DNA from: Paenisporosarcina antarctica
Lineage (GTDB): Bacteria; Bacillota; Bacilli; Bacillales_A; Planococcaceae
DNA: 64,000 nt
Assembly (NCBI RefSeq): GCF_004367585.1
Contig: NZ_CP038015.1
Span: forward strand, 2,982,001-3,046,000
Reading direction: 5' to 3'
Shown: positions 1-64,000 of the stretch, in pieces
Numbering within the stretch: position 1 is the stretch's first letter
Layout: the number at the start of each line of letters is the position of its first letter
Program-made: the position numbers and the translations under genes
Notes under the pieces: model-generated
Told to the model about the DNA's origin: nothing
What the model saw: only the letters and a program-made list of their open reading frames with translations
Databases searched by the model: none

Positions 1-926
1 AATGGATGAATATGTAGAACTCTCCCCATTACATTTGGTGAAATTAAATTACTCTCAATTTGTTGCGCAATAAGCATAATAATAGCTACATAAATGGCAA
101 GTTGTGGCTCTTGAATATATCCTATGATAATTGCAGGAATTACTGAAATAAATGGACCAATGAAAGGAATGACGTTCATAAGCATTCCAAAAACAGCGAG
201 GATCAATGCATATTCAAGACCAACTATTAAATAGCCAATGAGCAACATCACTCCAACAGCTATGCTAACTAAAAGTTGACCTTGAATGTAAGATTTCAAT
301 GTAATATCGATGTCTCTCAAAGTCTTACGAATCCACGTTTTACGTTCTCCTCTAAAGAAACTCGCAATAAACGGTGCAAATTTTTCGTGGTCTTTTAATA
401 AATAGACTAGGAAAAATGGGACCAATACTAATAAAAATATACCTCGTAAAAAACTTTGGATCATCTCAATTACCCAAGTACCGAATCCTTGTGCTGTCTC
501 ATTAATATTTGCAGATTGACCATCAATAGATTCTTCAATAAATAATGGTAATCGGCTTTTTTGATCAATTATGTAATCAGCTATGTTTTCTAAGCCTATA
601 ACGAGTTCAGGTGCGTCATTAACAAGGGCATTCACCTGTTTCGTAAGGGCGGGACCAATCAAAGCCACGAACAACCATAAAGCAAAGATAATGGCAATAA
701 AGATAGCCAATATACTTGTCCACCTTGGCCATTTTCTAGACTCTAAAAACACCAGTGCTGGTCTGGTTAAGTAGAATAAAATACCCCCTAGTAATAATGG
801 CAAGAATATTGTTTGTCCGATAATCACAAGCGGTGAAAAAATCCCTTTCACTTCAATAAACATCCTGATAATAATTAAGGCAAGTATTATACCTACTCCT
901 AGTTGAAACCAAAGCTTTTTAGCCAA
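1..926 (-). CDS. AI-2E family transporter (partial, C-terminus outside window)
   Basis: Reading the minus strand from about 926 gives an open frame that runs off the window start. It encodes a hydrophobic protein with several membrane segments and the family's long central soluble stretch. The segment around positions 120-350 resembles the PF01594 (AI-2E/YhhT-type permease) family, which includes putative exporters and Na+/H+ antiporters. The start is ambiguous: an AAGGG at 937-941 lies one base from a GTG (935) but ten bases from a TTG (926). TTG is preferred because the family often begins near the KLWFQ segment. Family assignment is confident; substrate is unknown. Confidence 0.8.
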   Translation of the reverse strand, partial: MAKKLWFQLGVGIILALIIIRMFIEVKGIFSPLVIIGQTIFLPLLLGGILFYLTRPALVFLESRKWPRWTSILAIFIAIIFALWLFVALIGPALTKQVNALVNDAPELVIGLENIADYIIDQKSRLPLFIEESIDGQSANINETAQGFGTWVIEMIQSFLRGIFLLVLVPFFLVYLLKDHEKFAPFIASFFRGERKTWIRKTLRDIDITLKSYIQGQLLVSIAVGVMLLIGYLIVGLEYALILAVFGMLMNVIPFIGPFISVIPAIIIGYIQEPQLAIYVAIIMLIAQQIESNLISPNVMGRVLHIHP

Positions 927-1141
927 TTTTTTCACGCCCTTACATATGTATGTATGTTTCTTATTATGGGTTATTTTGATAATAAGTATTTATCAAAAAA
1001 AAAAATATTTCAAAAAAGGTTTAGCCTTTTGAAATACGGGTAAATATATAATCGAGGATTTTCTCGCCTACTTTTATCCTCTTATTACAACTTCACAAAA
1101 AAACTCCGGCAAAATACAATTTTGAAAAGGAGACTGTTAAC

Positions 1142-1714
1142 ATGAATTGGTATGAAAAATTAAATCAATATTTCCCAGTCGAAGAAATGAAATCAAAAGA
1201 ACATATGGAAACGTTACTTGCTGAAAAAGGTAATGTTTATATAAAAGATGAAGGTCCGAAACACGTTTTAATGTATGTAGAGTTTGATAACTTTGTTTTT
1301 GTGGATTATCTATTTGTCTCCAAAGAAGCACGTGGTGAAGGATTAGGTCGTAAATTATTAAATATGTTAAAAGAAAAAAACAAACCTATATTACTTGAAG
1401 TAGAACCAGTCAATTATGAGGATACTGATACAGAAAAACGATTAAAGTTTTATTCTCGTGAAGATTTTCATCATGCTTCTAGAATAGGTTATATTAGACG
1501 GTCTCTCGCAACTGGTGAGAATACCATTTTAGAAATCTTGTACTGGTCACCAGCTAATCAGGATGAATTAGAAATTTATAAAGCTATGAAATGGACGTAC
1601 GAAAACATTCATACTTTTAAAGACGAACACTTTTATGGTGAATCTTATGACCCCTCTCATGAAGTCCTTGAGTATAACACCGAGAAAAAAACTAATATGT
1701 TAAAAAAATATTAA
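1142..1714 (+). CDS. yjbC: YjbC-like GNAT acetyltransferase
   Basis: This 190-residue protein matches from memory B. subtilis YjbC along its whole length: N-terminal MNWYEKL, the acetyl-CoA loop ARGEGLGRKLL near residues 63-73, the block LLEVEPVNYEDTDTEKR, and the C-terminal tract around HTFKDEHFYGESY. GNAT proteins transfer an acetyl group from acetyl-CoA; the acceptor here is unknown. In B. subtilis yjbC lies next to spx and is linked to thiol stress, but no spx is present in this window. A good AAAAGGAGA lies 8 bases before ATG. A hairpin terminator follows immediately. Confidence 0.9.
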   Translation: MNWYEKLNQYFPVEEMKSKEHMETLLAEKGNVYIKDEGPKHVLMYVEFDNFVFVDYLFVSKEARGEGLGRKLLNMLKEKNKPILLEVEPVNYEDTDTEKRLKFYSREDFHHASRIGYIRRSLATGENTILEILYWSPANQDELEIYKAMKWTYENIHTFKDEHFYGESYDPSHEVLEYNTEKKTNMLKKY

Positions 1715-1723
1715 TTGAAATCC

Positions 1724-1763
1724 TGCGAAAACATCTGACTTCTTGATGCTTTCGCATTTTTTT
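1724..1763 (+). terminator. Rho-independent terminator after yjbC
   Basis: TGCGAAA (1724-1730) pairs with TTTCGCA (1750-1756), with an inner CATC/GATG extension, and is followed by seven T. It lies just after the yjbC stop codon. Confidence 0.8.
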
Positions 1764-1788
1764 GTGAAAAATTATTATACTTCATCGA

Positions 1789-3114
1789 CTAACTATTTTC
1801 ATTTATCATCTGAATTGGTAAATCGACCGATCCTTCTCCAACCTGATTCGCTAACTTGTCAATCTTCTTTTGATAGAAAACGCGATCTAATGAATGGAAA
1901 TCACTATTCTCCATCCCCTCGATAACATACAATTGAATAGTCCAAATGTCTTTTTTACTTTCTAGTGGTGCAAGTTCAGCTGCCATTGTTAGTGAGTCGG
2001 TAATAGCGCACAATACAGAAATATCACTTTTCCCATAATGTCTTAGCTGGTGAAAAGTGTGATACAACACGTCTTCAAATGAGTGTATGCTCATTTTCAC
2101 TCGCAAGTATTTATCTTCATCCATAAAGATAAAGTCTCTCCGTGGGAGTTGGCTATATGAACCTAGTAACCTACCTAATTGATGAATGTTATGTATAGCC
2201 GTGTTCGGATCATTTATTCCTGGTGATATAGCGCGAAGAGACACTTCAACCATTTTTTGAATGGCGAAAACTGGATCTTGCCTTGTATCTCGCTCACGAC
2301 CCACAACAAAAAGCTTGCCATCATCTTCTTGAAGAAAGATTTGGTCCTTTGTGTAAAGCGTTACAACTGGGCTGTTTTTTTGAACAAAATCTCCAATATA
2401 ACAATTCATTTCGATTTTGCCTTTATGTTTTTGCGCTAATGCAACAAGTTGTTCAATATCAACTAATTGTAAATAGCCATCACTTCGAGCAGTTATCGGA
2501 TTAGCGGTCCCTCTTAGCGTCCAATTATCATTCGTTTGGGTTGTCATATCTTCACGCTTCAAAAAAGTCTCATAACATCCAACTGCGTCAATACCTTCAA
2601 TTTTCAGCTTTTCAATTAATGTATTCACTTGGATATTTTGTGCAATATGATGTATAAAAATAGCAAAGAAAATCAAGCAAACCATGGCATACAACACACC
2701 AATTAACCCCGAGATAACAGACTCTCCTGTAATTGATTCTTGCATAAATAACAACGATAACGTGGTGTAAATAAAGCCTCCCATAAAGACACCTAACACT
2801 CGCCAAACCATTGGGTCACGCACAAGATTTTTCATTGTACGTGGTGAGAATTGCGAAGAGTAAGTAATTAGCACCACCATAATTGTGGAAAATGTAAAGG
2901 TCGTCATTGTCAGTAAAGCTGCTGATAACCCCCCTAATATTGTTTGGGCTAGATTAACGCTCGTCAGAAACACAGGCGGTACATACAATAATAACGTTTG
3001 ATTAAATAAGTGATCAATGGTTGAGGAAATAATTGCCAATACTACTGAAAACAAACTATACAATGTCGGTATAAACCAAATGCTTTCTTTTATTTTTAAC
3101 CAATAACGATCCAT
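1789..3114 (-). CDS. DUF2254 membrane protein
   Basis: The protein has about 441 residues from an ATG at 3114, which sits behind AAAGGAGAGG. A longer in-frame extension to 3198 lacks a ribosome site and would overlap the upstream gene. The N-terminal half carries four hydrophobic segments (about residues 15-160); the second half is soluble, with the block RAISPGINDPNTAIHNIHQL typical of the DUF2254 family (PF10011). Function is unknown, although a sensor or channel-like role has been proposed for such proteins. It converges with yjbC. Confidence 0.85.
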   Translation of the reverse strand: MDRYWLKIKESIWFIPTLYSLFSVVLAIISSTIDHLFNQTLLLYVPPVFLTSVNLAQTILGGLSAALLTMTTFTFSTIMVVLITYSSQFSPRTMKNLVRDPMVWRVLGVFMGGFIYTTLSLLFMQESITGESVISGLIGVLYAMVCLIFFAIFIHHIAQNIQVNTLIEKLKIEGIDAVGCYETFLKREDMTTQTNDNWTLRGTANPITARSDGYLQLVDIEQLVALAQKHKGKIEMNCYIGDFVQKNSPVVTLYTKDQIFLQEDDGKLFVVGRERDTRQDPVFAIQKMVEVSLRAISPGINDPNTAIHNIHQLGRLLGSYSQLPRRDFIFMDEDKYLRVKMSIHSFEDVLYHTFHQLRHYGKSDISVLCAITDSLTMAAELAPLESKKDIWTIQLYVIEGMENSDFHSLDRVFYQKKIDKLANQVGEGSVDLPIQMINENS

Positions 3115-3185
3115 ACAATCCTCTCCTTTAGTTCCCTTGTAAACAACTTTATCATAGTGCTTCAAATTGAAAATAGATGATATGC

Positions 3186-3212
3186 AAAACCGACTCACTT
3201 AGAGTCGGTTTT
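3186..3212 (-). terminator. Terminator overlapping the end of the double-GNAT gene
   Basis: AAAACCGACTC (3186-3196) pairs with GAGTCGGTTTT (3202-3212) around a 5-base loop. On the minus strand it overlaps the stop codon of the upstream gene and leads into T-rich sequence. Confidence 0.65.
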
Positions 3213-4031
3213 ATTTTGGTAAACATAGTAATCTTGTGCATGGATTCCTTTAAACCCTACAGATTCGTATAACTTTAACGCTTGTACATTTTTTGTTTCG
3301 ACTTCTAAATGAACGGAGTATCCTAATGCACTTTGTTCTGAGACAACTTTACTTAGCACTTTTCGGCCAATCCCTTTCCCTTGGTAGTAGGGAAGAATAC
3401 AGAAACCATATATCCAAGCTTCTCCATCTTCTCTCTTCACTCTAATTTTCCCTATCGTTTCATTATTCACATCGATCATTAACATATCGGTATCTTCATC
3501 ACTGTCAATTCTGCTCTCCATCGTTTGTGCATCTTCTTTTAGCAAACCAAATGCTTCGACATCCAGGCGAACTCTCATATCTAGGTCATCTATAGTTGCT
3601 TGTCGTAGCGTAACCCCCTCCATTGCTTCAAGAAACTTTTCTTGCCACTCCATTTGATGTTCCGTAAACGCAAGAAACGCTCCATGTTGTTTTAAGAAAG
3701 TTCTCGCTGCTTGTGATCCGGCAGGTGCATTCAGTAAGATTTTCTTGTACTTTTCAAGTTTGGCTTTTTCCATTCCTTGCTTAAACAGCCGTTTAAAATG
3801 ACCTTTACGACGTTCACCCGGCTTGACCATACCACATACTTCAACAGTTGATCCAAATGCATACAACCCTATAAATGCAATTAGTTTATTCTGTTCATAA
3901 TACAAAAAATCTAGTTGATCTGATTCACGTTTTCGAAGCATTTCCCAATTTAGTTTTAGTTGTAAGTTATCATGTACTTCACATTGTTTTTGAAGTGTTT
4001 CAATATCGTTTAATTGTTTGTCTGTTAACAT
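3195..4031 (-). CDS. GNAT acetyltransferase, two tandem GNAT domains
   Basis: The 278-residue protein contains two GNAT-like halves. The N-terminal half (about 1-130) keeps the fold pattern (IGLYAFGSTVEVCGMVKPGERRKGHFKRLF) with a weak CoA loop. The C-terminal half (about 137-275) has a clear motif YYQGKGIGRKVL and the end motif ALKLYESVGF. The first domain is probably degenerate or structural; the substrate cannot be read from sequence. GAAGGAGA lies 6 bases before the ATG. It is not obviously in an operon, as terminators occur on both sides. Confidence 0.88.
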   Translation of the reverse strand: MLTDKQLNDIETLQKQCEVHDNLQLKLNWEMLRKRESDQLDFLYYEQNKLIAFIGLYAFGSTVEVCGMVKPGERRKGHFKRLFKQGMEKAKLEKYKKILLNAPAGSQAARTFLKQHGAFLAFTEHQMEWQEKFLEAMEGVTLRQATIDDLDMRVRLDVEAFGLLKEDAQTMESRIDSDEDTDMLMIDVNNETIGKIRVKREDGEAWIYGFCILPYYQGKGIGRKVLSKVVSEQSALGYSVHLEVETKNVQALKLYESVGFKGIHAQDYYVYQNKTDSK

Positions 4032-4064
4032 GGAAGTCTCCTTCTCTTTGTATTGTATGTACGT

Positions 4065-4099
4065 AAAAATAGCTTCCCATATTTTGATATGAGAAGCTA
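4065..4099 (-). terminator. Terminator after the S13 carboxypeptidase
   Basis: On the minus strand TAGCTTCTCATAT pairs with ATATGGGAAGCTA (4070-4082 with 4087-4099) and runs into TTTTT. Confidence 0.8.
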
Positions 4100-4103
4100 C
4101 TAA

Positions 4104-5597
4104 TTATTTTAAATGTGTATAGCTCGCTATCGCCGTCGCAATTTGATCTTCTATTGGCATCACCGCTGCTAAGTCATTATTAATGAGGATAGAGAATACC
4201 AACAACTCACCGTCTCTCGTAGTTGCATAGCCTGATAACGCAGATACTGCCGATATTGTACCCGTTTTGGCTTTCACATTACCGACTGTTGGTTTAATTT
4301 TCATACGGTTACGTAAAGTGCCCCCAACAAATCTTTTACTTACACCTGCGACAGGTAGAGATGTTAAAAATGTGTTATACCATGGCTTTTTTTGTGCAGA
4401 AACGAGAAGATTTGTTATTTCATTTGCAGGAATTAAATTGATATGTGACATACCCGAAGCATCTCGAATCATCATCACATCCTTATCCAAACCTAGTTTT
4501 GTAGAATTTTCTTCTATCACTTGAAGTCCCTTTTCAAAACTGCCTTCCCCATAGACAACTTTCCCCATCTCTTTTGCCAAAACATCTGCATGGGAATTGT
4601 TACTTAGTTTCATAAAGGGAATCAATAGTTCTTTCAATGTGATGGATTTTTTTGATGTTAGTAATTGAGCTTTCCTTGGTGTCTTGCCAAGTGTGAATTT
4701 TGAATTATCTGCAAATTTTATGCCATTTTTTGTTAAAGATTTTCCGAATAAATCAAGTGCATAATACGATGGTTCCGAAATGGAAATCCATTCACGAGTG
4801 ACGGTTCCACCTTCTGGAACTAAACCTTCAATCACGATATTGTTTGTGCCATGTTCACGTTCAATCTTGATGGTCTTTGTTCCACCTGATGCCACTGTTT
4901 TAGAACGATTAATAATTTTCACCATATCCGTAAGTGGCACTACGTTAATTGTTGCTGCCTTTGCGACATTTGAATTGGCATGAGCTTCAACAATTACTGT
5001 ACCTGCATCAAAATCCGAATTTGGGGATGCTGTTAGTGCAGATACCTGGGCTGCATAGTAGTAAGACTCATCTGTCCAGTTGATATCTTGCGACAATCGG
5101 ACATTGTCGTACCATGTGTCGTCTCCAACCAAGTTTCCGTTAATAATTTTTATGCCTTTAGAAGCTAGTTTCTGTGCAAAGAGGTCGAAATCTTCCTTTA
5201 AAAGTGTCGGGTCTCCTTTACCTTTTAAATACAAGTTACCTTGTAACACGCCACTTTTCACATGACCATCCGTTAACACTTCCGTAACGAAACGATAATC
5301 CTCACCAAGTGTTTCTAGAGCTGCCGCAGCTGTAAGTAGTTTCATGTTCGAAGCTGGATGTAATCTAGTTTCACCAAAATGGTCATATATAAGTTCCCCA
5401 GTTTCTGCTTTTCGAATACTGATACCAGTAGTTGCACCATCTAATCGTTCATCTTGGAGTATTTTATTTATGCTGTTGCCAAGCTGGGCATATTCAACAT
5501 TTGCAATAGCCGTTTGTTGATGATTCTTGTCCAATAGAAATGGCAGAAATGCGAGAACAATAATCACCGAGAGGAGCATAATTTTTTTTATTTTCAA
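4104..5597 (-). CDS. dacC: D-alanyl-D-alanine carboxypeptidase/endopeptidase, peptidase S13 (PBP4 type)
   Basis: This 497-residue exported penicillin-binding protein has all three active-site motifs: SNMK at residues 83-86, SNN at 332-334 and KTG at 444-446. The long insert between motifs 1 and 2 is characteristic of S13 enzymes such as B. subtilis DacC (PBP4a) and E. coli DacB. An N-terminal hydrophobic segment (about 6-22) serves as signal peptide or anchor. Such enzymes trim the terminal D-Ala, or cleave cross-links, of peptidoglycan outside the membrane. AGGGAGGAATC lies before the ATG. It stands alone between a terminator and a non-coding gap. The symbol is by family resemblance. Confidence 0.92.
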   Translation of the reverse strand: MKIKKIMLLSVIIVLAFLPFLLDKNHQQTAIANVEYAQLGNSINKILQDERLDGATTGISIRKAETGELIYDHFGETRLHPASNMKLLTAAAALETLGEDYRFVTEVLTDGHVKSGVLQGNLYLKGKGDPTLLKEDFDLFAQKLASKGIKIINGNLVGDDTWYDNVRLSQDINWTDESYYYAAQVSALTASPNSDFDAGTVIVEAHANSNVAKAATINVVPLTDMVKIINRSKTVASGGTKTIKIEREHGTNNIVIEGLVPEGGTVTREWISISEPSYYALDLFGKSLTKNGIKFADNSKFTLGKTPRKAQLLTSKKSITLKELLIPFMKLSNNSHADVLAKEMGKVVYGEGSFEKGLQVIEENSTKLGLDKDVMMIRDASGMSHINLIPANEITNLLVSAQKKPWYNTFLTSLPVAGVSKRFVGGTLRNRMKIKPTVGNVKAKTGTISAVSALSGYATTRDGELLVFSILINNDLAAVMPIEDQIATAIASYTHLK

Positions 5598-6032
5598 GAT
5601 GATTCCTCCCTCATTAGATGATGTGAAAAATTAATTCGATGATAGTTATTTACCCAAATAAATCTATTCATCTATTTATTGTGTTGAATGTTTATTTTTA
5701 TATATGCCAAGTGTATAGAAACTATACTAAAAACACGTACGCCTCAAGTTGTTTCAACTTACAAGAAAATCCGTGCAAAATAATTATTTAGGTTTTAGCT
5801 GAAAAACAATTAGTAAAACAGTATCGATTACAAACCTTCAGCACCAAAAACACAAGAATAAAAGACGCCGAATGAAGTGACTTTGTCACTATTTTCGGCG
5901 TCCTTCTTATAGTCAATCCTACGGTATATGCAACAACCTATATGAAGATAGTATTTATCGTCTTCTACTTCATTATTGTGTAGCTCATGGTTTCAGAAGA
6001 TTTCACGTCCAATACTTCCTGAATAAGCTTCT
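5598..6032. other. Intergenic gap with an orphan nested hairpin
   Basis: No supported gene lies in this 435-base stretch. The only strong structure is a nested hairpin at 5864-5902: GACGCCGAA with TTCGGCGTC outside, and AGTGAC with GTCACT inside. It is followed by CTTCTT, so it could be the terminator of a lost gene. The dacC promoter must lie near 5600-5700. Confidence 0.5.
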
Positions 6033-6060
6033 AAAAAACTCACTTACGGAAAGTGAGTTT
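6033..6060 (-). terminator. Terminator of the EamA gene
   Basis: AAACTCACTT (6036-6045) pairs with AAGTGAGTTT (6051-6060), and the minus-strand transcript continues as TTTTTT. The stem includes the last codons of the gene. Confidence 0.8.
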
Positions 6061-6924
6061 GGGACGAGTTGTTAAATAGACCCCACATAAAATGACAAGT
6101 AAACCGATAATCATTTGAATTGAAATAGGTTCTTTTAGTAAAAAATAACCCCAAAATATAGCGGAAATCGGGATTAAATAAGTTACAGATGTTGCGAACT
6201 CTGGACTTCTTTTTTTCATCAAGTAAAAAAATAGTAAATGCGCAATGCCTGAACCAAAGAAACCAAGTCCTATAATTGCAAATATTATTTCACTGTTTAT
6301 GTTTAGTATAAGAGTATGTAATTGATTAGTATTCGTGAAAAGCATCATTAATCCACCAAAGACAGCTCCAACAACCAATGTACAGGTTGTGACAAAAATA
6401 ATTCCTGCTTCTTTTAAATGTTTCCTGGCGTAATGAGAGGAAAAGCCGTAGCAAATCGTTGCTAAGATCATCGTTCCAATTCCGACAAAACTTTCACCAA
6501 ATAACAATGAAATATCAAATTTCATGATAATTAATATCCCAATAAAGCCGGTTGCTATGCCAATCCATTGTTGCTTTAACAATACCGAACCAAAAAATAA
6601 CAAGCCCATTAACCCAGTAAATATAGGTGTAAAGGCATTAAGTACTGCCGCTAAACTACTGTCAATTTGAGTTTGACTAAGTGCTATCAACCCCCATGGC
6701 AAACCTGCGTTAACCACTCCAACGACTAATAAAGCTTTCCATGGAACAGGTTTTATGATATCTTTTCGCTTAAACCAGAGCAATGGAAGTAACAGCAAAG
6801 CACCTGCTGTACAGCGAATAAAAACGGTTCCCCATACACCTGCTGGCTCGCTAAGAATCGAGATAAATACAAAAGATAGTCCCCAAATAAGACTAAGGGC
6901 AATTAGTGCTACATAAACACGCAT
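6040..6924 (-). CDS. EamA/DMT-superfamily transporter
   Basis: The 294-residue protein is composed of about ten hydrophobic segments in two EamA repeats (roughly 5-140 and 150-285), with the typical start MRVYVALIALSLIWG and the motif AVLNAFTPIFTGL. Members export amino acids or other metabolites; the substrate is unknown. AAAGGAAG precedes the ATG. It lies 14 bases downstream of adaA on the same strand and could be co-transcribed with it, which would place a transporter in the alkylation response; this is only a positional inference. Confidence 0.88.
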   Translation of the reverse strand: MRVYVALIALSLIWGLSFVFISILSEPAGVWGTVFIRCTAGALLLLPLLWFKRKDIIKPVPWKALLVVGVVNAGLPWGLIALSQTQIDSSLAAVLNAFTPIFTGLMGLLFFGSVLLKQQWIGIATGFIGILIIMKFDISLLFGESFVGIGTMILATICYGFSSHYARKHLKEAGIIFVTTCTLVVGAVFGGLMMLFTNTNQLHTLILNINSEIIFAIIGLGFFGSGIAHLLFFYLMKKRSPEFATSVTYLIPISAIFWGYFLLKEPISIQMIIGLLVILCGVYLTTRPKLTFRK

Positions 6925-6938
6925 AATTAGTACTTCCT

Positions 6939-7484
6939 TTACTGAACCTTCGTTCGAAATTTAGTTGGTGAATCTCCGGTGTAACGCTGAAAAGCCGTGG
7001 AAAAATGGGCAGCGTTTTGATACCCAACAGATTGAGCAATATTGATCACTAGTAAATCAGTATGTTGAAGTAAATGTTTCGCTTTAGACATTCTGACATT
7101 TGTTAAGTATCTTGACGGTGATACTTTCGTTTCTTTCATAAACACTTTCTGCAAATAAGTTGAGGAAACAAATAGTTGTTCAGCCATGTCTTTCAACGTC
7201 AGAGGACTTGTTAATTGTAATTCAATGATCGAAAGGGTCTTATTAACGAGTTGTGTGTTCGGATGAGTATAAATCAAGTCTTCAGGACGACATCGTTTAC
7301 ACGGACGATAACCGGCATCCTTAGCAGAACGCAGTGTAGAAAAAATAGAAACATGCTTACGAAGAGGCATTTTAGAATGACATGAAGGTCGACAAAAAAT
7401 TAATGTGGTGGAAACACCATAATAGAACTGTCCATCAAATGCATCATCATTGTTTGCAACTGCGACCCATTCAATTTCTTTCAT
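6939..7484 (-). CDS. adaA: AdaA: methylphosphotriester-DNA methyltransferase and AraC-type regulator
   Basis: From the ATG at 7484 (behind AAAGGAGG) the protein has 181 residues. Residues 31, 35, 62 and 65 are the four zinc cysteines of the Ada N-terminal domain (FCRPSCHSKM and YRPCKRCRPE). Cys31 is the likely acceptor of methyl groups from DNA phosphotriesters. Residues about 85-180 form an AraC-type helix-turn-helix domain ending YQNAAHFSTAFQRYTGDSP. Methylation is known to convert this protein into an activator of the adaptive response. The gene is divergent from adaB, unlike the B. subtilis adaAB operon. Confidence 0.94.
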   Translation of the reverse strand: MKEIEWVAVANNDDAFDGQFYYGVSTTLIFCRPSCHSKMPLRKHVSIFSTLRSAKDAGYRPCKRCRPEDLIYTHPNTQLVNKTLSIIELQLTSPLTLKDMAEQLFVSSTYLQKVFMKETKVSPSRYLTNVRMSKAKHLLQHTDLLVINIAQSVGYQNAAHFSTAFQRYTGDSPTKFRTKVQ

Positions 7485-7601
7485 ATCAAGTGCCTCCTTT
7501 TTTCTAATAGTATCACAATTTAATTGGACCAAAATTGAATGACAACAATTGAAAAGCAAATATCTCAAAAGTTTTTTATAATGGTGAAAAGGAGGTTGCT
7601 T
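7485..7601. promoter_or_regulatory. Shared divergent adaA/adaB promoter region
   Basis: These 117 bases separate the two divergent start codons. TATAAT at 7577-7582 is a good -10 element for adaB. On the minus strand TACTAT near 7506-7511 could serve adaA. An AAAAGCAAA at 7552-7560 resembles the A-rich Ada box (AAAGCG-like) and sits upstream of the adaB -10 region. The operator assignment is inference. Confidence 0.45.
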
Positions 7602-8057
7602 ATGTTTACAGGTTATGTTGAATCACCTATTGGATTTATTGAAGTAAAGGCTACTCAATCATCTCTTCTATCGGTACTGTTCGTTGAAGAACAACAACAC
7701 AGCAATGAAAATGATATAGTGAAACATTTTAAACAAGAAATTGATGCATATTTTAAAGGACAACTAACATATTTTACATTTCCACAATTAAGTGGCACAC
7801 CTTTTCAACTCCAAGTGTGGAACGAACTAACACATATTCCTTTTGGTGAAACGAGTACGTATTCTGAAATCGCTCAGGTGATTGAAAGAGATAAGGCCGT
7901 TCGTGCTGTTGGAACTGCCATTGGAAAAAACAAATTAGCTCTAGTTATTCCATGCCATCGAGTAATAGGAAAAAATGGTACGTTGACTGGATTTGCATGG
8001 GAAACATGGCGAAAAGATTGGTTGCTTGCACACGAAAAGAACCATTCACAATTGTGA
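7602..8057 (+). CDS. adaB: AdaB/Ogt: O6-methylguanine-DNA methyltransferase
   Basis: The 151-residue protein starts at ATG 7602 behind AAAAGGAGG. It carries the active-site motif IPCHRVIG (methyl-acceptor Cys about residue 119), the helix-turn-helix region GETSTYSEIA, and the end block WRKDWLLAHE. It transfers the methyl group from O6-methylguanine irreversibly to its own cysteine. The usual GYAGG loop after PCHRV reads GFAWETW. A 21-residue upstream extension of the frame overlaps adaA's control region and is rejected. Confidence 0.93.
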   Translation: MFTGYVESPIGFIEVKATQSSLLSVLFVEEQQHSNENDIVKHFKQEIDAYFKGQLTYFTFPQLSGTPFQLQVWNELTHIPFGETSTYSEIAQVIERDKAVRAVGTAIGKNKLALVIPCHRVIGKNGTLTGFAWETWRKDWLLAHEKNHSQL

Positions 8058-8242
8058 TCCCACTGAAATTATTACGCAATAGATCAAGAAAGTAATGCAT
8101 ACCAAACATTTCATGGCCATGAGAGACAGTATTAAGTTCATTTTTGAAACCATAGCAAGAAAAACAGGAAATCGAGTCAAAGGTGAACACTTCTTCAATA
8201 GGAAGTACTACTTTTTAGTTGGTTGAGTCGATTTTTCATTTG
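8058..8242. other. Non-coding stretch after adaB
   Basis: No supported gene. An in-frame reading on the minus strand across the end of adaB lacks a ribosome site and is a shadow. Confidence 0.5.
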
Positions 8243-8389
8243 AATAGACACCTTTGGCTTTGATTACAGCACCTTCTTTGTCCTATTGGAGCAACTTCTG
8301 CTTTGATCGGGGCAACTTTGGTGCTGATTGGTGCAACTTCTGCTTTGATTGGAGCAACTTTGTGTCCAATTGGGACAACTAACCAATTA
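8243..8389. repeat. 21-bp tandem array 1 (GCAACTT core)
   Basis: Units of exactly 21 bases start at 8285, 8306, 8327, 8348 and 8369, each of the form ATTGGnGCAACTTnTG plus five variable bases. Two more degenerate units precede them from 8243. In one frame the better units would read IGATSAL-like heptads, but the flanking units contain a stop. It is therefore more likely a DNA-level repeat than a coding one. Confidence 0.8.
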
Positions 8390-8440
8390 TCTCCTAATTA
8401 TCGAAACTCCAGAGGAATCATGACCACTGAAAAACTTCAA

Positions 8441-8480
8441 GGCGACATTTCGTTCGATTTTGAATGAACGAAACGTTGCC
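8441..8480 (+). terminator. Imperfect hairpin, possible terminator
   Basis: GGCGACATTTCGTTC (8441-8455) pairs imperfectly with GAACGAAACGTTGCC (8466-8480), followed by TCTTTCTTTC. It could end transcription from adaB. Confidence 0.45.
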
Positions 8481-8577
8481 TCTTTCTTTCGTATTGCTTA
8501 CTGTACATCCTTTATGAACGAAGGTTTACGGATTCTTGATTTGAAATCATCAAGAATCAAAATTATTATACTTATAA

Positions 8578-8625
8578 AAACAGGGAACCTTGCCTCGATA
8601 ATAATCGAGGAATGGCTCCCAAATT
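8578..8625 (-). terminator. Terminator of the DUF1206 gene
   Basis: On the minus strand GGGAGCC...CCTCGAT pairs with ATCGAGG...GGTTCCC around a short TATT loop, followed by TGTTTTT. Confidence 0.65.
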
Positions 8626-8667
8626 TAAACAATTCAGTTTTTTTCGTGGTCTCACATTTGTGAATGG

Positions 8668-9516
8668 TTATTTTCCTTTATGACCAAAGTTCATATACTG
8701 ATAGCGTCCCAGAATAATTTGATAAATACCAAATAAAATGAATCCAAGGGAAACGATTATTAGCAAATACTGACCATATGGTTGGTTAGCCAGTTCAGAT
8801 AAAGCACCACCGAGACCTTCAGATTGTTCTGGATTATGGCTATAAGCTGTTTGAATAAAGAAGAATCCAACCATATTTAATACGAGGCCACGTGCCATTA
8901 ATCCAACTTTCCCAGAAATGCGTGCCACTTTACGTTCTGTGGCATTCATGTCAGTCGTAATAAATTTGCGCATAAATTTTTCTTTCGCTCCATTAAAGAA
9001 TTCAGTGAGACCATATCCAATAATAATAACGCCTAATAAACCGATTAACCAAACCCCATAAGGCTGTTCCATTAATTTTCCGGATAAGATTTTCTCGGTA
9101 TCGTCACCTCCAGCTTTACCAGTATGACTCGCTAACTTAATGGCACCAAAAGCTAAATTCGCATAAATAATAGCACTGATAAAAAAACCAGTCCGCCTAA
9201 TAATACCTTTTGCATCCTTGCCTTCGTTTTCAGGATCTTTAAGAGCCTTGATAAAATCCCACAAGATAGATCCAATTAAACCTATTCCAATTATCCACAA
9301 GACTACTTCCCCAAACGGCATTTCAGCAATGGATTGCAATGCACCACCAGTTCCAGTAGTCTCTCCCCCTGGTCCCACAGCAGCTAGTGCTGCCAGCACG
9401 CCAATCATTCCATAAACAATTCCTTTTGACATACTACCAAAGCGGCCGAATCGACGTACCCACGGTTTTGCTTCCCTTATCTTGTCTACTGCCTGTGCTT
9501 TTGATGGCGTGCTCAT
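8668..9516 (-). CDS. DUF1206 membrane protein
   Basis: The product is 282 residues from ATG 9516 (GAGGAAGTG upstream). It contains three repeated two-helix units, each with a G-rich membrane segment followed by GALxxLAxxPxGxxLL-like sequence (around residues 55-80, 145-165 and 230-260). This is the arrangement of DUF1206 (PF06724). The function is unknown. It is followed by its own terminator. Confidence 0.85.
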   Translation of the reverse strand: MSTPSKAQAVDKIREAKPWVRRFGRFGSMSKGIVYGMIGVLAALAAVGPGGETTGTGGALQSIAEMPFGEVVLWIIGIGLIGSILWDFIKALKDPENEGKDAKGIIRRTGFFISAIIYANLAFGAIKLASHTGKAGGDDTEKILSGKLMEQPYGVWLIGLLGVIIIGYGLTEFFNGAKEKFMRKFITTDMNATERKVARISGKVGLMARGLVLNMVGFFFIQTAYSHNPEQSEGLGGALSELANQPYGQYLLIIVSLGFILFGIYQIILGRYQYMNFGHKGK

Positions 9517-9724
9517 ATAGGACACTTCCTCTGTTGTTATCATACTATCATCTTATTAAAGTTCCCTTTTTAATCAAATTAGAAACCTATTAAATGAGGT
9601 ATTTTATGGAATACTGAGAAATTATTATGGCATTAAAGTGATCCCATTTTTATTATTGAAATATATACCAATTTTCTTAATAATCAATTATAATTTTCTA
9701 GAATCCGTTTGAAGGAGACTTCCA

Positions 9725-10225
9725 TTGAAAAAATTATTGACGATATTCTTTCTAGCTTTATTAATTGTTGGTTGTTCTAACGAAGTCAATTCCAAGGAAA
9801 CCACAAAAATTTTTAGCGAATTGGAGCAAAGTATCGTCCATTCCGTTATGGAGAACTTCGGCTATCGTCAAGAGTTCACTGAAGACGCTGTAAAACTGGT
9901 TGAATTTGATGAAAAGACCGAAAAATTGAAAATCATTGCCTACATTTATAGCTTTGATGATGAAACTTATGATGAATTCAAGGCAGACATTCTCGATAGC
10001 TGTGCAACTATACTTCAAGATGTAAAAAGACAACATGAAGTTCAAGAAGTGGTGTTAATAGTAGAAACGACCCTTGAAGATCGAGAAGGACAGCCGATTG
10101 ATATGGCCATATTTAATATGGTGTTTGAAAGAAAGAACTTACAAAAAATTAATTTCCACGAATTGGATCCTTTACATCTCTCTAAAAAGGCAAACTTTTA
10201 TATTGCACCACCAGTTACGATGTAA
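9725..10225 (+). CDS. Small lipoprotein of unknown function
   Basis: A TTG start is supported by GAAGGAGA eight bases upstream. The 166-residue product begins with a lipoprotein signal peptide whose lipobox IVGC puts the lipidated Cys at residue 17. The mature part is acidic with no family I recognise; YIYSFDDETYDEFKADILDSC and the following strand pattern suggest a small alpha/beta fold. A strong terminator follows directly. It is likely anchored on the outer face of the membrane. Confidence 0.75.
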   Translation: MKKLLTIFFLALLIVGCSNEVNSKETTKIFSELEQSIVHSVMENFGYRQEFTEDAVKLVEFDEKTEKLKIIAYIYSFDDETYDEFKADILDSCATILQDVKRQHEVQEVVLIVETTLEDREGQPIDMAIFNMVFERKNLQKINFHELDPLHLSKKANFYIAPPVTM

Positions 10226-10261
10226 AAAGCCAAAACCGAGAAACTCGGTTTTGGCTTTTTT
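10224..10261 (+). terminator. Strong terminator after the lipoprotein
   Basis: AAAAAGCCAAAACCGAG pairs perfectly with CTCGGTTTTGGCTTTTT around AAA (10224-10240 with 10244-10260). It is usable on both strands. Confidence 0.9.
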
Positions 10262-10318
10262 ACTAGATAAGAAAATATGAGTTTTTTCGAGTAATACCTT
10301 CGTACTTGGAGTTGTTAT

Positions 10319-10432
10319 GTCTAGCTCCAAGCGTCAACTCACACCTAAGCTTTGGCCCCTCATGCGGACACACGTTTCCAAATAGGTTCTTCCAGCGCCG
10401 GTGATGAGCTAGAGTGGCGCTTTCTGCTTTTC
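10319..10432 (+). repeat. Dispersed intergenic repeat, family B, copy 1
   Basis: This ~114-base block (CTAGCTCCAAGC..., ACACCTAAGCTT, TTCCAGCGCCGGTGATG, GCTTTTC) is homologous to the reverse complement of 46311-46438. AGCGCC/GGCGCT inside it can form a hairpin. It is a non-coding interspersed repeat seen twice in the window. Confidence 0.75.
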
Positions 10433-11128
10433 TTAATTTTCAGCGTGAGCAATCCAACCACCGAAAAGTGTTGTAGAAAAGAATTGTGTAACTCGATCAA
10501 ATCCAGCTTGAGCTAGAAGATCTTCGATTTGAGCAGCTGAAATAAAGGACAGTTCACGGACTGATTCTTCCATTCCTTCCACATCTTCTTTCGTTAAATC
10601 TGTTAAATCTAGCCATATCGACTTCCATAAATTCATACATTCATTAAATTCTGGTTTTGATTGATCGCCAAACATCGTGACGAGTACAAAAGGTGATCCT
10701 GGTTGTAATTGTTCTTTCACTGTTTTTAGTAGGCTAAGCTTCTCTTCTAGCGTTTCGACAAAATGCAAAACTAGTAAGCATGTTGCGGCATTAAATATTT
10801 GTGTTAATTCTAATTCTTCAATCTTGCCAGCATGAATGGACACACGTTCTTCCATACCTTCGTTCTTCGCTTTTTGGAGGGCTACTTCTAGCATAGCTTC
10901 AGAAGGATCTACACCTGCAAAGGTCCACGTGGGATTAGCTGTTCCAAATGTCACAAATTCATTCCCTCCACCTGCCCCAATGACTAACACGTTTGCTGAT
11001 TCTTTCACATGAGCACGTAAAAAGGACTGGACCATTCGAAACATGGCATCGTATGTAGGTAGAGCACGTCGAATTCCCTTATCATATTCTCTAGCCATTT
11101 CCATATCAAATACTAAATCATCTTTCAC
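10433..11128 (-). CDS. Class I SAM-dependent methyltransferase
   Basis: The 231-residue protein has the SAM-binding motif NVLVIGAGGGNEFVTFG at about residues 45-62, the acidic end of beta-2 (GVDPSEAML), and post-motifs AATCLLVLHFVETLEEK. The C-terminal half is variable and the substrate unknown. GGGGGAAAAATAG precedes the ATG. No partner gene is adjacent, so a role cannot be inferred from context. Confidence 0.85.
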   Translation of the reverse strand: MKDDLVFDMEMAREYDKGIRRALPTYDAMFRMVQSFLRAHVKESANVLVIGAGGGNEFVTFGTANPTWTFAGVDPSEAMLEVALQKAKNEGMEERVSIHAGKIEELELTQIFNAATCLLVLHFVETLEEKLSLLKTVKEQLQPGSPFVLVTMFGDQSKPEFNECMNLWKSIWLDLTDLTKEDVEGMEESVRELSFISAAQIEDLLAQAGFDRVTQFFSTTLFGGWIAHAEN

Positions 11129-11453
11129 TATTTTTCCCCCTTTACTCGTTAACTAGCTATCTTTATTATGTGTTAATTTTTGAAAACTTACAAACCGATA
11201 GAGATTCGCTAACTTCAGAGAAGAAGTGTTACACTTTCAAAAGAAAAGCGGACCCTAACTAGACTCAATGACATGTGGAAATCACCATGTGCCCTTCACC
11301 TTCACTTGAGGATACGAAATAAAAAATCCGTTTCAAAGTGAACATTCTATAGCGCTCTTGCGTCTAGAAATAGATAATCTTGAGTGAAAGAGAACACCTT
11401 ATACTTTACTTTCTTATCTTTTCAGTTAACCACCCTTTTGGAGGATGATATGC
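11129..11453. other. Intergenic region between methyltransferase and aldo/keto reductase
   Basis: This stretch is free of supported genes. It holds the divergent promoters and no recognisable repeat or riboswitch. Confidence 0.5.
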
Positions 11454-12437
11454 ATGGAAAATACTAAAAGAACTCTAGGTCAAACAGACTTAAACCTTTC
11501 CCCCCTTGGACTAGGAACTTGGCAATTTAGTAAAGGATCTGGCGTAGTTGGAAAGTTTTGGGGATCCCTAGATGATGAACTAACCGAAGATATTATTAAA
11601 ACATCTTTAACTGGCGGCATTAACTGGTTTGACACAGCTGAAGTGTATGGCGGTGGAGAGTCAGAAAAGATTTTAGCCAAAGCGCTTGGAAATATAGGTG
11701 CAACACATGACGAGGCAAAAATTGCAACGAAATGGTGGCCCTTGTTTAGAACAGCGAAATCTATAACGAAAACAATACATAACCGACAAGAGGCTCTAAA
11801 TAATCGACCTATAGATTTATATCAAATTCATCAACCGTATTCCCTCTCTTCAGTTGATAAGCAAATACGAGCAATGATTGAACTAGTAAAGGACGGTCAT
11901 ATTAACCATGTGGGCGTTAGTAATTTCAATGTTGCAGCTATGGTCAATTCACATCGAATTTTGACTGAAAATGGACTTTCACTTGCTTCAAACCAAGTGA
12001 AATATAGCTTACTAGATCGCCGAATTGAAGAAAATGGAATCCTACAAAGTGCTAAAGAATTAGGGATTTCCATTATTGCGTATTCACCTCTTGAACAAGG
12101 ATTATTAACCGGGAAATTCCATGATAATCCAGCTTTAATTCACGATGCCAAAGGACCACGCAGATTTCAACGTAAGTTTAAAGAAGCTGGGTTGGCTGAG
12201 TCAAAGCCACTCATAACATTACTCGATGCAATCGGTGAAAAATATAATGTGAGCGCTAGTCAAGTCGCCTTAAACTGGACCATTCATTATCACGGGGAAA
12301 CGGTTTTCGCGATACCTGGCGCAACTAAAGTTCATCATGCACAAGACAATGTGGGTGCTTTAACCTTTAAACTGGACGCTTCCGAACTCGAAGAAATTTC
12401 ACGTACTTCATGGAAAGTGATTGGGAAGAAAAAATAG
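11454..12437 (+). CDS. Aldo/keto reductase
   Basis: The start at 11454 has GGAGG nine bases upstream; the earlier ATG at 11445 overlaps that site. The 327-residue protein shows the AKR barrel signatures: LGLGTWQF, the catalytic Asp-Tyr of WFDTAEVYGGGESE, Lys in ATKWWP, His in LYQIHQPY, and the NADPH-binding IPGATK near the end. It probably reduces aldehydes or sugar-derived carbonyls with NADPH in the cytosol. The specific substrate is unknown. A terminator follows. Confidence 0.92.
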   Translation: MENTKRTLGQTDLNLSPLGLGTWQFSKGSGVVGKFWGSLDDELTEDIIKTSLTGGINWFDTAEVYGGGESEKILAKALGNIGATHDEAKIATKWWPLFRTAKSITKTIHNRQEALNNRPIDLYQIHQPYSLSSVDKQIRAMIELVKDGHINHVGVSNFNVAAMVNSHRILTENGLSLASNQVKYSLLDRRIEENGILQSAKELGISIIAYSPLEQGLLTGKFHDNPALIHDAKGPRRFQRKFKEAGLAESKPLITLLDAIGEKYNVSASQVALNWTIHYHGETVFAIPGATKVHHAQDNVGALTFKLDASELEEISRTSWKVIGKKK

Positions 12438-12494
12438 GTACACCTTTTTTCACAACAATTTCCATGATGCTTCAAAATTTAATACTAAGCTACC

Positions 12495-12523
12495 AAGACG
12501 TCATTTTAAATGGCGTCTTTTTT
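12495..12523 (+). terminator. Terminator after aldo/keto reductase
   Basis: AAGACGTCATTT (12495-12506) pairs with AAATGGCGTCTT (12508-12519) with one mismatch, followed by T6. Confidence 0.8.
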
Positions 12524-12534
12524 AATTGATATGA

Positions 12535-12600
12535 CTGTCAGCTGAAAATAGATTTACCATACTGTATCAACATTGGTTTCTGGGTCCCCTTCCAAATTTC
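12535..12600. repeat. Degenerate fragment of dispersed repeat family A
   Basis: ACCATACTGTATCAAC followed by TTGGTTTCTGGGTC resembles the CCATACAGTATCAACTTTGATTTCC segment of family A at 17690 and 53586. Confidence 0.5.
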
Positions 12601-12652
12601 CATTGAAAGCCCACTACTAAATATAACGACAAAAAATACCTAAATTTACCTA

Positions 12653-12745
12653 TTACAACGTGAACCGCTATTTTTACAACGTGGAGGTCTATTTTTACAA
12701 CGTCACCTTTCGTAATTACAACGTGACAGCCAAAATTTACAACTG
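12653..12745. repeat. 21-bp tandem array 2 (TTACAACG core)
   Basis: Units of 21 bases begin at 12653, 12674, 12695 and 12716 with TTACAACGT, and a partial fifth begins at 12737. Only the first nine or so bases are conserved between units. No reading frame runs through it convincingly. Confidence 0.85.
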
Positions 12746-12932
12746 AGCTATCGGTCGACACTCGATCCATATCTTATTGACCATGCATGACAAGTAAATA
12801 AAGGAAAAGCTGGAGAAATCTTTTTTCTGTCCAAAAAGACCAAAAAAACCTTGTAAATACAGTGTATCCGGAAATTTAATTGGAATAATATTCTACATAA
12901 AAAAATAATTTTTAGAATTATTTAAATTTTAC

Positions 12933-12971
12933 TTGTAATTAGATTATTCACTATTGTATAGTCTTATACAA
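12933..12971 (+). promoter_or_regulatory. Promoter with overlapping perfect palindrome upstream of the PAS-AAA regulator
   Basis: TTGTAA (12933-12938) and TATAGT (12957-12962) are spaced 18 bases, a sigma-A-like arrangement. TTGTATA (12954-12960) and TATACAA (12965-12971) form a perfect inverted repeat over the -10 region, a good place for a repressor. Autoregulation by the downstream gene is inference. No sigma-54 -24/-12 element was seen. Confidence 0.55.
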
Positions 12972-12993
12972 GAATGAATAAAGGAGTTCAAGT

Positions 12994-14334
12994 ATGAATT
13001 CAATGTTATTACTTCCAAATACCGATGAAGAAATCATGGATATGCATGATGAAGATATCATCATTACAACGCGTGAAGGGAAAATTATTAAAGTAACGCA
13101 GATTAGTGGTGAGCATTACGGGTTGTCACCTGCACAACTTTTAGGTAAATCTGTTTTTGACTTAGAAGCACAAGGGATTTTTTCACCTGCAATTACACCT
13201 GAAGTGGTCAAGAAAAAGAAGAAAGTTGTCATTGTACAAACGACTCCATCCGGTCGAAAAGTATTAATTACCGGAATCCCACTTTTCAATGCTCAGCGTG
13301 AAGTTGAATTTGTTATTAGTTATTCTTATGAACTTTCTGAACTGATTGTCATGAAAGAGTACTTGCAAGATTTAGAAACTGAAATGAGCAAAGTAAAAGA
13401 AGAACTTGCCCATTTACGTGATCAACACATCCGAATAGATGGGGCAATTATGGAAAGTCAATCTTCTTCACGTGCAGTTAAAACTGCACTTAAAATGGCA
13501 TCTTATGATGCACCAATTGTCATCCATGGAGAACGTGGAGTTGGAAAAATGACACTTGCCAAATTTATTCATAGCAAAAGCACGCGTCATGCAGATGCCT
13601 TTATCGAAGTGAATTGCAGTACAATACCTGAAGCTGTTTTTGAAATCGCTTTCACGGGTCAAGGTGATATTAAATCCCCTGGGTACTTATCTTTATCTCA
13701 TGGTGGCACGCTTGTATTAAACGAAATAGATCAGATATCACTTGCATCCCAGTGCATATTGTACAAACATCTCCAACTGCAACAATCAATTAGAGTCATT
13801 GCTGTAAGTGAAGTTTCATTAGAAGACTTGGTCAAAAAAGGTTCTTTCCGAGAAGACTTATTTTATTACTTGAATCTCGCATCTATTCAGTTAAAACCCT
13901 TGCGTGAGCGCCCTGAAGATTTGGAAAAAGCCATTTCTCAATTGGTACAAAACTTAAATGAAAAGTATAAACAAGAAAAGAAAGTAGCAGATGACCTTTA
14001 CTTACATCTTCTTCAACACGAATGGATGGGTAATTTTTGCGAACTAAAAAATGTTATGGAGCGCAGTTTTATTGAAAGTGAATCTACTGTAATCGCTCTT
14101 CACGATTTACCCATCCAATACCAACCCAGCGAAGATGAACAAATTGGTATAGAAATAGATGGGCAAACACTCCCTCATATTTTAGAATTTGTCGAAAAGA
14201 AAGTTCTTTTGAATGCACAAAGACGCTACAAAACCACAACGGTAATGGCTCAAATATTAGGTATTAGCCAACCATCTGTTGTTCGTAAATTAAAGAAATA
14301 TGTAAATACCACCATAGGAGATGACATCGAATGA
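12994..14334 (+). CDS. PAS-AAA+-HTH regulator, TyrR-like (degenerate sigma-54-type activator)
   Basis: The 446-residue protein has a PAS domain (about 12-115), a coiled linker (125-150), an AAA+ domain (about 155-370) with Walker [10 protein letters not shown], and a C-terminal helix-turn-helix ([18 protein letters not shown]). The GAFTGA loop that contacts sigma-54 is missing: the region reads [20 protein letters not shown]. The Walker B Asp is Asn (TLVLNEID). It therefore probably works at sigma-A promoters like TyrR. AAAGGAG precedes ATG. It overlaps the aminotransferase start by ATGA, so it likely controls this catabolic unit, with the PAS domain sensing a ligand. Confidence 0.85.
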
Positions 14335-15638
14335 CAAAAGTTCTACAACAAGACTTTCAACATCTAGTCGGATCGATAGCAAATTTACTTGCGCCAAGTA
14401 TGGCGAAAGACCACCCCAACTTACCTGTCGTAAAAGCTGAAGGATGTTATTACTACGGAGTGGACGGTAAAAAATATTTAGACTTCACATCAGGAATAGC
14501 TGTTGAAAATGTTGGGCACCGTCACCCAAAAGTCGTACAAGCCATTAAAGACAGTGCTGACACATTAATTCATGGACCTTCTGGCGTTATAATCTATGAA
14601 TCTATTTTAAAACTCGCATACGAATTACAACAAATCATGCCACCTAAACTTGATAACTTCTTCTTTGCAAACAGTGGTACAGAAGCGATTGAAGGAGCGA
14701 TTAAGTTAGCGAAATATGCTACGAAACGTCCGTATGTCGTGTCTTTTACTGGTTGTTTTCACGGCCGCTCAATGGGTGCATTAAGTGTTTCAACTTCAAA
14801 AAGTAAATACCGAAAGTTTTTACAACCGTCTTGGTTAACGTACCAATTGCCATATGCTCACCCAGATGATTTGCCAGAAGGAGCAATTCCAGAAATCTTT
14901 TTCCCAGAAAAACTAGAGCGTGATGTAGAAAAGCTTTTTAACCATCAAGTAACACCTGAAGAAGTGGCATGTATCATTTTAGAACCTGTTTTAGGTGAAG
15001 GTGGTTATATTATTCCACCTAAAGAATGGTTAGCTAAAATAAGAGAAATTTGTGACCGTCATGGTATTTTATTAATTTTTGATGAAGTACAAACTGGCTT
15101 TGGACGAACTGGTAACTGGTTTGCCGCTCAAACATTTGGTGTAACCCCTGATATTATGGCAATTGCAAAAGGCATTGCCGCAGGTCTTCCATTGAGTGCA
15201 ACTGTTGCCTCTAAAGAATTGATGTCACAATGGCCTCTCGGTACACATGGCACTACCTTTGGAGGAAATCCAATTGCTTGTTCGGCTGCACTTGCTTCTC
15301 TTGAAGTTTTAAGAGAGGAACGTTTACTTGAAAACGCAACAAACATGGGGGCATATGCTCTTGAGCAACTTGGTGAGTTGAAAAAGAAACACCACTTGAT
15401 TAAAGAAGTTCGGGGCGTCGGCTTAATGATTGGCATTGAATTACAAGTTCCTGAAACCGGAAAACCCAATGGCCAAGCGGTGATGGACGTATTAGATGGT
15501 TGTTTAGAGCGGGGCGTACTTTTCTATCTATGCGGTAATTCAGGAGAAGTGATTCGCATGATACCACCATTGACAATAACAAAAGATCAGATTGATACAG
15601 GTATCGATGTTTTGGATCAAGCATTAAGTGACTTATAA
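14331..15638 (+). CDS. Class III aminotransferase (GABA/ornithine aminotransferase-like)
   Basis: The 435-residue PLP enzyme shows the class III signature [15 protein letters not shown] and the Schiff-base lysine K280 in [26 protein letters not shown] is the phosphate-binding region. It moves an amino group, usually from an omega-amino acid such as GABA, beta-alanine or ornithine, to a keto acid in the cytosol. Its start overlaps the regulator stop, and a permease follows 20 bases later. This suggests a dedicated uptake-and-degradation unit. The precise substrate cannot be assigned. Confidence 0.92.
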
Positions 15639-15658
15639 AGCCTAAAGGGGGAAATCAC

Positions 15659-17026
15659 ATGACGACGATTAACAAAAGGGAAACGACGACAGTTTCATCA
15701 TCAGCAACATGGAAGTTTATCATCCCATCACTTATTGGGGCATTATTATTTCTAGTTCCTATTAAATATGATGGCCAAGTAACAATCGTCATTGGGATTC
15801 TTGCTTCTTTTTTACAATCCACATTTGGCGAGTGGATTCCTGGTTTCGTTGTATTATTATTAGGTTTTTCAGCAGTCACTACTTTAGCAGCAACAGCTTT
15901 GAAACCAACATTTGTTAAAAATTCTCCATTTATGCGATCGATTTTCATTACAGGCCCATTTGGTCTGATTGTTCGTGTAGTTGGATTTACAGTTGGTATA
16001 ATGGCTTTCTATGAAATTGGACCTGAATTTATTTCTTCACGTAATACAGGTGGTGTTGTGCTGTATGACTTGGCACCAGTATTGTTAACTTGGTTCTTAT
16101 TTGCTGGTATTCTATTACCTTTGTTAGTTGAATTTGGTTTGATGGAGTTCGTTGGTGCTTTAGTAAATAAATTTATGCGTCCTGTATTCACATTACCTGG
16201 TCGCTCATCAATTGACTGCATGGCTTCTTGGATGGGTGCTGCACCAGTCGGAGTATTAGTAACGATGAAGCAGTATAATGAAGGCTATTATACAAAACGT
16301 GAAGCTGCTGTTATAGCCACAACATTCTCGATTGCTTCAGTAGCCTTTAGTCTAGTTGTTGCAAATGTTGTTGGAATCGGCCATTTATTCTTACCTTTCT
16401 ATATTGCCATATCAGTTGCATGTGTAGTGGCAGCCATCATCATGCCACGTATTCCCCCACTATCTCGTAAAGCAGATACGTATTACGAGCCAGTTGGAAA
16501 ACAAATTGATGATAATATTCCGGAAGGCGTTTCTTTAGTAAAATGGGGCTTTGAAGCAGCCCGATTAAAAGCAAGCAATTCAGGCAGCGTAAAGAAACTT
16601 GCAAAATCAGGTGCCGAAACTGTTCTAGACATTTGGTTAGGACTGATTCCTCTTGTAATGGCTCTTGGTACACTTGCACTTGTACTTGCTGAATACACGC
16701 CTGTATTCAAAATTATTTCATATCCGTTAATACCAGTTTTAACGTTACTTGGTTTACCTGAGGCCGCTGAAGCTGCACCAACGTTATTAGTAGGATTCGC
16801 AGATATGTTCTTACCCGCTATACTCGGGAGCGGTATTGAAAGTGATCTAACAAAATTCGTATTAGCTGGGGTATCGTTAACTCAATTAATCTACATGTCT
16901 GAAATCGGCATCTTGATTTTACGTTCAAATATTCCGGTTAACTTCTTGGAACTTGTGTTAATCTTTATTTTACGTACAATTATAACATTGCCAATAATTG
17001 TAATTTTCGCTCATATTTTTGTCTGA
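15659..17026 (+). CDS. YjiH-type permease with nucleoside-recognition (Gate) domain
   Basis: The 455-residue integral membrane protein has about ten hydrophobic segments, with the YjiH signature region GRSSIDCMASWMGAAPVGVLV near residue 180 and a second Gate-like half. Members are uncharacterised transporters often found with amino-acid catabolic genes. AAGGGGGAAATCAC precedes the ATG. It is the third gene of the regulator-aminotransferase unit and probably imports the aminotransferase substrate (inference from operon position). Confidence 0.85.
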   Translation: MTTINKRETTTVSSSATWKFIIPSLIGALLFLVPIKYDGQVTIVIGILASFLQSTFGEWIPGFVVLLLGFSAVTTLAATALKPTFVKNSPFMRSIFITGPFGLIVRVVGFTVGIMAFYEIGPEFISSRNTGGVVLYDLAPVLLTWFLFAGILLPLLVEFGLMEFVGALVNKFMRPVFTLPGRSSIDCMASWMGAAPVGVLVTMKQYNEGYYTKREAAVIATTFSIASVAFSLVVANVVGIGHLFLPFYIAISVACVVAAIIMPRIPPLSRKADTYYEPVGKQIDDNIPEGVSLVKWGFEAARLKASNSGSVKKLAKSGAETVLDIWLGLIPLVMALGTLALVLAEYTPVFKIISYPLIPVLTLLGLPEAAEAAPTLLVGFADMFLPAILGSGIESDLTKFVLAGVSLTQLIYMSEIGILILRSNIPVNFLELVLIFILRTIITLPIIVIFAHIFV

Positions 17027-17036
17027 TAGATTAATT

Positions 17037-17087
17037 AAAAACTGCCCCTCTTGTATTTAGTTTTAGACAAGAGGGGCAGTTTTTTTT
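17037..17087. terminator. Bidirectional terminator between convergent genes
   Basis: AAAAACTGCCCCTCTTGT pairs perfectly with ACAAGAGGGGCAGTTTTT (17037-17054 with 17067-17084), with T runs on both strands. Confidence 0.9.
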
Positions 17088-17475
17088 ACCCCTTATTTAC
17101 GTATTCTGCATTATAGGAATTTTCTCCGGCATGAACTGCTAATAGGGTGTTCGAAAAACCTACGAGTCTATTCACTAATTCGTCGGCAATCGTATAAACA
17201 AGAGCGTGTAGCTCTGGATTGTATAATTTAGGGTCATCAAATATCACTGTAGTATTGATGTAAATTTCTTTATTATCATATAAGTCATAGTGAATGATGA
17301 CTTTCCCTACTGCACCCCCTGTCTTTGGATCATGATAATTAGGCAGGAAGATGTACCACTCTTCAGCAGTAGCTGATCGAAAGTTTTTTGTGAATGTTAA
17401 TCCACTAAGTTCCACCTGTATTTTTTCTTGAAATTCAGGTTGGATTACCTCTATTACTTTTTCTTTCCCCTCCAT
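17086..17475 (-). CDS. Hypothetical protein, 129 residues
   Basis: A clean frame with GAGGAGA seven bases before ATG. The protein is soluble with no signal peptide or membrane segment. It is rich in beta-strand pattern (VGKVIIHYDLYDNKEIYINTTVIFDD) and ends in a helix LVYTIADELVNRLVG. I do not recognise the family. It stands alone and converges with the YjiH gene. Confidence 0.7.
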   Translation of the reverse strand: MEGKEKVIEVIQPEFQEKIQVELSGLTFTKNFRSATAEEWYIFLPNYHDPKTGGAVGKVIIHYDLYDNKEIYINTTVIFDDPKLYNPELHALVYTIADELVNRLVGFSNTLLAVHAGENSYNAEYVNKG

Positions 17476-17609
17476 TATTAATCTCCTCTATATACGTATT
17501 TTAGACAAGTCCTTTGATGTAAAGATGTAGAACTGTGAAAACCATTTATTGACCAATCAATATTATCTTTAACATAAACTAATTGAATTACTCCTGAATT
17601 TCAAATGAG

Positions 17610-17805
17610 ACAAGAAAAACCGGGCAAAATACGCCCGGTCCTTTAAGAAATTACAGATGATTTAAGTATCAGTTTAAAAGGATATTCCATACAGCATCAA
17701 CTTTGATTTCCGGGTCGCTTAGGACGGCAATCTTCTACACTATAACCTGAAGAATAAGACAGCCTTCTATTTAAGTCTAGTGATTTCCTTTTCAGGCGGA
17801 CGCTT
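17610..17805. repeat. Dispersed repeat family A, copy 1, left part (interrupted by IS110)
   Basis: It begins with the hairpin ACCGGGC-N7-GCCCGGT (17619-17639), continues through a segment shared with 53537-53605, and ends with CAGGCGGACGCTT. The continuation TTTCCGCGGGCGG is found at 19488, beyond the IS element. On the minus strand the hairpin is followed by T5 and may act as a terminator. Confidence 0.85.
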
Positions 17806-18007
17806 TCTTACCACTAGTCAAGAGTTTTCCCATTTCTTTTTCAGAAAAAAATAGTGAAAATGAAATAGTAAGCGGTTGACTTCTGTTCCGTCGCTTGTTA
17901 AAAGATATTTGGCTTCACTATACCCTCAGAAATCATGATTTAACACACGGAACCGAAAAAATAAGCATAGTAAATAAACCTCACGATTTCTGTTTTTTTC
18001 GCAGGGG

Positions 18008-19252
18008 CTATTGTGCTATAGTTAGAGGAATCGTGTTACGAAACACTGCTGATTCGTACCGGTACAGGATGCCATTTTGGATAAGGTGAAATGCAACTTT
18101 CAAGAACTTATTCATACAGGCAATCATCGCAACCTTATGGAGCTTTCCATTGGGTTGCTTTTTTAATTTGTCGTAATAATCCACAATCGTATTTTGGGTC
18201 TTTGCCCGCAAGGAGATCATAGACCTGACCATTTGGAACAGGATTTTGCGCAGTCTTCTGTTTCCTCTTTTATTGATTTTATCCTGATGTTGGAGTTTGC
18301 CTGATTGATACCGTTGGATATCGATTCCTGCGTACGCATTGATTTGTTTCGAATTTTGAAAACGACGGATGTCACCTAACTCGCCAAGGATTTGAACGGC
18401 GGTGTTTTCACCGATTCCTGGAAAGGATTTGAGCACTTGAAATTCCACTCGATCTTTGGAAAGGTCGACCATCTGTTTGATGATTTCCTTTTTTTGAACC
18501 CGTAGTTCCTGAATGCGTTTGGCATATTGCTTCAAATGTTGACATCGCACATCTTTCGGTCCAATAGCCGAGTAGGAATTTTTAACAGCCATGAGAAGTA
18601 AAGTTGCTTTCTCTTCCGCTTGTTTGGCAGATAAGTTTTTGCGTGTTGCACGTTTGATTTGATCGCATAACTCCTCATTTGACAGTCCTCCTAAATAGGC
18701 CGGGTGCGGGAAGAGCTTCACGATATTTAAGAACAAAATGGAACTCTTCGAAAACACTTTTTCGAGCGTTGGAAAGCTCAACTGTAGGAAAGCGTGCAAC
18801 CGATTAGAATGTTGACCGAGTTCTTTTTCAATATCCTCATAGTAGCGTCCCAACGCACGCATCTGTTCATAGTAGTCTTCTTGAATGTAGGTTTCTGGAC
18901 GATCAATCCTAAAATGCGACCTGGCCAGTTCATGGGCATCACCGATATCCGTTTTCTGCCTGCGCATGGAGGCGGTTTGGAGTTTAGCCTCTAATGGATT
19001 GAGCCGGCTGTAAGGATACTGGTGTTCCTGAAGAAACTTCTCAAGACCTTGCGAATAGACACCTGTAGCTTCGAAAACAATTTCTGGAACCTGACCATCC
19101 TGTTCCGTTAAAGAATCAATGCGTTCTTTTAGCGATTGGAAACCGGTAAGAGTATGTTCCAATTCCCCTTCATACCTGCAGTGTTGATTGTGATCGTAGA
19201 GGACCATAGTGCTTTTTCCCATACTGACATCAAAAGCGATGACGTGTTTCAT
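18008..19252 (-). CDS. IS110-family transposase (DEDD recombinase)
   Basis: The product is 414 residues from ATG 19252 with AGGAGGAG just upstream; an ATG 18 bases earlier sits before the ribosome site. The RuvC-like N-terminal domain contains D8, E61, D102 and D105 (FDVSMGKS, FEATGVY, TDIGDAHELA). A helical middle region (about 130-265) follows. The C-terminal Transposase_20 domain (about 272-360) contains the candidate catalytic serine S318 in RYQSGK. IS110 recombinases use a bridge RNA to join donor and target. The frame is intact, so the element may be active. Confidence 0.95.
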   Translation of the reverse strand: MKHVIAFDVSMGKSTMVLYDHNQHCRYEGELEHTLTGFQSLKERIDSLTEQDGQVPEIVFEATGVYSQGLEKFLQEHQYPYSRLNPLEAKLQTASMRRQKTDIGDAHELARSHFRIDRPETYIQEDYYEQMRALGRYYEDIEKELGQHSNRLHAFLQLSFPTLEKVFSKSSILFLNIVKLFPHPAYLGGLSNEELCDQIKRATRKNLSAKQAEEKATLLLMAVKNSYSAIGPKDVRCQHLKQYAKRIQELRVQKKEIIKQMVDLSKDRVEFQVLKSFPGIGENTAVQILGELGDIRRFQNSKQINAYAGIDIQRYQSGKLQHQDKINKRGNRRLRKILFQMVRSMISLRAKTQNTIVDYYDKLKKQPNGKLHKVAMIACMNKFLKVAFHLIQNGILYRYESAVFRNTIPLTIAQ

Positions 19253-19294
19253 ACTTCTCCTCCTGTTCATTCTTCATAGAAGTCCATCACAGTG

Positions 19295-19430
19295 CCTTAT
19301 TGATTCCACTTTCTTATACACGGTCTCGAGGACCCAACATACTAAACTGATTCTTATAAGGGTGTGAAGTGAGTCGGTTTCCTGATTCGGATTCTCAGAT
19401 CCCAGCGTCCGCTCGACTTCCCTTCACTTC
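19295..19430 (-). ncRNA. Predicted bridge RNA of the IS110 element
   Basis: On the transposase strand two stem-bounded loops occur in the order known for IS621. Target loop: stem GTGAAG..AGTCG with CGACT..CTTCAC (19364-19427), inner hairpin GGAT/ATCC (19389-19402), left guide GCGGACGCT (19412-19404) and right guide GGAAA (19382-19378). Donor loop: stem CCTTAT/ATAAGG (19361-19295), inner hairpin GGTC/GACC (19322-19334), left guide TTAGTATGTT (19345-19336) and right guide TAAGAAA (19316-19310). Each guide matches the corresponding junction arm. Exact transcript ends are unknown. Confidence 0.78.
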
Positions 19431-19433
19431 TAC

Positions 19434-19476
19434 AAAAAAATAGTAGCACAAACCATGGCCTTGGTCTGTGCTACTA
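19434..19476 (-). terminator. Subterminal hairpin with T-tract at the left end of IS110
   Basis: On the minus strand TAGTAGCACAGACCA pairs with TGGTTTGTGCTACTA and is followed by T7. It could stop transcription entering the element from outside, or be the 5' stem-loop of the bridge RNA. Confidence 0.65.
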
Positions 19477-19487
19477 ATGTTAGTATG

Positions 19488-19655
19488 TTTCCGCGGGCGG
19501 TGCGTGAGTCTCCTCGTCGTTTGAAAAACCTATGCTCCTGCGGTTACTCGTCGCAAACGAATTGTGTACAATTCGTTTCCTGCGGGGTCTCACCTGGACT
19601 CGCTTTCCCGTTGGAGTCGCCGCCTTCCACTACAATCATTCACCTGTTTACAAAT
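19488..19655. repeat. Dispersed repeat family A, copy 1, right part
   Basis: TTTCCGCGGGCGGTGCG through CTCCTGCGGTTACTCGTCG and GGAGTCGCCGCCTTCCACT is the missing right half of the copy that starts at 17610. It matches 33985-34175 closely. Confidence 0.85.
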
Positions 19656-19809
19656 CAACAGTGATAACCATAAAGGATTAAAAATAAATATAAAAAATCC
19701 AATAAAGATTACTAAACAAGATATATCACTAAACAAAATTCACTTCCACTGAGAGGAAACTTGCGTTTCTAAAAAAGGAAATCACGACTTTGAATTAACG
19801 AGAGTCACA

Positions 19810-19998
19810 TCAAATAAATTCCATTTTAGCATGTTCTCCATATACTAACACACCATGAACACTGGGTTCTTGACCATGGGGAACTTGAATCATATCGTGA
19901 GACAATAACCTGCCCCACTCTTCACTTTCACCTACTGAACATGTTGTACAGAAACGCCCTTTACATTGGTAAGCATCTTCCAAAAAAGCGCCAGGCTT
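19810..19998 (-). pseudogene. Remnant of a cysteine-containing protein
   Basis: The minus strand reads about 60 codons without start (stop TGA at 19810), including CKGRFCTTCSVGESEEW and QEPSVHGVLVYGEHAKMEF. The frame is closed upstream by TAA just before a WKPGAF segment. The coding-like composition with no initiation site suggests a truncated gene. The parent family is not recognised. Confidence 0.45.
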
Positions 19999-20146
19999 CC
20001 AAAATTAAATGGGGATAAAATATTCCATTTAAATCTAGGTGCCTGACACTTTATAATTATTTTTTAAAAACTTATTTCCTTTATAGTACAATGATATACG
20101 TGTTACAAAATACACTCTTCTTCAACAAGCTTAATTAATTCTTTAA

Positions 20147-20316
20147 GCTGCTCTAAGCTCTGGTACAGATAGTAATATCGTCAATGCTTACGTCATCAGT
20201 AACGGGAAAGAAGGAATTTTCGTCATTAAACTGTACTACTTCCTCGAAGCTGCAGAAGGATACGGTGCTAAATTCCACCACATATTAAATAGTGAAATTA
20301 TTGAATTACCTATATA
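20147..20316 (+). pseudogene. C-terminal remnant of an unidentified gene
   Basis: An open stretch without start codon reads SSGTDSNIVNAYVISNGKEG, then IFVIKLYYFLEAAEGYGAKF and ends LNSEIIELPI with TAG at 20314-20316. It is preceded by an in-frame TAA and followed by a good terminator, which looks like the tail end of a deleted gene. Family not identified. Confidence 0.5.
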
Positions 20317-20343
20317 GACACATTACGTAACTGTATAAGCTCT

Positions 20344-20379
20344 AAAAAGAGGATTCGCATATAAGCGAATCCTCTTTTT
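20344..20379. terminator. Bidirectional terminator
   Basis: AGAGGATTCGC (20348-20358) pairs with GCGAATCCTCT (20365-20375), with A5 before and T5 after. It serves the GNAT gene on the minus strand and the remnant gene on the plus strand. Confidence 0.85.
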
Positions 20380-20389
20380 CATTTACTAT

Positions 20390-20839
20390 TTACGCTAAAT
20401 TCATCACATGTGTAGTATCAGGTGCTTCATGAGCTTCTTCAAATCCATTTGCCCGGTAGAATGCATCTGCTTTCGCTGATTCTGTCCGACATGTAATTTT
20501 CTTAAACTTTCCTTTTGCATGATTTACTAATTCCGATAACAATTGAGATCCTACGCCTTGTCTACGTGCATCCCCAAGTGTATAAAAGCGCAGTAAACGT
20601 GCTTCATCCTTATTGTCAGTGTGAGAGTTTTGATTTAAGCCACCAATTGCCACTAATTTTTCAGGACCCTCCCATACACCGTATAGGGCTTCTCCATCTT
20701 TATTAAATGTATTAGATCCATCTTCATAATCATGTACTAAGCGAGTTAAGAAACGATAGCCTTCTTCTTCGCTTTCCGATACTAACTTCGATACGTCGAT
20801 TTTCTTCAAGTCTTCTATTCGTTGAACCTTAAACGTCAT
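20390..20839 (-). CDS. GNAT family N-acetyltransferase
   Basis: The 149-residue single-domain GNAT has strand beta-4 LLRFYTLGDARRQGVGSQLL with the pyrophosphate loop RRQGVG (about residues 90-95) and the final ADAFYRANGFEEA. AAAGGGGAG lies seven bases before ATG. The acceptor substrate is unknown. It is monocistronic. Confidence 0.88.
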   Translation of the reverse strand: MTFKVQRIEDLKKIDVSKLVSESEEEGYRFLTRLVHDYEDGSNTFNKDGEALYGVWEGPEKLVAIGGLNQNSHTDNKDEARLLRFYTLGDARRQGVGSQLLSELVNHAKGKFKKITCRTESAKADAFYRANGFEEAHEAPDTTHVMNLA

Positions 20840-21024
20840 CTGAGTTTCTCCCCTTTAGAAAACATTTTAATTCTTTCTATAAGAGTACTTCTCTACTCAC
20901 ACCTGAATATCCTCTATTTCATGCCACTATTTTAAGAAAATTCTAAAAATTTAAGCGGTAAGTATTTTACCTTTAGATAGACTGAAATTTATTCTTAATC
21001 GCTTTCTTTTAAGCTAGACAAAAT

Positions 21025-21058
21025 AAAAAAAGCTGACTATGATTCGTCAGCTTTTTTT
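21025..21058. terminator. Terminator of the GIY-YIG gene
   Basis: AAAAAAAGCTGAC and GTCAGCTTTTTTT form a strong hairpin (21025-21036 with 21046-21058) overlapping the last codons of the gene. Confidence 0.85.
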
Positions 21059-21432
21059 GAAGGAGAAAACTTTTTATCTACGTTATACAACGCAGCAAGT
21101 TTATTGATGGCATATGTTTCATAAATTTCACGTTCCATTGCATCATCAACATAGAAAATCTTAATTTTTGTCACTTCATCACGGTGCTCTTTTAAAGGAG
21201 AAACATTATCTTCAAAATGTTTTTTTACACGTTGTCTTACTTTACGTGCTTTCCCTACGAACAAAAGCTCTTCTTTTTTATTGAAGAACATAATGATGCC
21301 GCCTTTGTCACGTGCAATTTGGTGAAAGTCGATAAAGCCAAATACTGAAGGAATCTCAGGCTCATCATTTGAACGATCTTGTACGCGTTGAACAATCGTT
21401 AGATCTGGTTTAGGCATTTCAATTTTAATCAT
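21037..21432 (-). CDS. GIY-YIG nuclease domain protein
   Basis: The 131-residue protein contains a UvrC-N-like GIY-YIG core: GGIIMFFNKKEELLFVGKAR at about residues 44-63, the Arg-rich helix KVRQRVKKHF and the catalytic-type Glu region DAMEREIYETYAI. The first motif is degenerate (GII instead of GIY), and FVG replaces YIG. It may be a small nuclease in DNA repair, or inactive. A GTGAGGACG ribosome site is rather far (about 12 bases). No neighbouring repair gene is present. Confidence 0.8.
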   Translation of the reverse strand: MIKIEMPKPDLTIVQRVQDRSNDEPEIPSVFGFIDFHQIARDKGGIIMFFNKKEELLFVGKARKVRQRVKKHFEDNVSPLKEHRDEVTKIKIFYVDDAMEREIYETYAINKLAALYNVDKKFSPSKKADES

Positions 21433-21702
21433 ATTCAGTCACGTCCTCACTTCTTTAAAGTGTAATGCTATCACAAATAGCAAGAAAAATCTATCTCCTA
21501 AACACTATCCAATGATAGAGAAAGTTTAAACTAATTCAATATCGTTTAATCATATTTTCGTTATCTTCGACAAAATCTACATCTTCCATGCACTATCATT
21601 ATTGAATATGGTTGTAACTGAGTCGACAATTACTGCGTCACACACTAATACTCGATAAATTTCAAGACCCAGGGTTTATTCAATAGACAGCTTTCATAAA
21701 TA
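21433..21702. other. Intergenic region upstream of the GIY-YIG gene
   Basis: No gene or repeat recognised; it contains the promoter of the GIY-YIG gene. Confidence 0.4.
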
Positions 21703-21735
21703 AACCCCTCCCTATATAAATTAATAGGAGGGGTT
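21703..21735 (-). terminator. Terminator of ytxJ
   Basis: AACCCCTCC (21703-21711) pairs with GGAGGGGTT (21727-21735); the minus-strand transcript continues as TTATTTAT. Confidence 0.7.
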
Positions 21736-21754
21736 CAATGGTAAATCTTTAGAG

Positions 21755-22087
21755 TTATTGTGCTTCTATTGCTTTTTCTATATTCTTCTCCGTTATATTC
21801 CAATGGGAATCATTCCAAACGGACTCTCCATTTGAAACTAATAAGATTTGTGGTGATTTATGTTGAACACTTAAATCACTTTCAATTTCTTTGGATACCG
21901 GACGACTTTCAATGACTTTCACCAAATACGCGTCAACTTCTGTAGCAATAGATGTAAACTCTTTGTACGCAGCTGCACTTACAGGACAAGTCGTACTATG
22001 CTTAAAGACTAAAACAGGTTTCTCTTTGGATTGTTGAAGAACATTTTGCCATTCAGGGATTGTTGTAATTTCTGTATAAGTTGTCAC
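21755..22087 (-). CDS. ytxJ: YtxJ: monothiol bacilliredoxin-like protein
   Basis: A GTG start with GAAAGGGTG upstream gives 110 residues. The thioredoxin-fold active site is HSTTCPVS (Cys near residue 34) and the cis-Pro region is HKSPQILLV. This is the YtxJ/BrxC family, which acts in bacillithiol-dependent redox repair of proteins in the cytosol of Bacillales. In B. subtilis it sits with ytxGH; here it stands alone. Recognition is strong from the TCPVSAAAYKEF block. Confidence 0.92.
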   Translation of the reverse strand: MTTYTEITTIPEWQNVLQQSKEKPVLVFKHSTTCPVSAAAYKEFTSIATEVDAYLVKVIESRPVSKEIESDLSVQHKSPQILLVSNGESVWNDSHWNITEKNIEKAIEAQ

Positions 22088-22454
22088 ACGGATTCACCCT
22101 TTCAGTAGTTATTCTTTCCATTATCTCGAATTCTAATGTGTTTAGCACGTAACTTGCCTTTGTTTAGAAAATCCGGACAAATTTCTATACAATATCTACT
22201 TGTTTCTAAGTCGATTCGGGTTTACTAAACCATCCAGAATAACAAATTGGGTTCTGCATCGAAAACAATCATACCGATTGCGATTAGCATCCATATACTT
22301 TATTGAACTACCTCCACTGATGTTCCAGGACGCCACTGAAATCGCTGGTTGCCAGTCGTTTATTTCTTCTCTATTTAACAAGACCACCATAATAACACTT
22401 CAATCGATGAATTTCGCATAGGTAATCCTCCGGCGTCGCTCGCCTTCAATTGTG
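22088..22454. other. Intergenic region, no supported gene
   Basis: Short readings on both strands lack ribosome sites. The segment near 22424-22444 (CCTCCGGCGTCGCTCGCC) looks like a scrap of family A repeat. Confidence 0.4.
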
Positions 22455-23237
22455 TTAGTTTTTCTGAGGCATTGGCACAAATACGCTTGTTTTAGCTGCA
22501 TATTCAGCATAACCAGGTTTCTGACTATTTTTCTTTTCAAGTAATGGAACTCCAGAAATTTTTAATAAAAAGAACGTTAATAACAAAGGACTAATAAACG
22601 AAATCCAACCGAATGGCACAGCACATGCAATGATACTAATCCCAAACCATTGTGTCGCTTCACCAAAGTAATTTGGATGGCGTGTATATTTCCATAGTCC
22701 AGTTGTGATTACTTTTCCTTTGTTCGCTGGCTTCTGAATGAAGGTACGTAACTGTGAATCCCCAATTGATTCAAATAAGAAACCAATGATCCAAACAACT
22801 ACCCCTATATAAACCGGCCATATCGATAATATGGTGTCACTTTTGCTAATACCTAAAAAGATTCCCAAAGAGAATAGAAGAGAAACAGTTCCTTGAAGCA
22901 TAAACACACGAACAAAAGCCGTTTGCTTAACTTTAGTACCCCATTTTTTACGCATATCTTGATATCTATAATCTTCTGGTTTACCTGCATTGCGAGTAAA
23001 TAAGTAGATTGACAAACGCATCCCCCAAATGAACACTAGAGCAGCAAGTGTTATGGACACGACATTGTAATTTTTCGTATACAAAAGAACGACAATAGTC
23101 GTCAAAATAAATGTTAAACCCCAAATAATATCAACTATTGAGTAATTATCTAACTTAACAGCGATCATCCAAATGACACTCATGAATAAAATCATACATA
23201 TTATAGCAATACCTGCCAACATTCGACTCACCTGCAC
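22455..23237 (-). CDS. DUF1295 membrane protein (steroid 5-alpha-reductase-like fold)
   Basis: The protein has about 260 residues with seven hydrophobic segments. It carries the DUF1295 hallmark GLWKYTRHPNYFGEATQWFG at about 190-210, which resembles isoprenylcysteine methyltransferase and reductase NAD(P)H/SAM-binding regions. Substrate unknown. Two in-frame GTG codons (23237, 23231) and one ATG (23222) compete for the start. AAAAGGA at about 23239-23245 best fits GTG 23231. Confidence 0.85.
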   Translation of the reverse strand: MQVSRMLAGIAIICMILFMSVIWMIAVKLDNYSIVDIIWGLTFILTTIVVLLYTKNYNVVSITLAALVFIWGMRLSIYLFTRNAGKPEDYRYQDMRKKWGTKVKQTAFVRVFMLQGTVSLLFSLGIFLGISKSDTILSIWPVYIGVVVWIIGFLFESIGDSQLRTFIQKPANKGKVITTGLWKYTRHPNYFGEATQWFGISIIACAVPFGWISFISPLLLTFFLLKISGVPLLEKKNSQKPGYAEYAAKTSVFVPMPQKN

Positions 23238-23323
23238 ATTCCTTTTTTATTTATCTCATTGAATCTATTATACTAACGATAAAATGAGCACACATGATTG
23301 AATGTGCAATTGGAGGAAATAGT

Positions 23324-24145
23324 ATGAAAATCGCATGGGTAACTGATAGTTCAGCATATATACCGAAAAATGCTCATCGATCCGATTTGTATGTAGTCCC
23401 TTTGCAAATCAATCATGAAAATACAACATATAAAGATGGTATAGACTTAACAACTAATGAATTTTATGACTTACTTAGTCACTCTGAGTTCTCTCCAAAA
23501 TCATCGCAGCCCACTGTATATGATATTGAACAACTTTTTCAAACCTTGGAAGTGGAATATGACGTGATAATTGCTGTCTTAATTTCACGACAAATTAGTG
23601 GTACTTTCGACACTGTCGCTTCGGTGAGTAGAACTATATCAATTCCTGTTCATTTAGTAGACTCAAAAATAGTATCATGGCCCTTATATGACCTTATACA
23701 ACGAGGAAGAGTACTAGTAGAAGAGGGTATGGCTCCAAAAGTAATTGCTCAAACTTTACATGACAATGAAGACATATATACTAATCGAATTTTTGTAGCT
23801 GACTTAAATCAATTATTAAAAGGTGGCCGGATAAGTAAACTTGGGTTTTTTGTTGGTAACATATTAAGAATCCATCCTATCCTCAAATTTAAAGAAGGTT
23901 CCATACAAATTGCTCACAAAATACGAACTAGAAAAAGAGCCATTTTACAAATGATTAAAGATTTTGAACCAACATCAAATGAAATGTGGGTACTACATTG
24001 TGGAAGTGAAAAGACCGCTCATGAAGTGAAGCAACAACTACAGGTAAGATTTCCTGCACAAGTGATACAAATCGGTGAACTAAGCCCGATTATTGCTATA
24101 CATGGTGGACAAGGTAGTTTCGCCATCGTTTCAGCAAAAGCTTAG
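23324..24145 (+). CDS. DegV family fatty-acid-binding protein (FakB-like)
   Basis: Starts at ATG 23324 behind TTGGAGGAAAT. The 273 residues include the DegV opening VTDSSAYIP, the QPTVYDIEQLF segment after the ligand loop (KSSQPT), ISGTFDTVASVS, and the C-terminal HGGQGSFAI. DegV/FakB proteins bind a fatty acid and present it to the kinase FakA for phosphorylation. It is monocistronic, with a terminator shared with the convergent DUF1499 gene. Confidence 0.92.
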   Translation: MKIAWVTDSSAYIPKNAHRSDLYVVPLQINHENTTYKDGIDLTTNEFYDLLSHSEFSPKSSQPTVYDIEQLFQTLEVEYDVIIAVLISRQISGTFDTVASVSRTISIPVHLVDSKIVSWPLYDLIQRGRVLVEEGMAPKVIAQTLHDNEDIYTNRIFVADLNQLLKGGRISKLGFFVGNILRIHPILKFKEGSIQIAHKIRTRKRAILQMIKDFEPTSNEMWVLHCGSEKTAHEVKQQLQVRFPAQVIQIGELSPIIAIHGGQGSFAIVSAKA

Positions 24146-24169
24146 AGTCTTTAGTTTATACATTAAAAC

Positions 24170-24207
24170 AAAAAATCACGGACGCTTATAAGCATCTGTG
24201 ATTTTTT
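24170..24207. terminator. Bidirectional terminator
   Basis: AAAAAATCACGGACGC pairs with GCATCTGTGATTTTTT (24170-24185 with 24192-24207), with two mismatches or wobbles. Confidence 0.8.
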
Positions 24208-24547
24208 GCATTCTTTTTTTGTTAACTCCAAAATCGGAATACCCAACTCTTGATTTAGATCGAAAGTGAGTGACTTGTTTGGAATCATCAAAATAAAATT
24301 CAACATCATCTTTAAATTTAAATACTTTTGACGTTTCTACATAGTGAAGATAATTTGCTTTTTCTTCGACTAGTTCCATTTGTTTCATATTTATTATAAT
24401 CATTTTTATCTTACTTTGTGATTGCGCATGGCTACCACTATAGGGAATTGGTTCCATATAATTGCGTTTAATATCTGTTTGACTCGATACGCTATTTGGC
24501 TTATCTTCAACAGGCTTTAACTGTCCATTCGTTACACCTAGTTTCAT
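24176..24547 (-). CDS. DUF1499 family protein
   Basis: The 123-residue protein fits DUF1499 (PF07386): MKLGVTNGQLKPVEDKPNSV with the usual PNSVSSQ, then ANYLHYVETSKVFKFKDDVEF and FRSKSRVGYSDFGVNKKRM. No signal peptide is seen in this version. AAAGGAAAG precedes ATG. It lies 20 bases downstream of the VTT gene on the same strand and may be the last gene of the long operon that begins with msrAB. Function unknown. Confidence 0.85.
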   Translation of the reverse strand: MKLGVTNGQLKPVEDKPNSVSSQTDIKRNYMEPIPYSGSHAQSQSKIKMIIINMKQMELVEEKANYLHYVETSKVFKFKDDVEFYFDDSKQVTHFRSKSRVGYSDFGVNKKRMQKITDAYKRP

Positions 24548-24567
24548 AGGTTTCCACTTTCCTTTCT

Positions 24568-25254
24568 TTACTTAACAGGCTCTTTTTCAAGATGTATTTG
24601 AGTAGTTCCTTTAAACTTCTTCACAAGGAAGGGCAGTAAAACCATAACTCCATACAATGCAACCGCAATCCACAGCTTTGAATCCATTGTTCTTAATGAT
24701 GAGCCAATATAATTTAATACAAATGCACCTGGAATAATGCCTAAATACGTAGCTGCCATATACGATTTTAGTTTGATCGAGCTTAAACCAAGCGAATAAT
24801 TAATTGAATCAAACGGAATTAAGGGAATGAGTCGTAAATAAAGCACAACAATAAATCCATTATTTTGAATCGATTGATCAAATCGTTCTATTTTTTTACC
24901 TTTAACGAATTTTTCGATTTTTTCTCTGCCTAAATACCGAGCAACTAAAAATGCTAAGACTGCCCCGCTTCCTGCACCTACAATATCTAGTGCAGTGCCG
25001 AGAAATGGTCCAAATGTGTACCCACCAAATAACGTCAGAAGAGTTGCGGGGAAGAAAAATAATGGACGTATCGTATATACGATTACGTACAATAACATAC
25101 CCCAAATCCCTAATTCCCTAACATAATCACTAGCCGCTTCGATATCAATCTTTCCAATCACATCAAATGCATATAGGACGATCAAACAACTAATGGCAAA
25201 CCCAACAAACAAAATGATCTTTTGCCATTCTTGCCAAAAAGTTCGCTTTTTCAT
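24568..25254 (-). CDS. TVP38/TMEM64 (VTT domain) membrane protein
   Basis: The 228-residue membrane protein has the VTT/SNARE-associated core: FFFPATLLTLFGGYTFGPFLG, GAVLAFLVARYLGR, and RLIPLIPFDSINYSLGL (about residues 65-160). Relatives include E. coli YdjX/YdjZ, and the fold is associated with lipid scrambling or transport. Its ATG overlaps the flavoprotein stop as ATGA, showing translational coupling. It closes the group equivalent to E. coli ydjX-ynjF. Confidence 0.9.
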   Translation of the reverse strand: MKKRTFWQEWQKIILFVGFAISCLIVLYAFDVIGKIDIEAASDYVRELGIWGMLLYVIVYTIRPLFFFPATLLTLFGGYTFGPFLGTALDIVGAGSGAVLAFLVARYLGREKIEKFVKGKKIERFDQSIQNNGFIVVLYLRLIPLIPFDSINYSLGLSSIKLKSYMAATYLGIIPGAFVLNYIGSSLRTMDSKLWIAVALYGVMVLLPFLVKKFKGTTQIHLEKEPVK

Positions 25255-26603
25255 TTACTTAATTCTCTCACAGATATATACGTTTTTATTAGTGACTGTA
25301 CAATTGGTTTTTCAAGTGTTCGAGACATATACGTATTAGCAATTTGTTGAAGGATTTGTGCATGTGTAGGATATGGTACGGTCATACTTGACCATGATGA
25401 TATCGGTTTTTTTATACGCTTTGTATAAGCAACCAGCTGCATGAGATCACTTATATTTGGACCGACTGCTTGAGCATTGATGACATACCCCTTTTTATCA
25501 ATACCAATACGAATAACCACATCGTCGATCAATTGTGTTTTATAACGATCGATATCCTTTGAATTCACTTCTAGCGTTTCCACTACTTCCGTATCATTGC
25601 CGAACAATTGGTACACTTCAGGTGTGGAATAAATAATGGCAGCAAAATCAAAATAGATATTCTTTTTCTTTTTCGTAAATGCGATATGTTCAATGACTGC
25701 ACGAGCTTCTAATCCAGCTGCATGTGTGTGTGCATATGTATCAATAACGTCTCCAATTGCATAAATATGAGAAAGCGATGTTTGATATGTATCTTTTACC
25801 TGTATAAAACCATCATTCATTTTAACTCCGGCATTCTCAAGTCGCAGAGAACCTATATTGGCAATACGACCTGCAGCAACCATAATATCGTCCACTAAAA
25901 TTTGTTTTCCATCACTTAAAGTAAGTCGTTTTTGACTTCCTTCTACTTCTACACATGTAACTTCTGCTTTATTGTAAAACGTCATCTCTGATTCAAAATG
26001 TCTTGTTGCTACTTTTCGAATGGAAGAATCGAATTTGCCCAAAATTTCTTTGTCACGGTTAACAATATGTACATCCGTTCCGAGCTTTGCCATCGCTTGT
26101 CCAAGTTCTAGTGCAATGGGTCCTGCTCCAATAATACCGAGAGACTTTGGCTGTTGAATCAAATGAAATAATAATTCGTTTGTTAAATAACCAGACTGCT
26201 GTAAGCCTTCAATTGGTAATTCCCGAGGGGATGAGCCCGTTGCTATCACAAACTTTTTCCCGCGAATCCGTTGCCCATTTACTTCAATTTCATTTGGACT
26301 TACAAATTTCGCATGTCCGATATAAACCGAGACCCCAAGTCCTTCAAAACGTTCAACCGAATCATGCACCTGTATTTCTGCTATCACCTGTCTTATGTGT
26401 TGAGTCGTTTGTTCCCAGCTCATTCCTTGGGTTGATGCATAAATTAAAGATTTAGAAGGGACACATCCGGAATGTAGGCAATCTCCACCTAACTTCTCTG
26501 TACTGTTTACAAGTGCTACATCCACATGAAGTCTCGCAAGTCCTGCTGCTGTATATAAGCCGCCAGAACCAGCACCAATGACCACTACTTTATGTTCTTT
26601 CAT
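25251..26603 (-). CDS. Mercuric-reductase-like pyridine nucleotide-disulfide oxidoreductase
   Basis: The 450-residue flavoprotein shows the FAD-binding GAGSGG near residue 11, redox-active disulfide GGDCLHSGCVPSK, the NAD(P)-binding GAGPIALELGQAMA and the second FAD motif YAIGDV. A dimerisation domain follows (about 330-450). It lacks the N-terminal heavy-metal domain and the C-terminal Cys pair of true mercuric reductases. It is therefore probably a disulfide or thiol reductase of another kind. It overlaps the phosphatidyltransferase gene by 14 bases and the VTT gene by 4. Confidence 0.9.
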   Translation of the reverse strand: MKEHKVVVIGAGSGGLYTAAGLARLHVDVALVNSTEKLGGDCLHSGCVPSKSLIYASTQGMSWEQTTQHIRQVIAEIQVHDSVERFEGLGVSVYIGHAKFVSPNEIEVNGQRIRGKKFVIATGSSPRELPIEGLQQSGYLTNELLFHLIQQPKSLGIIGAGPIALELGQAMAKLGTDVHIVNRDKEILGKFDSSIRKVATRHFESEMTFYNKAEVTCVEVEGSQKRLTLSDGKQILVDDIMVAAGRIANIGSLRLENAGVKMNDGFIQVKDTYQTSLSHIYAIGDVIDTYAHTHAAGLEARAVIEHIAFTKKKKNIYFDFAAIIYSTPEVYQLFGNDTEVVETLEVNSKDIDRYKTQLIDDVVIRIGIDKKGYVINAQAVGPNISDLMQLVAYTKRIKKPISSWSSMTVPYPTHAQILQQIANTYMSRTLEKPIVQSLIKTYISVRELSK

Positions 26604-27192
26604 GTAATTCCCTCTCTTCCTTCACAAATGCTGTGAAACGCAAAATCGTGCTTAACACTTCAATAACAATAAATAATAAAGTTGTCCAAAATAACCATGT
26701 TGGTGCAAAAATGACCATCACCGTTAGCAAAATAAATCCTTCCGTGCGTTCAGCTAACCCTGTAGCATAGTGAAAACTTTTTCTCCCGGAGTTCCGCGCT
26801 ACATTGCCGATCGTTAAAAACAATGTCATCGCAATTAAGATTGAAAACATTAATAGCAGCAAAACAACTGAGTGCTCTGGATACTTGATCGCGAGCACTA
26901 AAATAATTCCCCCTTCTACCACTCGATCAAACGTTACGTCTAGTACGGTACCTACTGCAGAAGGTTTTGTTTTTCTAGCCATCGTACCGTCTACAGCATC
27001 AAGTAATCCTGACAACCACAAAAAAGCGATGCCAAGCCAAACCATATCAATATATATCCATACACTTGCCGCAATCCCAATTGATACAGCAATCCCTGTT
27101 ACTCCGTTTGCCGTTAGCTTCCATTTGATGAATGTATCAGCTAATGTATCTAGAAGAGGTTGAATAATTGGTTGTCCTTTTGTGTCTAGCAA
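26590..27192 (-). CDS. CDP-alcohol phosphatidyltransferase family protein (YnjF-like)
   Basis: A TTG start behind AAGGAGGGG gives 200 residues with several membrane helices. The full catalytic signature DxxDGxxARx8Gx3Dx3D is present (LLDAVDGTMARK then GTVLDVTFD, about residues 60-86). Such enzymes move a phosphatidyl or phospho-alcohol group from a CDP-donor to an alcohol acceptor at the membrane. E. coli ynjF occupies the same place next to ynjBCD. The alcohol acceptor is unknown. Confidence 0.9.
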   Translation of the reverse strand: MLDTKGQPIIQPLLDTLADTFIKWKLTANGVTGIAVSIGIAASVWIYIDMVWLGIAFLWLSGLLDAVDGTMARKTKPSAVGTVLDVTFDRVVEGGIILVLAIKYPEHSVVLLLLMFSILIAMTLFLTIGNVARNSGRKSFHYATGLAERTEGFILLTVMVIFAPTWLFWTTLLFIVIEVLSTILRFTAFVKEERELHERT

Positions 27193-27195
27193 GTT

Positions 27196-28059
27196 TCACC
27201 CCTCCTTCAAAACCAAATACAAAGGCACTATAGTATTTATCTCCTGAGATTTTTTCATAAATTGCTTCTGACCATTTGGCAAAATGACCACATAAAAGTC
27301 GACCCCATATAAATGAACTTTTTTATCAAGCAAGACAGCAATTGATCGATCACTCAAATTATTTGTTAATACACAATTTGAAATTAAATAGGTGCGTCCC
27401 TCAATTTGAATACCTTCGTTAAAATATAGTTCGACTTCTTGTTCAGACATAGTTGTAAGTTTGCCATCTTGCAGTAAGAATGTTTGATCTGCATACATTT
27501 TAGTCTCTTCGTAGTTGTGCGTCACAAAAATCCCTGCGACATTGCGTTGCTTCATTTCGTTAAAAATTAGATGTTGTAGCTGCCTACTCAGTTTCACGTC
27601 TAAATTTGCAAATGGTTCATCCATCAAAAACACATCTGGTTGATAGACAAATGCGCGAGCAATTGACACTCGTTGTTGCTGTCCACCCGAAAGCTCATAA
27701 GGAAAACGATCTTCTAGACCAAAAAGTTCAACTTTCTCAAGCCAATTTTTCGCTATAGCATATCGTTCTTTCTTTCTCACACCCTGGCATTTCAAAGGAA
27801 ATGCAATATTTTGAAGAACCGTCATATGACTAAAAAGATATGGTTTTTGCGTAATATATGCGCACATTGTCTCTACGTTTTTTTGAATCTCTCCCGAATC
27901 AATTGGCTCCATCGCTGCAATTAGTTGAAGTAAAGTAGACTTTCCACTACCCGATTTCCCAAGAATCGTTATAACTTCGCCTTGTTTAAGGGAGAGATTT
28001 ACACATTCAAGAACGATTTTACCTTCGAATTTTTTTGAGATGTTTCGCAACTCCATCAT
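27196..28059 (-). CDS. ABC transporter ATP-binding protein (YnjD-like)
   Basis: The 287-residue ATPase has Walker A GKSGSGKST, signature LSGGQQQRVSIARA, Walker B VFLMDEPFANLD and switch His THNYEE. The last ~70 residues form an extra domain like the regulatory or OB-type tail of Fe3+/polyamine-class importers. It overlaps the permease upstream by 4 bases. With the binding protein and two permeases it forms a complete importer of unknown substrate. Confidence 0.92.
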   Translation of the reverse strand: MMELRNISKKFEGKIVLECVNLSLKQGEVITILGKSGSGKSTLLQLIAAMEPIDSGEIQKNVETMCAYITQKPYLFSHMTVLQNIAFPLKCQGVRKKERYAIAKNWLEKVELFGLEDRFPYELSGGQQQRVSIARAFVYQPDVFLMDEPFANLDVKLSRQLQHLIFNEMKQRNVAGIFVTHNYEETKMYADQTFLLQDGKLTTMSEQEVELYFNEGIQIEGRTYLISNCVLTNNLSDRSIAVLLDKKVHLYGVDFYVVILPNGQKQFMKKSQEINTIVPLYLVLKEG

Positions 28060-28781
28060 AAGAGCGATGTCACCACCTTTTTAAAGATTGAAATAATGAA
28101 TCTTATCGATAACGCAAACAGTCCAATCATGGTAATTATAAGAAATACAGACGTATGAACAATATAGAAATTAGATGATTGTAAATATGGAAATAGTAAT
28201 GTGGTGATTGTAGGGATTAATCCACCACCGATAAACGCAGTAATCGCATATTGACTAAGTGAAATCACAGTTGTTAACAATACCACTGTATATAAGCTGC
28301 CGCCTAAGAGGGGGAAGTAAACAAATATCCACATGGTTTGTTTGGAACCGTTAAATAGCTTTACAAGTGAAGGAATTCCTTTTTCTAGTTCCAAAAATCG
28401 ATTTTTAAAAATTTGAATGGAAAATGGGATGGTTACCATCAAATGAATATATAGTACGCCTATCAATTGATCTGGAATATGTAACCACAACAAAGCAAGC
28501 TGTAAGCCACCCATCACCGCAATCACGGGAAGAATAAGCGGCAATAACACGAAGACATCTTTCCAAAGACTAACCTTACTGGCTAAGTGCCAACCGGTTA
28601 AGAGGCCTAAACTGATATTTAACACGATTGTGATACTCGTAATTACACATGTGTAATAGAATGCCTGCCAAATTGATGGGTCTTGCAAAATAAACGAAAA
28701 AGTTATTTTTCCCGTAACGAAAAGCCAGGCCGTGTAAAGTAGCATCATCGTGTAACTTAAAGAAAGGAGATGTTTTATAAT
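28056..28781 (-). CDS. ABC transporter permease (YnjC-like, C-terminal half)
   Basis: The product is a ~240-residue permease with six hydrophobic segments and a BPD-type inner-membrane domain. The start is unusual. An ATG exists at 28826 (256 residues), deep inside the upstream permease and with no ribosome site. AAAGGGGAG at 28788-28796 is six bases before an ATT (28781), which overlaps the upstream stop. ATT is a rare start codon, so either is possible. In E. coli YnjC both permease halves are one protein; here they are two genes. Confidence 0.8.
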   Translation of the reverse strand: MIKHLLSLSYTMMLLYTAWLFVTGKITFSFILQDPSIWQAFYYTCVITSITIVLNISLGLLTGWHLASKVSLWKDVFVLLPLILPVIAVMGGLQLALLWLHIPDQLIGVLYIHLMVTIPFSIQIFKNRFLELEKGIPSLVKLFNGSKQTMWIFVYFPLLGGSLYTVVLLTTVISLSQYAITAFIGGGLIPTITTLLFPYLQSSNFYIVHTSVFLIITMIGLFALSIRFIISIFKKVVTSLL

Positions 28782-29578
28782 GTCCGACTCCCCTTTCCAA
28801 GTGAATGCCTTGTCCGACTTGTCCATAAAAACAAACCAATCGTCGAAAGCACAAGCACAATTGAGACGCCAACTAACAAGACATCTATAACTAAACGTTG
28901 TGCCACATCAATGGAGTAATAGTAGGCCAATATAGTAGGACCAAATTGAGGATATACACTATTTTCAAGAAGTGCAGGTACTTCATAAGCCGTTAACATA
29001 AAGGCAAACAAAATTAAGAAGAGCTCAACCACTTGCCCTTTAATAGCTGCCCATTCAACATGAACAAACTGTTGCCATTTATTCCCTCCAAATAATTGAA
29101 TAAGTCTACGAGAATCGAGGTCAAGAGATGCGTATGTAACCGTTAAATAAAACACTACAAAAGGTACTTCTTTTAACCAATAGGCTAACAAAATTTCTAG
29201 AAAGCCGAATGTTGGGTGATAAAAATCGACCAATTTATACATATTGTTCGCTAAAGCTAAAACATATAAAGCCACAATGAAATGCGGAAAATAAAAAGCA
29301 ACCGACAATCGATCAATTGACTTTCTTAAAGATTGTTCCAAATAAAATCCACGTACAATTAATATGCCTGATCCAATGCTAATTAGGGTAGCTACAACAG
29401 TTAAAACGGAAGACCACAGCAATCGATTCAGTGGTTCTGCATAATATTTCCATGACGGGTTAGGCTGAACGATATCCAATAACCGTACGATATCTACAAC
29501 TAAAAGAGCGGCTGCAAGTAAACTAACCGCTCCAATAGTGATGACAATTAAACTCCCAATTTTATGGACGAACGACAT
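28775..29578 (-). CDS. ABC transporter permease (YnjC-like, N-terminal half)
   Basis: The 267-residue protein has six predicted membrane segments and the cytoplasmic EAA-like loop LDSRRLIQLFGGNKWQQFVHVEW at about 155-180, which contacts the ATPase. It overlaps the binding-protein gene by 17 bases, indicating coupling. It pairs with the following permease as a heterodimer. Confidence 0.9.
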   Translation of the reverse strand: MSFVHKIGSLIVITIGAVSLLAAALLVVDIVRLLDIVQPNPSWKYYAEPLNRLLWSSVLTVVATLISIGSGILIVRGFYLEQSLRKSIDRLSVAFYFPHFIVALYVLALANNMYKLVDFYHPTFGFLEILLAYWLKEVPFVVFYLTVTYASLDLDSRRLIQLFGGNKWQQFVHVEWAAIKGQVVELFLILFAFMLTAYEVPALLENSVYPQFGPTILAYYYSIDVAQRLVIDVLLVGVSIVLVLSTIGLFLWTSRTRHSLGKGSRTL

Positions 29579-30707
29579 AGTCTCTCCATTCCTCTTCGAT
29601 AAGTTGAATCATTTCCGCCGAAAAGTCACTTTGATTTTCCCACTCGTTCAAGTAATGGTACCCAGTGGATTTAGACTCTAAATTTTCTTGTTGTTCGCCC
29701 GTTAATTGGTCTAAAGCTAATACAGAGCCATCTCCCCATACGTCACTTTTTAGTTTTTCAGCTTGCATCGAGTAATTCGTTAACGCTTCAATTACTTGCA
29801 GAGCCTTTTCTTTATTGGGCGAATTAAAAGGAATGGTTAAATAATGCGCATTCGTAACAGCTTGCCCATTCAATGCGAACGTGCGCGTGGATTTGTTAAA
29901 CGTCCCATTTTCTATAAAGGGTAACGCACGACGTTCATTGAAACCCATGGTGAAATCAACGTCACTACTGCCAAACATTTGATCTAGTTGCTGCAAATTT
30001 TTAGGGTAGTCTTTTCCTTGTCGCCACAAATTCGGTTTGATTTCACTTAGATATTCGTATGCTTTTTGTCGTTGCTTTAGGGTAGGATCACCATTTATTT
30101 GATCAAGATTCAACGAGTACATTAATTGACGGATAAAGCCATTCCCCGTGAAGTCTGCTGCATCTGGATACGTAAATCTCCCCGGGTTGTTTTGAATCCA
30201 CTGTGTTAATTCATCAATAGTTAAAGGAGGTTGCTTAACATTGTCTGTATTAACTTGAAATGCAAACGACGTTTTCCCCCAAGGAATTTCTAAACCTTCT
30301 ATAGGCTCGCCACTATCTGTCTCCAACAATACTTGTTCAAAGCGTTGTGTATTTTCTAAATCACTCAATAGGTCCCCAGACAGCAATTCACTATCTTTCG
30401 CTTGTTTAAAAGCTGCTCCATTAATCCAAATTAGATCTATGGATCCATCTTTTCGACCAACAGATTTTTCATTTTGGAGTTTACTCATGAAATCATTTGT
30501 TTCCATAGCAACACGTTTTATATCAATGTCGTATTCTTTTAATACATAAGGAGCAACGGTTTGATCAATGTATTTGTTAATATTTTCATCGCCACCCCAC
30601 ATGTAGAATTGGACAGATTTTCTTTCGCTTTCACTCCCGCATCCTGTTAGGACAAGTAGTAATAAGGCAAAACCTATGAACTTTTTTATAATCATCCCAA
30701 CTTTCAC
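29562..30707 (-). CDS. ABC transporter substrate-binding lipoprotein (YnjB-like)
   Basis: The product has about 380 residues with lipobox VLTGC. The mature part begins SVQFYMWGGDENINKYIDQ and contains SIDLIWINGAAFKQAKDSEL, which recalls E. coli YnjB, a cluster C-type extracellular binding protein. Start is GTG 30707 or ATG 30695, neither with a strong ribosome site. It starts 12 bases after msrAB. The ligand is unknown; structural relatives bind thiamine, iron or polyamines. Confidence 0.88.
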   Translation of the reverse strand: MKVGMIIKKFIGFALLLLVLTGCGSESERKSVQFYMWGGDENINKYIDQTVAPYVLKEYDIDIKRVAMETNDFMSKLQNEKSVGRKDGSIDLIWINGAAFKQAKDSELLSGDLLSDLENTQRFEQVLLETDSGEPIEGLEIPWGKTSFAFQVNTDNVKQPPLTIDELTQWIQNNPGRFTYPDAADFTGNGFIRQLMYSLNLDQINGDPTLKQRQKAYEYLSEIKPNLWRQGKDYPKNLQQLDQMFGSSDVDFTMGFNERRALPFIENGTFNKSTRTFALNGQAVTNAHYLTIPFNSPNKEKALQVIEALTNYSMQAEKLKSDVWGDGSVLALDQLTGEQQENLESKSTGYHYLNEWENQSDFSAEMIQLIEEEWRDYVVRP

Positions 30708-30719
30708 TTTTCAGCTATT

Positions 30720-31832
30720 TTACTGACTAAATAAACTGACATATTCTCCATACCCTTGTTTTTCAAGATCCTCTTTTGGAATAAATTTCATAGAAGCTGA
30801 ATTCATACAATAGCGTAATCCCGTTGGCTCTGGACCATCTTCAAAGACATGACCTAAATGCGAATTACCATGACGACTTCTCACTTCCATTCGCTTAGTC
30901 CCAAGTGTAAAGTCTTCAATTTCAATAATGTTTGCTGTTTCTAGTGGCTGCGTAAAACTTGGCCAGCCTGTTTTAGAATCAAATTTATCGAGCGAATTAA
31001 ATAATGGCTCCCCAGAAACGATATCGACATAAATTCCATCTTCAACATTTTTATCGTATTCATTTTCAAAGGGTGGCTCTGTACCATCATTTTGTGTGAC
31101 TTCGAATTGAAGATCAGTTAATTTTTCTCGCAACTCTTGCTCACTGTATTTTTTGTACGACTTTATATCGAGCGTAGGTTGTTTTTCCCATACTTTATCT
31201 AAGAACTGATCCCGACCAGAACGTTCACGATAGTATTCATAGCGTTCTTCACTTTTTAAATAGTAATCTTGATGATATTCTTCTGCTTCGTAAAATGTCA
31301 TAGCTTGTCGTATAGGCGTAACAAGTTCTCCTTCAAAAATGCCACTGTCTTGCATTTTCTGTTTAGATGCTTGTGCGAGTTCTTGTTGTTCTTCATTTGT
31401 GTAAAAAATAGCCGTTGCATATTGTTGGCCACGATCTACAAATTGCCCATCAGCATCTGTCGGGTCGACTTGACGCCAAAATACTTCTAGCAATTCTTCA
31501 TATGAAATGACTTTTGGATCAAACGTAATAATAACTGATTCTAAATGGCCTGTGCTTCCTGACGCTACTTCATTGTAGGCTGGATTCACTTCTTCGCCAC
31601 CTGTATAACCAGATACTACAGATTCAACACCGACTAATTTTTCAAAAGGTGGCTCCATACACCAGAAACATCCTCCTGCAAAAATCGCCGTTTGTTCCTC
31701 GTTATATGAAATGGACTCACTACCATTTGATTTCGCTTGCTGATAATTCATAAATAGAACCAGTCCAATGACAACCGCAATACCGATCAGGGCGACGACG
31801 ATCCATTTAAGTTTAAATTTCATTTGTTTCAC
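30720..31832 (-). CDS. msrAB: MsrA-MsrB fusion, membrane-anchored methionine sulfoxide reductase
   Basis: 370 residues: a membrane anchor (about 9-28), an MsrA domain with catalytic GCFWC (Cys55), and an MsrB domain with catalytic RYCMN (Cys342). The MsrB part has SKTGWPSF without the CxxC zinc cysteines. The anchor places both activities outside the membrane, where they repair oxidised surface and exported proteins; the electron donor must then be external or transmembrane. GGAGGGTGAAACAA precedes ATG. It is the first gene of the operon that continues to 24.6 kb. Confidence 0.94.
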
Positions 31833-32081
31833 CCTCCGTTAGCGTTTTCACCTATTATTTCATATCCTCCTATCATATTGCACATAACAAGACCCTTCAA
31901 TGTGTTTCTTACACTTGTCTCGAGCTTGTATCGGCTTCCCGTATAGGCATAAGTGTTTTCTGTATCCTTCATTCTATTCTGGAGTTTCAAGCGCAATCTA
32001 ATATTCATACTTCTGATGAGAAGGTTTATTGATAAAAAATGTCGAAATAAGTAGAAAGAACTTTGTTGAGGAGTGATGAGT

Positions 32082-33722
32082 ATGGATTTGGTTTCTGAAC
32101 AACTGACGGATTTAATCAAAGAATCTAGAAGAATAGCGTTTCAAAATCCATCTCAAGCATTTGATATAGCTTATGAAGCAAAATTAATTGCAGAAGAAAA
32201 CGATCTCGAAACATCACAAGCTGCCGCTCTATTTGCAATGGGCTTGGCTTGCCGTTCAATGACTGAACTTGAGCGATGTTATGACCATGCCTACGACTCC
32301 TATCAATTGTACGAACAGTTAGGAAACAATAGAGGTATGGCAGAAGCATTAAATTTAATAGGAGTGGTTTATTTTTACTACGCTCAATACGAACAAGCTT
32401 TGGAGCATTTTCTAAATGCTTTGTTTCACTTAAGGGATTTAGAAGAATTCTTAGTCAGCAGTCGCGTATACAATAATTTAGGCGAAGTATATCGGGAAGT
32501 AGGTAATGAAGAAGAAGCCTTTGCTGCTTTTGAACAGGCACTGCAAATTTCGCAAGACAATCATTTGCAAATGAATGTAGCAGTTATTTTAGAAAACATC
32601 GGCGAGATGCATTTTAAAAACTCGAACTTGGATATCAGTTATGACTATTTACAAAAAAGCTATGACATGTTAATTGAGCTTGATGATATTACATCTTTGG
32701 CTGAAGTTGAAAATAAAATCGGGAAAATTCATTTCATTAAAAAAGAGTTTGAACAAGCTAGACATTTTTATGACAGTGCGTTGAAACGATTGGAGCACAC
32801 AGGAAATAAATTCTACACTATTGACGTATTGGTTAAGTTGGCCGAAATGGAACGTTTGGAAAATGAAAGTTATTTTTTAGATTATCTGAATCAAGCTGTT
32901 CAACATGCTGAACAAATACACGCCAGAAAAAAATTAAGTAGAATTTACACCATTCTTACTGAATTTTACGAGGAAAAAGGACAATACCATCTGGCTCTGG
33001 ACTATTTCAAAAGATATCACATTGTAGAACAAGCCATTGAAACTCAAGTAGTTTCTCAAAAACTTAAAATCATTAAGATTGAATTAAATAAGGTGTTTAC
33101 TGGAAAAGAAGTAGAACATATCTCAAAAATGAATGAGCAATTAGAAAATGAAATTGCCATTCAGAAAAAGCTATTAGTTAAACTTGAAAAAGCTAATGTC
33201 GATCTTAGTGATGAAGTTTATTACGATGAATTGACAAAAGTGGCCAGTCGAAGAGAAGTCACCAAATATCTTCAAAAAGTTTGGAATGAGGAGTCTCATC
33301 TAAATCACGATATCGCTTTAATGATGTTGGACATAGATTATTTTAAACGCTATAACGATTGCTACGGACATGTGCAAGGGGACGAATGTTTAAAACAGGT
33401 TGCAGCTTGCATGAAATCGGCGTTTGGAAATCAAAAAGGCATTCTTGGACGCTATGGTGGTGAGGAATTTGTTTGCTTTACGAATGGATTAGAAGTGAAT
33501 GAATTGAAACAATTTGCAGAATCAATCAGACAAGCGGTACGAGACTTAAATCTGACTTATCATTTTAACGGAAAAACTCTTCCAGTTACCATTAGTGTTG
33601 GTGCAATTCATTGCAAGAAATCTCAATTAACTCCGGTTCTGGACATGTATGTAATGGCTGATAATGAGCTTTATCGCGCAAAAAATAATGGACGGAATCG
33701 AGTAGAAATTCGCGTCTTGTGA
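32082..33722 (+). CDS. TPR-GGDEF diguanylate cyclase
   Basis: The start at ATG 32082 has GAGGAG eight bases upstream; GTG 32073 and ATG 32076 are too close to it. The 546 residues comprise about seven TPR units (residues 20-330), a coiled-coil signalling helix (340-385) and a GGDEF domain with active site GGEEF at 459-463. It should make cyclic-di-GMP in the cytosol. The RxxD inhibitory site is absent (Asn at -9 and Gly at -6). The TPR part probably senses a protein or peptide partner. It is divergent from msrAB. Confidence 0.92.
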   Translation: MDLVSEQLTDLIKESRRIAFQNPSQAFDIAYEAKLIAEENDLETSQAAALFAMGLACRSMTELERCYDHAYDSYQLYEQLGNNRGMAEALNLIGVVYFYYAQYEQALEHFLNALFHLRDLEEFLVSSRVYNNLGEVYREVGNEEEAFAAFEQALQISQDNHLQMNVAVILENIGEMHFKNSNLDISYDYLQKSYDMLIELDDITSLAEVENKIGKIHFIKKEFEQARHFYDSALKRLEHTGNKFYTIDVLVKLAEMERLENESYFLDYLNQAVQHAEQIHARKKLSRIYTILTEFYEEKGQYHLALDYFKRYHIVEQAIETQVVSQKLKIIKIELNKVFTGKEVEHISKMNEQLENEIAIQKKLLVKLEKANVDLSDEVYYDELTKVASRREVTKYLQKVWNEESHLNHDIALMMLDIDYFKRYNDCYGHVQGDECLKQVAACMKSAFGNQKGILGRYGGEEFVCFTNGLEVNELKQFAESIRQAVRDLNLTYHFNGKTLPVTISVGAIHCKKSQLTPVLDMYVMADNELYRAKNNGRNRVEIRVL

Positions 33723-33799
33723 CATAAGCGTAATGCGGGTTCTAAATTAACTCGTGGTACAGGATTGCTCACCATAGGCAGATGTGTCCTTCTCTGGAG

Positions 33800-33883
33800 G
33801 AATGGTGTACGTCTGCAAGCGAATGGACAGTAATCTAAGTTGAATGGACGAAAACTCACACTGAATGGACGGAAATCGATCGC
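33800..33883. repeat. 21-bp tandem array 3 (GAATGGAC core)
   Basis: Units of exactly 21 bases start at 33800, 33821, 33842 and 33863 with GAATGG(AC); only the first eight or so bases are conserved. It directly precedes a family A repeat. Confidence 0.85.
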
Positions 33884-33902
33884 CAGTTTCAAACGTATAA
33901 CT

Positions 33903-34188
33903 TTAATAAGAAAAACCGGGCAAAGTGCGCCCGGTCCTTTTAAGAAGAGTAACCATAGTAGCCTGTTGATTTCCGCTACGGTGGACGCTTTTCGCGGGCA
34001 TGACTTCAGTCTCCTCGTCACTGCAAAAACATGTGCTCCTGCGGTTACTCGTCGCAAAGATACTGGCTCTTGGCCAGTATCTTTCCTGTGAGGTCTTCAG
34101 CTCATGCACCTGTCGCTTCGCTTTCGGTGCAGAAAACATCTGCTTTTCCCGCAGAAGTCGCCACCTGCCCTTCAATCAACTAATATAG
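33903..34188. repeat. Dispersed repeat family A, copy 2
   Basis: It starts with the hairpin ACCGGGC-N7-GCCCGGT as at 17619 and continues GATTTCCGCTACGGTGGACG, CTCCTGCGGTTACTCGTCGC and GCAGAAGTCGCCACCTGCC. Inside it, AAAGATACTGG/CCAGTATCTTT forms a hairpin. Short open frames in it are repeat artefacts. Confidence 0.85.
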
Positions 34189-34304
34189 ATGGCAACTAGG
34201 ATTATAGGTTAGTTCTATCTCTAGCTTAACTTAACTTAGAATCATTTATTCGTGCCTTAGCAATAAGCAATTTATAAATTTCCTTGTTGATTACTACACA
34301 CTTC

Positions 34305-34554
34305 ATGGATTGAAGCGGAAGGCGGCGGGAAAAGCATGTGCTCCTGCGATTACTCGTCGCAAAGATATTGGACCAATGACAGTTCGTCCAATATCTTTCC
34401 AGCGGGATCAGCGGGACAGGTGAGACCCCGCAGATCGCGAAGCGACCGAGGAGGCTCACCGCCCGCCCGGTGGAAAGCGTCCGCCTGGAGCGCAAATCAG
34501 TAGTATCATACTAGAACCTACTCCTTAAAATACCGGGAATACCGGATTCATGGC
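34305..34554. repeat. Dispersed repeat family A, copy 3 (inverted)
   Basis: The reverse complement of the family A consensus. It includes an intact IS110-type target GGAAAGCGTCCGC at 34472-34484. The outer segment 34485-34554 is about 90% identical to 53679-53748. AAAGATATTGG...CCAATATCTTT is the internal hairpin. Confidence 0.85.
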
Positions 34555-34583
34555 TCACTAAATTTTAATGCTTTCATATATTG

Positions 34584-34617
34584 TAAAAAAAGCCTCGACA
34601 TTAAACTCGTCGAGGCT
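34584..34617 (-). terminator. Terminator of the ATP-grasp/transglutaminase operon
   Basis: AGCCTCGAC (34591-34599) pairs with GTCGAGGCT (34609-34617), followed on the minus strand by T7. Confidence 0.9.
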
Positions 34618-34625
34618 CCTTCTTA

Positions 34626-36503
34626 TTATTCAATTACACTAACTGATACTTTCACATCTAATTTATGGCTGCCACCACGGTAGACCCCTTGTACTGGGCT
34701 AACATCCCCGTAATCACGCCCCACTCCTAAGCGAATGTGATTTTCTAATGCTTCCACATTATTTGTAGGGTCAAGTCCTACCCAGCCTATCCCAGGAACC
34801 ATCACTTCAACCCATGCATGGCTCGCTGAATCTCCAATTAATGCGGAATTTTCGCCTACATACAAGTACCCACTGACATATCTTGACGGGATATGTTTAG
34901 TTCGAAGTATTCCTAACATAACGTGAGAAATATCTTGGCATACACCCTTGTTCAAATTAAATGAATCTTTTGCCTTCGTTGATACATCTGTAGAAGATCC
35001 ATCGTAGGTAAAACGCTTATGCAAATAACTCATTACATCTATAGAATATTGAACAGGATTGTACATTTCTCCAATTTCCGAGTCTACTTGCAGCATTTGT
35101 TCGGGTGTTAAATATGTGTATGCGGTATTGCTTAAATACGCTAAATAATGGCTTTTGAATAAAGATGAATGAAAAATGGCATACATTTCTGGAGAAAAAT
35201 TAATACGATGAATCCATGGACTCTTTTGAATACTTACAACCGATGTTGCCTTTACTTCTAAATGCTTATGATGATCCGCTATAAAGAATGATTCAACACT
35301 GTTCCCCCAGATATCCACATGTCCCTTCGTTAGAGCTACAGGTGTAATATCTGTTCGGAAAGACAACAAACGCTGACACTCATCTGTACGTGGAGTTAAC
35401 CTAATGGAGTTCATGCTTTGATCAACCCAGGTGTCGTACTCGAAAACATTTGTATGTTCAATTTTGTATTTCATGGATGAAGAAATTAAAGATTTCGGTG
35501 GTTCTTGAACTGTTGGCAACTGTGTTTGTTCTTGCTGAGTTTCTGGCTCAGTTAAATAATATGTCTTAGAGAATATTTTCCCAATATCATTACATTGATT
35601 TTGGAATCGATTTAAAAAAGCTAACATATCATCTGAATTCAATTTATGAATAGACATTTCGTCAAAATTTTTCTTTAAATTCTCAAGTGCATAATATAAC
35701 TCGAAAGAATAATGTGCAATTTTAGCATTTTCCAAGTTGTCAACGGCCGCTCGCACATGGTTAATATTATAGTGAATTGATCTTGGGAATGATTCATCCG
35801 TAATTAGAAAAGTTAAGATGGTTTTCGGATCCATTTTAGGACGGTTTACTTTTAAAAATGCTTCATAACCATTTAACATACGAAGAGCAGATAACCACGC
35901 ATAGTAATCTTCACCTTTATACTTCAATTGCGTTTCGCGAGTTTGTTCACATACAACATTTAAAATGCGTGCTGTTTTCTCTGCCCGCTCCAACCATTTC
36001 CCTATTTTAATCATGCGGTAAGAAACTCCACGCGACATACCAGACTCAATGATCCCTTGAGCAATCAATGTTGTCATTTTTACTTTCTGTAAAAATGCTC
36101 GTAAGTGTTGAATAGAAAAATTCTCTCTTTCTGCATGGAGGGTAAAATGGTATAAATCATTCCATATTTCAAAAAGTTCATTCGGCAAATGATCCCGACT
36201 AATTCGCACATTTTCTCGAGCTACACGCACGCAATTGAAGACGGAATTTAGATTGTCAGAATGAAAAGCTAAGTAGTGTAAATAGTCTTGATCTTGAACA
36301 TTCGGATTGTTTTCTAGCGCTTCTAATTCCTCTTCTGTCGAACAAATTCCAAACAAAAGTTGCCATTGTTTTTCGTCTAGCATTTCTTCACTCGAGGTTT
36401 CAACCATTTGAGTTAAATGAACGTCTAGAATACGTGCATTTAATTCAGTACGTTCGATATTACGCGACATCCAATAAAGTGAATCTGCTACACGACTTAA
36501 CAT
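34626..36503 (-). CDS. Alpha-E domain - transglutaminase-like fusion protein
   Basis: 625 residues from ATG 36503, whose A is shared with the upstream TAA stop. Residues 1-315 are an alpha-E domain (start MLSRVADSLYWMSRNIERTE). A short linker (about 318-345) leads to a transglutaminase-like protease part with its N-terminal beta domain (about 345-430). The catalytic Cys-His-Asp triad lies in LNKGVCQDISHVMLG, SASHAWVEV and WVGLDPTNN. These two proteins are usually separate neighbouring genes. The pair with a circularly permuted ATP-grasp is known from predicted peptide-synthesis or modification clusters; the product is unknown. Confidence 0.92.
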   Translation of the reverse strand: MLSRVADSLYWMSRNIERTELNARILDVHLTQMVETSSEEMLDEKQWQLLFGICSTEEELEALENNPNVQDQDYLHYLAFHSDNLNSVFNCVRVARENVRISRDHLPNELFEIWNDLYHFTLHAERENFSIQHLRAFLQKVKMTTLIAQGIIESGMSRGVSYRMIKIGKWLERAEKTARILNVVCEQTRETQLKYKGEDYYAWLSALRMLNGYEAFLKVNRPKMDPKTILTFLITDESFPRSIHYNINHVRAAVDNLENAKIAHYSFELYYALENLKKNFDEMSIHKLNSDDMLAFLNRFQNQCNDIGKIFSKTYYLTEPETQQEQTQLPTVQEPPKSLISSSMKYKIEHTNVFEYDTWVDQSMNSIRLTPRTDECQRLLSFRTDITPVALTKGHVDIWGNSVESFFIADHHKHLEVKATSVVSIQKSPWIHRINFSPEMYAIFHSSLFKSHYLAYLSNTAYTYLTPEQMLQVDSEIGEMYNPVQYSIDVMSYLHKRFTYDGSSTDVSTKAKDSFNLNKGVCQDISHVMLGILRTKHIPSRYVSGYLYVGENSALIGDSASHAWVEVMVPGIGWVGLDPTNNVEALENHIRLGVGRDYGDVSPVQGVYRGGSHKLDVKVSVSVIE

Positions 36504-37948
36504 TAAGTTGTACCCCCTGACTTCATAACCCACGTATCTTTACCGCCCCCACCTTGTGAAGAATTGACGACTAGGGACCCTTTTTTTAGTGCCACACGGG
36601 ATAAACCGCCTGGGAATACATGCGTTTCTTTTCCTCTGATCACAAATACACGTAGATCAACGTGACAAGGATAAAATTCTTCTCCTTGATAAGCTGGTGC
36701 TCTTGATAACTTAATCGTTGGTTGGGCAATATATTGATGAGGTGTTTCCAGAATCTTACCTCGGAATTTTTCGATTTCTTCCACGCTTGCATGAGGCCCT
36801 ATAAGCATGTCATAACCCCCAGAGGCACCTACGTTTTTAACTACTAATTCATGTAAACGTTCAAGTACCCAGTCCCGCTGAATAGGATCTTCTAAACGAT
36901 ATGTCTTGACGTTTTCAATAATCGGTTCTTCATTCAAGTAATAGCGAATCATATCGGGCACATATACATACATCGCTTTATCATCAGCTACTCCATTTCC
37001 AATGCCATTTAAAATTGCCACATTCCCTTGACGATACGCATCCAATAACCCCGCTACACCTAGGTTTGAATCTTCACGGAAAGCTAATGGATCTAAAAAA
37101 TCATCATCAATTCGGCGGTAAATGACATCCACTTTTTCAAGTCCTCGAATCGTCTTCATATAAACAATATCATTTGTGACTATTAAGTCTCGACCTTCGA
37201 CTAGTTGAAGACCCATCTGTTGCGCTAAAAATACATGATCATAGTAAGCGGAATTATATATACCTGGAGTTAATAAAACGGCGTTAGGATTTTCCACTCC
37301 TTCTGGGGCATGGTCCATAATCGCTTCATGTAAATACGTCACTTGATGTTCTAAAGTATGGACAGAATGTTTAGCGAAAAATTCTGGGTACACCTGGCGC
37401 ATTACGTAGCGATTTTGGTAGACATACGAGATACCTGAAGGATTGCGTAAATTGTCCTCTAGCACTAAGTATTTTCCATTTTCATCACGAATTAAATCAA
37501 TTCCAGCAAGAAAAATATGATTATTTAACGGAATAGTAACGCCTTGTATTTGTTTGGCGTAGTAATAAGGATTATCTTCTACTAAATCTCTTGGTATGAT
37601 ACCATCTTTAATAATTTTCTGATCGTGGTACACATCCTGTAAAAAACAATTTAATGCTTCAGAACGTTGGACCATCCCTTTTTCTATCGTTTCCCATTCG
37701 TCTGAAGGAATAATGATTGGAACAAAATCAAAAGGCATTGTGCGTTCAGCACCTACATTATTATTATATACCGTAAAGGTAATTCCTTGTCTCAAAAAAG
37801 ATAATTGTGCTCTTTCATGTCTTTCTTTAAGTTCATCAGTAGAAAAATTATGAACCATATCATAAAATTTTTGATAGTGATCCTTGGGTTTTCCACTTGC
37901 CTTTATCATTTCATCAAAAAATGGCTTTACTTTGTACATACTAAACAT
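36503..37948 (-). CDS. Circularly permuted ATP-grasp protein (type 2)
   Basis: The 481-residue protein matches the circularly permuted ATP-grasp family (DUF404/DUF407). Examples are RRQGITFTVYNNN-like early sequence, FLAGIDLIRDENGKYLVLED, NGIGNGVADDKAMYVYVPDM and a C-terminal nucleotide-binding region VKNVGASGGYDMLIGP. Such enzymes are predicted to form peptide-like bonds using ATP. GAGGGGTGTTCAC precedes ATG. It is first in a two-gene operon with the alpha-E/transglutaminase fusion. Confidence 0.9.
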   Translation of the reverse strand: MFSMYKVKPFFDEMIKASGKPKDHYQKFYDMVHNFSTDELKERHERAQLSFLRQGITFTVYNNNVGAERTMPFDFVPIIIPSDEWETIEKGMVQRSEALNCFLQDVYHDQKIIKDGIIPRDLVEDNPYYYAKQIQGVTIPLNNHIFLAGIDLIRDENGKYLVLEDNLRNPSGISYVYQNRYVMRQVYPEFFAKHSVHTLEHQVTYLHEAIMDHAPEGVENPNAVLLTPGIYNSAYYDHVFLAQQMGLQLVEGRDLIVTNDIVYMKTIRGLEKVDVIYRRIDDDFLDPLAFREDSNLGVAGLLDAYRQGNVAILNGIGNGVADDKAMYVYVPDMIRYYLNEEPIIENVKTYRLEDPIQRDWVLERLHELVVKNVGASGGYDMLIGPHASVEEIEKFRGKILETPHQYIAQPTIKLSRAPAYQGEEFYPCHVDLRVFVIRGKETHVFPGGLSRVALKKGSLVVNSSQGGGGKDTWVMKSGGTT

Positions 37949-38055
37949 GTGAACACCCCTCTTATCTATGAATTTAGAAAATTATAATAATTAAACTTTA
38001 TCACACTCTTCTATATTTGATTACCCTATCTGCCGTTAATTCAATCTTGTGTTAA

Positions 38056-38095
38056 CATGAATATCATGTTACCTTTTAGTAACATAATATTCATG
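38056..38095 (+). promoter_or_regulatory. Large inverted repeat upstream of the ArsR-SRPBCC gene (candidate operator)
   Basis: CATGAATATcATGTTAC (38056-38072) and GTAACATaATATTCATG (38079-38095) are 17-base arms with one mismatch and a 6-base spacer, ending 25 bases before the start codon. It is likely the binding site of the downstream wHTH regulator (inference). Confidence 0.7.
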
Positions 38096-38120
38096 TGAAA
38101 GGGTGTGGTGATTCATAATT

Positions 38121-38891
38121 ATGATTAATGAAGAAGTAACTCACTTATTTAAATCTTTGTCCCATCCAATACGAGTGGACATTCTCGATATATTAAAAAA
38201 AGGTCCTATTGCTACCGGTGAGTTAAGTGGACATTTTGAAGTATCCAGATATGCCATTATGAAGCATTTAAAAATACTCGAAGATACTCATCTAATCGTC
38301 GTTCGTAGACAAGGTCGAACACGTTTAAACTACTTGAATATCATTCCTTTACAAGAAGTGTATAACCGCTGGGTCAGTCAATATGAATCAAAACTATCAA
38401 CATCTTTAACGAATTTAAAAACAAAACTTGAATATGGAGGAACTGAACTTATGAAATTAGAAATTAGCTCTTTTCAAATTGAACAGCAGATTGAAATAAA
38501 TGCTCCTCTTACACGTGTTTTTCACTCCCTCGTTAACGATATCAACGACTGGTGGGAATTCCGTTTTGAAGAGGACAACTCTAAAATAACATTTGATCCA
38601 AAAGTCGGTGGATTGTTTATGGAAAATTGGGGTAATGGCCAAGGAGCTCTTTGGGGGACGGTACTTTATTACAAAAAGAATGAAGAAATTCGTTTACAAG
38701 GATTACTAGGTATGCAAGGCGCCGTTACTAGTCATTATGGCTATCGTTTGGAAAGCAACGGTGATGCAACGAAAGTCAAATTATCACATAGCGCTGTTGG
38801 ATTACTTGATCCTAAATGGGAAGAATCGCATACCAATGGATGGGCACTTCTATTAAATAAATTGAAAATGCATAGCGAAAACAATGAATAG
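38121..38891 (+). CDS. ArsR-type winged-helix regulator fused to an SRPBCC (AHSA1-like) domain
   Basis: The 256-residue protein has an N-terminal ArsR-like wHTH (about 5-95; HPIRVDILDILKKGPIATGE, then SRYAIMKHLKILEDTHLI) and a C-terminal START/AHSA1-like ligand-binding domain (about 118-250; EINAPLTRVFHSL, DINDWWEF, SHTNGWALLLNKL). The cavity domain could bind a hydrophobic ligand and switch DNA binding. It overlaps the next SRPBCC gene by 8 bases. The ribosome site (GGTGTGGTG) is weak and somewhat distant. Confidence 0.9.
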   Translation: MINEEVTHLFKSLSHPIRVDILDILKKGPIATGELSGHFEVSRYAIMKHLKILEDTHLIVVRRQGRTRLNYLNIIPLQEVYNRWVSQYESKLSTSLTNLKTKLEYGGTELMKLEISSFQIEQQIEINAPLTRVFHSLVNDINDWWEFRFEEDNSKITFDPKVGGLFMENWGNGQGALWGTVLYYKKNEEIRLQGLLGMQGAVTSHYGYRLESNGDATKVKLSHSAVGLLDPKWEESHTNGWALLLNKLKMHSENNE

Positions 38892-39372
38892 CTATGTAAA
38901 ACGACTCGAACTTGCTGCCTCTGTAGAACATGTATACGAAGCGCTAACAACTGAAAATGGCATTAAAAGTTGGTGGACCACCGACTGCGATGTAAGCACA
39001 AAGGTAGGCGGAATCCATACGTTTCGTTTTGAGCGTTTATTATTTAATTCTATGGAAATACTAGAACTCGTTCCTAATGAAATAGTACATTGGAGATGTG
39101 TTGAAGGTTGGAGTGAATGGAAAGAAACGGAGGTCCTTTTCACATTACACCCAACTGAAAATGGTAAAACAACAGTTGAGTTTCAACATCTAGGATTAAC
39201 TCCATTGTTATCCTGCTACAAAATGTGTTCTAAGGGTTGGGATGACACGCTTCTTCACTTGCAGCAGTATGTGGAAAACGGAGAAACGAATGCACACGTC
39301 CCAAAGACTGGTTTAAAAGGTGTTTTATCTCGAACTGCTTTTAAGTTTTTCTCTAAAAAATATATGAAATAA
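38884..39372 (+). CDS. SRPBCC (AHSA1-like) domain protein
   Basis: The 162-residue protein has one START/AHSA1-like domain (about 1-130: VKRLELAASVEHVYEALTTE, IKSWWTTDCDVSTKVGG, GWDDTLLHLQQYVENG) and a basic tail. It is translationally coupled to the ArsR-SRPBCC regulator, and the two probably respond to or handle the same hydrophobic ligand. No enzyme residues can be assigned. Confidence 0.88.
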   Translation: MNSYVKRLELAASVEHVYEALTTENGIKSWWTTDCDVSTKVGGIHTFRFERLLFNSMEILELVPNEIVHWRCVEGWSEWKETEVLFTLHPTENGKTTVEFQHLGLTPLLSCYKMCSKGWDDTLLHLQQYVENGETNAHVPKTGLKGVLSRTAFKFFSKKYMK

Positions 39373-39411
39373 CAGCTTGCACGAAAAAAAATAAAGGATA
39401 TAAAAAAACAG

Positions 39412-39462
39412 AAAAAGGTTGTTCTACATGTGCTCTTCATCACATGTAGAACAACCTTCTTT
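39412..39462. terminator. Long-stem terminator between convergent genes
   Basis: AAGGTTGTTCTACATGTG (39415-39432) pairs perfectly with the mirror arm at 39441-39458. The T-rich side is on the minus strand (TTTTTCTGTTTTTTT), so it ends the kinase operon; it may also end the SRPBCC pair. Confidence 0.9.
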
Positions 39463-39464
39463 AA

Positions 39465-40760
39465 TTAATAAACAAATTCTTTATCTATATGTGTATGTGC
39501 ATCCTTCAATAGTTTCTTATTAGGAAAAACTATTGTTACTTTTGTACCTTCCCCTACTTTACTTTGAATCTCAAGTTTGCCCTTCATACCTTCAACTAAA
39601 CGGAATACCATCATCATGCCTAGCCCGGTACCCTTTCGACTACTTAGACTATAGAGAGGTTCACCCAATGTAGATATTTGTTTCTTCGTCATTCCTATCC
39701 CCGTATCAGAAATTTCAATGATTGAATTTTCCGTAGTACTAAAAGACTGTATGGTCAGAATCCCTCCAGTATCCATTGCTTCAACGGCATTCGTACATAT
39801 ATGAATAAGACAGCGTTCAATTTTTGCTTTATCGCCATTAATCCAAGCAGACGAAAGATTTGTATTGATTTGTACATTACTTACATTGGTCAAAGGTTCC
39901 ACGAGATTGAGTACTTTTTGAATTTCATTGACTAAATCGAACCGTTCTAATTTATTGGAATAAGGTTGCGCAAAAACTTGATAATCTTGAATTATTTTCT
40001 CTGCTCTATTCACTTCGGAAATAGCAGCAGATAAAAATTCGATTCTTTTATCTGTTGGCAAACTATCATCTGATAATAATTGCAGCATTCCTTTTCCAGT
40101 TGTAATAGGTTGTCTAACCTCATGTCCAAAAGCTGCAGCGAGATGATACAGTCCTTCCATTTTTTCCGCATTGGCTACTATCTTTTGCGTTTCTAAAGAT
40201 GTGTTGAACTTTTCAATTAGGAAAAAGCAAAAGGCGATAAATGCTAAATATACAAGAATAACGCCAAGACCAATAATAAGGGATACTTGATCTGTCTGAT
40301 TAATGTTTATTGTAGTTGCAATCGAAACGGAAGAAAAAATAGAAATTAATAACGTCCCAATAATCATTTTATTATTTATTTTCCACCTATTAAAATATGG
40401 GCTTAGTAAAATAATAGCAAGAGTTTGGCTAACGAGAAGAATCATTGAAATTTCTAAATTATCTTCACTTAATAGAAATAACAAAGGGGCAGTTACCACG
40501 AACAAAATGGAACCAATTGTTGCCCCTCCATATAAACCTGCTATTCCAATAGGGATATGATAAAAATTAATTTGAAATTGGTCCTGAAATACTAAAGGAA
40601 ATGATAAACAAAATGTAATTGACATGATTGCAGCTATACCCAAAGAAGCCTTTTGAAAGAGATGCGATTCTTGATTTTTTAGAGATAAAAATTTCCACAT
40701 CAAAATAATGATGGTGATTAATGATACGTTTAGAAGTACATCTTTAATCAAAGTATTCAT
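39465..40760 (-). CDS. Membrane sensor histidine kinase, KinB-like topology
   Basis: From ATG 40760 (AGGTG upstream) the protein has 431 residues. Six hydrophobic segments (about 1-190) with almost no extracellular domain precede the kinase core: H-box GLYHLAAAFGHEVRQPITTG, N-box HICTNAVEAMD, G1 DTGIGM and G2 KGTGLGMMM. The 6TM-HK layout and size match B. subtilis KinB, but no kapB is adjacent. It is the last of three signalling genes. Whether it feeds the LytTR regulator or the sporulation relay is open. Confidence 0.88.
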   Translation of the reverse strand: MNTLIKDVLLNVSLITIIILMWKFLSLKNQESHLFQKASLGIAAIMSITFCLSFPLVFQDQFQINFYHIPIGIAGLYGGATIGSILFVVTAPLLFLLSEDNLEISMILLVSQTLAIILLSPYFNRWKINNKMIIGTLLISIFSSVSIATTININQTDQVSLIIGLGVILVYLAFIAFCFFLIEKFNTSLETQKIVANAEKMEGLYHLAAAFGHEVRQPITTGKGMLQLLSDDSLPTDKRIEFLSAAISEVNRAEKIIQDYQVFAQPYSNKLERFDLVNEIQKVLNLVEPLTNVSNVQINTNLSSAWINGDKAKIERCLIHICTNAVEAMDTGGILTIQSFSTTENSIIEISDTGIGMTKKQISTLGEPLYSLSSRKGTGLGMMMVFRLVEGMKGKLEIQSKVGEGTKVTIVFPNKKLLKDAHTHIDKEFVY

Positions 40761-40894
40761 TTTTACACCTAAATTCTTTTGATATTCACTCTTTCTAAGT
40801 TGCATTACTAGACATTAGATAGACTTTCTCATAAATCTTACGGCTTAATAAGCTTCCAACTTAAAAATTCAAGCTCTCAATAATCACTGATAAT

Positions 40895-40934
40895 CACTAA
40901 TTCACTAATTCACTAATTCACTAATTCACTAATT
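40895..40934. repeat. Five perfect 8-bp tandem repeats (CACTAATT)
   Basis: CACTAATT is repeated five times without error at 40895-40934, flanked by near-copies (CACTGATA, CACTTGTT). It lies between the two histidine kinase genes, about 135 bases upstream of the KinB-like start. Confidence 0.95.
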
Positions 40935-40940
40935 CACTTG

Positions 40941-42047
40941 TTAATTTTCAATAGGTAATTCAATAATAAAACGACTACCTACACCTAACTCACTAGAAAC
41001 ATGTACCAAACCACCCAACTCTGTAAGAACCTGCTTGACCAAGAATAAACCAATACCAAACCCTGTAGACATCGAGTCTGTGGAAGAGGAGCGATAATAC
41101 GGGGAGAATATGTAAGCTAATTCTTTGCCCTGAATACCAACACCAGTATCAATTACTTCAATTAGTAACCTCTGCTCATTTCTAAGGCTGTTGATTTGAA
41201 TGTATCCGCCTTCATTAGTATATTTAACAGCATTTGATAAAATGTTCATCAATACTTGAGTTAGTCTTTTTTTATCAGAGTAAATTAATACTTTTGATTC
41301 TTCATTTTTATGAGTAATTTTGATATTCTTTACGCATGCCTCTATAGATTGAGCTTGAATACAATCTTCAATAAGGTCATTTATATCAATGTATTCAGTT
41401 TTAACTCTCAATTTTCCTTTGTTTACTTTAACAAAATCCAATGCATCATTCATAATCATTTCTAGTTGTTTACTTGCATTAGTTATTTTTGATAAATATT
41501 TTTGTTGGTCCTTCGTTAAACTTTGTTGAGAATTAGACAATAATATTTGAAGATATCCATTAATAATATTTAAAGGTGTCCTAAACTCGTGACATAATAA
41601 TAATAATAAATCTGTTTTTTCTGTGTTGGCCAGATCAGAATCTTTTAGTCCTACTAATACTTGATGGTATTTAGTTTCTAATTCCTGATTTTTATCATTT
41701 AACTTATTTATCATGAAGTTTGTATTTTTTAATCTATGCTTAATCAGGACTAATAAAAAATTCTCAAAAGGTAGTATTTCAACCTCATACTCATACTTTT
41801 GTTTAGTAATTACTTTTAAAAAAGAAGGCTTTTTATTTTTTCTAGCATCTTCTATCTTAATGACTAATTCTAAATACTCTTTTTTCATAACGCTTTTTAA
41901 CGGTTCTCCTAAAAGTTCATTATCAGAAGAAAGTATTCCTAAATTATCTTGATAAACTTCTTTAATACAAAGATCTTGATTTAAGACAATGTATGTCGAG
42001 TTTATTGATTGTAATTCCGTTTCAACAATTTGTTTCATTGCTGCCAT
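40941..42047 (-). CDS. Soluble sensor histidine kinase with N-terminal PAS-like domain
   Basis: From ATG 42047, eight bases after TTGGAGGTGA, the protein has 368 residues without membrane segments. A PAS-like region (about 10-105) and a coiled helix (110-145) precede the HisKA domain (LLLLCHEFRTPLNIINGYL) and HATPase (N-box NILSNAVKYT, G1 DTGVGI, G2 GFGIGL). It should sense a cytosolic cue. It lies 47 bases downstream of the LytTR regulator and is probably its kinase, although LytTR regulators usually pair with HPK10-type kinases and this one is a classical HisKA kinase. Confidence 0.9.
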   Translation of the reverse strand: MAAMKQIVETELQSINSTYIVLNQDLCIKEVYQDNLGILSSDNELLGEPLKSVMKKEYLELVIKIEDARKNKKPSFLKVITKQKYEYEVEILPFENFLLVLIKHRLKNTNFMINKLNDKNQELETKYHQVLVGLKDSDLANTEKTDLLLLLCHEFRTPLNIINGYLQILLSNSQQSLTKDQQKYLSKITNASKQLEMIMNDALDFVKVNKGKLRVKTEYIDINDLIEDCIQAQSIEACVKNIKITHKNEESKVLIYSDKKRLTQVLMNILSNAVKYTNEGGYIQINSLRNEQRLLIEVIDTGVGIQGKELAYIFSPYYRSSSTDSMSTGFGIGLFLVKQVLTELGGLVHVSSELGVGSRFIIELPIEN

Positions 42048-42094
42048 TTTGTCAGTCACCTCCAATTACAAGAAGTTTGAAATAATTGTTGTTA

Positions 42095-42811
42095 CTAGCT
42101 TTTTATTTTAAGTTCAATTTCTTTAATTTTAAGTTTTGATATATGTGCATGCTTATCAAAATTTCTAAAATAAGCTAGGAATGTTTCATTCTGCGGTTTA
42201 ATATAAATAATATTTTCAAGATTTACGATATTTGATCTATGAGATAAAAAAAAGGATTCATCAAGTAATTCAGAAAGATAACCAATTCTTTCATATGTTT
42301 CAAATGTGCCCTCTTTTGTATGAATTAAACATTTTTTTCCTGCTTTTTCAATAAAGAAAATATCTGAAAAAGGAATAAAAAACATAGCTCCTTTAAATTT
42401 AAAGGGAAGTTTCTTTTTACTTTTCATGGAAATTTTTTGTATACGATTATCAGTTTGAGTCTTTTCTAAAGCTGCATATAGTCTAGAAAGTTCAACTGGT
42501 TTTACAATATAATCAACTGCCCTTATATCAAAAGCTTCTACTGCGAATTCATTGTAACCTGAAACAAAAATAACCTTTAAATCCCTTTGAAATTGCAAAA
42601 CTTTTCTAATCGATTCAATCCCATTTAAAATCGGCATTTTAACATCAGTTATGACAATGTCTGGTTTAAATTTTGCTGTGTTTGAAATCAATTCTTCTCC
42701 ATTGGAGCATGTAGAAACAACTTCATATTGAGGATGATTATTTATAAAAATCTCTAATATTTCTAATGAATCTTGATGATCGTCTGCAAGCAAGACTTTA
42801 TATGGTATCAC
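42095..42811 (-). CDS. LytTR-family response regulator
   Basis: GTG 42811 (with GGGGTT seven bases upstream) gives 238 residues; an upstream TTG at 42826 is possible. The receiver domain has LLADDHQ, phospho-acceptor Asp in VITDVKMP (residue 56), Thr/Ser FVSGYN and Lys VDYIVKP. Residues about 135-238 are a LytTR DNA-binding domain (IFFIEKAGKKCLIHT, FFLSHRSNIVNLENI). LytTR proteins bind paired 9-bp half-sites 21 bp apart; such pairs occur in the 770-base gap upstream. It is first in the regulator-kinase-kinase unit. Confidence 0.92.
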   Translation of the reverse strand: MIPYKVLLADDHQDSLEILEIFINNHPQYEVVSTCSNGEELISNTAKFKPDIVITDVKMPILNGIESIRKVLQFQRDLKVIFVSGYNEFAVEAFDIRAVDYIVKPVELSRLYAALEKTQTDNRIQKISMKSKKKLPFKFKGAMFFIPFSDIFFIEKAGKKCLIHTKEGTFETYERIGYLSELLDESFFLSHRSNIVNLENIIYIKPQNETFLAYFRNFDKHAHISKLKIKEIELKIKS

Positions 42812-43013
42812 AAACTTCAACCCCAATCTTTTGTGATTACATGTTAGATTTTTTTATTAACAATTAATCTAATTTTCCCATTAACAATAGTTATTATTCG
42901 TAACAAAGAATTAATAATATTTTGTTTTTGTCTTATTAATGGGTATTAATCATGACATTATAAATAAATCCTATGCTAACCATACTTTTTTTTCTGTTTT
43001 TACAAGACTTTTC
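42812..43013. other. Leader region of the LytTR operon
   Basis: AT-rich, no gene; it must hold the promoter of the minus-strand operon. Confidence 0.4.
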
Positions 43014-43058
43014 ACATCCAAATTTAATACATTCAAAGTAAAGAACGAAACAATTCGA
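43014..43058. promoter_or_regulatory. Candidate LytTR operator, copy A
   Basis: Three similar 9-bp elements: ACATCCAAA (43014-43022), ACATTCAAA (43029-43037) and ACAATTCGA (43050-43058). The last two are exactly 21 bases apart start to start (12-base spacer), the spacing known for LytTR sites. TAGTAT at 43065 could be the -10 of a plus-strand transcript. Confidence 0.65.
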
Positions 43059-43064
43059 GATGTT

Positions 43065-43197
43065 TAGTATATGTTTCATATGAAACTTATACTAAACACC
43101 AAACTCGATTGAAGTTAGAAGAATGAATGTTGAAAAACTCTTAATCTAATGAATAGAAATTAAAAAGGACTAAACCGTTAATGGTTAGTCCTTTTTT
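43065..43197 (+). ncRNA. Candidate small transcript A
   Basis: Downstream of operator A lie an 11-base-arm palindrome (TGTTTAGTATA at 43061-43071 with TATACTAAACA at 43088-43098) around TTTCATATGAAA, about 60 non-coding bases, and a terminator (43162-43197). No frame longer than about 10 codons is present (MKLILNTKLD from the ATG inside the palindrome, no ribosome site). A small RNA is the simplest reading; transcription is not proven. Confidence 0.45.
43162..43197. terminator. Terminator of candidate small transcript A
   Basis: AAAAAGGACTAAACC pairs with GGTTAGTCCTTTTTT with one bulge. It is a good terminator on both strands, with no gene next to it. Confidence 0.75.
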
Positions 43198-43398
43198 ATG
43201 AAACTTAAGGCATACCAACTTGGTTTCAAATTTGGGGTTGTAATATTTAAAAGCATAAATCTAGATAAAAAATTCCGCAATTTAGTAAAAACAAATATAT
43301 AAAATTTAGTTTATATTTACCATTGGGTTTATTATTTTTAATACTTCTGTAAATCGTAAATTAACTACTCAATTTTTTTTTTGATTAAAAGACATTTC

Positions 43399-43443
43399 AC
43401 ATCCAAATATAAGACATTTAAAACAAATAACAATACATTTCGA
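43399..43443. promoter_or_regulatory. Candidate LytTR operator, copy B
   Basis: ACATCCAAA (43399-43407), ACATTTAAA (43414-43422) and ACATTTCGA (43435-43443) repeat the layout of copy A with identical spacing. Over ~55 bases the two copies agree at about 45 positions. TATACT at 43451-43456 is a plausible -10. Confidence 0.65.
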
Positions 43444-43450
43444 CGCACTT

Positions 43451-43522
43451 TATACTACATTTCATATGAACTATATAAAAAAGATGAAAAAAGACCTAAA
43501 TCAAAGAGTTTAGCCCTTTTTT
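43451..43522 (+). ncRNA. Candidate small transcript B
   Basis: After operator B come TTTCATATGAA (43460-43470) and a terminator-like hairpin (CTAAA/TTTAG with flanking AAAAAAG/CTTTTTT, 43486-43522). A 15-codon frame MNYIKKMKKDLNQRV starts in the palindrome but has no ribosome site. It is probably a second small RNA or a leaderless peptide message. Homologous in layout to unit A. Confidence 0.4.
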
Positions 43523-43583
43523 CCATATAATTCATGTATTAACGCCTTTTTTTCATGCATGAATATTACATTATATTAATATA

Positions 43584-44657
43584 TTACTTTTCATACGTAC
43601 CAATAATTTTAACTGCCTTTTCTGTTAAACTCGTATCAATTGCTTCGTCAAAATTAAATTTCCCACGAATTGCTCCATTTTTCTTGTACAATTCATATTG
43701 ATCGCCAATATCGCCTATGAACATTTTTCCATTTGGATCAAGTCCTGTTACAAAAACATCTTCCCACACCGCGGCGTCTTTTAAAGACGTGTATTGTGTC
43801 ATGATGTCGATAATTTCATCCTTATCTTCCCCTTTTTTGAAGGCATCATTATAATCACGAACACCTTTTAAATAGGCCGCCATAAAGCGTAAGGACACAT
43901 CTTGTTCTTCTTCCATAAATTTCGGTGAGCCAAGAACCAATGCGATTTGTGCTTCAGGAGCGAAATCAGTTGCATCTCCGAAACGCACGTGAATTCCTTC
44001 AGCGACACCCTTTGTAATAAGAGGTTCAATTTGTAAGGCCGCATCAATTGAGCCATTTCCTATGGCTGCCATCATGCTGCCAAAGTCTGGCATAAGAACA
44101 AATTCTACATCATCTTTTTTAAGACCGGCATGCTTAAGCATTTCATGGAAAATGTAATCATCAACAGCGTTTTGAGTAGAAATGGCAATTCTTTTTCCTT
44201 TTAAATCACTATAGTCTTTAATTTCATCTTGTTTATCTGCACCAATAACAAACGTGAAATACGATTTACCTTTTTCATTGTGACCTTTATCAGCGATAAT
44301 TTTCACATCGATTCCTTGCGCGATTGCATTAAAAAAAGAAGCCGATGAAATGCCTCCCGCTATATCCACTTCACCCGATGCGAGGGCTGGTAACATATCA
44401 TCACTATTTGCAAAAGTGGCAAATTCAATATCAATATTGTAGTCTTCAAAGTAGCCTTTTTCTTTTGCAATATAAAAGCCAGCACCTGACGCGGCACCAT
44501 CTTCAGAAATAATAACTTTCGTCTTCTTGCTTAAAGGTGCTAAATCACCAGATGGATTATCCTTACTTACCTGGTCGTCTACCCTCACCGTTTCTTCTTG
44601 TGAACAACCGCCTACCATTAAAATCATAATAAAAAATAGCCCTAACCACTTCTTCAT
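43584..44657 (-). CDS. ABC transporter substrate-binding lipoprotein (NMT1/ThiY/SsuA type)
   Basis: From ATG 44657 (AAAGGAG upstream) the protein has 357 residues; lipobox MVGGC gives lipid-Cys18. The mature protein has the NMT1/SsuA-like pattern: KVIISEDGAASGAGFYIAKE, DMLPALASGEVDIAGG, and LKGKRIAISTQNAVDDYIFH. Ligands in this family include pyrimidine thiamine precursors, sulfonates and nitrate; none is indicated by context, and no TPP riboswitch was seen. It is the third gene of the importer operon. Confidence 0.9.
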   Translation of the reverse strand: MKKWLGLFFIMILMVGGCSQEETVRVDDQVSKDNPSGDLAPLSKKTKVIISEDGAASGAGFYIAKEKGYFEDYNIDIEFATFANSDDMLPALASGEVDIAGGISSASFFNAIAQGIDVKIIADKGHNEKGKSYFTFVIGADKQDEIKDYSDLKGKRIAISTQNAVDDYIFHEMLKHAGLKKDDVEFVLMPDFGSMMAAIGNGSIDAALQIEPLITKGVAEGIHVRFGDATDFAPEAQIALVLGSPKFMEEEQDVSLRFMAAYLKGVRDYNDAFKKGEDKDEIIDIMTQYTSLKDAAVWEDVFVTGLDPNGKMFIGDIGDQYELYKKNGAIRGKFNFDEAIDTSLTEKAVKIIGTYEK

Positions 44658-44670
44658 CCATACACTCCTT

Positions 44671-45450
44671 TCAAAATCTTGACCCTTGCACTTCAACTTG
44701 TAAATGACTCCAAATTTCCATGAATTTAGAAGTAATTTCAGGATTCGTTCGAATGTCTTCTAGTTTTCTCGGCCTTGGCAAATCTATTATTATTTCATTT
44801 ATTATTTTGCCTGGTTGCGCACTCATGAGTAACACACGGTCACTTAAATACAATGCTTCGTCGATGCTATGCGTAATAAATAACACCGTTTTTTTCGTTT
44901 CAGACCAAATTGATAATAGTTCTTCTTGTAAAATGTACTTATTCTGCTCGTCAAGTGCCCCAAAGGGTTCATCCATTAACAATATTTCCGGATCGTTCGC
45001 AAAAGCTCTCGCAATACTAACGCGTTGAATCATCCCACCAGATAGTTCTTTCGGATACATTTTCGCGAATTTTGTAAGACCTACTTTACTTAAAAAATGA
45101 CTAGTTCTCTCTTTTACAAGAGATTTTGGTAGGTGCCGCATTGTAAGTCCAAATGCAACATTTTCCTCAACTGTTAGCCAAGGGAGAATACCTCTTTCTT
45201 GAAACACCATGGATTGATTCGGACGACTTTGATCACTTTTTTTAATTGTGAATTCACCTGAACTTTGGTTTTCAAGTCCTGCTAATATACGTAGCAGCGT
45301 CGTCTTTCCACATCCACTCGGTCCAACAAGACAAACAAATTCTCCATCTTTAATATCAAGTGTAATGTTTTCAAGCGCGCTGACACTATTTTGTTTTTTA
45401 TAAAATACTTTTGTTAACTGATGAATTGATATTTTAGGGTTCGGACTCAC
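44671..45450 (-). CDS. ABC transporter ATP-binding protein (SsuB/TauB/ThiZ type)
   Basis: A GTG start with GGAGGTG five bases upstream gives 259 residues. Walker A GPSGCGKTT, Q-loop FQERGILPWLTVEENVAFGL, signature LSGGMIQRVSIARA, Walker B ILLMDEPFGALDE and His THSIDEAL are complete. The RGILPWLT Q-loop is typical of nitrate/sulfonate/taurine-class importers. It lies between the permease and binding-protein genes with gaps under 15 bases. Confidence 0.93.
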   Translation of the reverse strand: MSPNPKISIHQLTKVFYKKQNSVSALENITLDIKDGEFVCLVGPSGCGKTTLLRILAGLENQSSGEFTIKKSDQSRPNQSMVFQERGILPWLTVEENVAFGLTMRHLPKSLVKERTSHFLSKVGLTKFAKMYPKELSGGMIQRVSIARAFANDPEILLMDEPFGALDEQNKYILQEELLSIWSETKKTVLFITHSIDEALYLSDRVLLMSAQPGKIINEIIIDLPRPRKLEDIRTNPEITSKFMEIWSHLQVEVQGSRF

Positions 45451-45454
45451 ATAG

Positions 45455-46261
45455 TCACCTCCACGGTACTAGTTTTCGTTGTAACCCTCGTAAAAATAAT
45501 GAAAAGATATAACCAAAGAACGAAATAAGAATCAACCCAACAAACATTTCTTTTAATAAAAACGCTCTGTAAGACGTCCAAATCAAGTAGCCTATCCCCG
45601 AACTTGCGCCCATCATTTCAGCTGCAACAATTGTAAGCAATGCGATTGCCTGCCCCATTTGTATTCCTTCTAACATGACAGGAAGTGAACCAGGTAAAGC
45701 GATTTTCAAGAAGAAGTCTTTCCGACTAGCTCCATAATTTTTTGCCACATCTAAATAAATGGAATCAATTGAAATTACACCTGCAACTGTATTTATTACT
45801 ACAGGGAAAAAAACACTACCAGCTATGGTGACAACTTTTGATACTTCTCCAATTCCAAATATGATGATAATAATCGGTAATAATGCAATTGTAGGTATTG
45901 GCATTAACGCCATAATAATTGGCGAAATAAAGTGGCGAATCGGCGCATACAAACCCATACACAAACCGATAATAATACCAGGAATTACACCTAGTAAAAA
46001 TCCTACAAAAATTCGAAACAATGAAATATTGATGTGATGGAACAACTCACCGCTTATAATCAAATCAAAAAATGTGGAAGCAATGGCAGTTGGTGGGGGG
46101 AAAAACCGAGCATCAATTAGTCCGGTCTGAGATAAAAATTCCCAGACGAGCAAAATACATATTGGTGAGAATATAGTCAGCCAAGTTTTTAAGCGAAGTT
46201 GGTTTTGTTGTTTTCTCCATTCTTGTTTTTCCGTTTCTATTGGGTTTTTTATATCCTTCAT
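45455..46261 (-). CDS. ABC transporter permease (SsuC/ThiX type)
   Basis: 268 residues from ATG 46261, with AGAGGTGG upstream; a TTG at 46282 precedes that site. Six membrane segments and the EAA-like loop DVAKNYGASRKDFFLKIALPGSLP at about 170-195 mark the SsuC/TauC/ThiX family. It is first in the three-gene importer operon, whose promoter must lie in or beyond the repeats at 46311-46486. Confidence 0.92.
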   Translation of the reverse strand: MKDIKNPIETEKQEWRKQQNQLRLKTWLTIFSPICILLVWEFLSQTGLIDARFFPPPTAIASTFFDLIISGELFHHINISLFRIFVGFLLGVIPGIIIGLCMGLYAPIRHFISPIIMALMPIPTIALLPIIIIIFGIGEVSKVVTIAGSVFFPVVINTVAGVISIDSIYLDVAKNYGASRKDFFLKIALPGSLPVMLEGIQMGQAIALLTIVAAEMMGASSGIGYLIWTSYRAFLLKEMFVGLILISFFGYIFSLFLRGLQRKLVPWR

Positions 46262-46310
46262 TTTCACCACCTCTTCTTTCAAATAATATGTGAGTTTTTA
46301 ATAATGTGTG

Positions 46311-46438
46311 CCACGAAAAGCGGAGTGGTCCGCGTTAGTCCATCACCGGCGCTGGAAAGGCCGATTCGGAAACTTTGTTTCCAGTTGAGGGCTTGAAGCT
46401 TAGGTGTGGACTGAACCACACAGCTAGACATCACGAAA
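46311..46438 (-). repeat. Dispersed intergenic repeat, family B, copy 2
   Basis: The reverse complement contains CACACCTAAGCTT and TTTCCAGCGCCGGTGATG, the same order of blocks as at 10319-10432, ending in GCTTTTCGTGG. Confidence 0.75.
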
Positions 46439-46486
46439 AGCGTAGTGGTCCACGCTATTGGGTCACCGGTGTTAGGAAGACTGAAA
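46431..46486 (-). repeat. Partial tandem copy of family B repeat
   Basis: CACGAAAAGCGTAGTGGTCC through TCACCGGTGTTAGGAAGAC repeats 46312-46367 with about 80% identity. Confidence 0.7.
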
Positions 46487-46561
46487 TGACTTATGTCCAT
46501 TCTTATTGGTTTTATCCTTTTCGCCAAATATTTATTCCTTCAGCTAATTTCGAACAAAATT

Positions 46562-46598
46562 AAAGACCCAGAAACTTCTCTGGGCCTTACTTTCTTCT
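46562..46598 (-). terminator. Terminator of the 51-residue gene
   Basis: On the minus strand AAGGCCCAGA pairs with TCTGGGTCTT and leads into TAATTTTG. It directly follows the small gene. Confidence 0.6.
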
Positions 46599-46606
46599 AA
46601 ATCAAC

Positions 46607-46762
46607 TTACAGGAATCGGTGGATCTTGGCGCTGGTTTTTAAAATTTGAGTCGATTGCGATTCTTCTGTATTACCGTTAACTTGTGTATTAACTCTTTTA
46701 GGCCTCGTCCAGTTATGTTTCAATTCCGAGGATTTTTCATCGAGCGGTTTTTTCTTACTCAT
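46607..46762 (-). CDS. Small basic protein, 51 residues
   Basis: ATG at 46762 follows AGAGGTG with a seven-base spacer. The product begins MSKKKPLDEKSSELKHNWTR and is hydrophilic, lysine-rich and Gln/Ser-rich toward the end (ESQSTQILKT). The ribosome site, clean frame and downstream terminator support it. I do not recognise the family; the composition is reminiscent of minor spore-associated small proteins, but that is a guess. Confidence 0.65.
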   Translation of the reverse strand: MSKKKPLDEKSSELKHNWTRPKRVNTQVNGNTEESQSTQILKTSAKIHRFL

Positions 46763-47306
46763 TGCCATTCACCTCTTTATTCAAGATTGAAAAGAAGAAA
46801 TCGCATTTAGTATGAGTGAAATCCACCGAGCTATTCTTGTGAAATCGACGATTCACTTTTTTATTTCATGATTCAATTCTCAATACGTGTATTTCGAAAC
46901 AAATTATGTAATTCGTATTATTTCTTATCATTATGGACGAACGATTTTAATTATTACTATCACATTAAACGTTCTGAAATATCGGTATTTCAACATCAAA
47001 TTTCTAGTTCTAAAATTTTTATTTTCACATATGCATCTCAATTTATCGCTATTTTTATACTTTTTTCAGGGAATTTTAACTACATTTCGCATATAACAAC
47101 TCGAAATTACTTATTCATATAAAATTATTTTTTAAAAAAGCAGTTTAAATAATTTCAATTATAATAATGCGAAAAAATTTATTTCCGCTCTCCTTAGCAT
47201 GTACAAAAGAATATTAATGATTCATTACTTTCCTTCAATTCGAACCACAATACCTCCTGATTTTACGGCTCTAATTAGCAAAACATCTTTACTAAGTAAG
47301 GCATCT
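46763..47306. other. AT-rich intergenic gap
   Basis: No gene is supported. Two overlapping Phe/Ile-rich short readings on the plus strand lack ribosome sites. No repeat or structured RNA recognised. Confidence 0.5.
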
Positions 47307-47762
47307 TTACTCTACTTGTTTATTTATTTGTTGTAGAATTAACGCTTTAATTGCTCGTTCAAAGCTCTCATTATTTTCTTTCTGTCTCTTTTTCGGACCT
47401 TTCATTCTCCCACCTGCTTGACGGATCTTCTTGGCGATGTGACGACTATGTAAAAGCTGATCTATATTGTCATTGGTGTATTCACGACCATTTTGGTCCA
47501 TAACGAGACCTCGTTTGGCTAATACCATTGCAGCTAGACCGTAATCTTGTGTGATGACAATATCCCCTGACTTCACTCGATTCACGAGTACAAAATCCAC
47601 AGCATCCATTCCTTTTGAAACCATTATAGTCTGGGCACCATCTCGTTGCATGTTGTGGGATGTATCGCAAAATAACGTAACAGGAAGTTCATGTTGTTTT
47701 GCACATTGAATGGTCAAATCTACAACTGGACAACCGTCTGCATCAACTAAAATATGGATCAT
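47307..47762 (-). CDS. yqxD: YaiI/YqxD family protein (DUF188)
   Basis: The 151-residue protein begins MIHILVDADGCPV and includes GDIVITQDYGLAAMVLAKRG and GRMKGPKKRQKENNESF, all typical of YaiI/YqxD. The fold is PIN-like with conserved acidic residues, suggesting a nuclease, but activity is unproven. AAAAGGAGAATAACT precedes the ATG. Confidence 0.93.
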   Translation of the reverse strand: MIHILVDADGCPVVDLTIQCAKQHELPVTLFCDTSHNMQRDGAQTIMVSKGMDAVDFVLVNRVKSGDIVITQDYGLAAMVLAKRGLVMDQNGREYTNDNIDQLLHSRHIAKKIRQAGGRMKGPKKRQKENNESFERAIKALILQQINKQVE

Positions 47763-48377
47763 TAGTTATTCTCCTTTTTGAGTTATTTATTTTTTGTCTT
47801 CAGATAAAGTAGAATTATGTATCAAGTTTATACATAGATTGGTTCTTTTAAGAGCATCCCATTAAATTATTATATGCTTCAGAGGTCCTTAGAAAATCAT
47901 AATTTATTGGATTTGAACACATTTTCTACTGCAAAATATCTTTAGTTAGTATATTCTTATCATTACTTTATTGGTTGGCACACTTGGAGATTTTTATTCG
48001 AATCTACCCTATATTATTGGAGATCAGAGTGATTAAAATATGGATTTATTGCTACTTATTATTTTGAGGTAGACTTTGCTTATTTACAAGCATTCCCTTG
48101 TACACAACTTATCATAGGATTTAAATGTGTAATGCATTTGGCAGTTAATAAATAATGACCAAGTATATTGTAGATGCCTTTATGCATCTTATTCTATCGC
48201 GAAAGTCTTTAGGCTTACTTTTTGGTATTCTTATTTTATTAGTCCAACATTTTAATCAAAACTACACGAAGCGCACGAATCTTTCTCAAGTACCTAATAC
48301 TTTTTTACGAACTAGTACATCGAACTAAAAAACGGTAAACTGAACTAAATGTGAATCTAATGATTGGGGTTTTGTGT
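47763..48377. other. Intergenic gap with possible decayed coding traces
   Basis: No intact gene. A stretch near 47955-48030 reads as hydrophobic residues then GTLGDFYSNLPYIIGDQSD before a stop, without start or ribosome site; it may be a remnant or chance. No structured element seen. Confidence 0.35.
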
Positions 48378-49412
48378 ATGCATTTTTTCTTGAAAATAGG
48401 ACTCAGTTTAATACGTATGAAAAATTTATCCTTATTATTTGCTGCGTTTATCTTTATTGTATTTTGTACGGTGACGATTTACTTAATAGAGCCAGATACA
48501 TTTGAAAGTTTGCTAACTTCATTTTACTTTGTCATGACTACTTTTTCTACAGTAGGATATGGTGATTATTCACCTGTGACCGGAGCCGGAAGACTTTTCA
48601 CTGTCCTTATGTATTTGCTAGGAATCGGGTTACTTGGTGTTGTTATTGGGAAAATAGTAGATTCGTTTTCTATATTTAGAAAACGTAAGGAGGAAGGCAA
48701 GTTGGCTTATACAAATGAAAATCACATCATCATTGTTGGTTGGGGAAAGAAAACAGAAACTGCTGTCGAAGAAGTATTATCTTCAGACTCATTTAGTGAA
48801 GTTGTCATTATTGACACCCTACCTACTTCGCCGATAGATGTTGCAATTAATCGTGTGCATTATGTACAAGGGGATGCTTCGGAGGAAGAGACCTTTACTC
48901 GAGCGAATATTAAAAAAGCTAAATCCGTTATTATCTTCGCAGATGATACGATCCAAGTCCCATCATTGAGAGATGCTAAAACATTGACGACTGCCATAAC
49001 AGTCGAACGATTAGCTTCTCACGTTCACACAACTGTGGAAATTATGACAAAGAAACAAATCCCCAACTTCTCTCATGTCAAAGTGGATGAATTTATTTTG
49101 TCTCAAGAAACTACCTCTCTACTTGCTGTTCGTTCCGCAATGCATCAAAATGTGAGTACTATTGTTACTCAATTAATTAGTCGGAGTAGAGGCGAGGATT
49201 TGTTCGAGGCTAAAGTGGATCCCAAATGGCAAACTTATGGAGATGCTTTCCACGATTTATTAGCTTCAGGAGCTACTCTAATTGCCGATCGTCAACAAAT
49301 GGATATTAATCGCCGATTGCATGAAGATATTCCTTCGGATGCCGTGTTATATGTAATTTGTAATGAAGACACGCATCGTAAGTTGATAACTAAATCTATA
49401 AACCATTTGTAG
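48378..49412 (+). CDS. yugO: Potassium channel with TrkA-N/RCK domain (YugO-like)
   Basis: From ATG 48378 (GGGG seven bases upstream) the protein has 344 residues. Two membrane helices flank a pore loop with selectivity filter STVGYGDYSP (about residues 55-64). After a short linker the RCK domain binds a nucleotide (HIIIVGWGKKTETA), followed by a second regulatory half. This is the layout of B. subtilis YugO, a K+ channel linked to electrical signalling in biofilms. GTG 48351 is an alternative start. The next gene follows 16 bases later. Confidence 0.92.
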   Translation: MHFFLKIGLSLIRMKNLSLLFAAFIFIVFCTVTIYLIEPDTFESLLTSFYFVMTTFSTVGYGDYSPVTGAGRLFTVLMYLLGIGLLGVVIGKIVDSFSIFRKRKEEGKLAYTNENHIIIVGWGKKTETAVEEVLSSDSFSEVVIIDTLPTSPIDVAINRVHYVQGDASEEETFTRANIKKAKSVIIFADDTIQVPSLRDAKTLTTAITVERLASHVHTTVEIMTKKQIPNFSHVKVDEFILSQETTSLLAVRSAMHQNVSTIVTQLISRSRGEDLFEAKVDPKWQTYGDAFHDLLASGATLIADRQQMDINRRLHEDIPSDAVLYVICNEDTHRKLITKSINHL

Positions 49413-49428
49413 AAGGGGGATATTTTAT

Positions 49429-50271
49429 ATGACTTATTCAATCGTAGGATTCGATCCTCAGACTAAAGAGTTAGGTATAGCAGTTGCCTCAAAATTTCTA
49501 AGTGTCGGAGCTGTTGTGCCTTTTGCAAAAGCTGGTGTTGGCGCAATTGCAACACAGTCTTGGGCGAATTTAGACTACGGAAAACATGGACTTGAAATGT
49601 TAGAAAATGGTTTTAGTCCTCAAGAAGTGTTGAATGAGTTAGTGCGTAATGATACTAACTCTTCTTCTAGACAAGTGGGAATTGTTGATGTGCAAGGGCG
49701 AAGCGTTACATATAGCGGCAATGATTGTTATGACTGGGCAGGTGGCGGGGCAGGAGAAAATTATGCTGTACAAGGTAATATCTTAGTAGATCATCATACA
49801 GTCAAAGTTATGGAAGCCACTTTTTTGCAATCGCAAGGAACCCTTGCTGAACGATTACTCTCAAGTTTACTCGCGGGTGATGCTGCAGGTGGAGATAGTC
49901 GAGGGAAACAATCAGCAGCTTTGTTAATTGTCAAAGAAAATGGTAGTTATGGTGGGTATAATGATCGCTATATTGATCTTCGTGTAGATGATCATGAAGA
50001 TCCTGTTGTGGAGTTAGCTCGATTACTTAAATTACAAAAACTTTATTTTGAACCTACCTTGCCTGAGGATATCATTTTGATAGAAGGAACTCTCGCAGAG
50101 GAACTCCAAGGACTGTTATATGAAAATGGACATTTGCAAAGAGACCTTACTGCATTTGATGACTTATTAGACGCTATTCAATCTTACCACTTGATTGAAA
50201 ACTTTGATGAACGAGTCCAGCCACGTGGCCTAATTGACCAAAAAGTCGTTGACTATATGCGGATTAATTAA
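49429..50271 (+). CDS. DUF1028 family (Ntn-hydrolase-like) protein
   Basis: The 280-residue protein begins MTYSIVGFDPQTKELGIAVA and contains GAVVPFAKAGVGAIATQSWA, YAVQGNILV and DAAGGDSRGKQSAALL, diagnostic of DUF1028 (PF06267). The fold resembles Ntn hydrolases and the Thr2 position could become nucleophilic, but a reaction is not established. A peptidoglycan-binding-like C-terminal tail (about 225-280) is present. GAAGGGGGATA precedes ATG. It may be co-transcribed with the channel gene. Confidence 0.9.
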   Translation: MTYSIVGFDPQTKELGIAVASKFLSVGAVVPFAKAGVGAIATQSWANLDYGKHGLEMLENGFSPQEVLNELVRNDTNSSSRQVGIVDVQGRSVTYSGNDCYDWAGGGAGENYAVQGNILVDHHTVKVMEATFLQSQGTLAERLLSSLLAGDAAGGDSRGKQSAALLIVKENGSYGGYNDRYIDLRVDDHEDPVVELARLLKLQKLYFEPTLPEDIILIEGTLAEELQGLLYENGHLQRDLTAFDDLLDAIQSYHLIENFDERVQPRGLIDQKVVDYMRIN

Positions 50272-50285
50272 CTAAAGTTTAAGCC

Positions 50286-50336
50286 GACCTATGAGTGAGT
50301 GCCAAACACTTTACTCATAGGTCATGCATCTTTTTT
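50286..50336 (+). terminator. Terminator after the DUF1028 gene
   Basis: GACCTATGAGT (50286-50296) pairs with ACTCATAGGTC (50313-50323), followed after seven bases by T6. Confidence 0.75.
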
Positions 50337-50338
50337 GA

Positions 50339-50845
50339 TTAATCGGATATTTGCTCAGCTAATTTCATCAATTCTTCTTTTATTTGTTTTTCTTCCAACT
50401 GTGGCATGATTAATGTATACGAATACGTGATGTGTTTTACAATTATATCGAGCCCATTTGGTACCATATAAAAAGCTTGGTAGCCATTGTCTAATGTAAT
50501 TTCTCCAGGATCACTATCTGGATATTCTCGATGTGCTGTCGTAGTTGAAAGGATTAAGTTATTTTCTTTTTCATCTATTGCCATAAACTGGGCCTCGGGA
50601 TTTTTACCTTTACCACCGAAATCTGTAATTCCTAAAGTTTTGAATCCCTCTGTTTCAAATGGCAATTGCTCGGGCAGATTGACTTCATAAGGTAACGCAT
50701 CAATTGCCACCTCAACAGAAGGTGCACTGTAAAACTTAATTAGTCCGTCTTCCCCTTGTTGAGATTCACTTAACTGCGAAGTATCTAAGCCATTTGAGCA
50801 ACCAACTAAAAGTAGTAACCCACTTATTATAATGTATTTTTTCAA
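50339..50845 (-). CDS. Lipoprotein of unknown function
   Basis: The 168-residue protein has a lipoprotein signal with LLVGC (lipid-Cys16). The mature domain (EVNLPEQLPFETEGFKTLGI, NLILSTTTA, YQAFYMVPNG) resembles small Bacillus DUF4367-type lipoproteins, but I cannot name a family with certainty. It is probably membrane-anchored on the outside. Divergent from the PAP2 gene. Confidence 0.78.
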   Translation of the reverse strand: MKKYIIISGLLLLVGCSNGLDTSQLSESQQGEDGLIKFYSAPSVEVAIDALPYEVNLPEQLPFETEGFKTLGITDFGGKGKNPEAQFMAIDEKENNLILSTTTAHREYPDSDPGEITLDNGYQAFYMVPNGLDIIVKHITYSYTLIMPQLEEKQIKEELMKLAEQISD

Positions 50846-50916
50846 GTTAATTCCCGCCTCTGCTAATTAAGTTTTATATTCCTATCATCGATTTTATGAA
50901 TAAAGGGGATGTATTA

Positions 50917-51573
50917 ATGGACTCGAAGGTAAGATTTTCACTCCTATTATTCACACTAGTTGGTTTTGGCTCGATGACACTTTTAATTAAAGATAACAAC
51001 ATTGTTCATTTCGACAAAGTGATTATCGCTTTTATTCAAAGCTTACAAACTCCATTTTTAACTGTCACGATGACATTCTTTTCTTTTATCGGAGCAGGAT
51101 CTTCAATTAATTTTATCGCCGTTGTTAGCGTAATCTTCCTTTACTTCTTCCTTCACCATCGATTAGAACTTTTATTGTTTATTTTAGTTTTAATCGGTTC
51201 CCACTACCTCTTTAGATTTTTGAAAGAAATCTTTCAAAGAGTTCGTCCAGACTTGCATCGTCTTATTGAGATTGGTGGATACAGTTTCCCGAGTGGTCAT
51301 GCGACGAATGCCATAACTGTATATGGCATCCTCACCTTCCTTCTATGGCGCCGTATTCACAAGCCTATGGGTCGCACGCTACTCTTGCTATTTAGTACCC
51401 TAATGATTTTATTAATCGGCTATAGCCGTATCTATTTAGGTGTTCATTATCCTAGTGACGTTCTTGCTGGCTACTTTGCTGGAGGATTTTGGCTACTAAT
51501 ATCCATTTGGTGTTTTCAATTTACTAAAGAAAAGATTTATGAAAGAACACATACAAAATACCCTTATATTTAA
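50917..51573 (+). CDS. PAP2-family phosphatase
   Basis: From ATG 50917 (AAAGGGG upstream) the protein has 218 residues. About six membrane helices carry the three PAP2 motifs: KEIFQRVRP, PSGHAT and SRIYLGVHYPSDVLAG. The enzyme removes phosphate from lipids such as undecaprenyl pyrophosphate or phosphatidic/phosphatidylglycerol phosphate on the outer membrane face. Specific substrate unknown. Confidence 0.92.
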   Translation: MDSKVRFSLLLFTLVGFGSMTLLIKDNNIVHFDKVIIAFIQSLQTPFLTVTMTFFSFIGAGSSINFIAVVSVIFLYFFLHHRLELLLFILVLIGSHYLFRFLKEIFQRVRPDLHRLIEIGGYSFPSGHATNAITVYGILTFLLWRRIHKPMGRTLLLLFSTLMILLIGYSRIYLGVHYPSDVLAGYFAGGFWLLISIWCFQFTKEKIYERTHTKYPYI

Positions 51574-51582
51574 GCTGATTTT

Positions 51583-52098
51583 TCAGATGAAAAATGAAGC
51601 AGGATAGTGTAATTCTCCACTAATGCGAGCTAACTCTCCGTCCTTTAGTTCACAAACCATAAAAACGTCGTCAGGCACTTCAAATTGTGTTAGTTCCATG
51701 CCGTGATTTCTTGCAGACTGAAATCCAAACTTTGGATAATAATTTGGATGCCCGATCAAAAATACAAGACCATAACCTAGATCTTTTGCTCTTCTTAACC
51801 CCGCCCTAATTAAGTTGCTGCCAATTCCTCTTTTTTGAAAAGTAGGATTCACAGCTATTGGAGCTAGGACAAGGACATCTGTCTCCTCGTTTTCCCGAAT
51901 AATCTTAGCTTTACTAAATAAGACATGACCAACTATTTTTCCTTGCTCTTCAGCCACTAACGATAATTCTCGTATAAAACAGTTGGAGAATCGAATATGC
52001 TCTACCAACTTCGCCTCATCATCTCTTTTTTCAAACGCCAAGTAATTTAGATTGAATACGTGCTTATAATCATTTATAGTTTCAGTTCGTATTTGCAT
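51583..52098 (-). CDS. GNAT acetyltransferase, YhbS-like
   Basis: 171 residues with the CoA loop NPTFQKRGIGSNLIRAGL (about 88-105), LGYGLVFLIGHPNYYPKFGF and FMVCELKDGELARISGELHY, which match the YhbS-type subgroup of GNATs. AAAGGTG precedes ATG. The substrate is unknown. It converges with the PAP2 gene with only 9 bases between stops. Confidence 0.9.
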   Translation of the reverse strand: MQIRTETINDYKHVFNLNYLAFEKRDDEAKLVEHIRFSNCFIRELSLVAEEQGKIVGHVLFSKAKIIRENEETDVLVLAPIAVNPTFQKRGIGSNLIRAGLRRAKDLGYGLVFLIGHPNYYPKFGFQSARNHGMELTQFEVPDDVFMVCELKDGELARISGELHYPASFFI

Positions 52099-52385
52099 GC
52101 TTGCTTTACACCTTTTTTCTAAATACTAAGTATTTATGTTAACCTTCTGCCCCTTTTGTCTTAATACCTCTATTATTTTCTACTTCTTTATATCTGATAC
52201 TTCTAGTTTGCATATTATATAGGCATAATTTTTGACTATATCCAACAACAAGACATAAAGTAACCTTATTACAGAATTAATTTAGCTCTAATTATTAGAA
52301 GATACTTGGATAGTTATACCGAAATTCGAATATCACTTTATCGCTCTGAAACCAATCAATCAATCAATCCAGGAGGTCATCATAT

Positions 52386-53510
52386 ATGGTAAACGAAAAA
52401 TATAAACCGCTACTAGAACCATTTGAATTGCCAAATGGCGTACAACTTAAGAATCGCTTGATTATGGCCCCTATGACGAACTACTCTTCAAATTCAGATG
52501 GCACGGTGTCTGATGATGAAGTTAATTATTATATCCACCGCTCGAAAGGCGTTAGTATGGTTATTACAGCCTGTACATACGTTACTCCGAACGGCCAAGG
52601 TTTTCCTGGTGAGTTCGCCGGACATACAGACGAGATGATTCCAAGTCTACGTCGGCTAGCAACTGCAATTAAAGATGAAGGTTCAAAAGCAATTTTGCAA
52701 ATCTTCCATGGTGGTCGACAAGTGCCTGCAGATATTGCCCCAAATGGTGACGTTGTAAGTGCGAGTCCTATTGCATACCCTGCTGAAGGTAAGGCAGTTC
52801 CTCGTGAGCTGACAGAAGCTGAAGTTGAAGACATAATTGTTGATTTTGGACAAACCACTCGCCGTGCCATTGAAGCCGGCTATGATGGTGTTGAAATTCA
52901 TGGTGCCAACACGTATTTAATACAACAATTCTTTTCGCCACACTCTAATAGACGCACGGATCGATTTGGCGGGTCATTAGAGAAACGATTGACGTTCCCG
53001 CTTGCGGTTGTTGATGAAGTTCAACGAATAGTAAAAGAGCACGCAACAACATCATTTATTCTCGGCTATCGTTTCTCACCTGAAGAACCAGAAACTCCAG
53101 GAATTACGATGTCCGATACACTAGTGTTAATTGATGAATTAGCAAATAAAAACTTAGATTATCTTCATGTTTCACTTATGGATTTCTGGTCCACTCCTAA
53201 ACGTGGCGTAGAAGACACACGTTCTCGTATTGAAATTATCCAAGAAGCTGTTGGTGATCGTGTACCCGTCATCGGCGTAGGTTCTATTTATACTGCTGCA
53301 GAAGCAGGGAATGCCTTAACATCAGGTATTCCTCTAATCGGTCTAGGACGCGGATTATTAATCGACCCTGAGTGGGTACAGAAAATAGAACAAGGTCGCG
53401 AAGAAGAAATTGTGACGAAACTCGACCTTGATAAGCAGCAAGAGTTAGTAATGCCCACTCCACTATGGCAGCGAATATTGAAGAATCCAGGTTGGGTTCC
53501 AGGCGTATAA
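52386..53510 (+). CDS. yqiG: Old-yellow-enzyme family NADH-dependent flavin oxidoreductase (YqiG-like)
   Basis: The 374-residue TIM-barrel flavoprotein starts MVNEKYKPLLEPFELPNGVQ and has FMN-site MAPMT, the substrate-binding pair in HGANTYLIQQFFSPHSNRRTDRFGG, and the phosphate-binding VGSIYTA and IGLGRGLL. It is close, from memory, to B. subtilis YqiG. It reduces activated C=C bonds or related electrophiles with FMN. AGGAGGTCATCATAT precedes ATG. It is monocistronic, followed by repeats. Confidence 0.93.
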   Translation: MVNEKYKPLLEPFELPNGVQLKNRLIMAPMTNYSSNSDGTVSDDEVNYYIHRSKGVSMVITACTYVTPNGQGFPGEFAGHTDEMIPSLRRLATAIKDEGSKAILQIFHGGRQVPADIAPNGDVVSASPIAYPAEGKAVPRELTEAEVEDIIVDFGQTTRRAIEAGYDGVEIHGANTYLIQQFFSPHSNRRTDRFGGSLEKRLTFPLAVVDEVQRIVKEHATTSFILGYRFSPEEPETPGITMSDTLVLIDELANKNLDYLHVSLMDFWSTPKRGVEDTRSRIEIIQEAVGDRVPVIGVGSIYTAAEAGNALTSGIPLIGLGRGLLIDPEWVQKIEQGREEEIVTKLDLDKQQELVMPTPLWQRILKNPGWVPGV

Positions 53511-53524
53511 GAAAAGCTAGCAAA

Positions 53525-53748
53525 GTAAGCCCTGTCATTTAAGAAAGAACAGATGATTTAAGTAACAATTTAAAAGGAGATTCCATACAGTATCAACTTT
53601 GATTTCCGTTTCAACGCTCTTTCATGTTTCGAAGCTAGCGTAGCGATGCAGAGCGGGGCGAGTGCCAAGCCTCCTCGTCTGGAGCGCAAATCAGCGGTAT
53701 CATTCTAGAACCTACTCCTTAAAATACCGGGAATACTGGGTTCATGGC
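53525..53748. repeat. Dispersed repeat family A, copy 4 (composite, degenerate)
   Basis: The left part (TTTAAGAAAGAACAGATGAT to CAACTTTGATTTCC) matches 17641-17715. The middle carries one CTTTCATGTTTCGAAGCTAG unit. The right part 53679-53748 matches 34485-34554. Confidence 0.75.
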
Positions 53749-53778
53749 AATCTAAATTTATATACTTTCTTATCTTTT

Positions 53779-53832
53779 AAAAAAGGAGCTGTCCAAAAGT
53801 CATAACACATGACTAATGGCAGTTCCTTTTTT
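53779..53832 (+). terminator. Nested terminator downstream of the OYE gene and repeat
   Basis: AAAAAAGGAGCTG (53779-53791) pairs with CAGTTCCTTTTTT (53820-53832) and an inner AGTCAT/ATGACT hairpin sits in the loop. Confidence 0.8.
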
Positions 53833-53862
53833 ATTAGTAAGGTTGATTTCCGTTCCAACGAA

Positions 53863-53973
53863 CTTTCATGTTTCGAATCTAGCGTAGCGATGCAACGCCC
53901 TTTCATGATTTGAAGCTAGCAAAGCGATGCAAAGCACTTTCATGTTTCGAAGCTAGCGTAGCGTTGCAGAAAC
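53863..53973. repeat. 37-bp tandem repeat, three units
   Basis: Units at 53863, 53900 and 53937 begin CTTTCATG and contain GAA(T/G)CTAGC and AGCGATGCA. A fourth single unit is inside the family A copy near 53620. There are no unique spacers, so it is not a CRISPR array. Confidence 0.85.
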
Positions 53974-54050
53974 AGAAACAGACACATGTGTTGATTACCC
54001 TAGGAAAGGTAGCTGTTTCGCGAAATATCCACAGCAATATTTAACATAGC

Positions 54051-54560
54051 TTAATATTTTATAGCAAATAATCTAACGTCTTCTAATGTCGAAGCAAACT
54101 TAATATTACCTTCTTCTATCATTCCCAATTTAAGCAGTAAATTCGCGGATTTTTCATTATCAAGTGACGTAAATCCTGCGATACGTTGGAACCCTAAAAC
54201 TTCATTTCCATAAGTCAATGTTGCTTGAGCTGCTTCAAATGCATATCCGCTTCCCCAATACTTTGAACCAATCGCAAAACCTAAATCGACATCTTTTAAG
54301 AAATCACGCTGGATTAGACCACATATTCCAATCGGAGTCTCGCTTTCTTTTAGTTCAACTAAGTACAAGCCAATTCCATGTTCTTCATACATGGTCATAG
54401 GTCCATCTTGAATGTATTTTTTTGCAGCTTCTACTGTTTGAATTCCTCGATCACCAATATATTTTATCCAATCCGGTTCATTCAAAAGTGACAACATAAA
54501 CTCAGCGTCATCTGTATTTATTTGCCGAAGAATAAGTCGTTCTGTTTCAAGTATATTCAT
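54051..54560 (-). CDS. GNAT acetyltransferase, RimJ/RimL-like
   Basis: The 169-residue protein opens ETERLILRQINTDDAEFML, typical of the RimJ/L GNAT_3 subgroup. It continues DVDLGFAIGSKYWGSGYAFEA with the CoA loop, then ERIAG-like QRIAGFTSLDNEKSANLLLKLGM. It may acetylate a protein N-terminus or a small amine; this is not determined. GGGGTAATTGAC precedes ATG. It starts 11 bases after the ABC-2 permease stop and could share its transcript. Confidence 0.9.
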   Translation of the reverse strand: MNILETERLILRQINTDDAEFMLSLLNEPDWIKYIGDRGIQTVEAAKKYIQDGPMTMYEEHGIGLYLVELKESETPIGICGLIQRDFLKDVDLGFAIGSKYWGSGYAFEAAQATLTYGNEVLGFQRIAGFTSLDNEKSANLLLKLGMIEEGNIKFASTLEDVRLFAIKY

Positions 54561-54571
54561 GTCAATTACCC

Positions 54572-55600
54572 CTACTCTTTTCGGTGCTTTTTAAGAGCTA
54601 AAATATTTAGAACAATAAAGACAATTGCAAAACCAAGAAGGATAAGTAAGTCTGAAAGTATTTCACTTAATCCTGTTCCTTTATACATAATACTCTTCAA
54701 AGCGTTTGCTCCATATGAAATTGGCATCACTTTGGAAAGTCCTTGCAATATTTCAGGCATTCCAGCAATCGGAATAATTCCTGTGAAAAATACTTGTGGC
54801 ACTATCACTAAAGGGATAAATTGAATCATTTGAAATTCTGATGCCGCAAATGATGACAGTAATATCCCTAAACTAAGGGCTACAAGCGCAATTAACCCAT
54901 TCACGACGAGTACATGCCAAATGGAACCAACTAAGATCATATCTAACACATTAACAGCGTAGACAACAACTATGATGGTTTGAATGATAGCGAATAACCC
55001 ATAACCGATTAAATAACCAAGGACAATCTCCCACCTTTTGATGGGTGTTGACAATAACCGTTCGAGTGTTCCTGTCATCCGCTCACGTAGCAAGCCAATT
55101 CCTGAAATTAAAAAGACAAAGAAAAATACAAAAAAACCAACTAATATCGGGCTTAACACATCAAAGAAAGTTGTATCGTCACTGCCATATATATAGCTCG
55201 TGTCCATTCCAGTCTTAGCCATTTCGGATGATGAACTACCCATTGCTTGTTGAATTTTGGCTAGTAACATTTTAGAACGAGATGGATCCGTATTTTCAAG
55301 TGTTAACGTTACTTTTCCTGCATCAAATAAGAGATAACCATCTAATTCATCTTCAATAATGACAGTTTCTATATCACCTTTTACTTTAATAGAAACGACG
55401 TCAATGCCAACCTTCTCTAATTGTGCAACCAACTCATCAGATACATTTTTTACCCCCAATACTGAAGGTACTTCATTGCTGGTAAATAAAAAATACATAA
55501 GCGTTAAAATAAGTAATGGTGCCACAAATAGTAATGCAAGCGTTCGCTTATCTCGCACAAGTTGCAAGACAATCCGTTTAACGAGAGCTGTGATTCGCAT
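54572..55600 (-). CDS. ABC-2 type transporter permease
   Basis: 342 residues from ATG 55600 (GGGAGGG upstream). One N-terminal membrane helix, a large external domain (about 40-165), then five helices with GIGLLRERMTGTLERLLSTP, the cytoplasmic coupling region of ABC-2 exporters. It overlaps the ATPase gene by 23 bases. Together they form an exporter for drugs, lipids or peptides of unknown identity. Confidence 0.9.
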   Translation of the reverse strand: MRITALVKRIVLQLVRDKRTLALLFVAPLLILTLMYFLFTSNEVPSVLGVKNVSDELVAQLEKVGIDVVSIKVKGDIETVIIEDELDGYLLFDAGKVTLTLENTDPSRSKMLLAKIQQAMGSSSSEMAKTGMDTSYIYGSDDTTFFDVLSPILVGFFVFFFVFLISGIGLLRERMTGTLERLLSTPIKRWEIVLGYLIGYGLFAIIQTIIVVVYAVNVLDMILVGSIWHVLVVNGLIALVALSLGILLSSFAASEFQMIQFIPLVIVPQVFFTGIIPIAGMPEILQGLSKVMPISYGANALKSIMYKGTGLSEILSDLLILLGFAIVFIVLNILALKKHRKE

Positions 55601-56318
55601 TTGCTTGCCCTCCCGCTTGTAAAAAGACATCTTCCAAATTAATTACTTGATACTGGTCTTTTAATGCTTGTGGTGAACCCTTTGTAATGACACGTCCTTC
55701 TCTAATCATAGCAAGGACATCACATTTTTCAGCTTCGTCCATAACATGTGTAGTCATAACAATTGTTTTTTGTTCTTCATTTTTCAATCTGATAAGTTCT
55801 TGCCATATGGATCTTCGTAACTCCGGGTCAATCCCTACAGTCGGCTCGTCGAGTATTAATATTTGCGGATTTTGAATAAGTGCTATCGCTAAAGATAACC
55901 GGCGTTTCATACCTCCTGAATACTTACCAACTTTCTTCTTCAATTCATTTTCCAATTGAACAATTTGGGTAACATACGCTATTCGCTCATTACGCTCAGC
56001 TTTCTTCATCAAAAACATAGAAGCAAAAAAAGATAAGTTTTCATAACCAGTTAAGTCTTCATACAATGCATCCGATTGTGCCATATAACCAATTTGTTGG
56101 AGCAATCTAAGATTTGGTACTTTTTGATGTAACATTTCAATTGCTCCTGAAGAAGGTACATCCATGCCCATTATGAGTTTAATAAGCGTTGTTTTTCCAG
56201 ATCCAGAAGGACCTATGAGACCAACAATTTGACCTTGGTCTGCAGTAAAGTGTATGTTCGTAAGAATTTGTTGCTTGCCGTAAGATTTGCTCACATTGTT
56301 TACACGTAAAACCTGCAC
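55578..56318 (-). CDS. ABC exporter ATP-binding protein
   Basis: A GTG start (GAGGG seven bases upstream) gives 246 residues with Walker A GPSGSGKTT, signature YSGGMKRRLSLAIAL, Walker B ILILDEPTVGIDP and switch THVMDEAE. The GGMKRR signature and VGIDP pattern are typical of ABC-2 drug or antibiotic export ATPases. Coupled to the permease downstream. Confidence 0.92.
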   Translation of the reverse strand: MQVLRVNNVSKSYGKQQILTNIHFTADQGQIVGLIGPSGSGKTTLIKLIMGMDVPSSGAIEMLHQKVPNLRLLQQIGYMAQSDALYEDLTGYENLSFFASMFLMKKAERNERIAYVTQIVQLENELKKKVGKYSGGMKRRLSLAIALIQNPQILILDEPTVGIDPELRRSIWQELIRLKNEEQKTIVMTTHVMDEAEKCDVLAMIREGRVITKGSPQALKDQYQVINLEDVFLQAGGQANANHSSR

Positions 56319-56336
56319 ATTTTTACCCTCTTCCGT

Positions 56337-57011
56337 CTATTCCGCGACTCTTACAATTAACTCAGGATCGTTATTTTTTGGTGAATTTACTTTGTCAGAC
56401 ACTTCGTATGCTTCAAGTAACCCGTCTTCTAAAGGTACCATAAAGCGCTTTAAGTCATCTCCATTTTTTACTGTAGGATTTAACCAATTGTACTCATCTT
56501 GTTGTTTAAGAATGACGGGCATCCGGTCATGAATGGTTGACATCAAATCATTAGGCTCAGTTGTTAAAATAGTACATGTGTGAACGAGCTTGCCATTAGG
56601 AGTCTTCCAAGATTCCCATAACCCAGCCATCGCAAAAAGCTCATTATTTTTCATTTTAATTCGCATTGGAACTTTTCGTTCATCTGTTCGTTTCCACTCA
56701 TAAAACGAATCGGCAACAATAAGGCATCTTTTGTTCTTTAACGCGTTTCGAAAACTGGGTTTTTCATGCACAGTTTCTGATCTTGCATTAATCATTTTAT
56801 AGCCAATTTTCTCGTCTTTTGCCCACGGTGGAATAAGGCCCCATTTTAAAAAGCCTAGACGGTTTTTCGATCCATCATTGATCACTGAAAGGACCATTTG
56901 AGAAGGGGCAATATTATAGCTTTCTTCATAATCATCAGCATCGAACGAGGCTTGACCAAACCGTTCTTCAATTTCCTGAAAATTAGCAAACAAACTAAAG
57001 CGTCCACACAT
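56337..57011 (-). CDS. SOS response-associated peptidase (YedK/HMCES family)
   Basis: The 224-residue protein begins MCGRFSLF, with Cys2 as the residue that cross-links to abasic sites in single-stranded DNA after Met removal. NIAPSQ, KMINARSETVHEKPSFRNAL, FYEWKR and MPVILKQ are the other conserved HMCES blocks. It shields abasic sites during replication. Starts 18 bases upstream of the exporter genes on the same strand. No LexA box was seen upstream. Confidence 0.94.
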   Translation of the reverse strand: MCGRFSLFANFQEIEERFGQASFDADDYEESYNIAPSQMVLSVINDGSKNRLGFLKWGLIPPWAKDEKIGYKMINARSETVHEKPSFRNALKNKRCLIVADSFYEWKRTDERKVPMRIKMKNNELFAMAGLWESWKTPNGKLVHTCTILTTEPNDLMSTIHDRMPVILKQQDEYNWLNPTVKNGDDLKRFMVPLEDGLLEAYEVSDKVNSPKNNDPELIVRVAE

Positions 57012-57147
57012 GTTTATTCCTCCACTCTTTCTATAAGAATCAATTCGTTACAGTTAACTGATTTCCTTTTTTATTGCGTGAATTTTCTCAGTAAAAAGAC
57101 ATCATTTAAATAAAGTACTAAATAGATAGAGATGCTTTATTTACTAA
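57012..57147. other. Intergenic region upstream of the HMCES gene
   Basis: No gene; a short plus-strand reading overlapping the HMCES start is a shadow. Confidence 0.4.
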
Positions 57148-57273
57148 ACATATTCGACATTTCGATTTTTGTACAACCAGTAGGACTATTCCGACAACCT
57201 GGAAGGTCAATCTGTCTACCTGGCACGTCCTAACGTCAACCTGGAGCAACAAACCGTCATCTACAGCCATATA
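57148..57273. repeat. 21-bp tandem array 4 (GTCnACCTGG core)
   Basis: Units of 21 bases start at 57169, 57190, 57211, 57232 and 57253, with one weaker unit at 57148. The conserved part is GTC/GAC-AACCTGG; the remaining bases vary. Not a reading frame. Confidence 0.8.
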
Positions 57274-57289
57274 ATCTAACTAATTTCAT

Positions 57290-57325
57290 AAAAAAGCCGC
57301 CCCACTCTGTAAAAAGTAGGACGGT
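57290..57325 (-). terminator. Terminator of yvbH
   Basis: GCCGCCCCACT (57296-57306) pairs with AGTAGGACGGT (57315-57325) with two wobbles; T6 follows on the minus strand. Confidence 0.75.
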
Positions 57326-57345
57326 TAGTATGATTTTTAAGTTAA

Positions 57346-57960
57346 TTATTGATTAATATAGAGCTCAAATACGTCTTTGAAATCTTTTTTTGCATATTTC
57401 AATCGACTTTCGTTCATCCAATTATTTGCGAAACGTGTAATTTCTTCAAATGATTTAGCGGGGGTAACTTCGTCGTTACCTAGATGGCCCATTGATTGAG
57501 AAGCGTATGACAAGCTATTCTCTGCAATAGTGTATTTTTTCTCATTGTCTTTTACTTCAAGAGATATCGCAAATAGCACTTTATACAAATCTTTAATTTC
57601 AGTTAAAAATCGTTTGTGAATATCTACAGATAGTGGTATATTGCCAATTGTAAATTTAATTTCCACATCTAAGTCGATTGTTCCAGCTGTCTCTAGCTCA
57701 ACATTTGTAATGGGTGAATACGCATATTCATAGCGTTTAAGTGTGCGTTTCTTGCTAATCGCATTTGCTCCATCTACATGGATTAAAGCCTTATTCGTGA
57801 AGCAATATTCATCAGCTTTAGTTTTAATTAAGAAGAAAATTTCTTCCCCCGATTCATGCATGACAAAATCGTCGGACTCTGTTTTATCAAAATCCGCTTT
57901 TGGTACAACAATACCAATTTCTGATAAACCAAATACTTCAGCTGCTAACTTCTTAAACAT
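57346..57960 (-). CDS. yvbH: YvbH-like PH-domain protein
   Basis: The 204-residue protein matches the YvbH family from memory: MFKKLAAEVFGLSEIGIVV, IFFLIKTKADEYCFTNKALI, GANAISKKRTLKRYEYAYSP and ETAGTIDLDVEIKF. Residues about 10-130 form a bacterial PH domain, and the C-terminal helices correspond to the YvbH-like oligomerisation region. Likely cytosolic and oligomeric; function unknown. AGGAGGAAAACAA precedes ATG. Confidence 0.9.
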   Translation of the reverse strand: MFKKLAAEVFGLSEIGIVVPKADFDKTESDDFVMHESGEEIFFLIKTKADEYCFTNKALIHVDGANAISKKRTLKRYEYAYSPITNVELETAGTIDLDVEIKFTIGNIPLSVDIHKRFLTEIKDLYKVLFAISLEVKDNEKKYTIAENSLSYASQSMGHLGNDEVTPAKSFEEITRFANNWMNESRLKYAKKDFKDVFELYINQ

Positions 57961-58068
57961 TTGTTTTCCTCCTAAAATTTACACGTCAACTAATAATACG
58001 ATTTATAGCATAGGAAGTTCCAAGTTTTCAGAAGATATAAATCTTGACGTTAGTTTAGATTTCTTAAA

Positions 58069-59172
58069 TTATTTTTTTATCGTTCCTGTTGTCTCTAAGT
58101 CCGATTTAACTTCAATTTCAAATTCTACTTTAGACAACAACTCATCCCTCAAATCCCTTGTGAAATCTTTTTTATACCGCATCCGAAAAGATTCAAAAAG
58201 ACCTACAGGATCTATCGATAATTCTTGAAATTTTTCAAGCAATTTCCGTACGTCATCTTCAATTTTTTTATTGAGCCCTTTTTCAATTTCAGCCAATTCT
58301 TTTTTATCGCTCAAATCTTTTTCACCTTCATATTCACTTAGTGTGCCATTAACTGTTATAGCAATCTTTACCTTCGGAGATTTAAAGTCTTGATTAGACG
58401 TGATTTTAGCTTTATGTTTAATGAATTTCAAAAATATTTTTTCTTTTTTGGAATCTCCTATCTCTTGTTGTAAGACTAAAACGGAAAGTGCATCTTGTTT
58501 TTGCATTATTTGTAAGTTAATCCCTTCATCCTCACTAAACATATGGATCATTTCTTTTTCTTTAAACGCAGATACTCCCACTATATTAATTAATTCTTCT
58601 TTTAATTCAACATAGGGTACTAGTCCATCTATTAAAGGATTGTATGTATCATGGATAAAGCCATGTATTGTTACCAATGGACTATATAAAGTAGATTGTC
58701 TGTGCTGGAAAAAATTATTAATGTATACACTGGTATTTTGTTTATCTGGATATTCAGTTGTCAGTACTGCTTCTGCCGAGTCTTTAACAACAACCAGATG
58801 TGTAAGTGTTCTCACAGTTGCATCATTATATAAATGTTTCACTACTTCTCTCATTTTTCCTGACTCAGCAAATTCTTCACTAAAAAAGACTACCCGTACT
58901 TGCTTTAACGTAACGGTTAAATCTGACTTTGACGAAATCTCAAGTAGCCCAGTATCTATCAAATCTGTTTCGACTGAATAAATCTGTGTATTCTTCTCGG
59001 CTTCAGGATCAGACTGAGGAATACTAGCCGTCATTTTCATCTTGTTGTTATCAACAAAATCAAAGGCAAGGACAGTAATCAACCCTATTTCTTCTAATGC
59101 AGGTTGCGTAATATTTGTACAACCGCTTAGGAAAAGAGAAGAAACAAACATACAAATTATACTCTTTTTCAT
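58069..59172 (-). CDS. gerAC: GerAC-type spore germination lipoprotein
   Basis: From ATG 59172 (AAAGGGG upstream, overlapping the GerAB stop as ATGA) the protein has 367 residues. Lipobox FLSGC gives lipid-Cys18. GerAC-family blocks include TVLAFDFVDNNKMKMTASI-like sequence, KQVRVVFFSEEFAESG and the C-terminal RMRYKKDF. It is the C subunit of a Ger receptor, on the outer face of the spore inner membrane. Confidence 0.93.
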   Translation of the reverse strand: MKKSIICMFVSSLFLSGCTNITQPALEEIGLITVLAFDFVDNNKMKMTASIPQSDPEAEKNTQIYSVETDLIDTGLLEISSKSDLTVTLKQVRVVFFSEEFAESGKMREVVKHLYNDATVRTLTHLVVVKDSAEAVLTTEYPDKQNTSVYINNFFQHRQSTLYSPLVTIHGFIHDTYNPLIDGLVPYVELKEELINIVGVSAFKEKEMIHMFSEDEGINLQIMQKQDALSVLVLQQEIGDSKKEKIFLKFIKHKAKITSNQDFKSPKVKIAITVNGTLSEYEGEKDLSDKKELAEIEKGLNKKIEDDVRKLLEKFQELSIDPVGLFESFRMRYKKDFTRDLRDELLSKVEFEIEVKSDLETTGTIKK

Positions 59173-60263
59173 TTGACTACCCCTTTTTTCTCTTTTCTCA
59201 AAAAATGAATCATGCATAAAAATACTGGCCATAAAATTATTCCATAGCTGACATAGAAGATATTTTCATGCAATGTCTTTTTAATTGTTTGAGAAAAAGG
59301 CAGACTGATTAATACATAAACACATACAGCCGTAAAGTAAATGTGATACTGACTATTTTTAGCACGAACAGATTCTATGCCTTTCTTTACCACCCATATA
59401 TAAGCACTAATTGTCGATAAAATTAAAAACACCCAAATAGTGATACCAATTGTATCGATTCTTTCTACAAAGGAGAGTCTGACTGCTTGAAATAATTCAA
59501 GCACCGGGTAGAACATATGTTTAAGTTGCCACTCAGAAAAATACATCACCGCCACAACTGAAGTCATGAAATATATTAAGACTGTTATCCAAATACCCAA
59601 AGAGGCTTGCTTAAATACTTTTTTTTGATTAATAATATAAGGAAAGTACACCAAAATAAGTTCATAGCCAACCATTGAACTATAGCCGAGTTTAGTAGCT
59701 TCCAAAAATTCAGAAATTGAGAAGTTAAACAGTGGCAATAAATGACTGATTTCTCCTTCTACGTAACCCCACCTTAAGAAGTAAACGAGTCCAATCGTAA
59801 AAAAAAAGGTGAAGATGCAAAACCTCGCAACTGACTTAATACCCCCATTTACAATAAGTACTGCTAATAGCAAGATAAAAAATGAATGGAAAAGATTTGA
59901 CCGGTCAGGTAGTATGGCAATTTGAATAAGGTCTAAATAGTTTTGAAGGACTGAAGCAATTACTAGAACCACATAGACAATTAATAAAATATTTAACAGT
60001 TTCCCGATTTTTTTTCCAAGTAATTTTTCGTGTATATCAAACAAGTCATCTTCTTTATATTGTAAGGCGAGCCAAACCATTGGAATGAGCGTAATATTAG
60101 CAAGAACACCAAAAAAAAGTGGAATCCACCATTGACTATAGCCTAATGGGCTTACTACTTGATTAAAGGACAATAAACCCATGCCAATCATGACATTCTG
60201 AACCAAAAAAACTACATGATAGCCATTTAATACTTTCTTTTTAGTTACATCCACTTCTTTCAC
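59169..60263 (-). CDS. gerAB: GerAB-type germinant receptor permease subunit
   Basis: The product has about 364 residues and ten membrane segments of the APC-like spore germination family (PF03845): NGYHVVFLVQNVMIGMGLL, SSMVGYELILVYFPYI. It forms the germinant-binding channel-like subunit in the spore inner membrane. Start is GTG 60263, or GTG 60254 which is better placed after AGGTG. Gap to GerAA is 4 bases. Confidence 0.93.
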   Translation of the reverse strand: MKEVDVTKKKVLNGYHVVFLVQNVMIGMGLLSFNQVVSPLGYSQWWIPLFFGVLANITLIPMVWLALQYKEDDLFDIHEKLLGKKIGKLLNILLIVYVVLVIASVLQNYLDLIQIAILPDRSNLFHSFFILLLAVLIVNGGIKSVARFCIFTFFFTIGLVYFLRWGYVEGEISHLLPLFNFSISEFLEATKLGYSSMVGYELILVYFPYIINQKKVFKQASLGIWITVLIYFMTSVVAVMYFSEWQLKHMFYPVLELFQAVRLSFVERIDTIGITIWVFLILSTISAYIWVVKKGIESVRAKNSQYHIYFTAVCVYVLISLPFSQTIKKTLHENIFYVSYGIILWPVFLCMIHFLRKEKKGVVK

Positions 60264-60267
60264 CTGC

Positions 60268-61743
60268 CTATTTAGAATCTAATTTCACCTGTTTAGCTCT
60301 AGATATCCCTTTTCTTTTTTTAATATACACCATGGGAAAACGAATGAGTTGGTCATACAAATCTGACCATGCTCTTGGAATGACTGGTGACATATATGGA
60401 GTCCCTAATGATGTTAAATTCAATAAATGATTAAATAACCAAACAAAAGCAATCATTTGACCAAGTAATCCAAATAACCCTGCCGCTAATATAAAAAGAT
60501 AGCGAACAACTCGGCTCGCATTACTCATAAGAAAGGTGGGTAATAAAAATGACAGCAACGCAGAAGTTGCGACAAGAACAATCAATGTATTACTGACAAG
60601 TCCAGCTTCAACTGCTGCAGTGCCGATAACAATACCCCCAACAATACCAATCGTTTGACCAATTTTCGTAGGCATTCGGGACCCAGCTTCTCTTAAGACT
60701 TCAATGACGAGTTCGATAAAAAGCACTTCGATTACAGGTGGAAATGGCACACCACTTCTTGATTCTTCCAATACCATTAATATTTCAAAAGGAAGAATTC
60801 CTTGATGATAAGAAAGTGCTGAAATATAAAGAGGTGTTAGCATAATGGTAATGAAAAAACCCGCAAATCGTATCATCCTTAAGAGCGAAGATGTTCCCCA
60901 TCTATTGTAATAGTCTTCAGGAGACTTAAACATTTCAAAAAATGAGTATGGACAAATCATTACGCTCTGACTATTTTCCATGACAACGATAATACGACCG
61001 TCTAATAAATAATTAGACGCAGAATCAGGTCTTGATGTCATACCTATATGAGGAAATATTGAAAAGGGCTTATCTTCAATTAACTGAGTTAGTATCGTGA
61101 TGTCTATAAAATTATCATAGTCAATTTCATTTATTCGTTGCTCAAGACGTTGAAGATTTTCATTGTTAACAAGATGTTCGATATACATGATTGATATTTT
61201 CGTATTCGTTTCTTTTCCTATAATACGATCCTTACTTTTCAAACCTGGTTGATGAATTCTTCTTTTTATTAATGATAAATTGATTTTCAAAGACTCTGTA
61301 AATGAATCTTGAGGACCAACGACTGTCGATTCAATTTCTGAAGACATGATGGAGCGATGTGGTGGACTATATGTGTTAGCTTTTAAAAAGTGTTGCTCAT
61401 TATGGAAATAAATGAGAGTATTTCCTTCAGTAATCACCATCAGCGTATCATGAAGATTAGTGTTATCGAGTTTTTCATATGCTTCAATGATTTGATCATC
61501 ATTACTTACAATTGGTGAAACAACGGTTTTATGTAAAACCAAGGAATCAATTAGAGAATTTAAATATATAAGGGTCACAGGTCCTCTTGCTGTTTGGTAC
61601 TCTTTATAAACTGCATCATCTATATTTTCTAGGGCATTTTTAATATTACTAATAGTGACTTTACCGGTATTTGACGTAGCATGATTAGGTGATTTTTCCT
61701 TACTATTTTCAACCAATTTTTTTGAACGTTTCCATATTTTCAC
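60268..61743 (-). CDS. gerAA: GerAA-type germinant receptor subunit
   Basis: A GTG at 61743 behind AAGGGAAGTG gives 491 residues, the usual GerA length. The N-terminal soluble domain (about 45-280) includes RHIPGLK-like RRIHQPGLKSKDRIIG and LLDGRIIVVMENS. The C-terminal membrane half (about 290-470) has PPVIEVLFIELVIEVLREAG and GQTIGIVGGIVIGTAAVEAG. The oligomeric GerA subunit releases ions when germinant binds. First gene of gerAA-AB-AC; a sigma-G promoter is expected upstream but I could not point to a clear one. Confidence 0.94.
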   Translation of the reverse strand: MKIWKRSKKLVENSKEKSPNHATSNTGKVTISNIKNALENIDDAVYKEYQTARGPVTLIYLNSLIDSLVLHKTVVSPIVSNDDQIIEAYEKLDNTNLHDTLMVITEGNTLIYFHNEQHFLKANTYSPPHRSIMSSEIESTVVGPQDSFTESLKINLSLIKRRIHQPGLKSKDRIIGKETNTKISIMYIEHLVNNENLQRLEQRINEIDYDNFIDITILTQLIEDKPFSIFPHIGMTSRPDSASNYLLDGRIIVVMENSQSVMICPYSFFEMFKSPEDYYNRWGTSSLLRMIRFAGFFITIMLTPLYISALSYHQGILPFEILMVLEESRSGVPFPPVIEVLFIELVIEVLREAGSRMPTKIGQTIGIVGGIVIGTAAVEAGLVSNTLIVLVATSALLSFLLPTFLMSNASRVVRYLFILAAGLFGLLGQMIAFVWLFNHLLNLTSLGTPYMSPVIPRAWSDLYDQLIRFPMVYIKKRKGISRAKQVKLDSK

Positions 61744-61853
61744 TCGCTCACTTCCCTTGGAGTTGAAGGCTATTGTATTACCTGAGTCTCTCCCTAACAC
61801 ATAAAATATATACGTTTAAACTCTTCCCTTGACATGTGTACTATACTAATTTA

Positions 61854-61895
61854 AAATAACTTACATAAAGTAACTTAGTTTTAAAAAGTAACTTA
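61854..61895 (+). promoter_or_regulatory. Repeated AAGTAACTTA elements upstream of catE-like gene
   Basis: AAATAACTTA (61854-61863), AAGTAACTTA (61868-61877) and AAGTAACTTA (61886-61895) lie just before the ribosome site. TTAC-N5-GTAA (61861-61873) is an inverted repeat of the kind used by MarR/DUF24 regulators such as YodB/CatR, which control catE in B. subtilis. The link is inference. Confidence 0.45.
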
Positions 61896-61911
61896 AAAGG
61901 AGTTCTGTCAT

Positions 61912-62766
61912 ATGTTATTTCATCAACAGCCTACTACTTACCCAAAGCATGTGCATTTAATGGTTAAGAACTTATCAAGTGCAACCAATTTTTACGAACA
62001 AATTTTAGGTCTTCATATTCTGGAGCAAACTTCTTCTATTGTGAAGTTTACCGCTAATAGACAGGACGCTATTTTGACAATTGAAGAAACAATCGCTCCC
62101 AAAAATCACGTACCAAATGCAGCAGGCCTCTATCATATGGCTTTTTTAGTTCCTTCTAAGGAAGAACTAGGATCAGTTTTCAATCATATTCGTAGCTCTG
62201 GATATCCCTTTAGCGGTGCTTCTGATCATATGGTGAGTGAAGCATTGTATTTACATGACGTGGATGGAAATGGCATTGAACTTTATTATGACCGCAGTCC
62301 TGAAGTGTGGAATTGGCAAAATAGCCAAGTAGAAATGACCATAGATCCTCTTGATATTAAGAGTTTAGTGGAAAGTGCAGAACAAACAGTATGGAGTGGC
62401 ATGCCCCCAGGAACAGTGATGGGTCATGTACATCTTAGTGTTGCCAATTTAGCTGAAGCAGAATCTTTTTATGTACAAGGACTAGGCTTTGATATAGTCA
62501 ATCGTTATGGTACTCAAGCATTATTTATCTCTTCAAATGGTTACCATCATCATATTGCACTTAATATTTGGGGACATCCTTCCTCAATTGAACGTGATGA
62601 ACATACACTTGGCTTGAAAAATTATTCAATTGTTTATCCTAGTGAAGAAGCTAGAGAAATTGTCGTTTTGAGATTAAAAGAAATGGATGTATCTGTATCT
62701 AAATTAAATGGATATGTTAGCGCGATAGACCCATCAGGAATTGATGTTCAATTGTTGATTGAATAA
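61912..62766 (+). CDS. catE: CatE-like catechol 2,3-dioxygenase (VOC family)
   Basis: 284 residues with two vicinal-oxygen-chelate domains (about 10-125 and 165-284). Metal ligands fit HVHLMV (His in the first strand), the second-domain HVHLSV, HHIALNIW and the acidic residue in LHDVDGNGIELYYD. It resembles B. subtilis CatE, which cleaves catechol rings and protects against catechols and quinones. AAAAGGAG precedes ATG. Monocistronic with terminator. Confidence 0.88.
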   Translation: MLFHQQPTTYPKHVHLMVKNLSSATNFYEQILGLHILEQTSSIVKFTANRQDAILTIEETIAPKNHVPNAAGLYHMAFLVPSKEELGSVFNHIRSSGYPFSGASDHMVSEALYLHDVDGNGIELYYDRSPEVWNWQNSQVEMTIDPLDIKSLVESAEQTVWSGMPPGTVMGHVHLSVANLAEAESFYVQGLGFDIVNRYGTQALFISSNGYHHHIALNIWGHPSSIERDEHTLGLKNYSIVYPSEEAREIVVLRLKEMDVSVSKLNGYVSAIDPSGIDVQLLIE

Positions 62767-62795
62767 AACTTACTTAATGAATTTTTCAACAACAG

Positions 62796-62834
62796 AAAAG
62801 CCAAGCAATGTTTTAAAACGTTGCTTGGCTTTTT
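62796..62834. terminator. Terminator after catE
   Basis: AAAAGCCAAGCAA pairs with TTGCTTGGCTTTT (62797-62808 with 62821-62833), loop TGTTTTAAAACG; T5 follows. Confidence 0.9.
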
Positions 62835-62920
62835 ATACATATAGAGTTAACAATTCAATAACTTTTAACTTGTATTGCTCATTTAACTTCTAGCATTCCG
62901 GATCTCTTAATCTTGTCAAT

Positions 62921-63427
62921 TCATTTAATAGATAATTGGTATGATTTTACAATAATTCCGTCATTGGCAGGTTCAAAATCAAACTGGGGCATCCGCACAA
63001 AGCCCATACGTTCATAAAGATGCATAGCAGATTTCATGAAATCTGCCGTATGTAAGCCTATACCGTGTAAACCTTTTACTTTTGTTCGATGAATACATTC
63101 TTTTATTAAGGCTTCAGCAACTCCTTTGCCCCTACTCCCTTGATTGACTGCGAGCATTCTTATTTCAGGATACTCTAACATATCGACTAGACCTTTGTAA
63201 GCATCCGATTTCGCAGGAAACAGTGCAACACTTCCTATTATATTTCCATTTAATTCAGCAACTAGAAGTTCAACATCCATATCTTCATCAGTATCTGATA
63301 ATATGGCTTCTTTCAATGTATCCCAATGCCCTTGAGGGATCCTTCGTGCATGTTCTTCATATGCTTTAACTCGTTGCTCTCGAATCATTTCTACTTCATA
63401 ACTTAAAGCCTCTCGGATCTTCACCAT
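62921..63427 (-). CDS. GNAT family N-acetyltransferase
   Basis: 168 residues, GNAT fold: PEIRMLAVNQGSRGKGVAEALI holds the CoA loop SRGKGVAEAL (about 97-106), and AMHLYERMGFVRMPQFDFEP closes the domain. AGAGGGGTTGTTGTA precedes the ATG. Substrate unknown; it is divergent from the MFS gene. Confidence 0.9.
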   Translation of the reverse strand: MVKIREALSYEVEMIREQRVKAYEEHARRIPQGHWDTLKEAILSDTDEDMDVELLVAELNGNIIGSVALFPAKSDAYKGLVDMLEYPEIRMLAVNQGSRGKGVAEALIKECIHRTKVKGLHGIGLHTADFMKSAMHLYERMGFVRMPQFDFEPANDGIIVKSYQLSIK

Positions 63428-63623
63428 TACAACAACCCCTCTCTTTTTTCCCTGTGATATTAATTTTACGTTTGTTTATATATTAAAGATGACTGTCTGT
63501 TGAAGCAAGGAATCCATTCTCATAATATATTCCATTAGTGATTAATTATTTTAATACAATCTAACTATTCATATTCTCTACTTACACCTACAAATTGAAA
63601 TTTCTCTTTTTTGAACTCTATTG

Positions 63624-63656
63624 CTATACTATTTTTAACTGATTTACTTAGTATAG
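63624..63656 (+). promoter_or_regulatory. Inverted repeat upstream of the MFS exporter
   Basis: CTATACTA (63624-63631) and TAGTATAG (63649-63656) form a perfect 8-base inverted repeat 26 bases before the start codon. It is a candidate operator for a TetR/MarR-type repressor of a drug exporter; the regulator is not in the window. Confidence 0.4.
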
Positions 63657-63681
63657 TGTCAATATTAGAGGAGTTTTTACA

Positions 63682-64000
63682 ATGGTAGAAAAAACAAATT
63701 TACGTCTCGTTTTAGCTGGACTGCTGTTAGCGATACTGATGGCAGCCATGGATAGTACAATTGTGGCGACAGCACTAGGATCAATTTTGGCTGACTTGGG
63801 TGGCGTTGAGAGTTATGTTTGGATTACGTCAGCTTATGCTGTAGCCGTATTAGCAGGTATGCCAATTTTCGGGAAGTTATCAGATATGTATGGACGTAAA
63901 CGATTTTTCGTCTTTGGACTGACGATTTTCTTATTCGGTTCAGCCTTATGTGGAATTGCACAGTCTGTTCCTCAATTAGCAGTATTCCGTGCGATTCAAG
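63682..64000 (+). CDS. MFS drug exporter, DHA2/EmrB type (partial, C-terminus outside window)
   Basis: AGAGGAG precedes ATG 63682. The first ~106 residues show helix 1 with the DHA2 motif AILMAAMDSTIVATALGSI and motif A GKLSDMYGRKR after helix 2. The 14-TM EmrB/QacA group exports drugs by proton antiport. The rest of the gene lies beyond the window end. Confidence 0.9.
   Translation, partial: MVEKTNLRLVLAGLLLAILMAAMDSTIVATALGSILADLGGVESYVWITSAYAVAVLAGMPIFGKLSDMYGRKRFFVFGLTIFLFGSALCGIAQSVPQLAVFRAIQ

What the first reader, a model, noticed from the sequence alone, without database searches (positions are those of the whole stretch)
19295..19491. Bridge RNA of an IS110 element readable from sequence, with all four guides matching the junctions
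Seen: the transposase-strand leader forms two stem-bounded loops. Target loop: left guide GCGGACGCT (19412-19404) equals the plus strand left of the insertion (17796-17804); right guide GGAAA (19382-19378) is the complement of TTTCC at 19488-19492. Donor loop: left guide TTAGTATGTT (19345-19336) equals the element end 19480-19489; right guide TAAGAAA (19316-19310) is the complement of 17804-17810. That is 31 guide bases in the order and polarity expected from the IS621 bridge RNA model (established). The core is inferred to be TT. The transposase is intact with DEDD and Ser318, so this could be an active programmable recombinase of a new specificity.
Basis: partly seen in the sequence, partly recalled or inferred. 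Interest (0 to 1): 0.88.

Follow-up and report, generated by a model that had tools for sequence, protein, structure and literature searches.

The report
Bridge-RNA insertion element with inverted guide polarity
This is a mobile DNA element whose own small RNA matches both its insertion site and its own ends, as in the known bridge-RNA elements, except that here, and in its close relatives, the RNA reads the DNA in the opposite orientation to the best-studied example.

Summary
The element is a 1,684-bp IS110-group IS with an intact DEDD/Ser transposase and an upstream bridge RNA (bRNA). The genome holds three copies, 0 mismatches over 1,685 bp, in a palindromic repeat whose empty copies are also present. 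The two-loop fold is supported: 22 of 43 predicted pairs have compensatory changes in 30 sequences. Guides track targets: of 74 insertions given to the test 73 were scored; the 5' target guide fits the reverse complement of the flank at the transposase's 3' side with at most 2 of 9 mismatches in 61, and the other flank in 0; 0 of 10,000 permutations do as well.

In IS621, and in a roughly 30%-identity group (16 of 17), the 5' guide equals the flank beside the bRNA. Here both loops are inverted relative to the bRNA/transposase strand, as reported for IS1111 seekRNAs (PMC11187229), although the RNA sits upstream as in IS110. My searches found no description of this combination: a new variant of a known kind. 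Activity is inferred, not shown.

The parts
17804..19487 (-). IS110-group insertion sequence, 1,684 bp counting one copy of the shared core
   Evidence: Three genomic copies, 0 of 1,685 mismatches in each of the two others, flanks diverge here; uninterrupted sites GCGGACGCTTTCCGC present
17804..17807 (.). left copy of the 4-bp junction repeat TTTC (minimal core TT)
   Evidence: TT is the least shared by the relatives' junctions (reading)
19488..19491 (.). right copy of the junction repeat TTTC (minimal core TT)
18008..19252 (-). DEDD/Ser RNA-guided transposase, 414 aa (an in-frame ATG at 19270 would give 420 aa)
   Evidence: NCBIfam NF033542 211 bits, cut-off 140; Pfam DEDD_Tnp_IS110 and Transposase_20; D8 E61 D102 D105 S317 align with IS621 positions recalled as catalytic
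19253..19475 (-). predicted bridge RNA region (ends approximate)
   Evidence: 19271-19475 folds with z -3.77; consensus structure with 22 of 43 pairs showing changes on both sides; no Rfam match
19441..19476 (-). 5' stem-loop of the RNA, followed by a run of U (terminator-like)
19404..19412 (-). 5' target guide GCGGACGCT (long guide)
   Evidence: exact match to plus 17796-17804; follows the flank in relatives
19378..19382 (-). 3' target guide GGAAA (short guide)
   Evidence: complement of 19488-19492; GG in the rows with a CGGAA flank, A/T in the others (reading; one clade-wide change, no statistics)
19336..19345 (-). 5' donor guide TTAGTATGTT
   Evidence: equals plus 19480-19489
19310..19316 (-). 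3' donor guide TAAGAAA
   Evidence: complement of 17804-17810; AAG/AGG change goes with RE-end change GTAAGAA/GTAGGAA in some relatives
17816..17821 (-). -35-like TTGACT in the right end (RE)
   Evidence: conserved in relatives; 17 nt from TAACAT once the ends abut in the circle (counted)
19477..19482 (-). -10-like TAACAT in the left end (LE)
   Evidence: as above; promoter is predicted, not shown
17796..17803 (+). target flank GCGGACGC at the transposase's 3' side, part of a genomic palindromic repeat
19492..19500 (+). target flank on the bRNA side (CGCGGGCGG), other half of the repeat

Best explanation
An IS110-group element moved by a DEDD/Ser recombinase that carries its own bispecific bridge RNA. 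Inferred cycle: excision joins RE to LE, which makes a promoter (TTGACT-17-TAACAT) that drives the RNA; the RNA folds into a 5' hairpin, a target loop and a donor loop; the target loop pairs with GCGGACGC-TT-TCC in a genomic palindromic repeat and the donor loop with TTAGTATG-TT-TCTTA at the element's joined ends; strands are exchanged at the TT core. The RNA is encoded upstream of the transposase, as in IS110/IS621, but its guides read the DNA with inverted polarity: the long 5' target guide specifies the flank at the transposase's 3' side, and the 5' donor guide specifies the LE end, both read on the strand opposite to the bRNA/transposase. Shown here: sequence matches, fold, guide-target covariation, some donor covariation, polarity, empty sites. 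Inferred: expression, RNA-protein binding, recombination.
For: Exact guides; three identical copies and empty sites; IS621 control reads the other way; 52-element match test; 31 distinct leader regions, 0 of 5,000 permutations as good; 73 of 74 insertions scored, 61 with at most 2 of 9 mismatches, other flank 0 of 73, 0 of 10,000 permutations; roughly 30%-identity group 16 of 17 at most 2 mismatches in IS621 polarity and 0 of 17 inverted; donor RE-end change GTAAGAA to GTAGGAA accompanied by RNA TATAAGAAA to TATAGGAAA, and LE ACAGACTAA with guide TTTAGTCTGT in L035; compensatory changes in the fold; 30 inverted rows one clade, 100/100 (64).
Against: 12 of 73 insertions have 3 or more mismatches (L029, L039, L042, L059, L064, L066, L135, L136, L144, L147, L149, L151), and most of the divergent families G308, G603, G445, G367 fit poorly (mismatches 3,3,2; 4,2,2; 3,2,5; 1,5). 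L042 has lost part of its target loop, so its 'guide' is not one (22 real guides, not 23); L070 has no recognisable RE. The LE-flank control was slightly above its shuffles (265 of 5,000 as high). Donor side is thin: L030 has a changed 5' donor guide with an unchanged LE end, L041 a changed RE end with an unchanged guide, L050 and L084 changed 3' donor guides with an unchanged RE end, and in L050, L075, L135, L138, L141, L144, L150 only about 7-8 nt of the 5' donor guide match (71). Many relatives' targets are hairpins lying in the RE-side flank, so for those the strand, though not the side, could be read either way. The window's own target is an imperfect palindrome. No expression or activity data.
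Confidence: 0.9

Rival explanations
1. Plain IS621-type bridge RNA with ordinary polarity.
For: Order within the RNA, loop layout and guide lengths are as in IS621.
Against: 5' target guide fits the bRNA-side flank with at most 2 mismatches in 0 of 73 insertions, and the opposite flank in 61 of 73; IS621 itself shows the reverse.
Confidence: 0.04
2. The functional RNA is transcribed antisense (plus strand in the window), which would restore the usual polarity.
For: Inverted-repeat stems also fold when reverse-complemented (general knowledge).
Against: It would put the donor loop before the target loop and the short guide first; the TTGACT-17-TAACAT junction promoter and the 5' hairpin point into the leader on the transposase strand.
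Confidence: 0.04
3. The element is a member of the IS1111 group with a displaced noncoding region.
For: Guide order equals that reported for IS1111 seekRNAs (PMC11187229, abstract and sections 6, 12-14 read). In IS4321 the downstream noncoding region holds AAAACGGAA, the reverse complement of the RE-side flank TTCCGTTTT: read by eye; the script's own match lists did not show it because the two copies share their target. PMC11187229 mentions ISMtsp17, an IS1111 relative with an upstream NCR.
Against: In the tree a branch (86/87, not a firm one) sets IS4321 and IS621 apart from the window clade and the other Bacilli rows; I rooted that tree on IS4321 and its deep branches are very long, so this is weak. 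414 aa against 334; no long subterminal inverted repeat seen by eye. NCBIfam NF033542 fits all three proteins and does not discriminate.
Confidence: 0.1
4. Guide-like matches are leftovers of flank capture or chance.
For: In a single case the 5-nt guide could be chance.
Against: Permutation results; long matches fall at one fixed place of a conserved fold.
Confidence: 0.01

Closest known systems
IS621 / IS110-group bridge RNA (PMC11208160, PMC11208158)
   Same: Upstream bRNA, 5' stem-loop, target then donor loop, long 5' and short 3' guides, core inside the guides, circle-junction promoter, DEDD+Ser recombinase, REP-like palindromic targets
   Different: Guides read on the opposite strand relative to bRNA and transposase; TT core, not CT; transposase 414 aa against 326
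IS1111-group seekRNA (PMC11187229; IS4321 in R751)
   Different: RNA is upstream, not downstream, of the transposase; no long subterminal inverted repeats seen; longer transposase
ISEc21 (PMC11187229)
   Same: Upstream NCR, IS110 type
   Different: Order of the two target matches is reversed
IS110 relatives at roughly 28-32% identity in the same bacterial family (L086-L110; in genome G163 beside the inverted kind)
   Same: Similar transposase length, upstream bRNA
   Different: IS621-like polarity: all 17 insertions scored fit the LE-side flank better, 16 of 17 with at most 2 mismatches (L092 and L109 of the 19 had no recognisable LE)

Membership tests
IS110 family RNA-guided transposase | Profile match above curated cut-off | tested here: met
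   NF033542 211.2 bits vs 140; Pfam PF01548 71 vs 29, PF02371 85 vs 21.3
IS110 family RNA-guided transposase | DEDD RuvC residues and C-terminal serine | tested here: met
   D8, E61, D102, D105, S317 aligned with IS621 D11, E60, D102, D105, S241 (IS621 positions recalled)
IS110 group (IS621/ISEc21 type) | Noncoding RNA region upstream of the transposase | tested here: met
IS110 group (IS621/ISEc21 type) | Two internal loops that match target and donor | tested here: met
   (prediction and covariation only)
IS110 group (IS621/ISEc21 type) | 5' guide equals the flank beside the bRNA (bottom-strand match first) | tested here: not met
   0 of 73 insertions at most 2 mismatches; IS621 control meets it
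IS1111 group | Noncoding region downstream of the transposase | tested here: not met
   RNA lies upstream
IS1111 group | Top-strand complement precedes bottom-strand match | tested here: met
   rule from PMC11187229; IS4321 read by eye
IS1111 group | Subterminal inverted repeats of 7-17 bp | tested here: inconclusive
   By eye only: ATTAGT occurs near both ends of many relatives, ACTAGT at the window's RE; no formal test
Bridge-RNA recombinase | RNA expressed, bound and needed for recombination | not testable with these tools
   needs experiment

The most novel reading that the evidence does not exclude
A third architecture of bridge-RNA elements: the bRNA-transposase cassette is inverted relative to the element's donor ends and target, so guide polarity and bRNA position vary independently. 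In the RNA's own frame IS621 is LT-RD-bRNA>-CDS>-LD-RT, IS1111 LT-RD-<bRNA-<CDS-LD-RT, and this clade LT-RD-<CDS-<bRNA-LD-RT. It implies that the recombinase reads only the RNA and that end polarity can flip in evolution without new chemistry.
Probability: 0.65. Interest if true: 0.65.

Novelty: new variant of a known kind. Interest (0 to 1): 0.57.

Why it matters
PMC11187229 ties guide order to the family (IS1111 or IS110) and suggests that the mechanics may differ; PMC11208160 (section 12) suggests that the bRNA moved between ends. A clade with IS110 position and IS1111 order separates the two traits and gives a natural test of whether order matters to the enzyme. It also means that a search which assumes that the 5' guide matches the bRNA-side flank will miss or mis-call targets in this clade. 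The clade supplies 22 natural guide sequences with known insertion sites (23 strings less the deleted one of L042), including two different guides in one genome that fit their own flanks in 8 of 9 (L139) and 9 of 9 bases (L140), useful as natural reprogramming data.

Tried and rejected
Rejected: ordinary IS621 polarity; antisense RNA (loop order, promoter direction); chance (48, 71, 75); known Rfam family (no match at E up to 1). Led nowhere: the sigma-70 scan on the inserted copy found 2 promoter-like sites against a shuffle mean of 3.1, and 3 terminator-like sites against 1.9; fewer promoters is what one expects if the promoter exists only in the circle, but it is no proof. The deep branching of IS621, IS4321 and L158 is unsure (long branches), so I do not claim how often polarity flipped; the rows sampled need 1 change or 2 if IS4321 counts as inverted. 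Tree labels: L152, L158 and L169 were called IS621-like from my reading, not scored; L026 was called inverted from its leader alone (no RE held). G158 copies gave no usable hit. Polarity of the third group (L102, L155, L161, L164, L167) was not determined. Rows dropped: one search dropped L023, L026, L028, L046, L048, L070 (an end missing or cut by the contig) and nine duplicate places; one search was given 74 and dropped L070, and was not given L023, L026, L028, L046, L048, the duplicates, L112-L130, nor places that I never fetched. One search's fixed leader window misses the guide in some divergent rows (L138-L143). The 17-insertion control was scored by a separate few lines (guides of 8 or 9 nt, 0-5 bases from the core). 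Relatives were sought only in the class Bacilli, plasmids (50) and genome contigs (53; 16 loci, not used in the counts). Literature: searches; in what I saw of them there is no statement of an upstream bRNA with inverted guide order. Seen: PMC11208160 abstract, sections 5, 6, 7, 12, 13, 21, end of 43 and passages; PMC11208158 abstract and section 11; PMC11187229 abstract, sections 6, 12, 13, 14 and passages; PMC12045711, PMC12859917 and PMC13264000 passages; PMC1525189 and the rest as listings. Supplements and figures could not be read; the 2026 ISCro4 papers were seen only as a summary.

Full report
Observation. The window's genome (G000, 3.97 Mb) holds three copies of the element; the other two are identical to the window's over 1,685 bp. 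All three sit in a repeated palindromic sequence: the DNA search with element plus flanks listed 52 matches, of which three are the element, one (L017) is a remnant of an RE end, and the other 48 match the flanks only. Uninterrupted copies such as CCGCGGAAAGCGTCCGC are visible in L010 and L016. GCGGACGCTTTCCG occurs 16 times and GGACGCTTTCCG 39 times in the genome, with 0 for the reversed control pattern. Comparison of junctions with empty sites gives a shared TTTC at both ends; relatives narrow it to TT (reading).

RNA. Thirty leaders were aligned, chosen by me from the 32 representatives; L138 and L141 were left out as too divergent. The consensus fold has a 5' hairpin, a target stem-loop and a donor stem-loop; 22 of 43 predicted pairs have at least one sequence with both sides changed and the pair kept. 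In about half of these 22 pairs the changed cells number only 3 or fewer and may be one event (L144, L147 and L150 are close relatives); the target-loop stems are better, with 11 to 13 changed sequences at three pairs. I ran no shuffle control on the pair counts. The window's leader alone folds at -66 kcal/mol, z -3.77, 1 of 200 shuffles as good. No Rfam family matches.

Protein. NCBIfam NF033542 (IS110 family RNA-guided transposase) 211 bits, Pfam DEDD_Tnp_IS110 and Transposase_20. A sequence search of solved structures gave three: ISCro4, IS621 and a third IS110-type protein. The five positions that I recall as catalytic in IS621 are conserved.

Guide-target covariation. Relatives came from whole genomes (76 of 261 genomes of the same family at E up to 1e-30, 72 of 398 of the class at 1e-25); I fetched most of the multi-copy families. 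Ends are conserved (LE ACATACTAA, RE GTAAGAA or GTAGGAA in nearly all rows) while flanks differ by subfamily. The 5' target guide changes with the flank: for example GCGGACGCT, GGGAGTTTT, GGCAGTTTT, GAGGTGCCA, ATAGCCTTT, CTAGCCTCT. Of 74 insertions given to, 73 were scored (23 guide strings, one of them the deleted loop of L042): mismatches to the reverse-complemented RE-side flank were 0 in 27, 1 in 24, 2 in 10 and 3 or more in 12; to the LE-side flank 4 or more in all 73. The mean per guide was 1.41 against 3.83 (sd 0.23) when guides were permuted, 0 of 10,000 as low. The comparison lets the guide end 0-4 bases from the core, because target T-runs vary in length. A guide-free test agrees, as does one on 31 distinct leader regions (6.92 against 4.53, 0 of 5,000); there the LE-flank control was 3.90 against 3.72, with 265 of 5,000 shuffles as high.

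Polarity. In IS621 (L051), read on the sequences printed, the leader's ATCGGGCCT faces TATCAGGCCT on the same strand beside LE, and its ACAGTATC faces ACAGTATCT at RE. In the window clade the corresponding guides face the other side and strand: 5' target guide = reverse complement of the RE-side flank, 5' donor guide = reverse complement of the LE end, 3' donor guide = RE end on the same strand. A group at roughly 28-32% identity, in the same bacterial family and in G163 in the same genome, shows IS621 polarity: 16 of 17 insertions at most 2 mismatches to the LE-side flank, 0 of 17 to the other. The 30 rows labelled inverted form one clade, support 100/100. The clade reaches down to about 36-40% identity (G475, G603, G445, G367): G475 fits well (2, 1, 1 mismatches), the other three less well. 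Reported IS1111 order (PMC11187229) is the inverted one, and IS4321 in R751 agrees when read by eye, but there the RNA lies downstream. A tree with IS4321 keeps the window clade as one group (100/100) that does not join IS4321, with the warning that the deep branches are very long and the root was my choice.

Mechanism. RE ends carry TTGAC[AT] and LE starts carry TAA[CG]AT; in the window they would stand 17 nt apart once the ends abut, reading into the leader. This is the kind of circle-junction promoter described for IS621 and ISEc21 (PMC11208160 section 5, PMC11187229 section 12). Thus the transcription logic is that of IS110 while the donor and target code is read from the other strand. Donor covariation is present but thin: GTAAGAA/TATAAGAAA versus GTAGGAA/TATAGGAAA, and ACAGACTAA/TTTAGTCTGT in L035; L030, L041, L050 and L084 show changes on one side only.

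Targets. By eye, guides of the clade point to one arm of palindromic repeats or terminator-like hairpins next to a T-run (flanks), in keeping with IS110 insertion in REP sequences (PMC11208160 section 5; PMC1525189 seen as a search listing only).

Limits. No expression or activity data. Sampling is confined to Bacilli. The claim that the combination is undescribed rests on searches of an open-licence library and on the parts of main texts named in Tried and rejected; PMC11187229 mentions exceptions in NCR position (for example ISMtsp17), whose guide order is not given in the sections I read.

Noticed in passing
L102-L104, L155-L157, L164-L168: A separate IS110-like group (about 26-28% identity) begins GGAGCATTCCTG; in L102-L104 it ends ...AGAGGGAGG a few bases before a start codon, and L155, L156 and L168 look similar. 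It may insert within Shine-Dalgarno sequences and leave one behind; L164-L166 do not show this on the right side.
   Followed up: no
window 19441-19476 and following T-run; also L086-L110 leaders: The 5' hairpin of the leader is followed by a run of T and looks like an intrinsic terminator at the very start of the RNA; seen in both polarity groups. It may insulate the inserted copy from outside transcription.
   Followed up: partly
L138-L140 (one genome): Copies in one genome carry different 5' target guides (TCAGCCTCT and TCAGTCTCT); L139 fits its own flank in 8 of 9 bases and L140 in 9 of 9: natural reprogramming within one genome.
   Followed up: partly
L077-L079, L080-L083, L075-L076, L050: Several subfamilies seem to target the arm and T-run of what look like transcription terminators (read by eye).
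   Followed up: no
L042: Copy with a deletion in the target loop, a stop in the transposase and no guide match: a decayed element.
   Followed up: no
L017 1501-1556: A remnant of an RE end of a related element (93% over 56 bases) stands alone in the window's genome.
   Followed up: no
plasmid hits: Transposases at about 35-36% identity are common on plasmids of Lactiplantibacillus, Lacticaseibacillus, Staphylococcus and Streptococcus; their guide polarity was not tested.
   Followed up: no
G000, flanks of window 17700-17807 and 19489-19597: Mosaic palindromic repeat family in the host genome with GGACGC-TTT-CCG and GGACGC-GTT-CCG variants; the junctions of all three IS copies fit the TTT variant.
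   Followed up: partly
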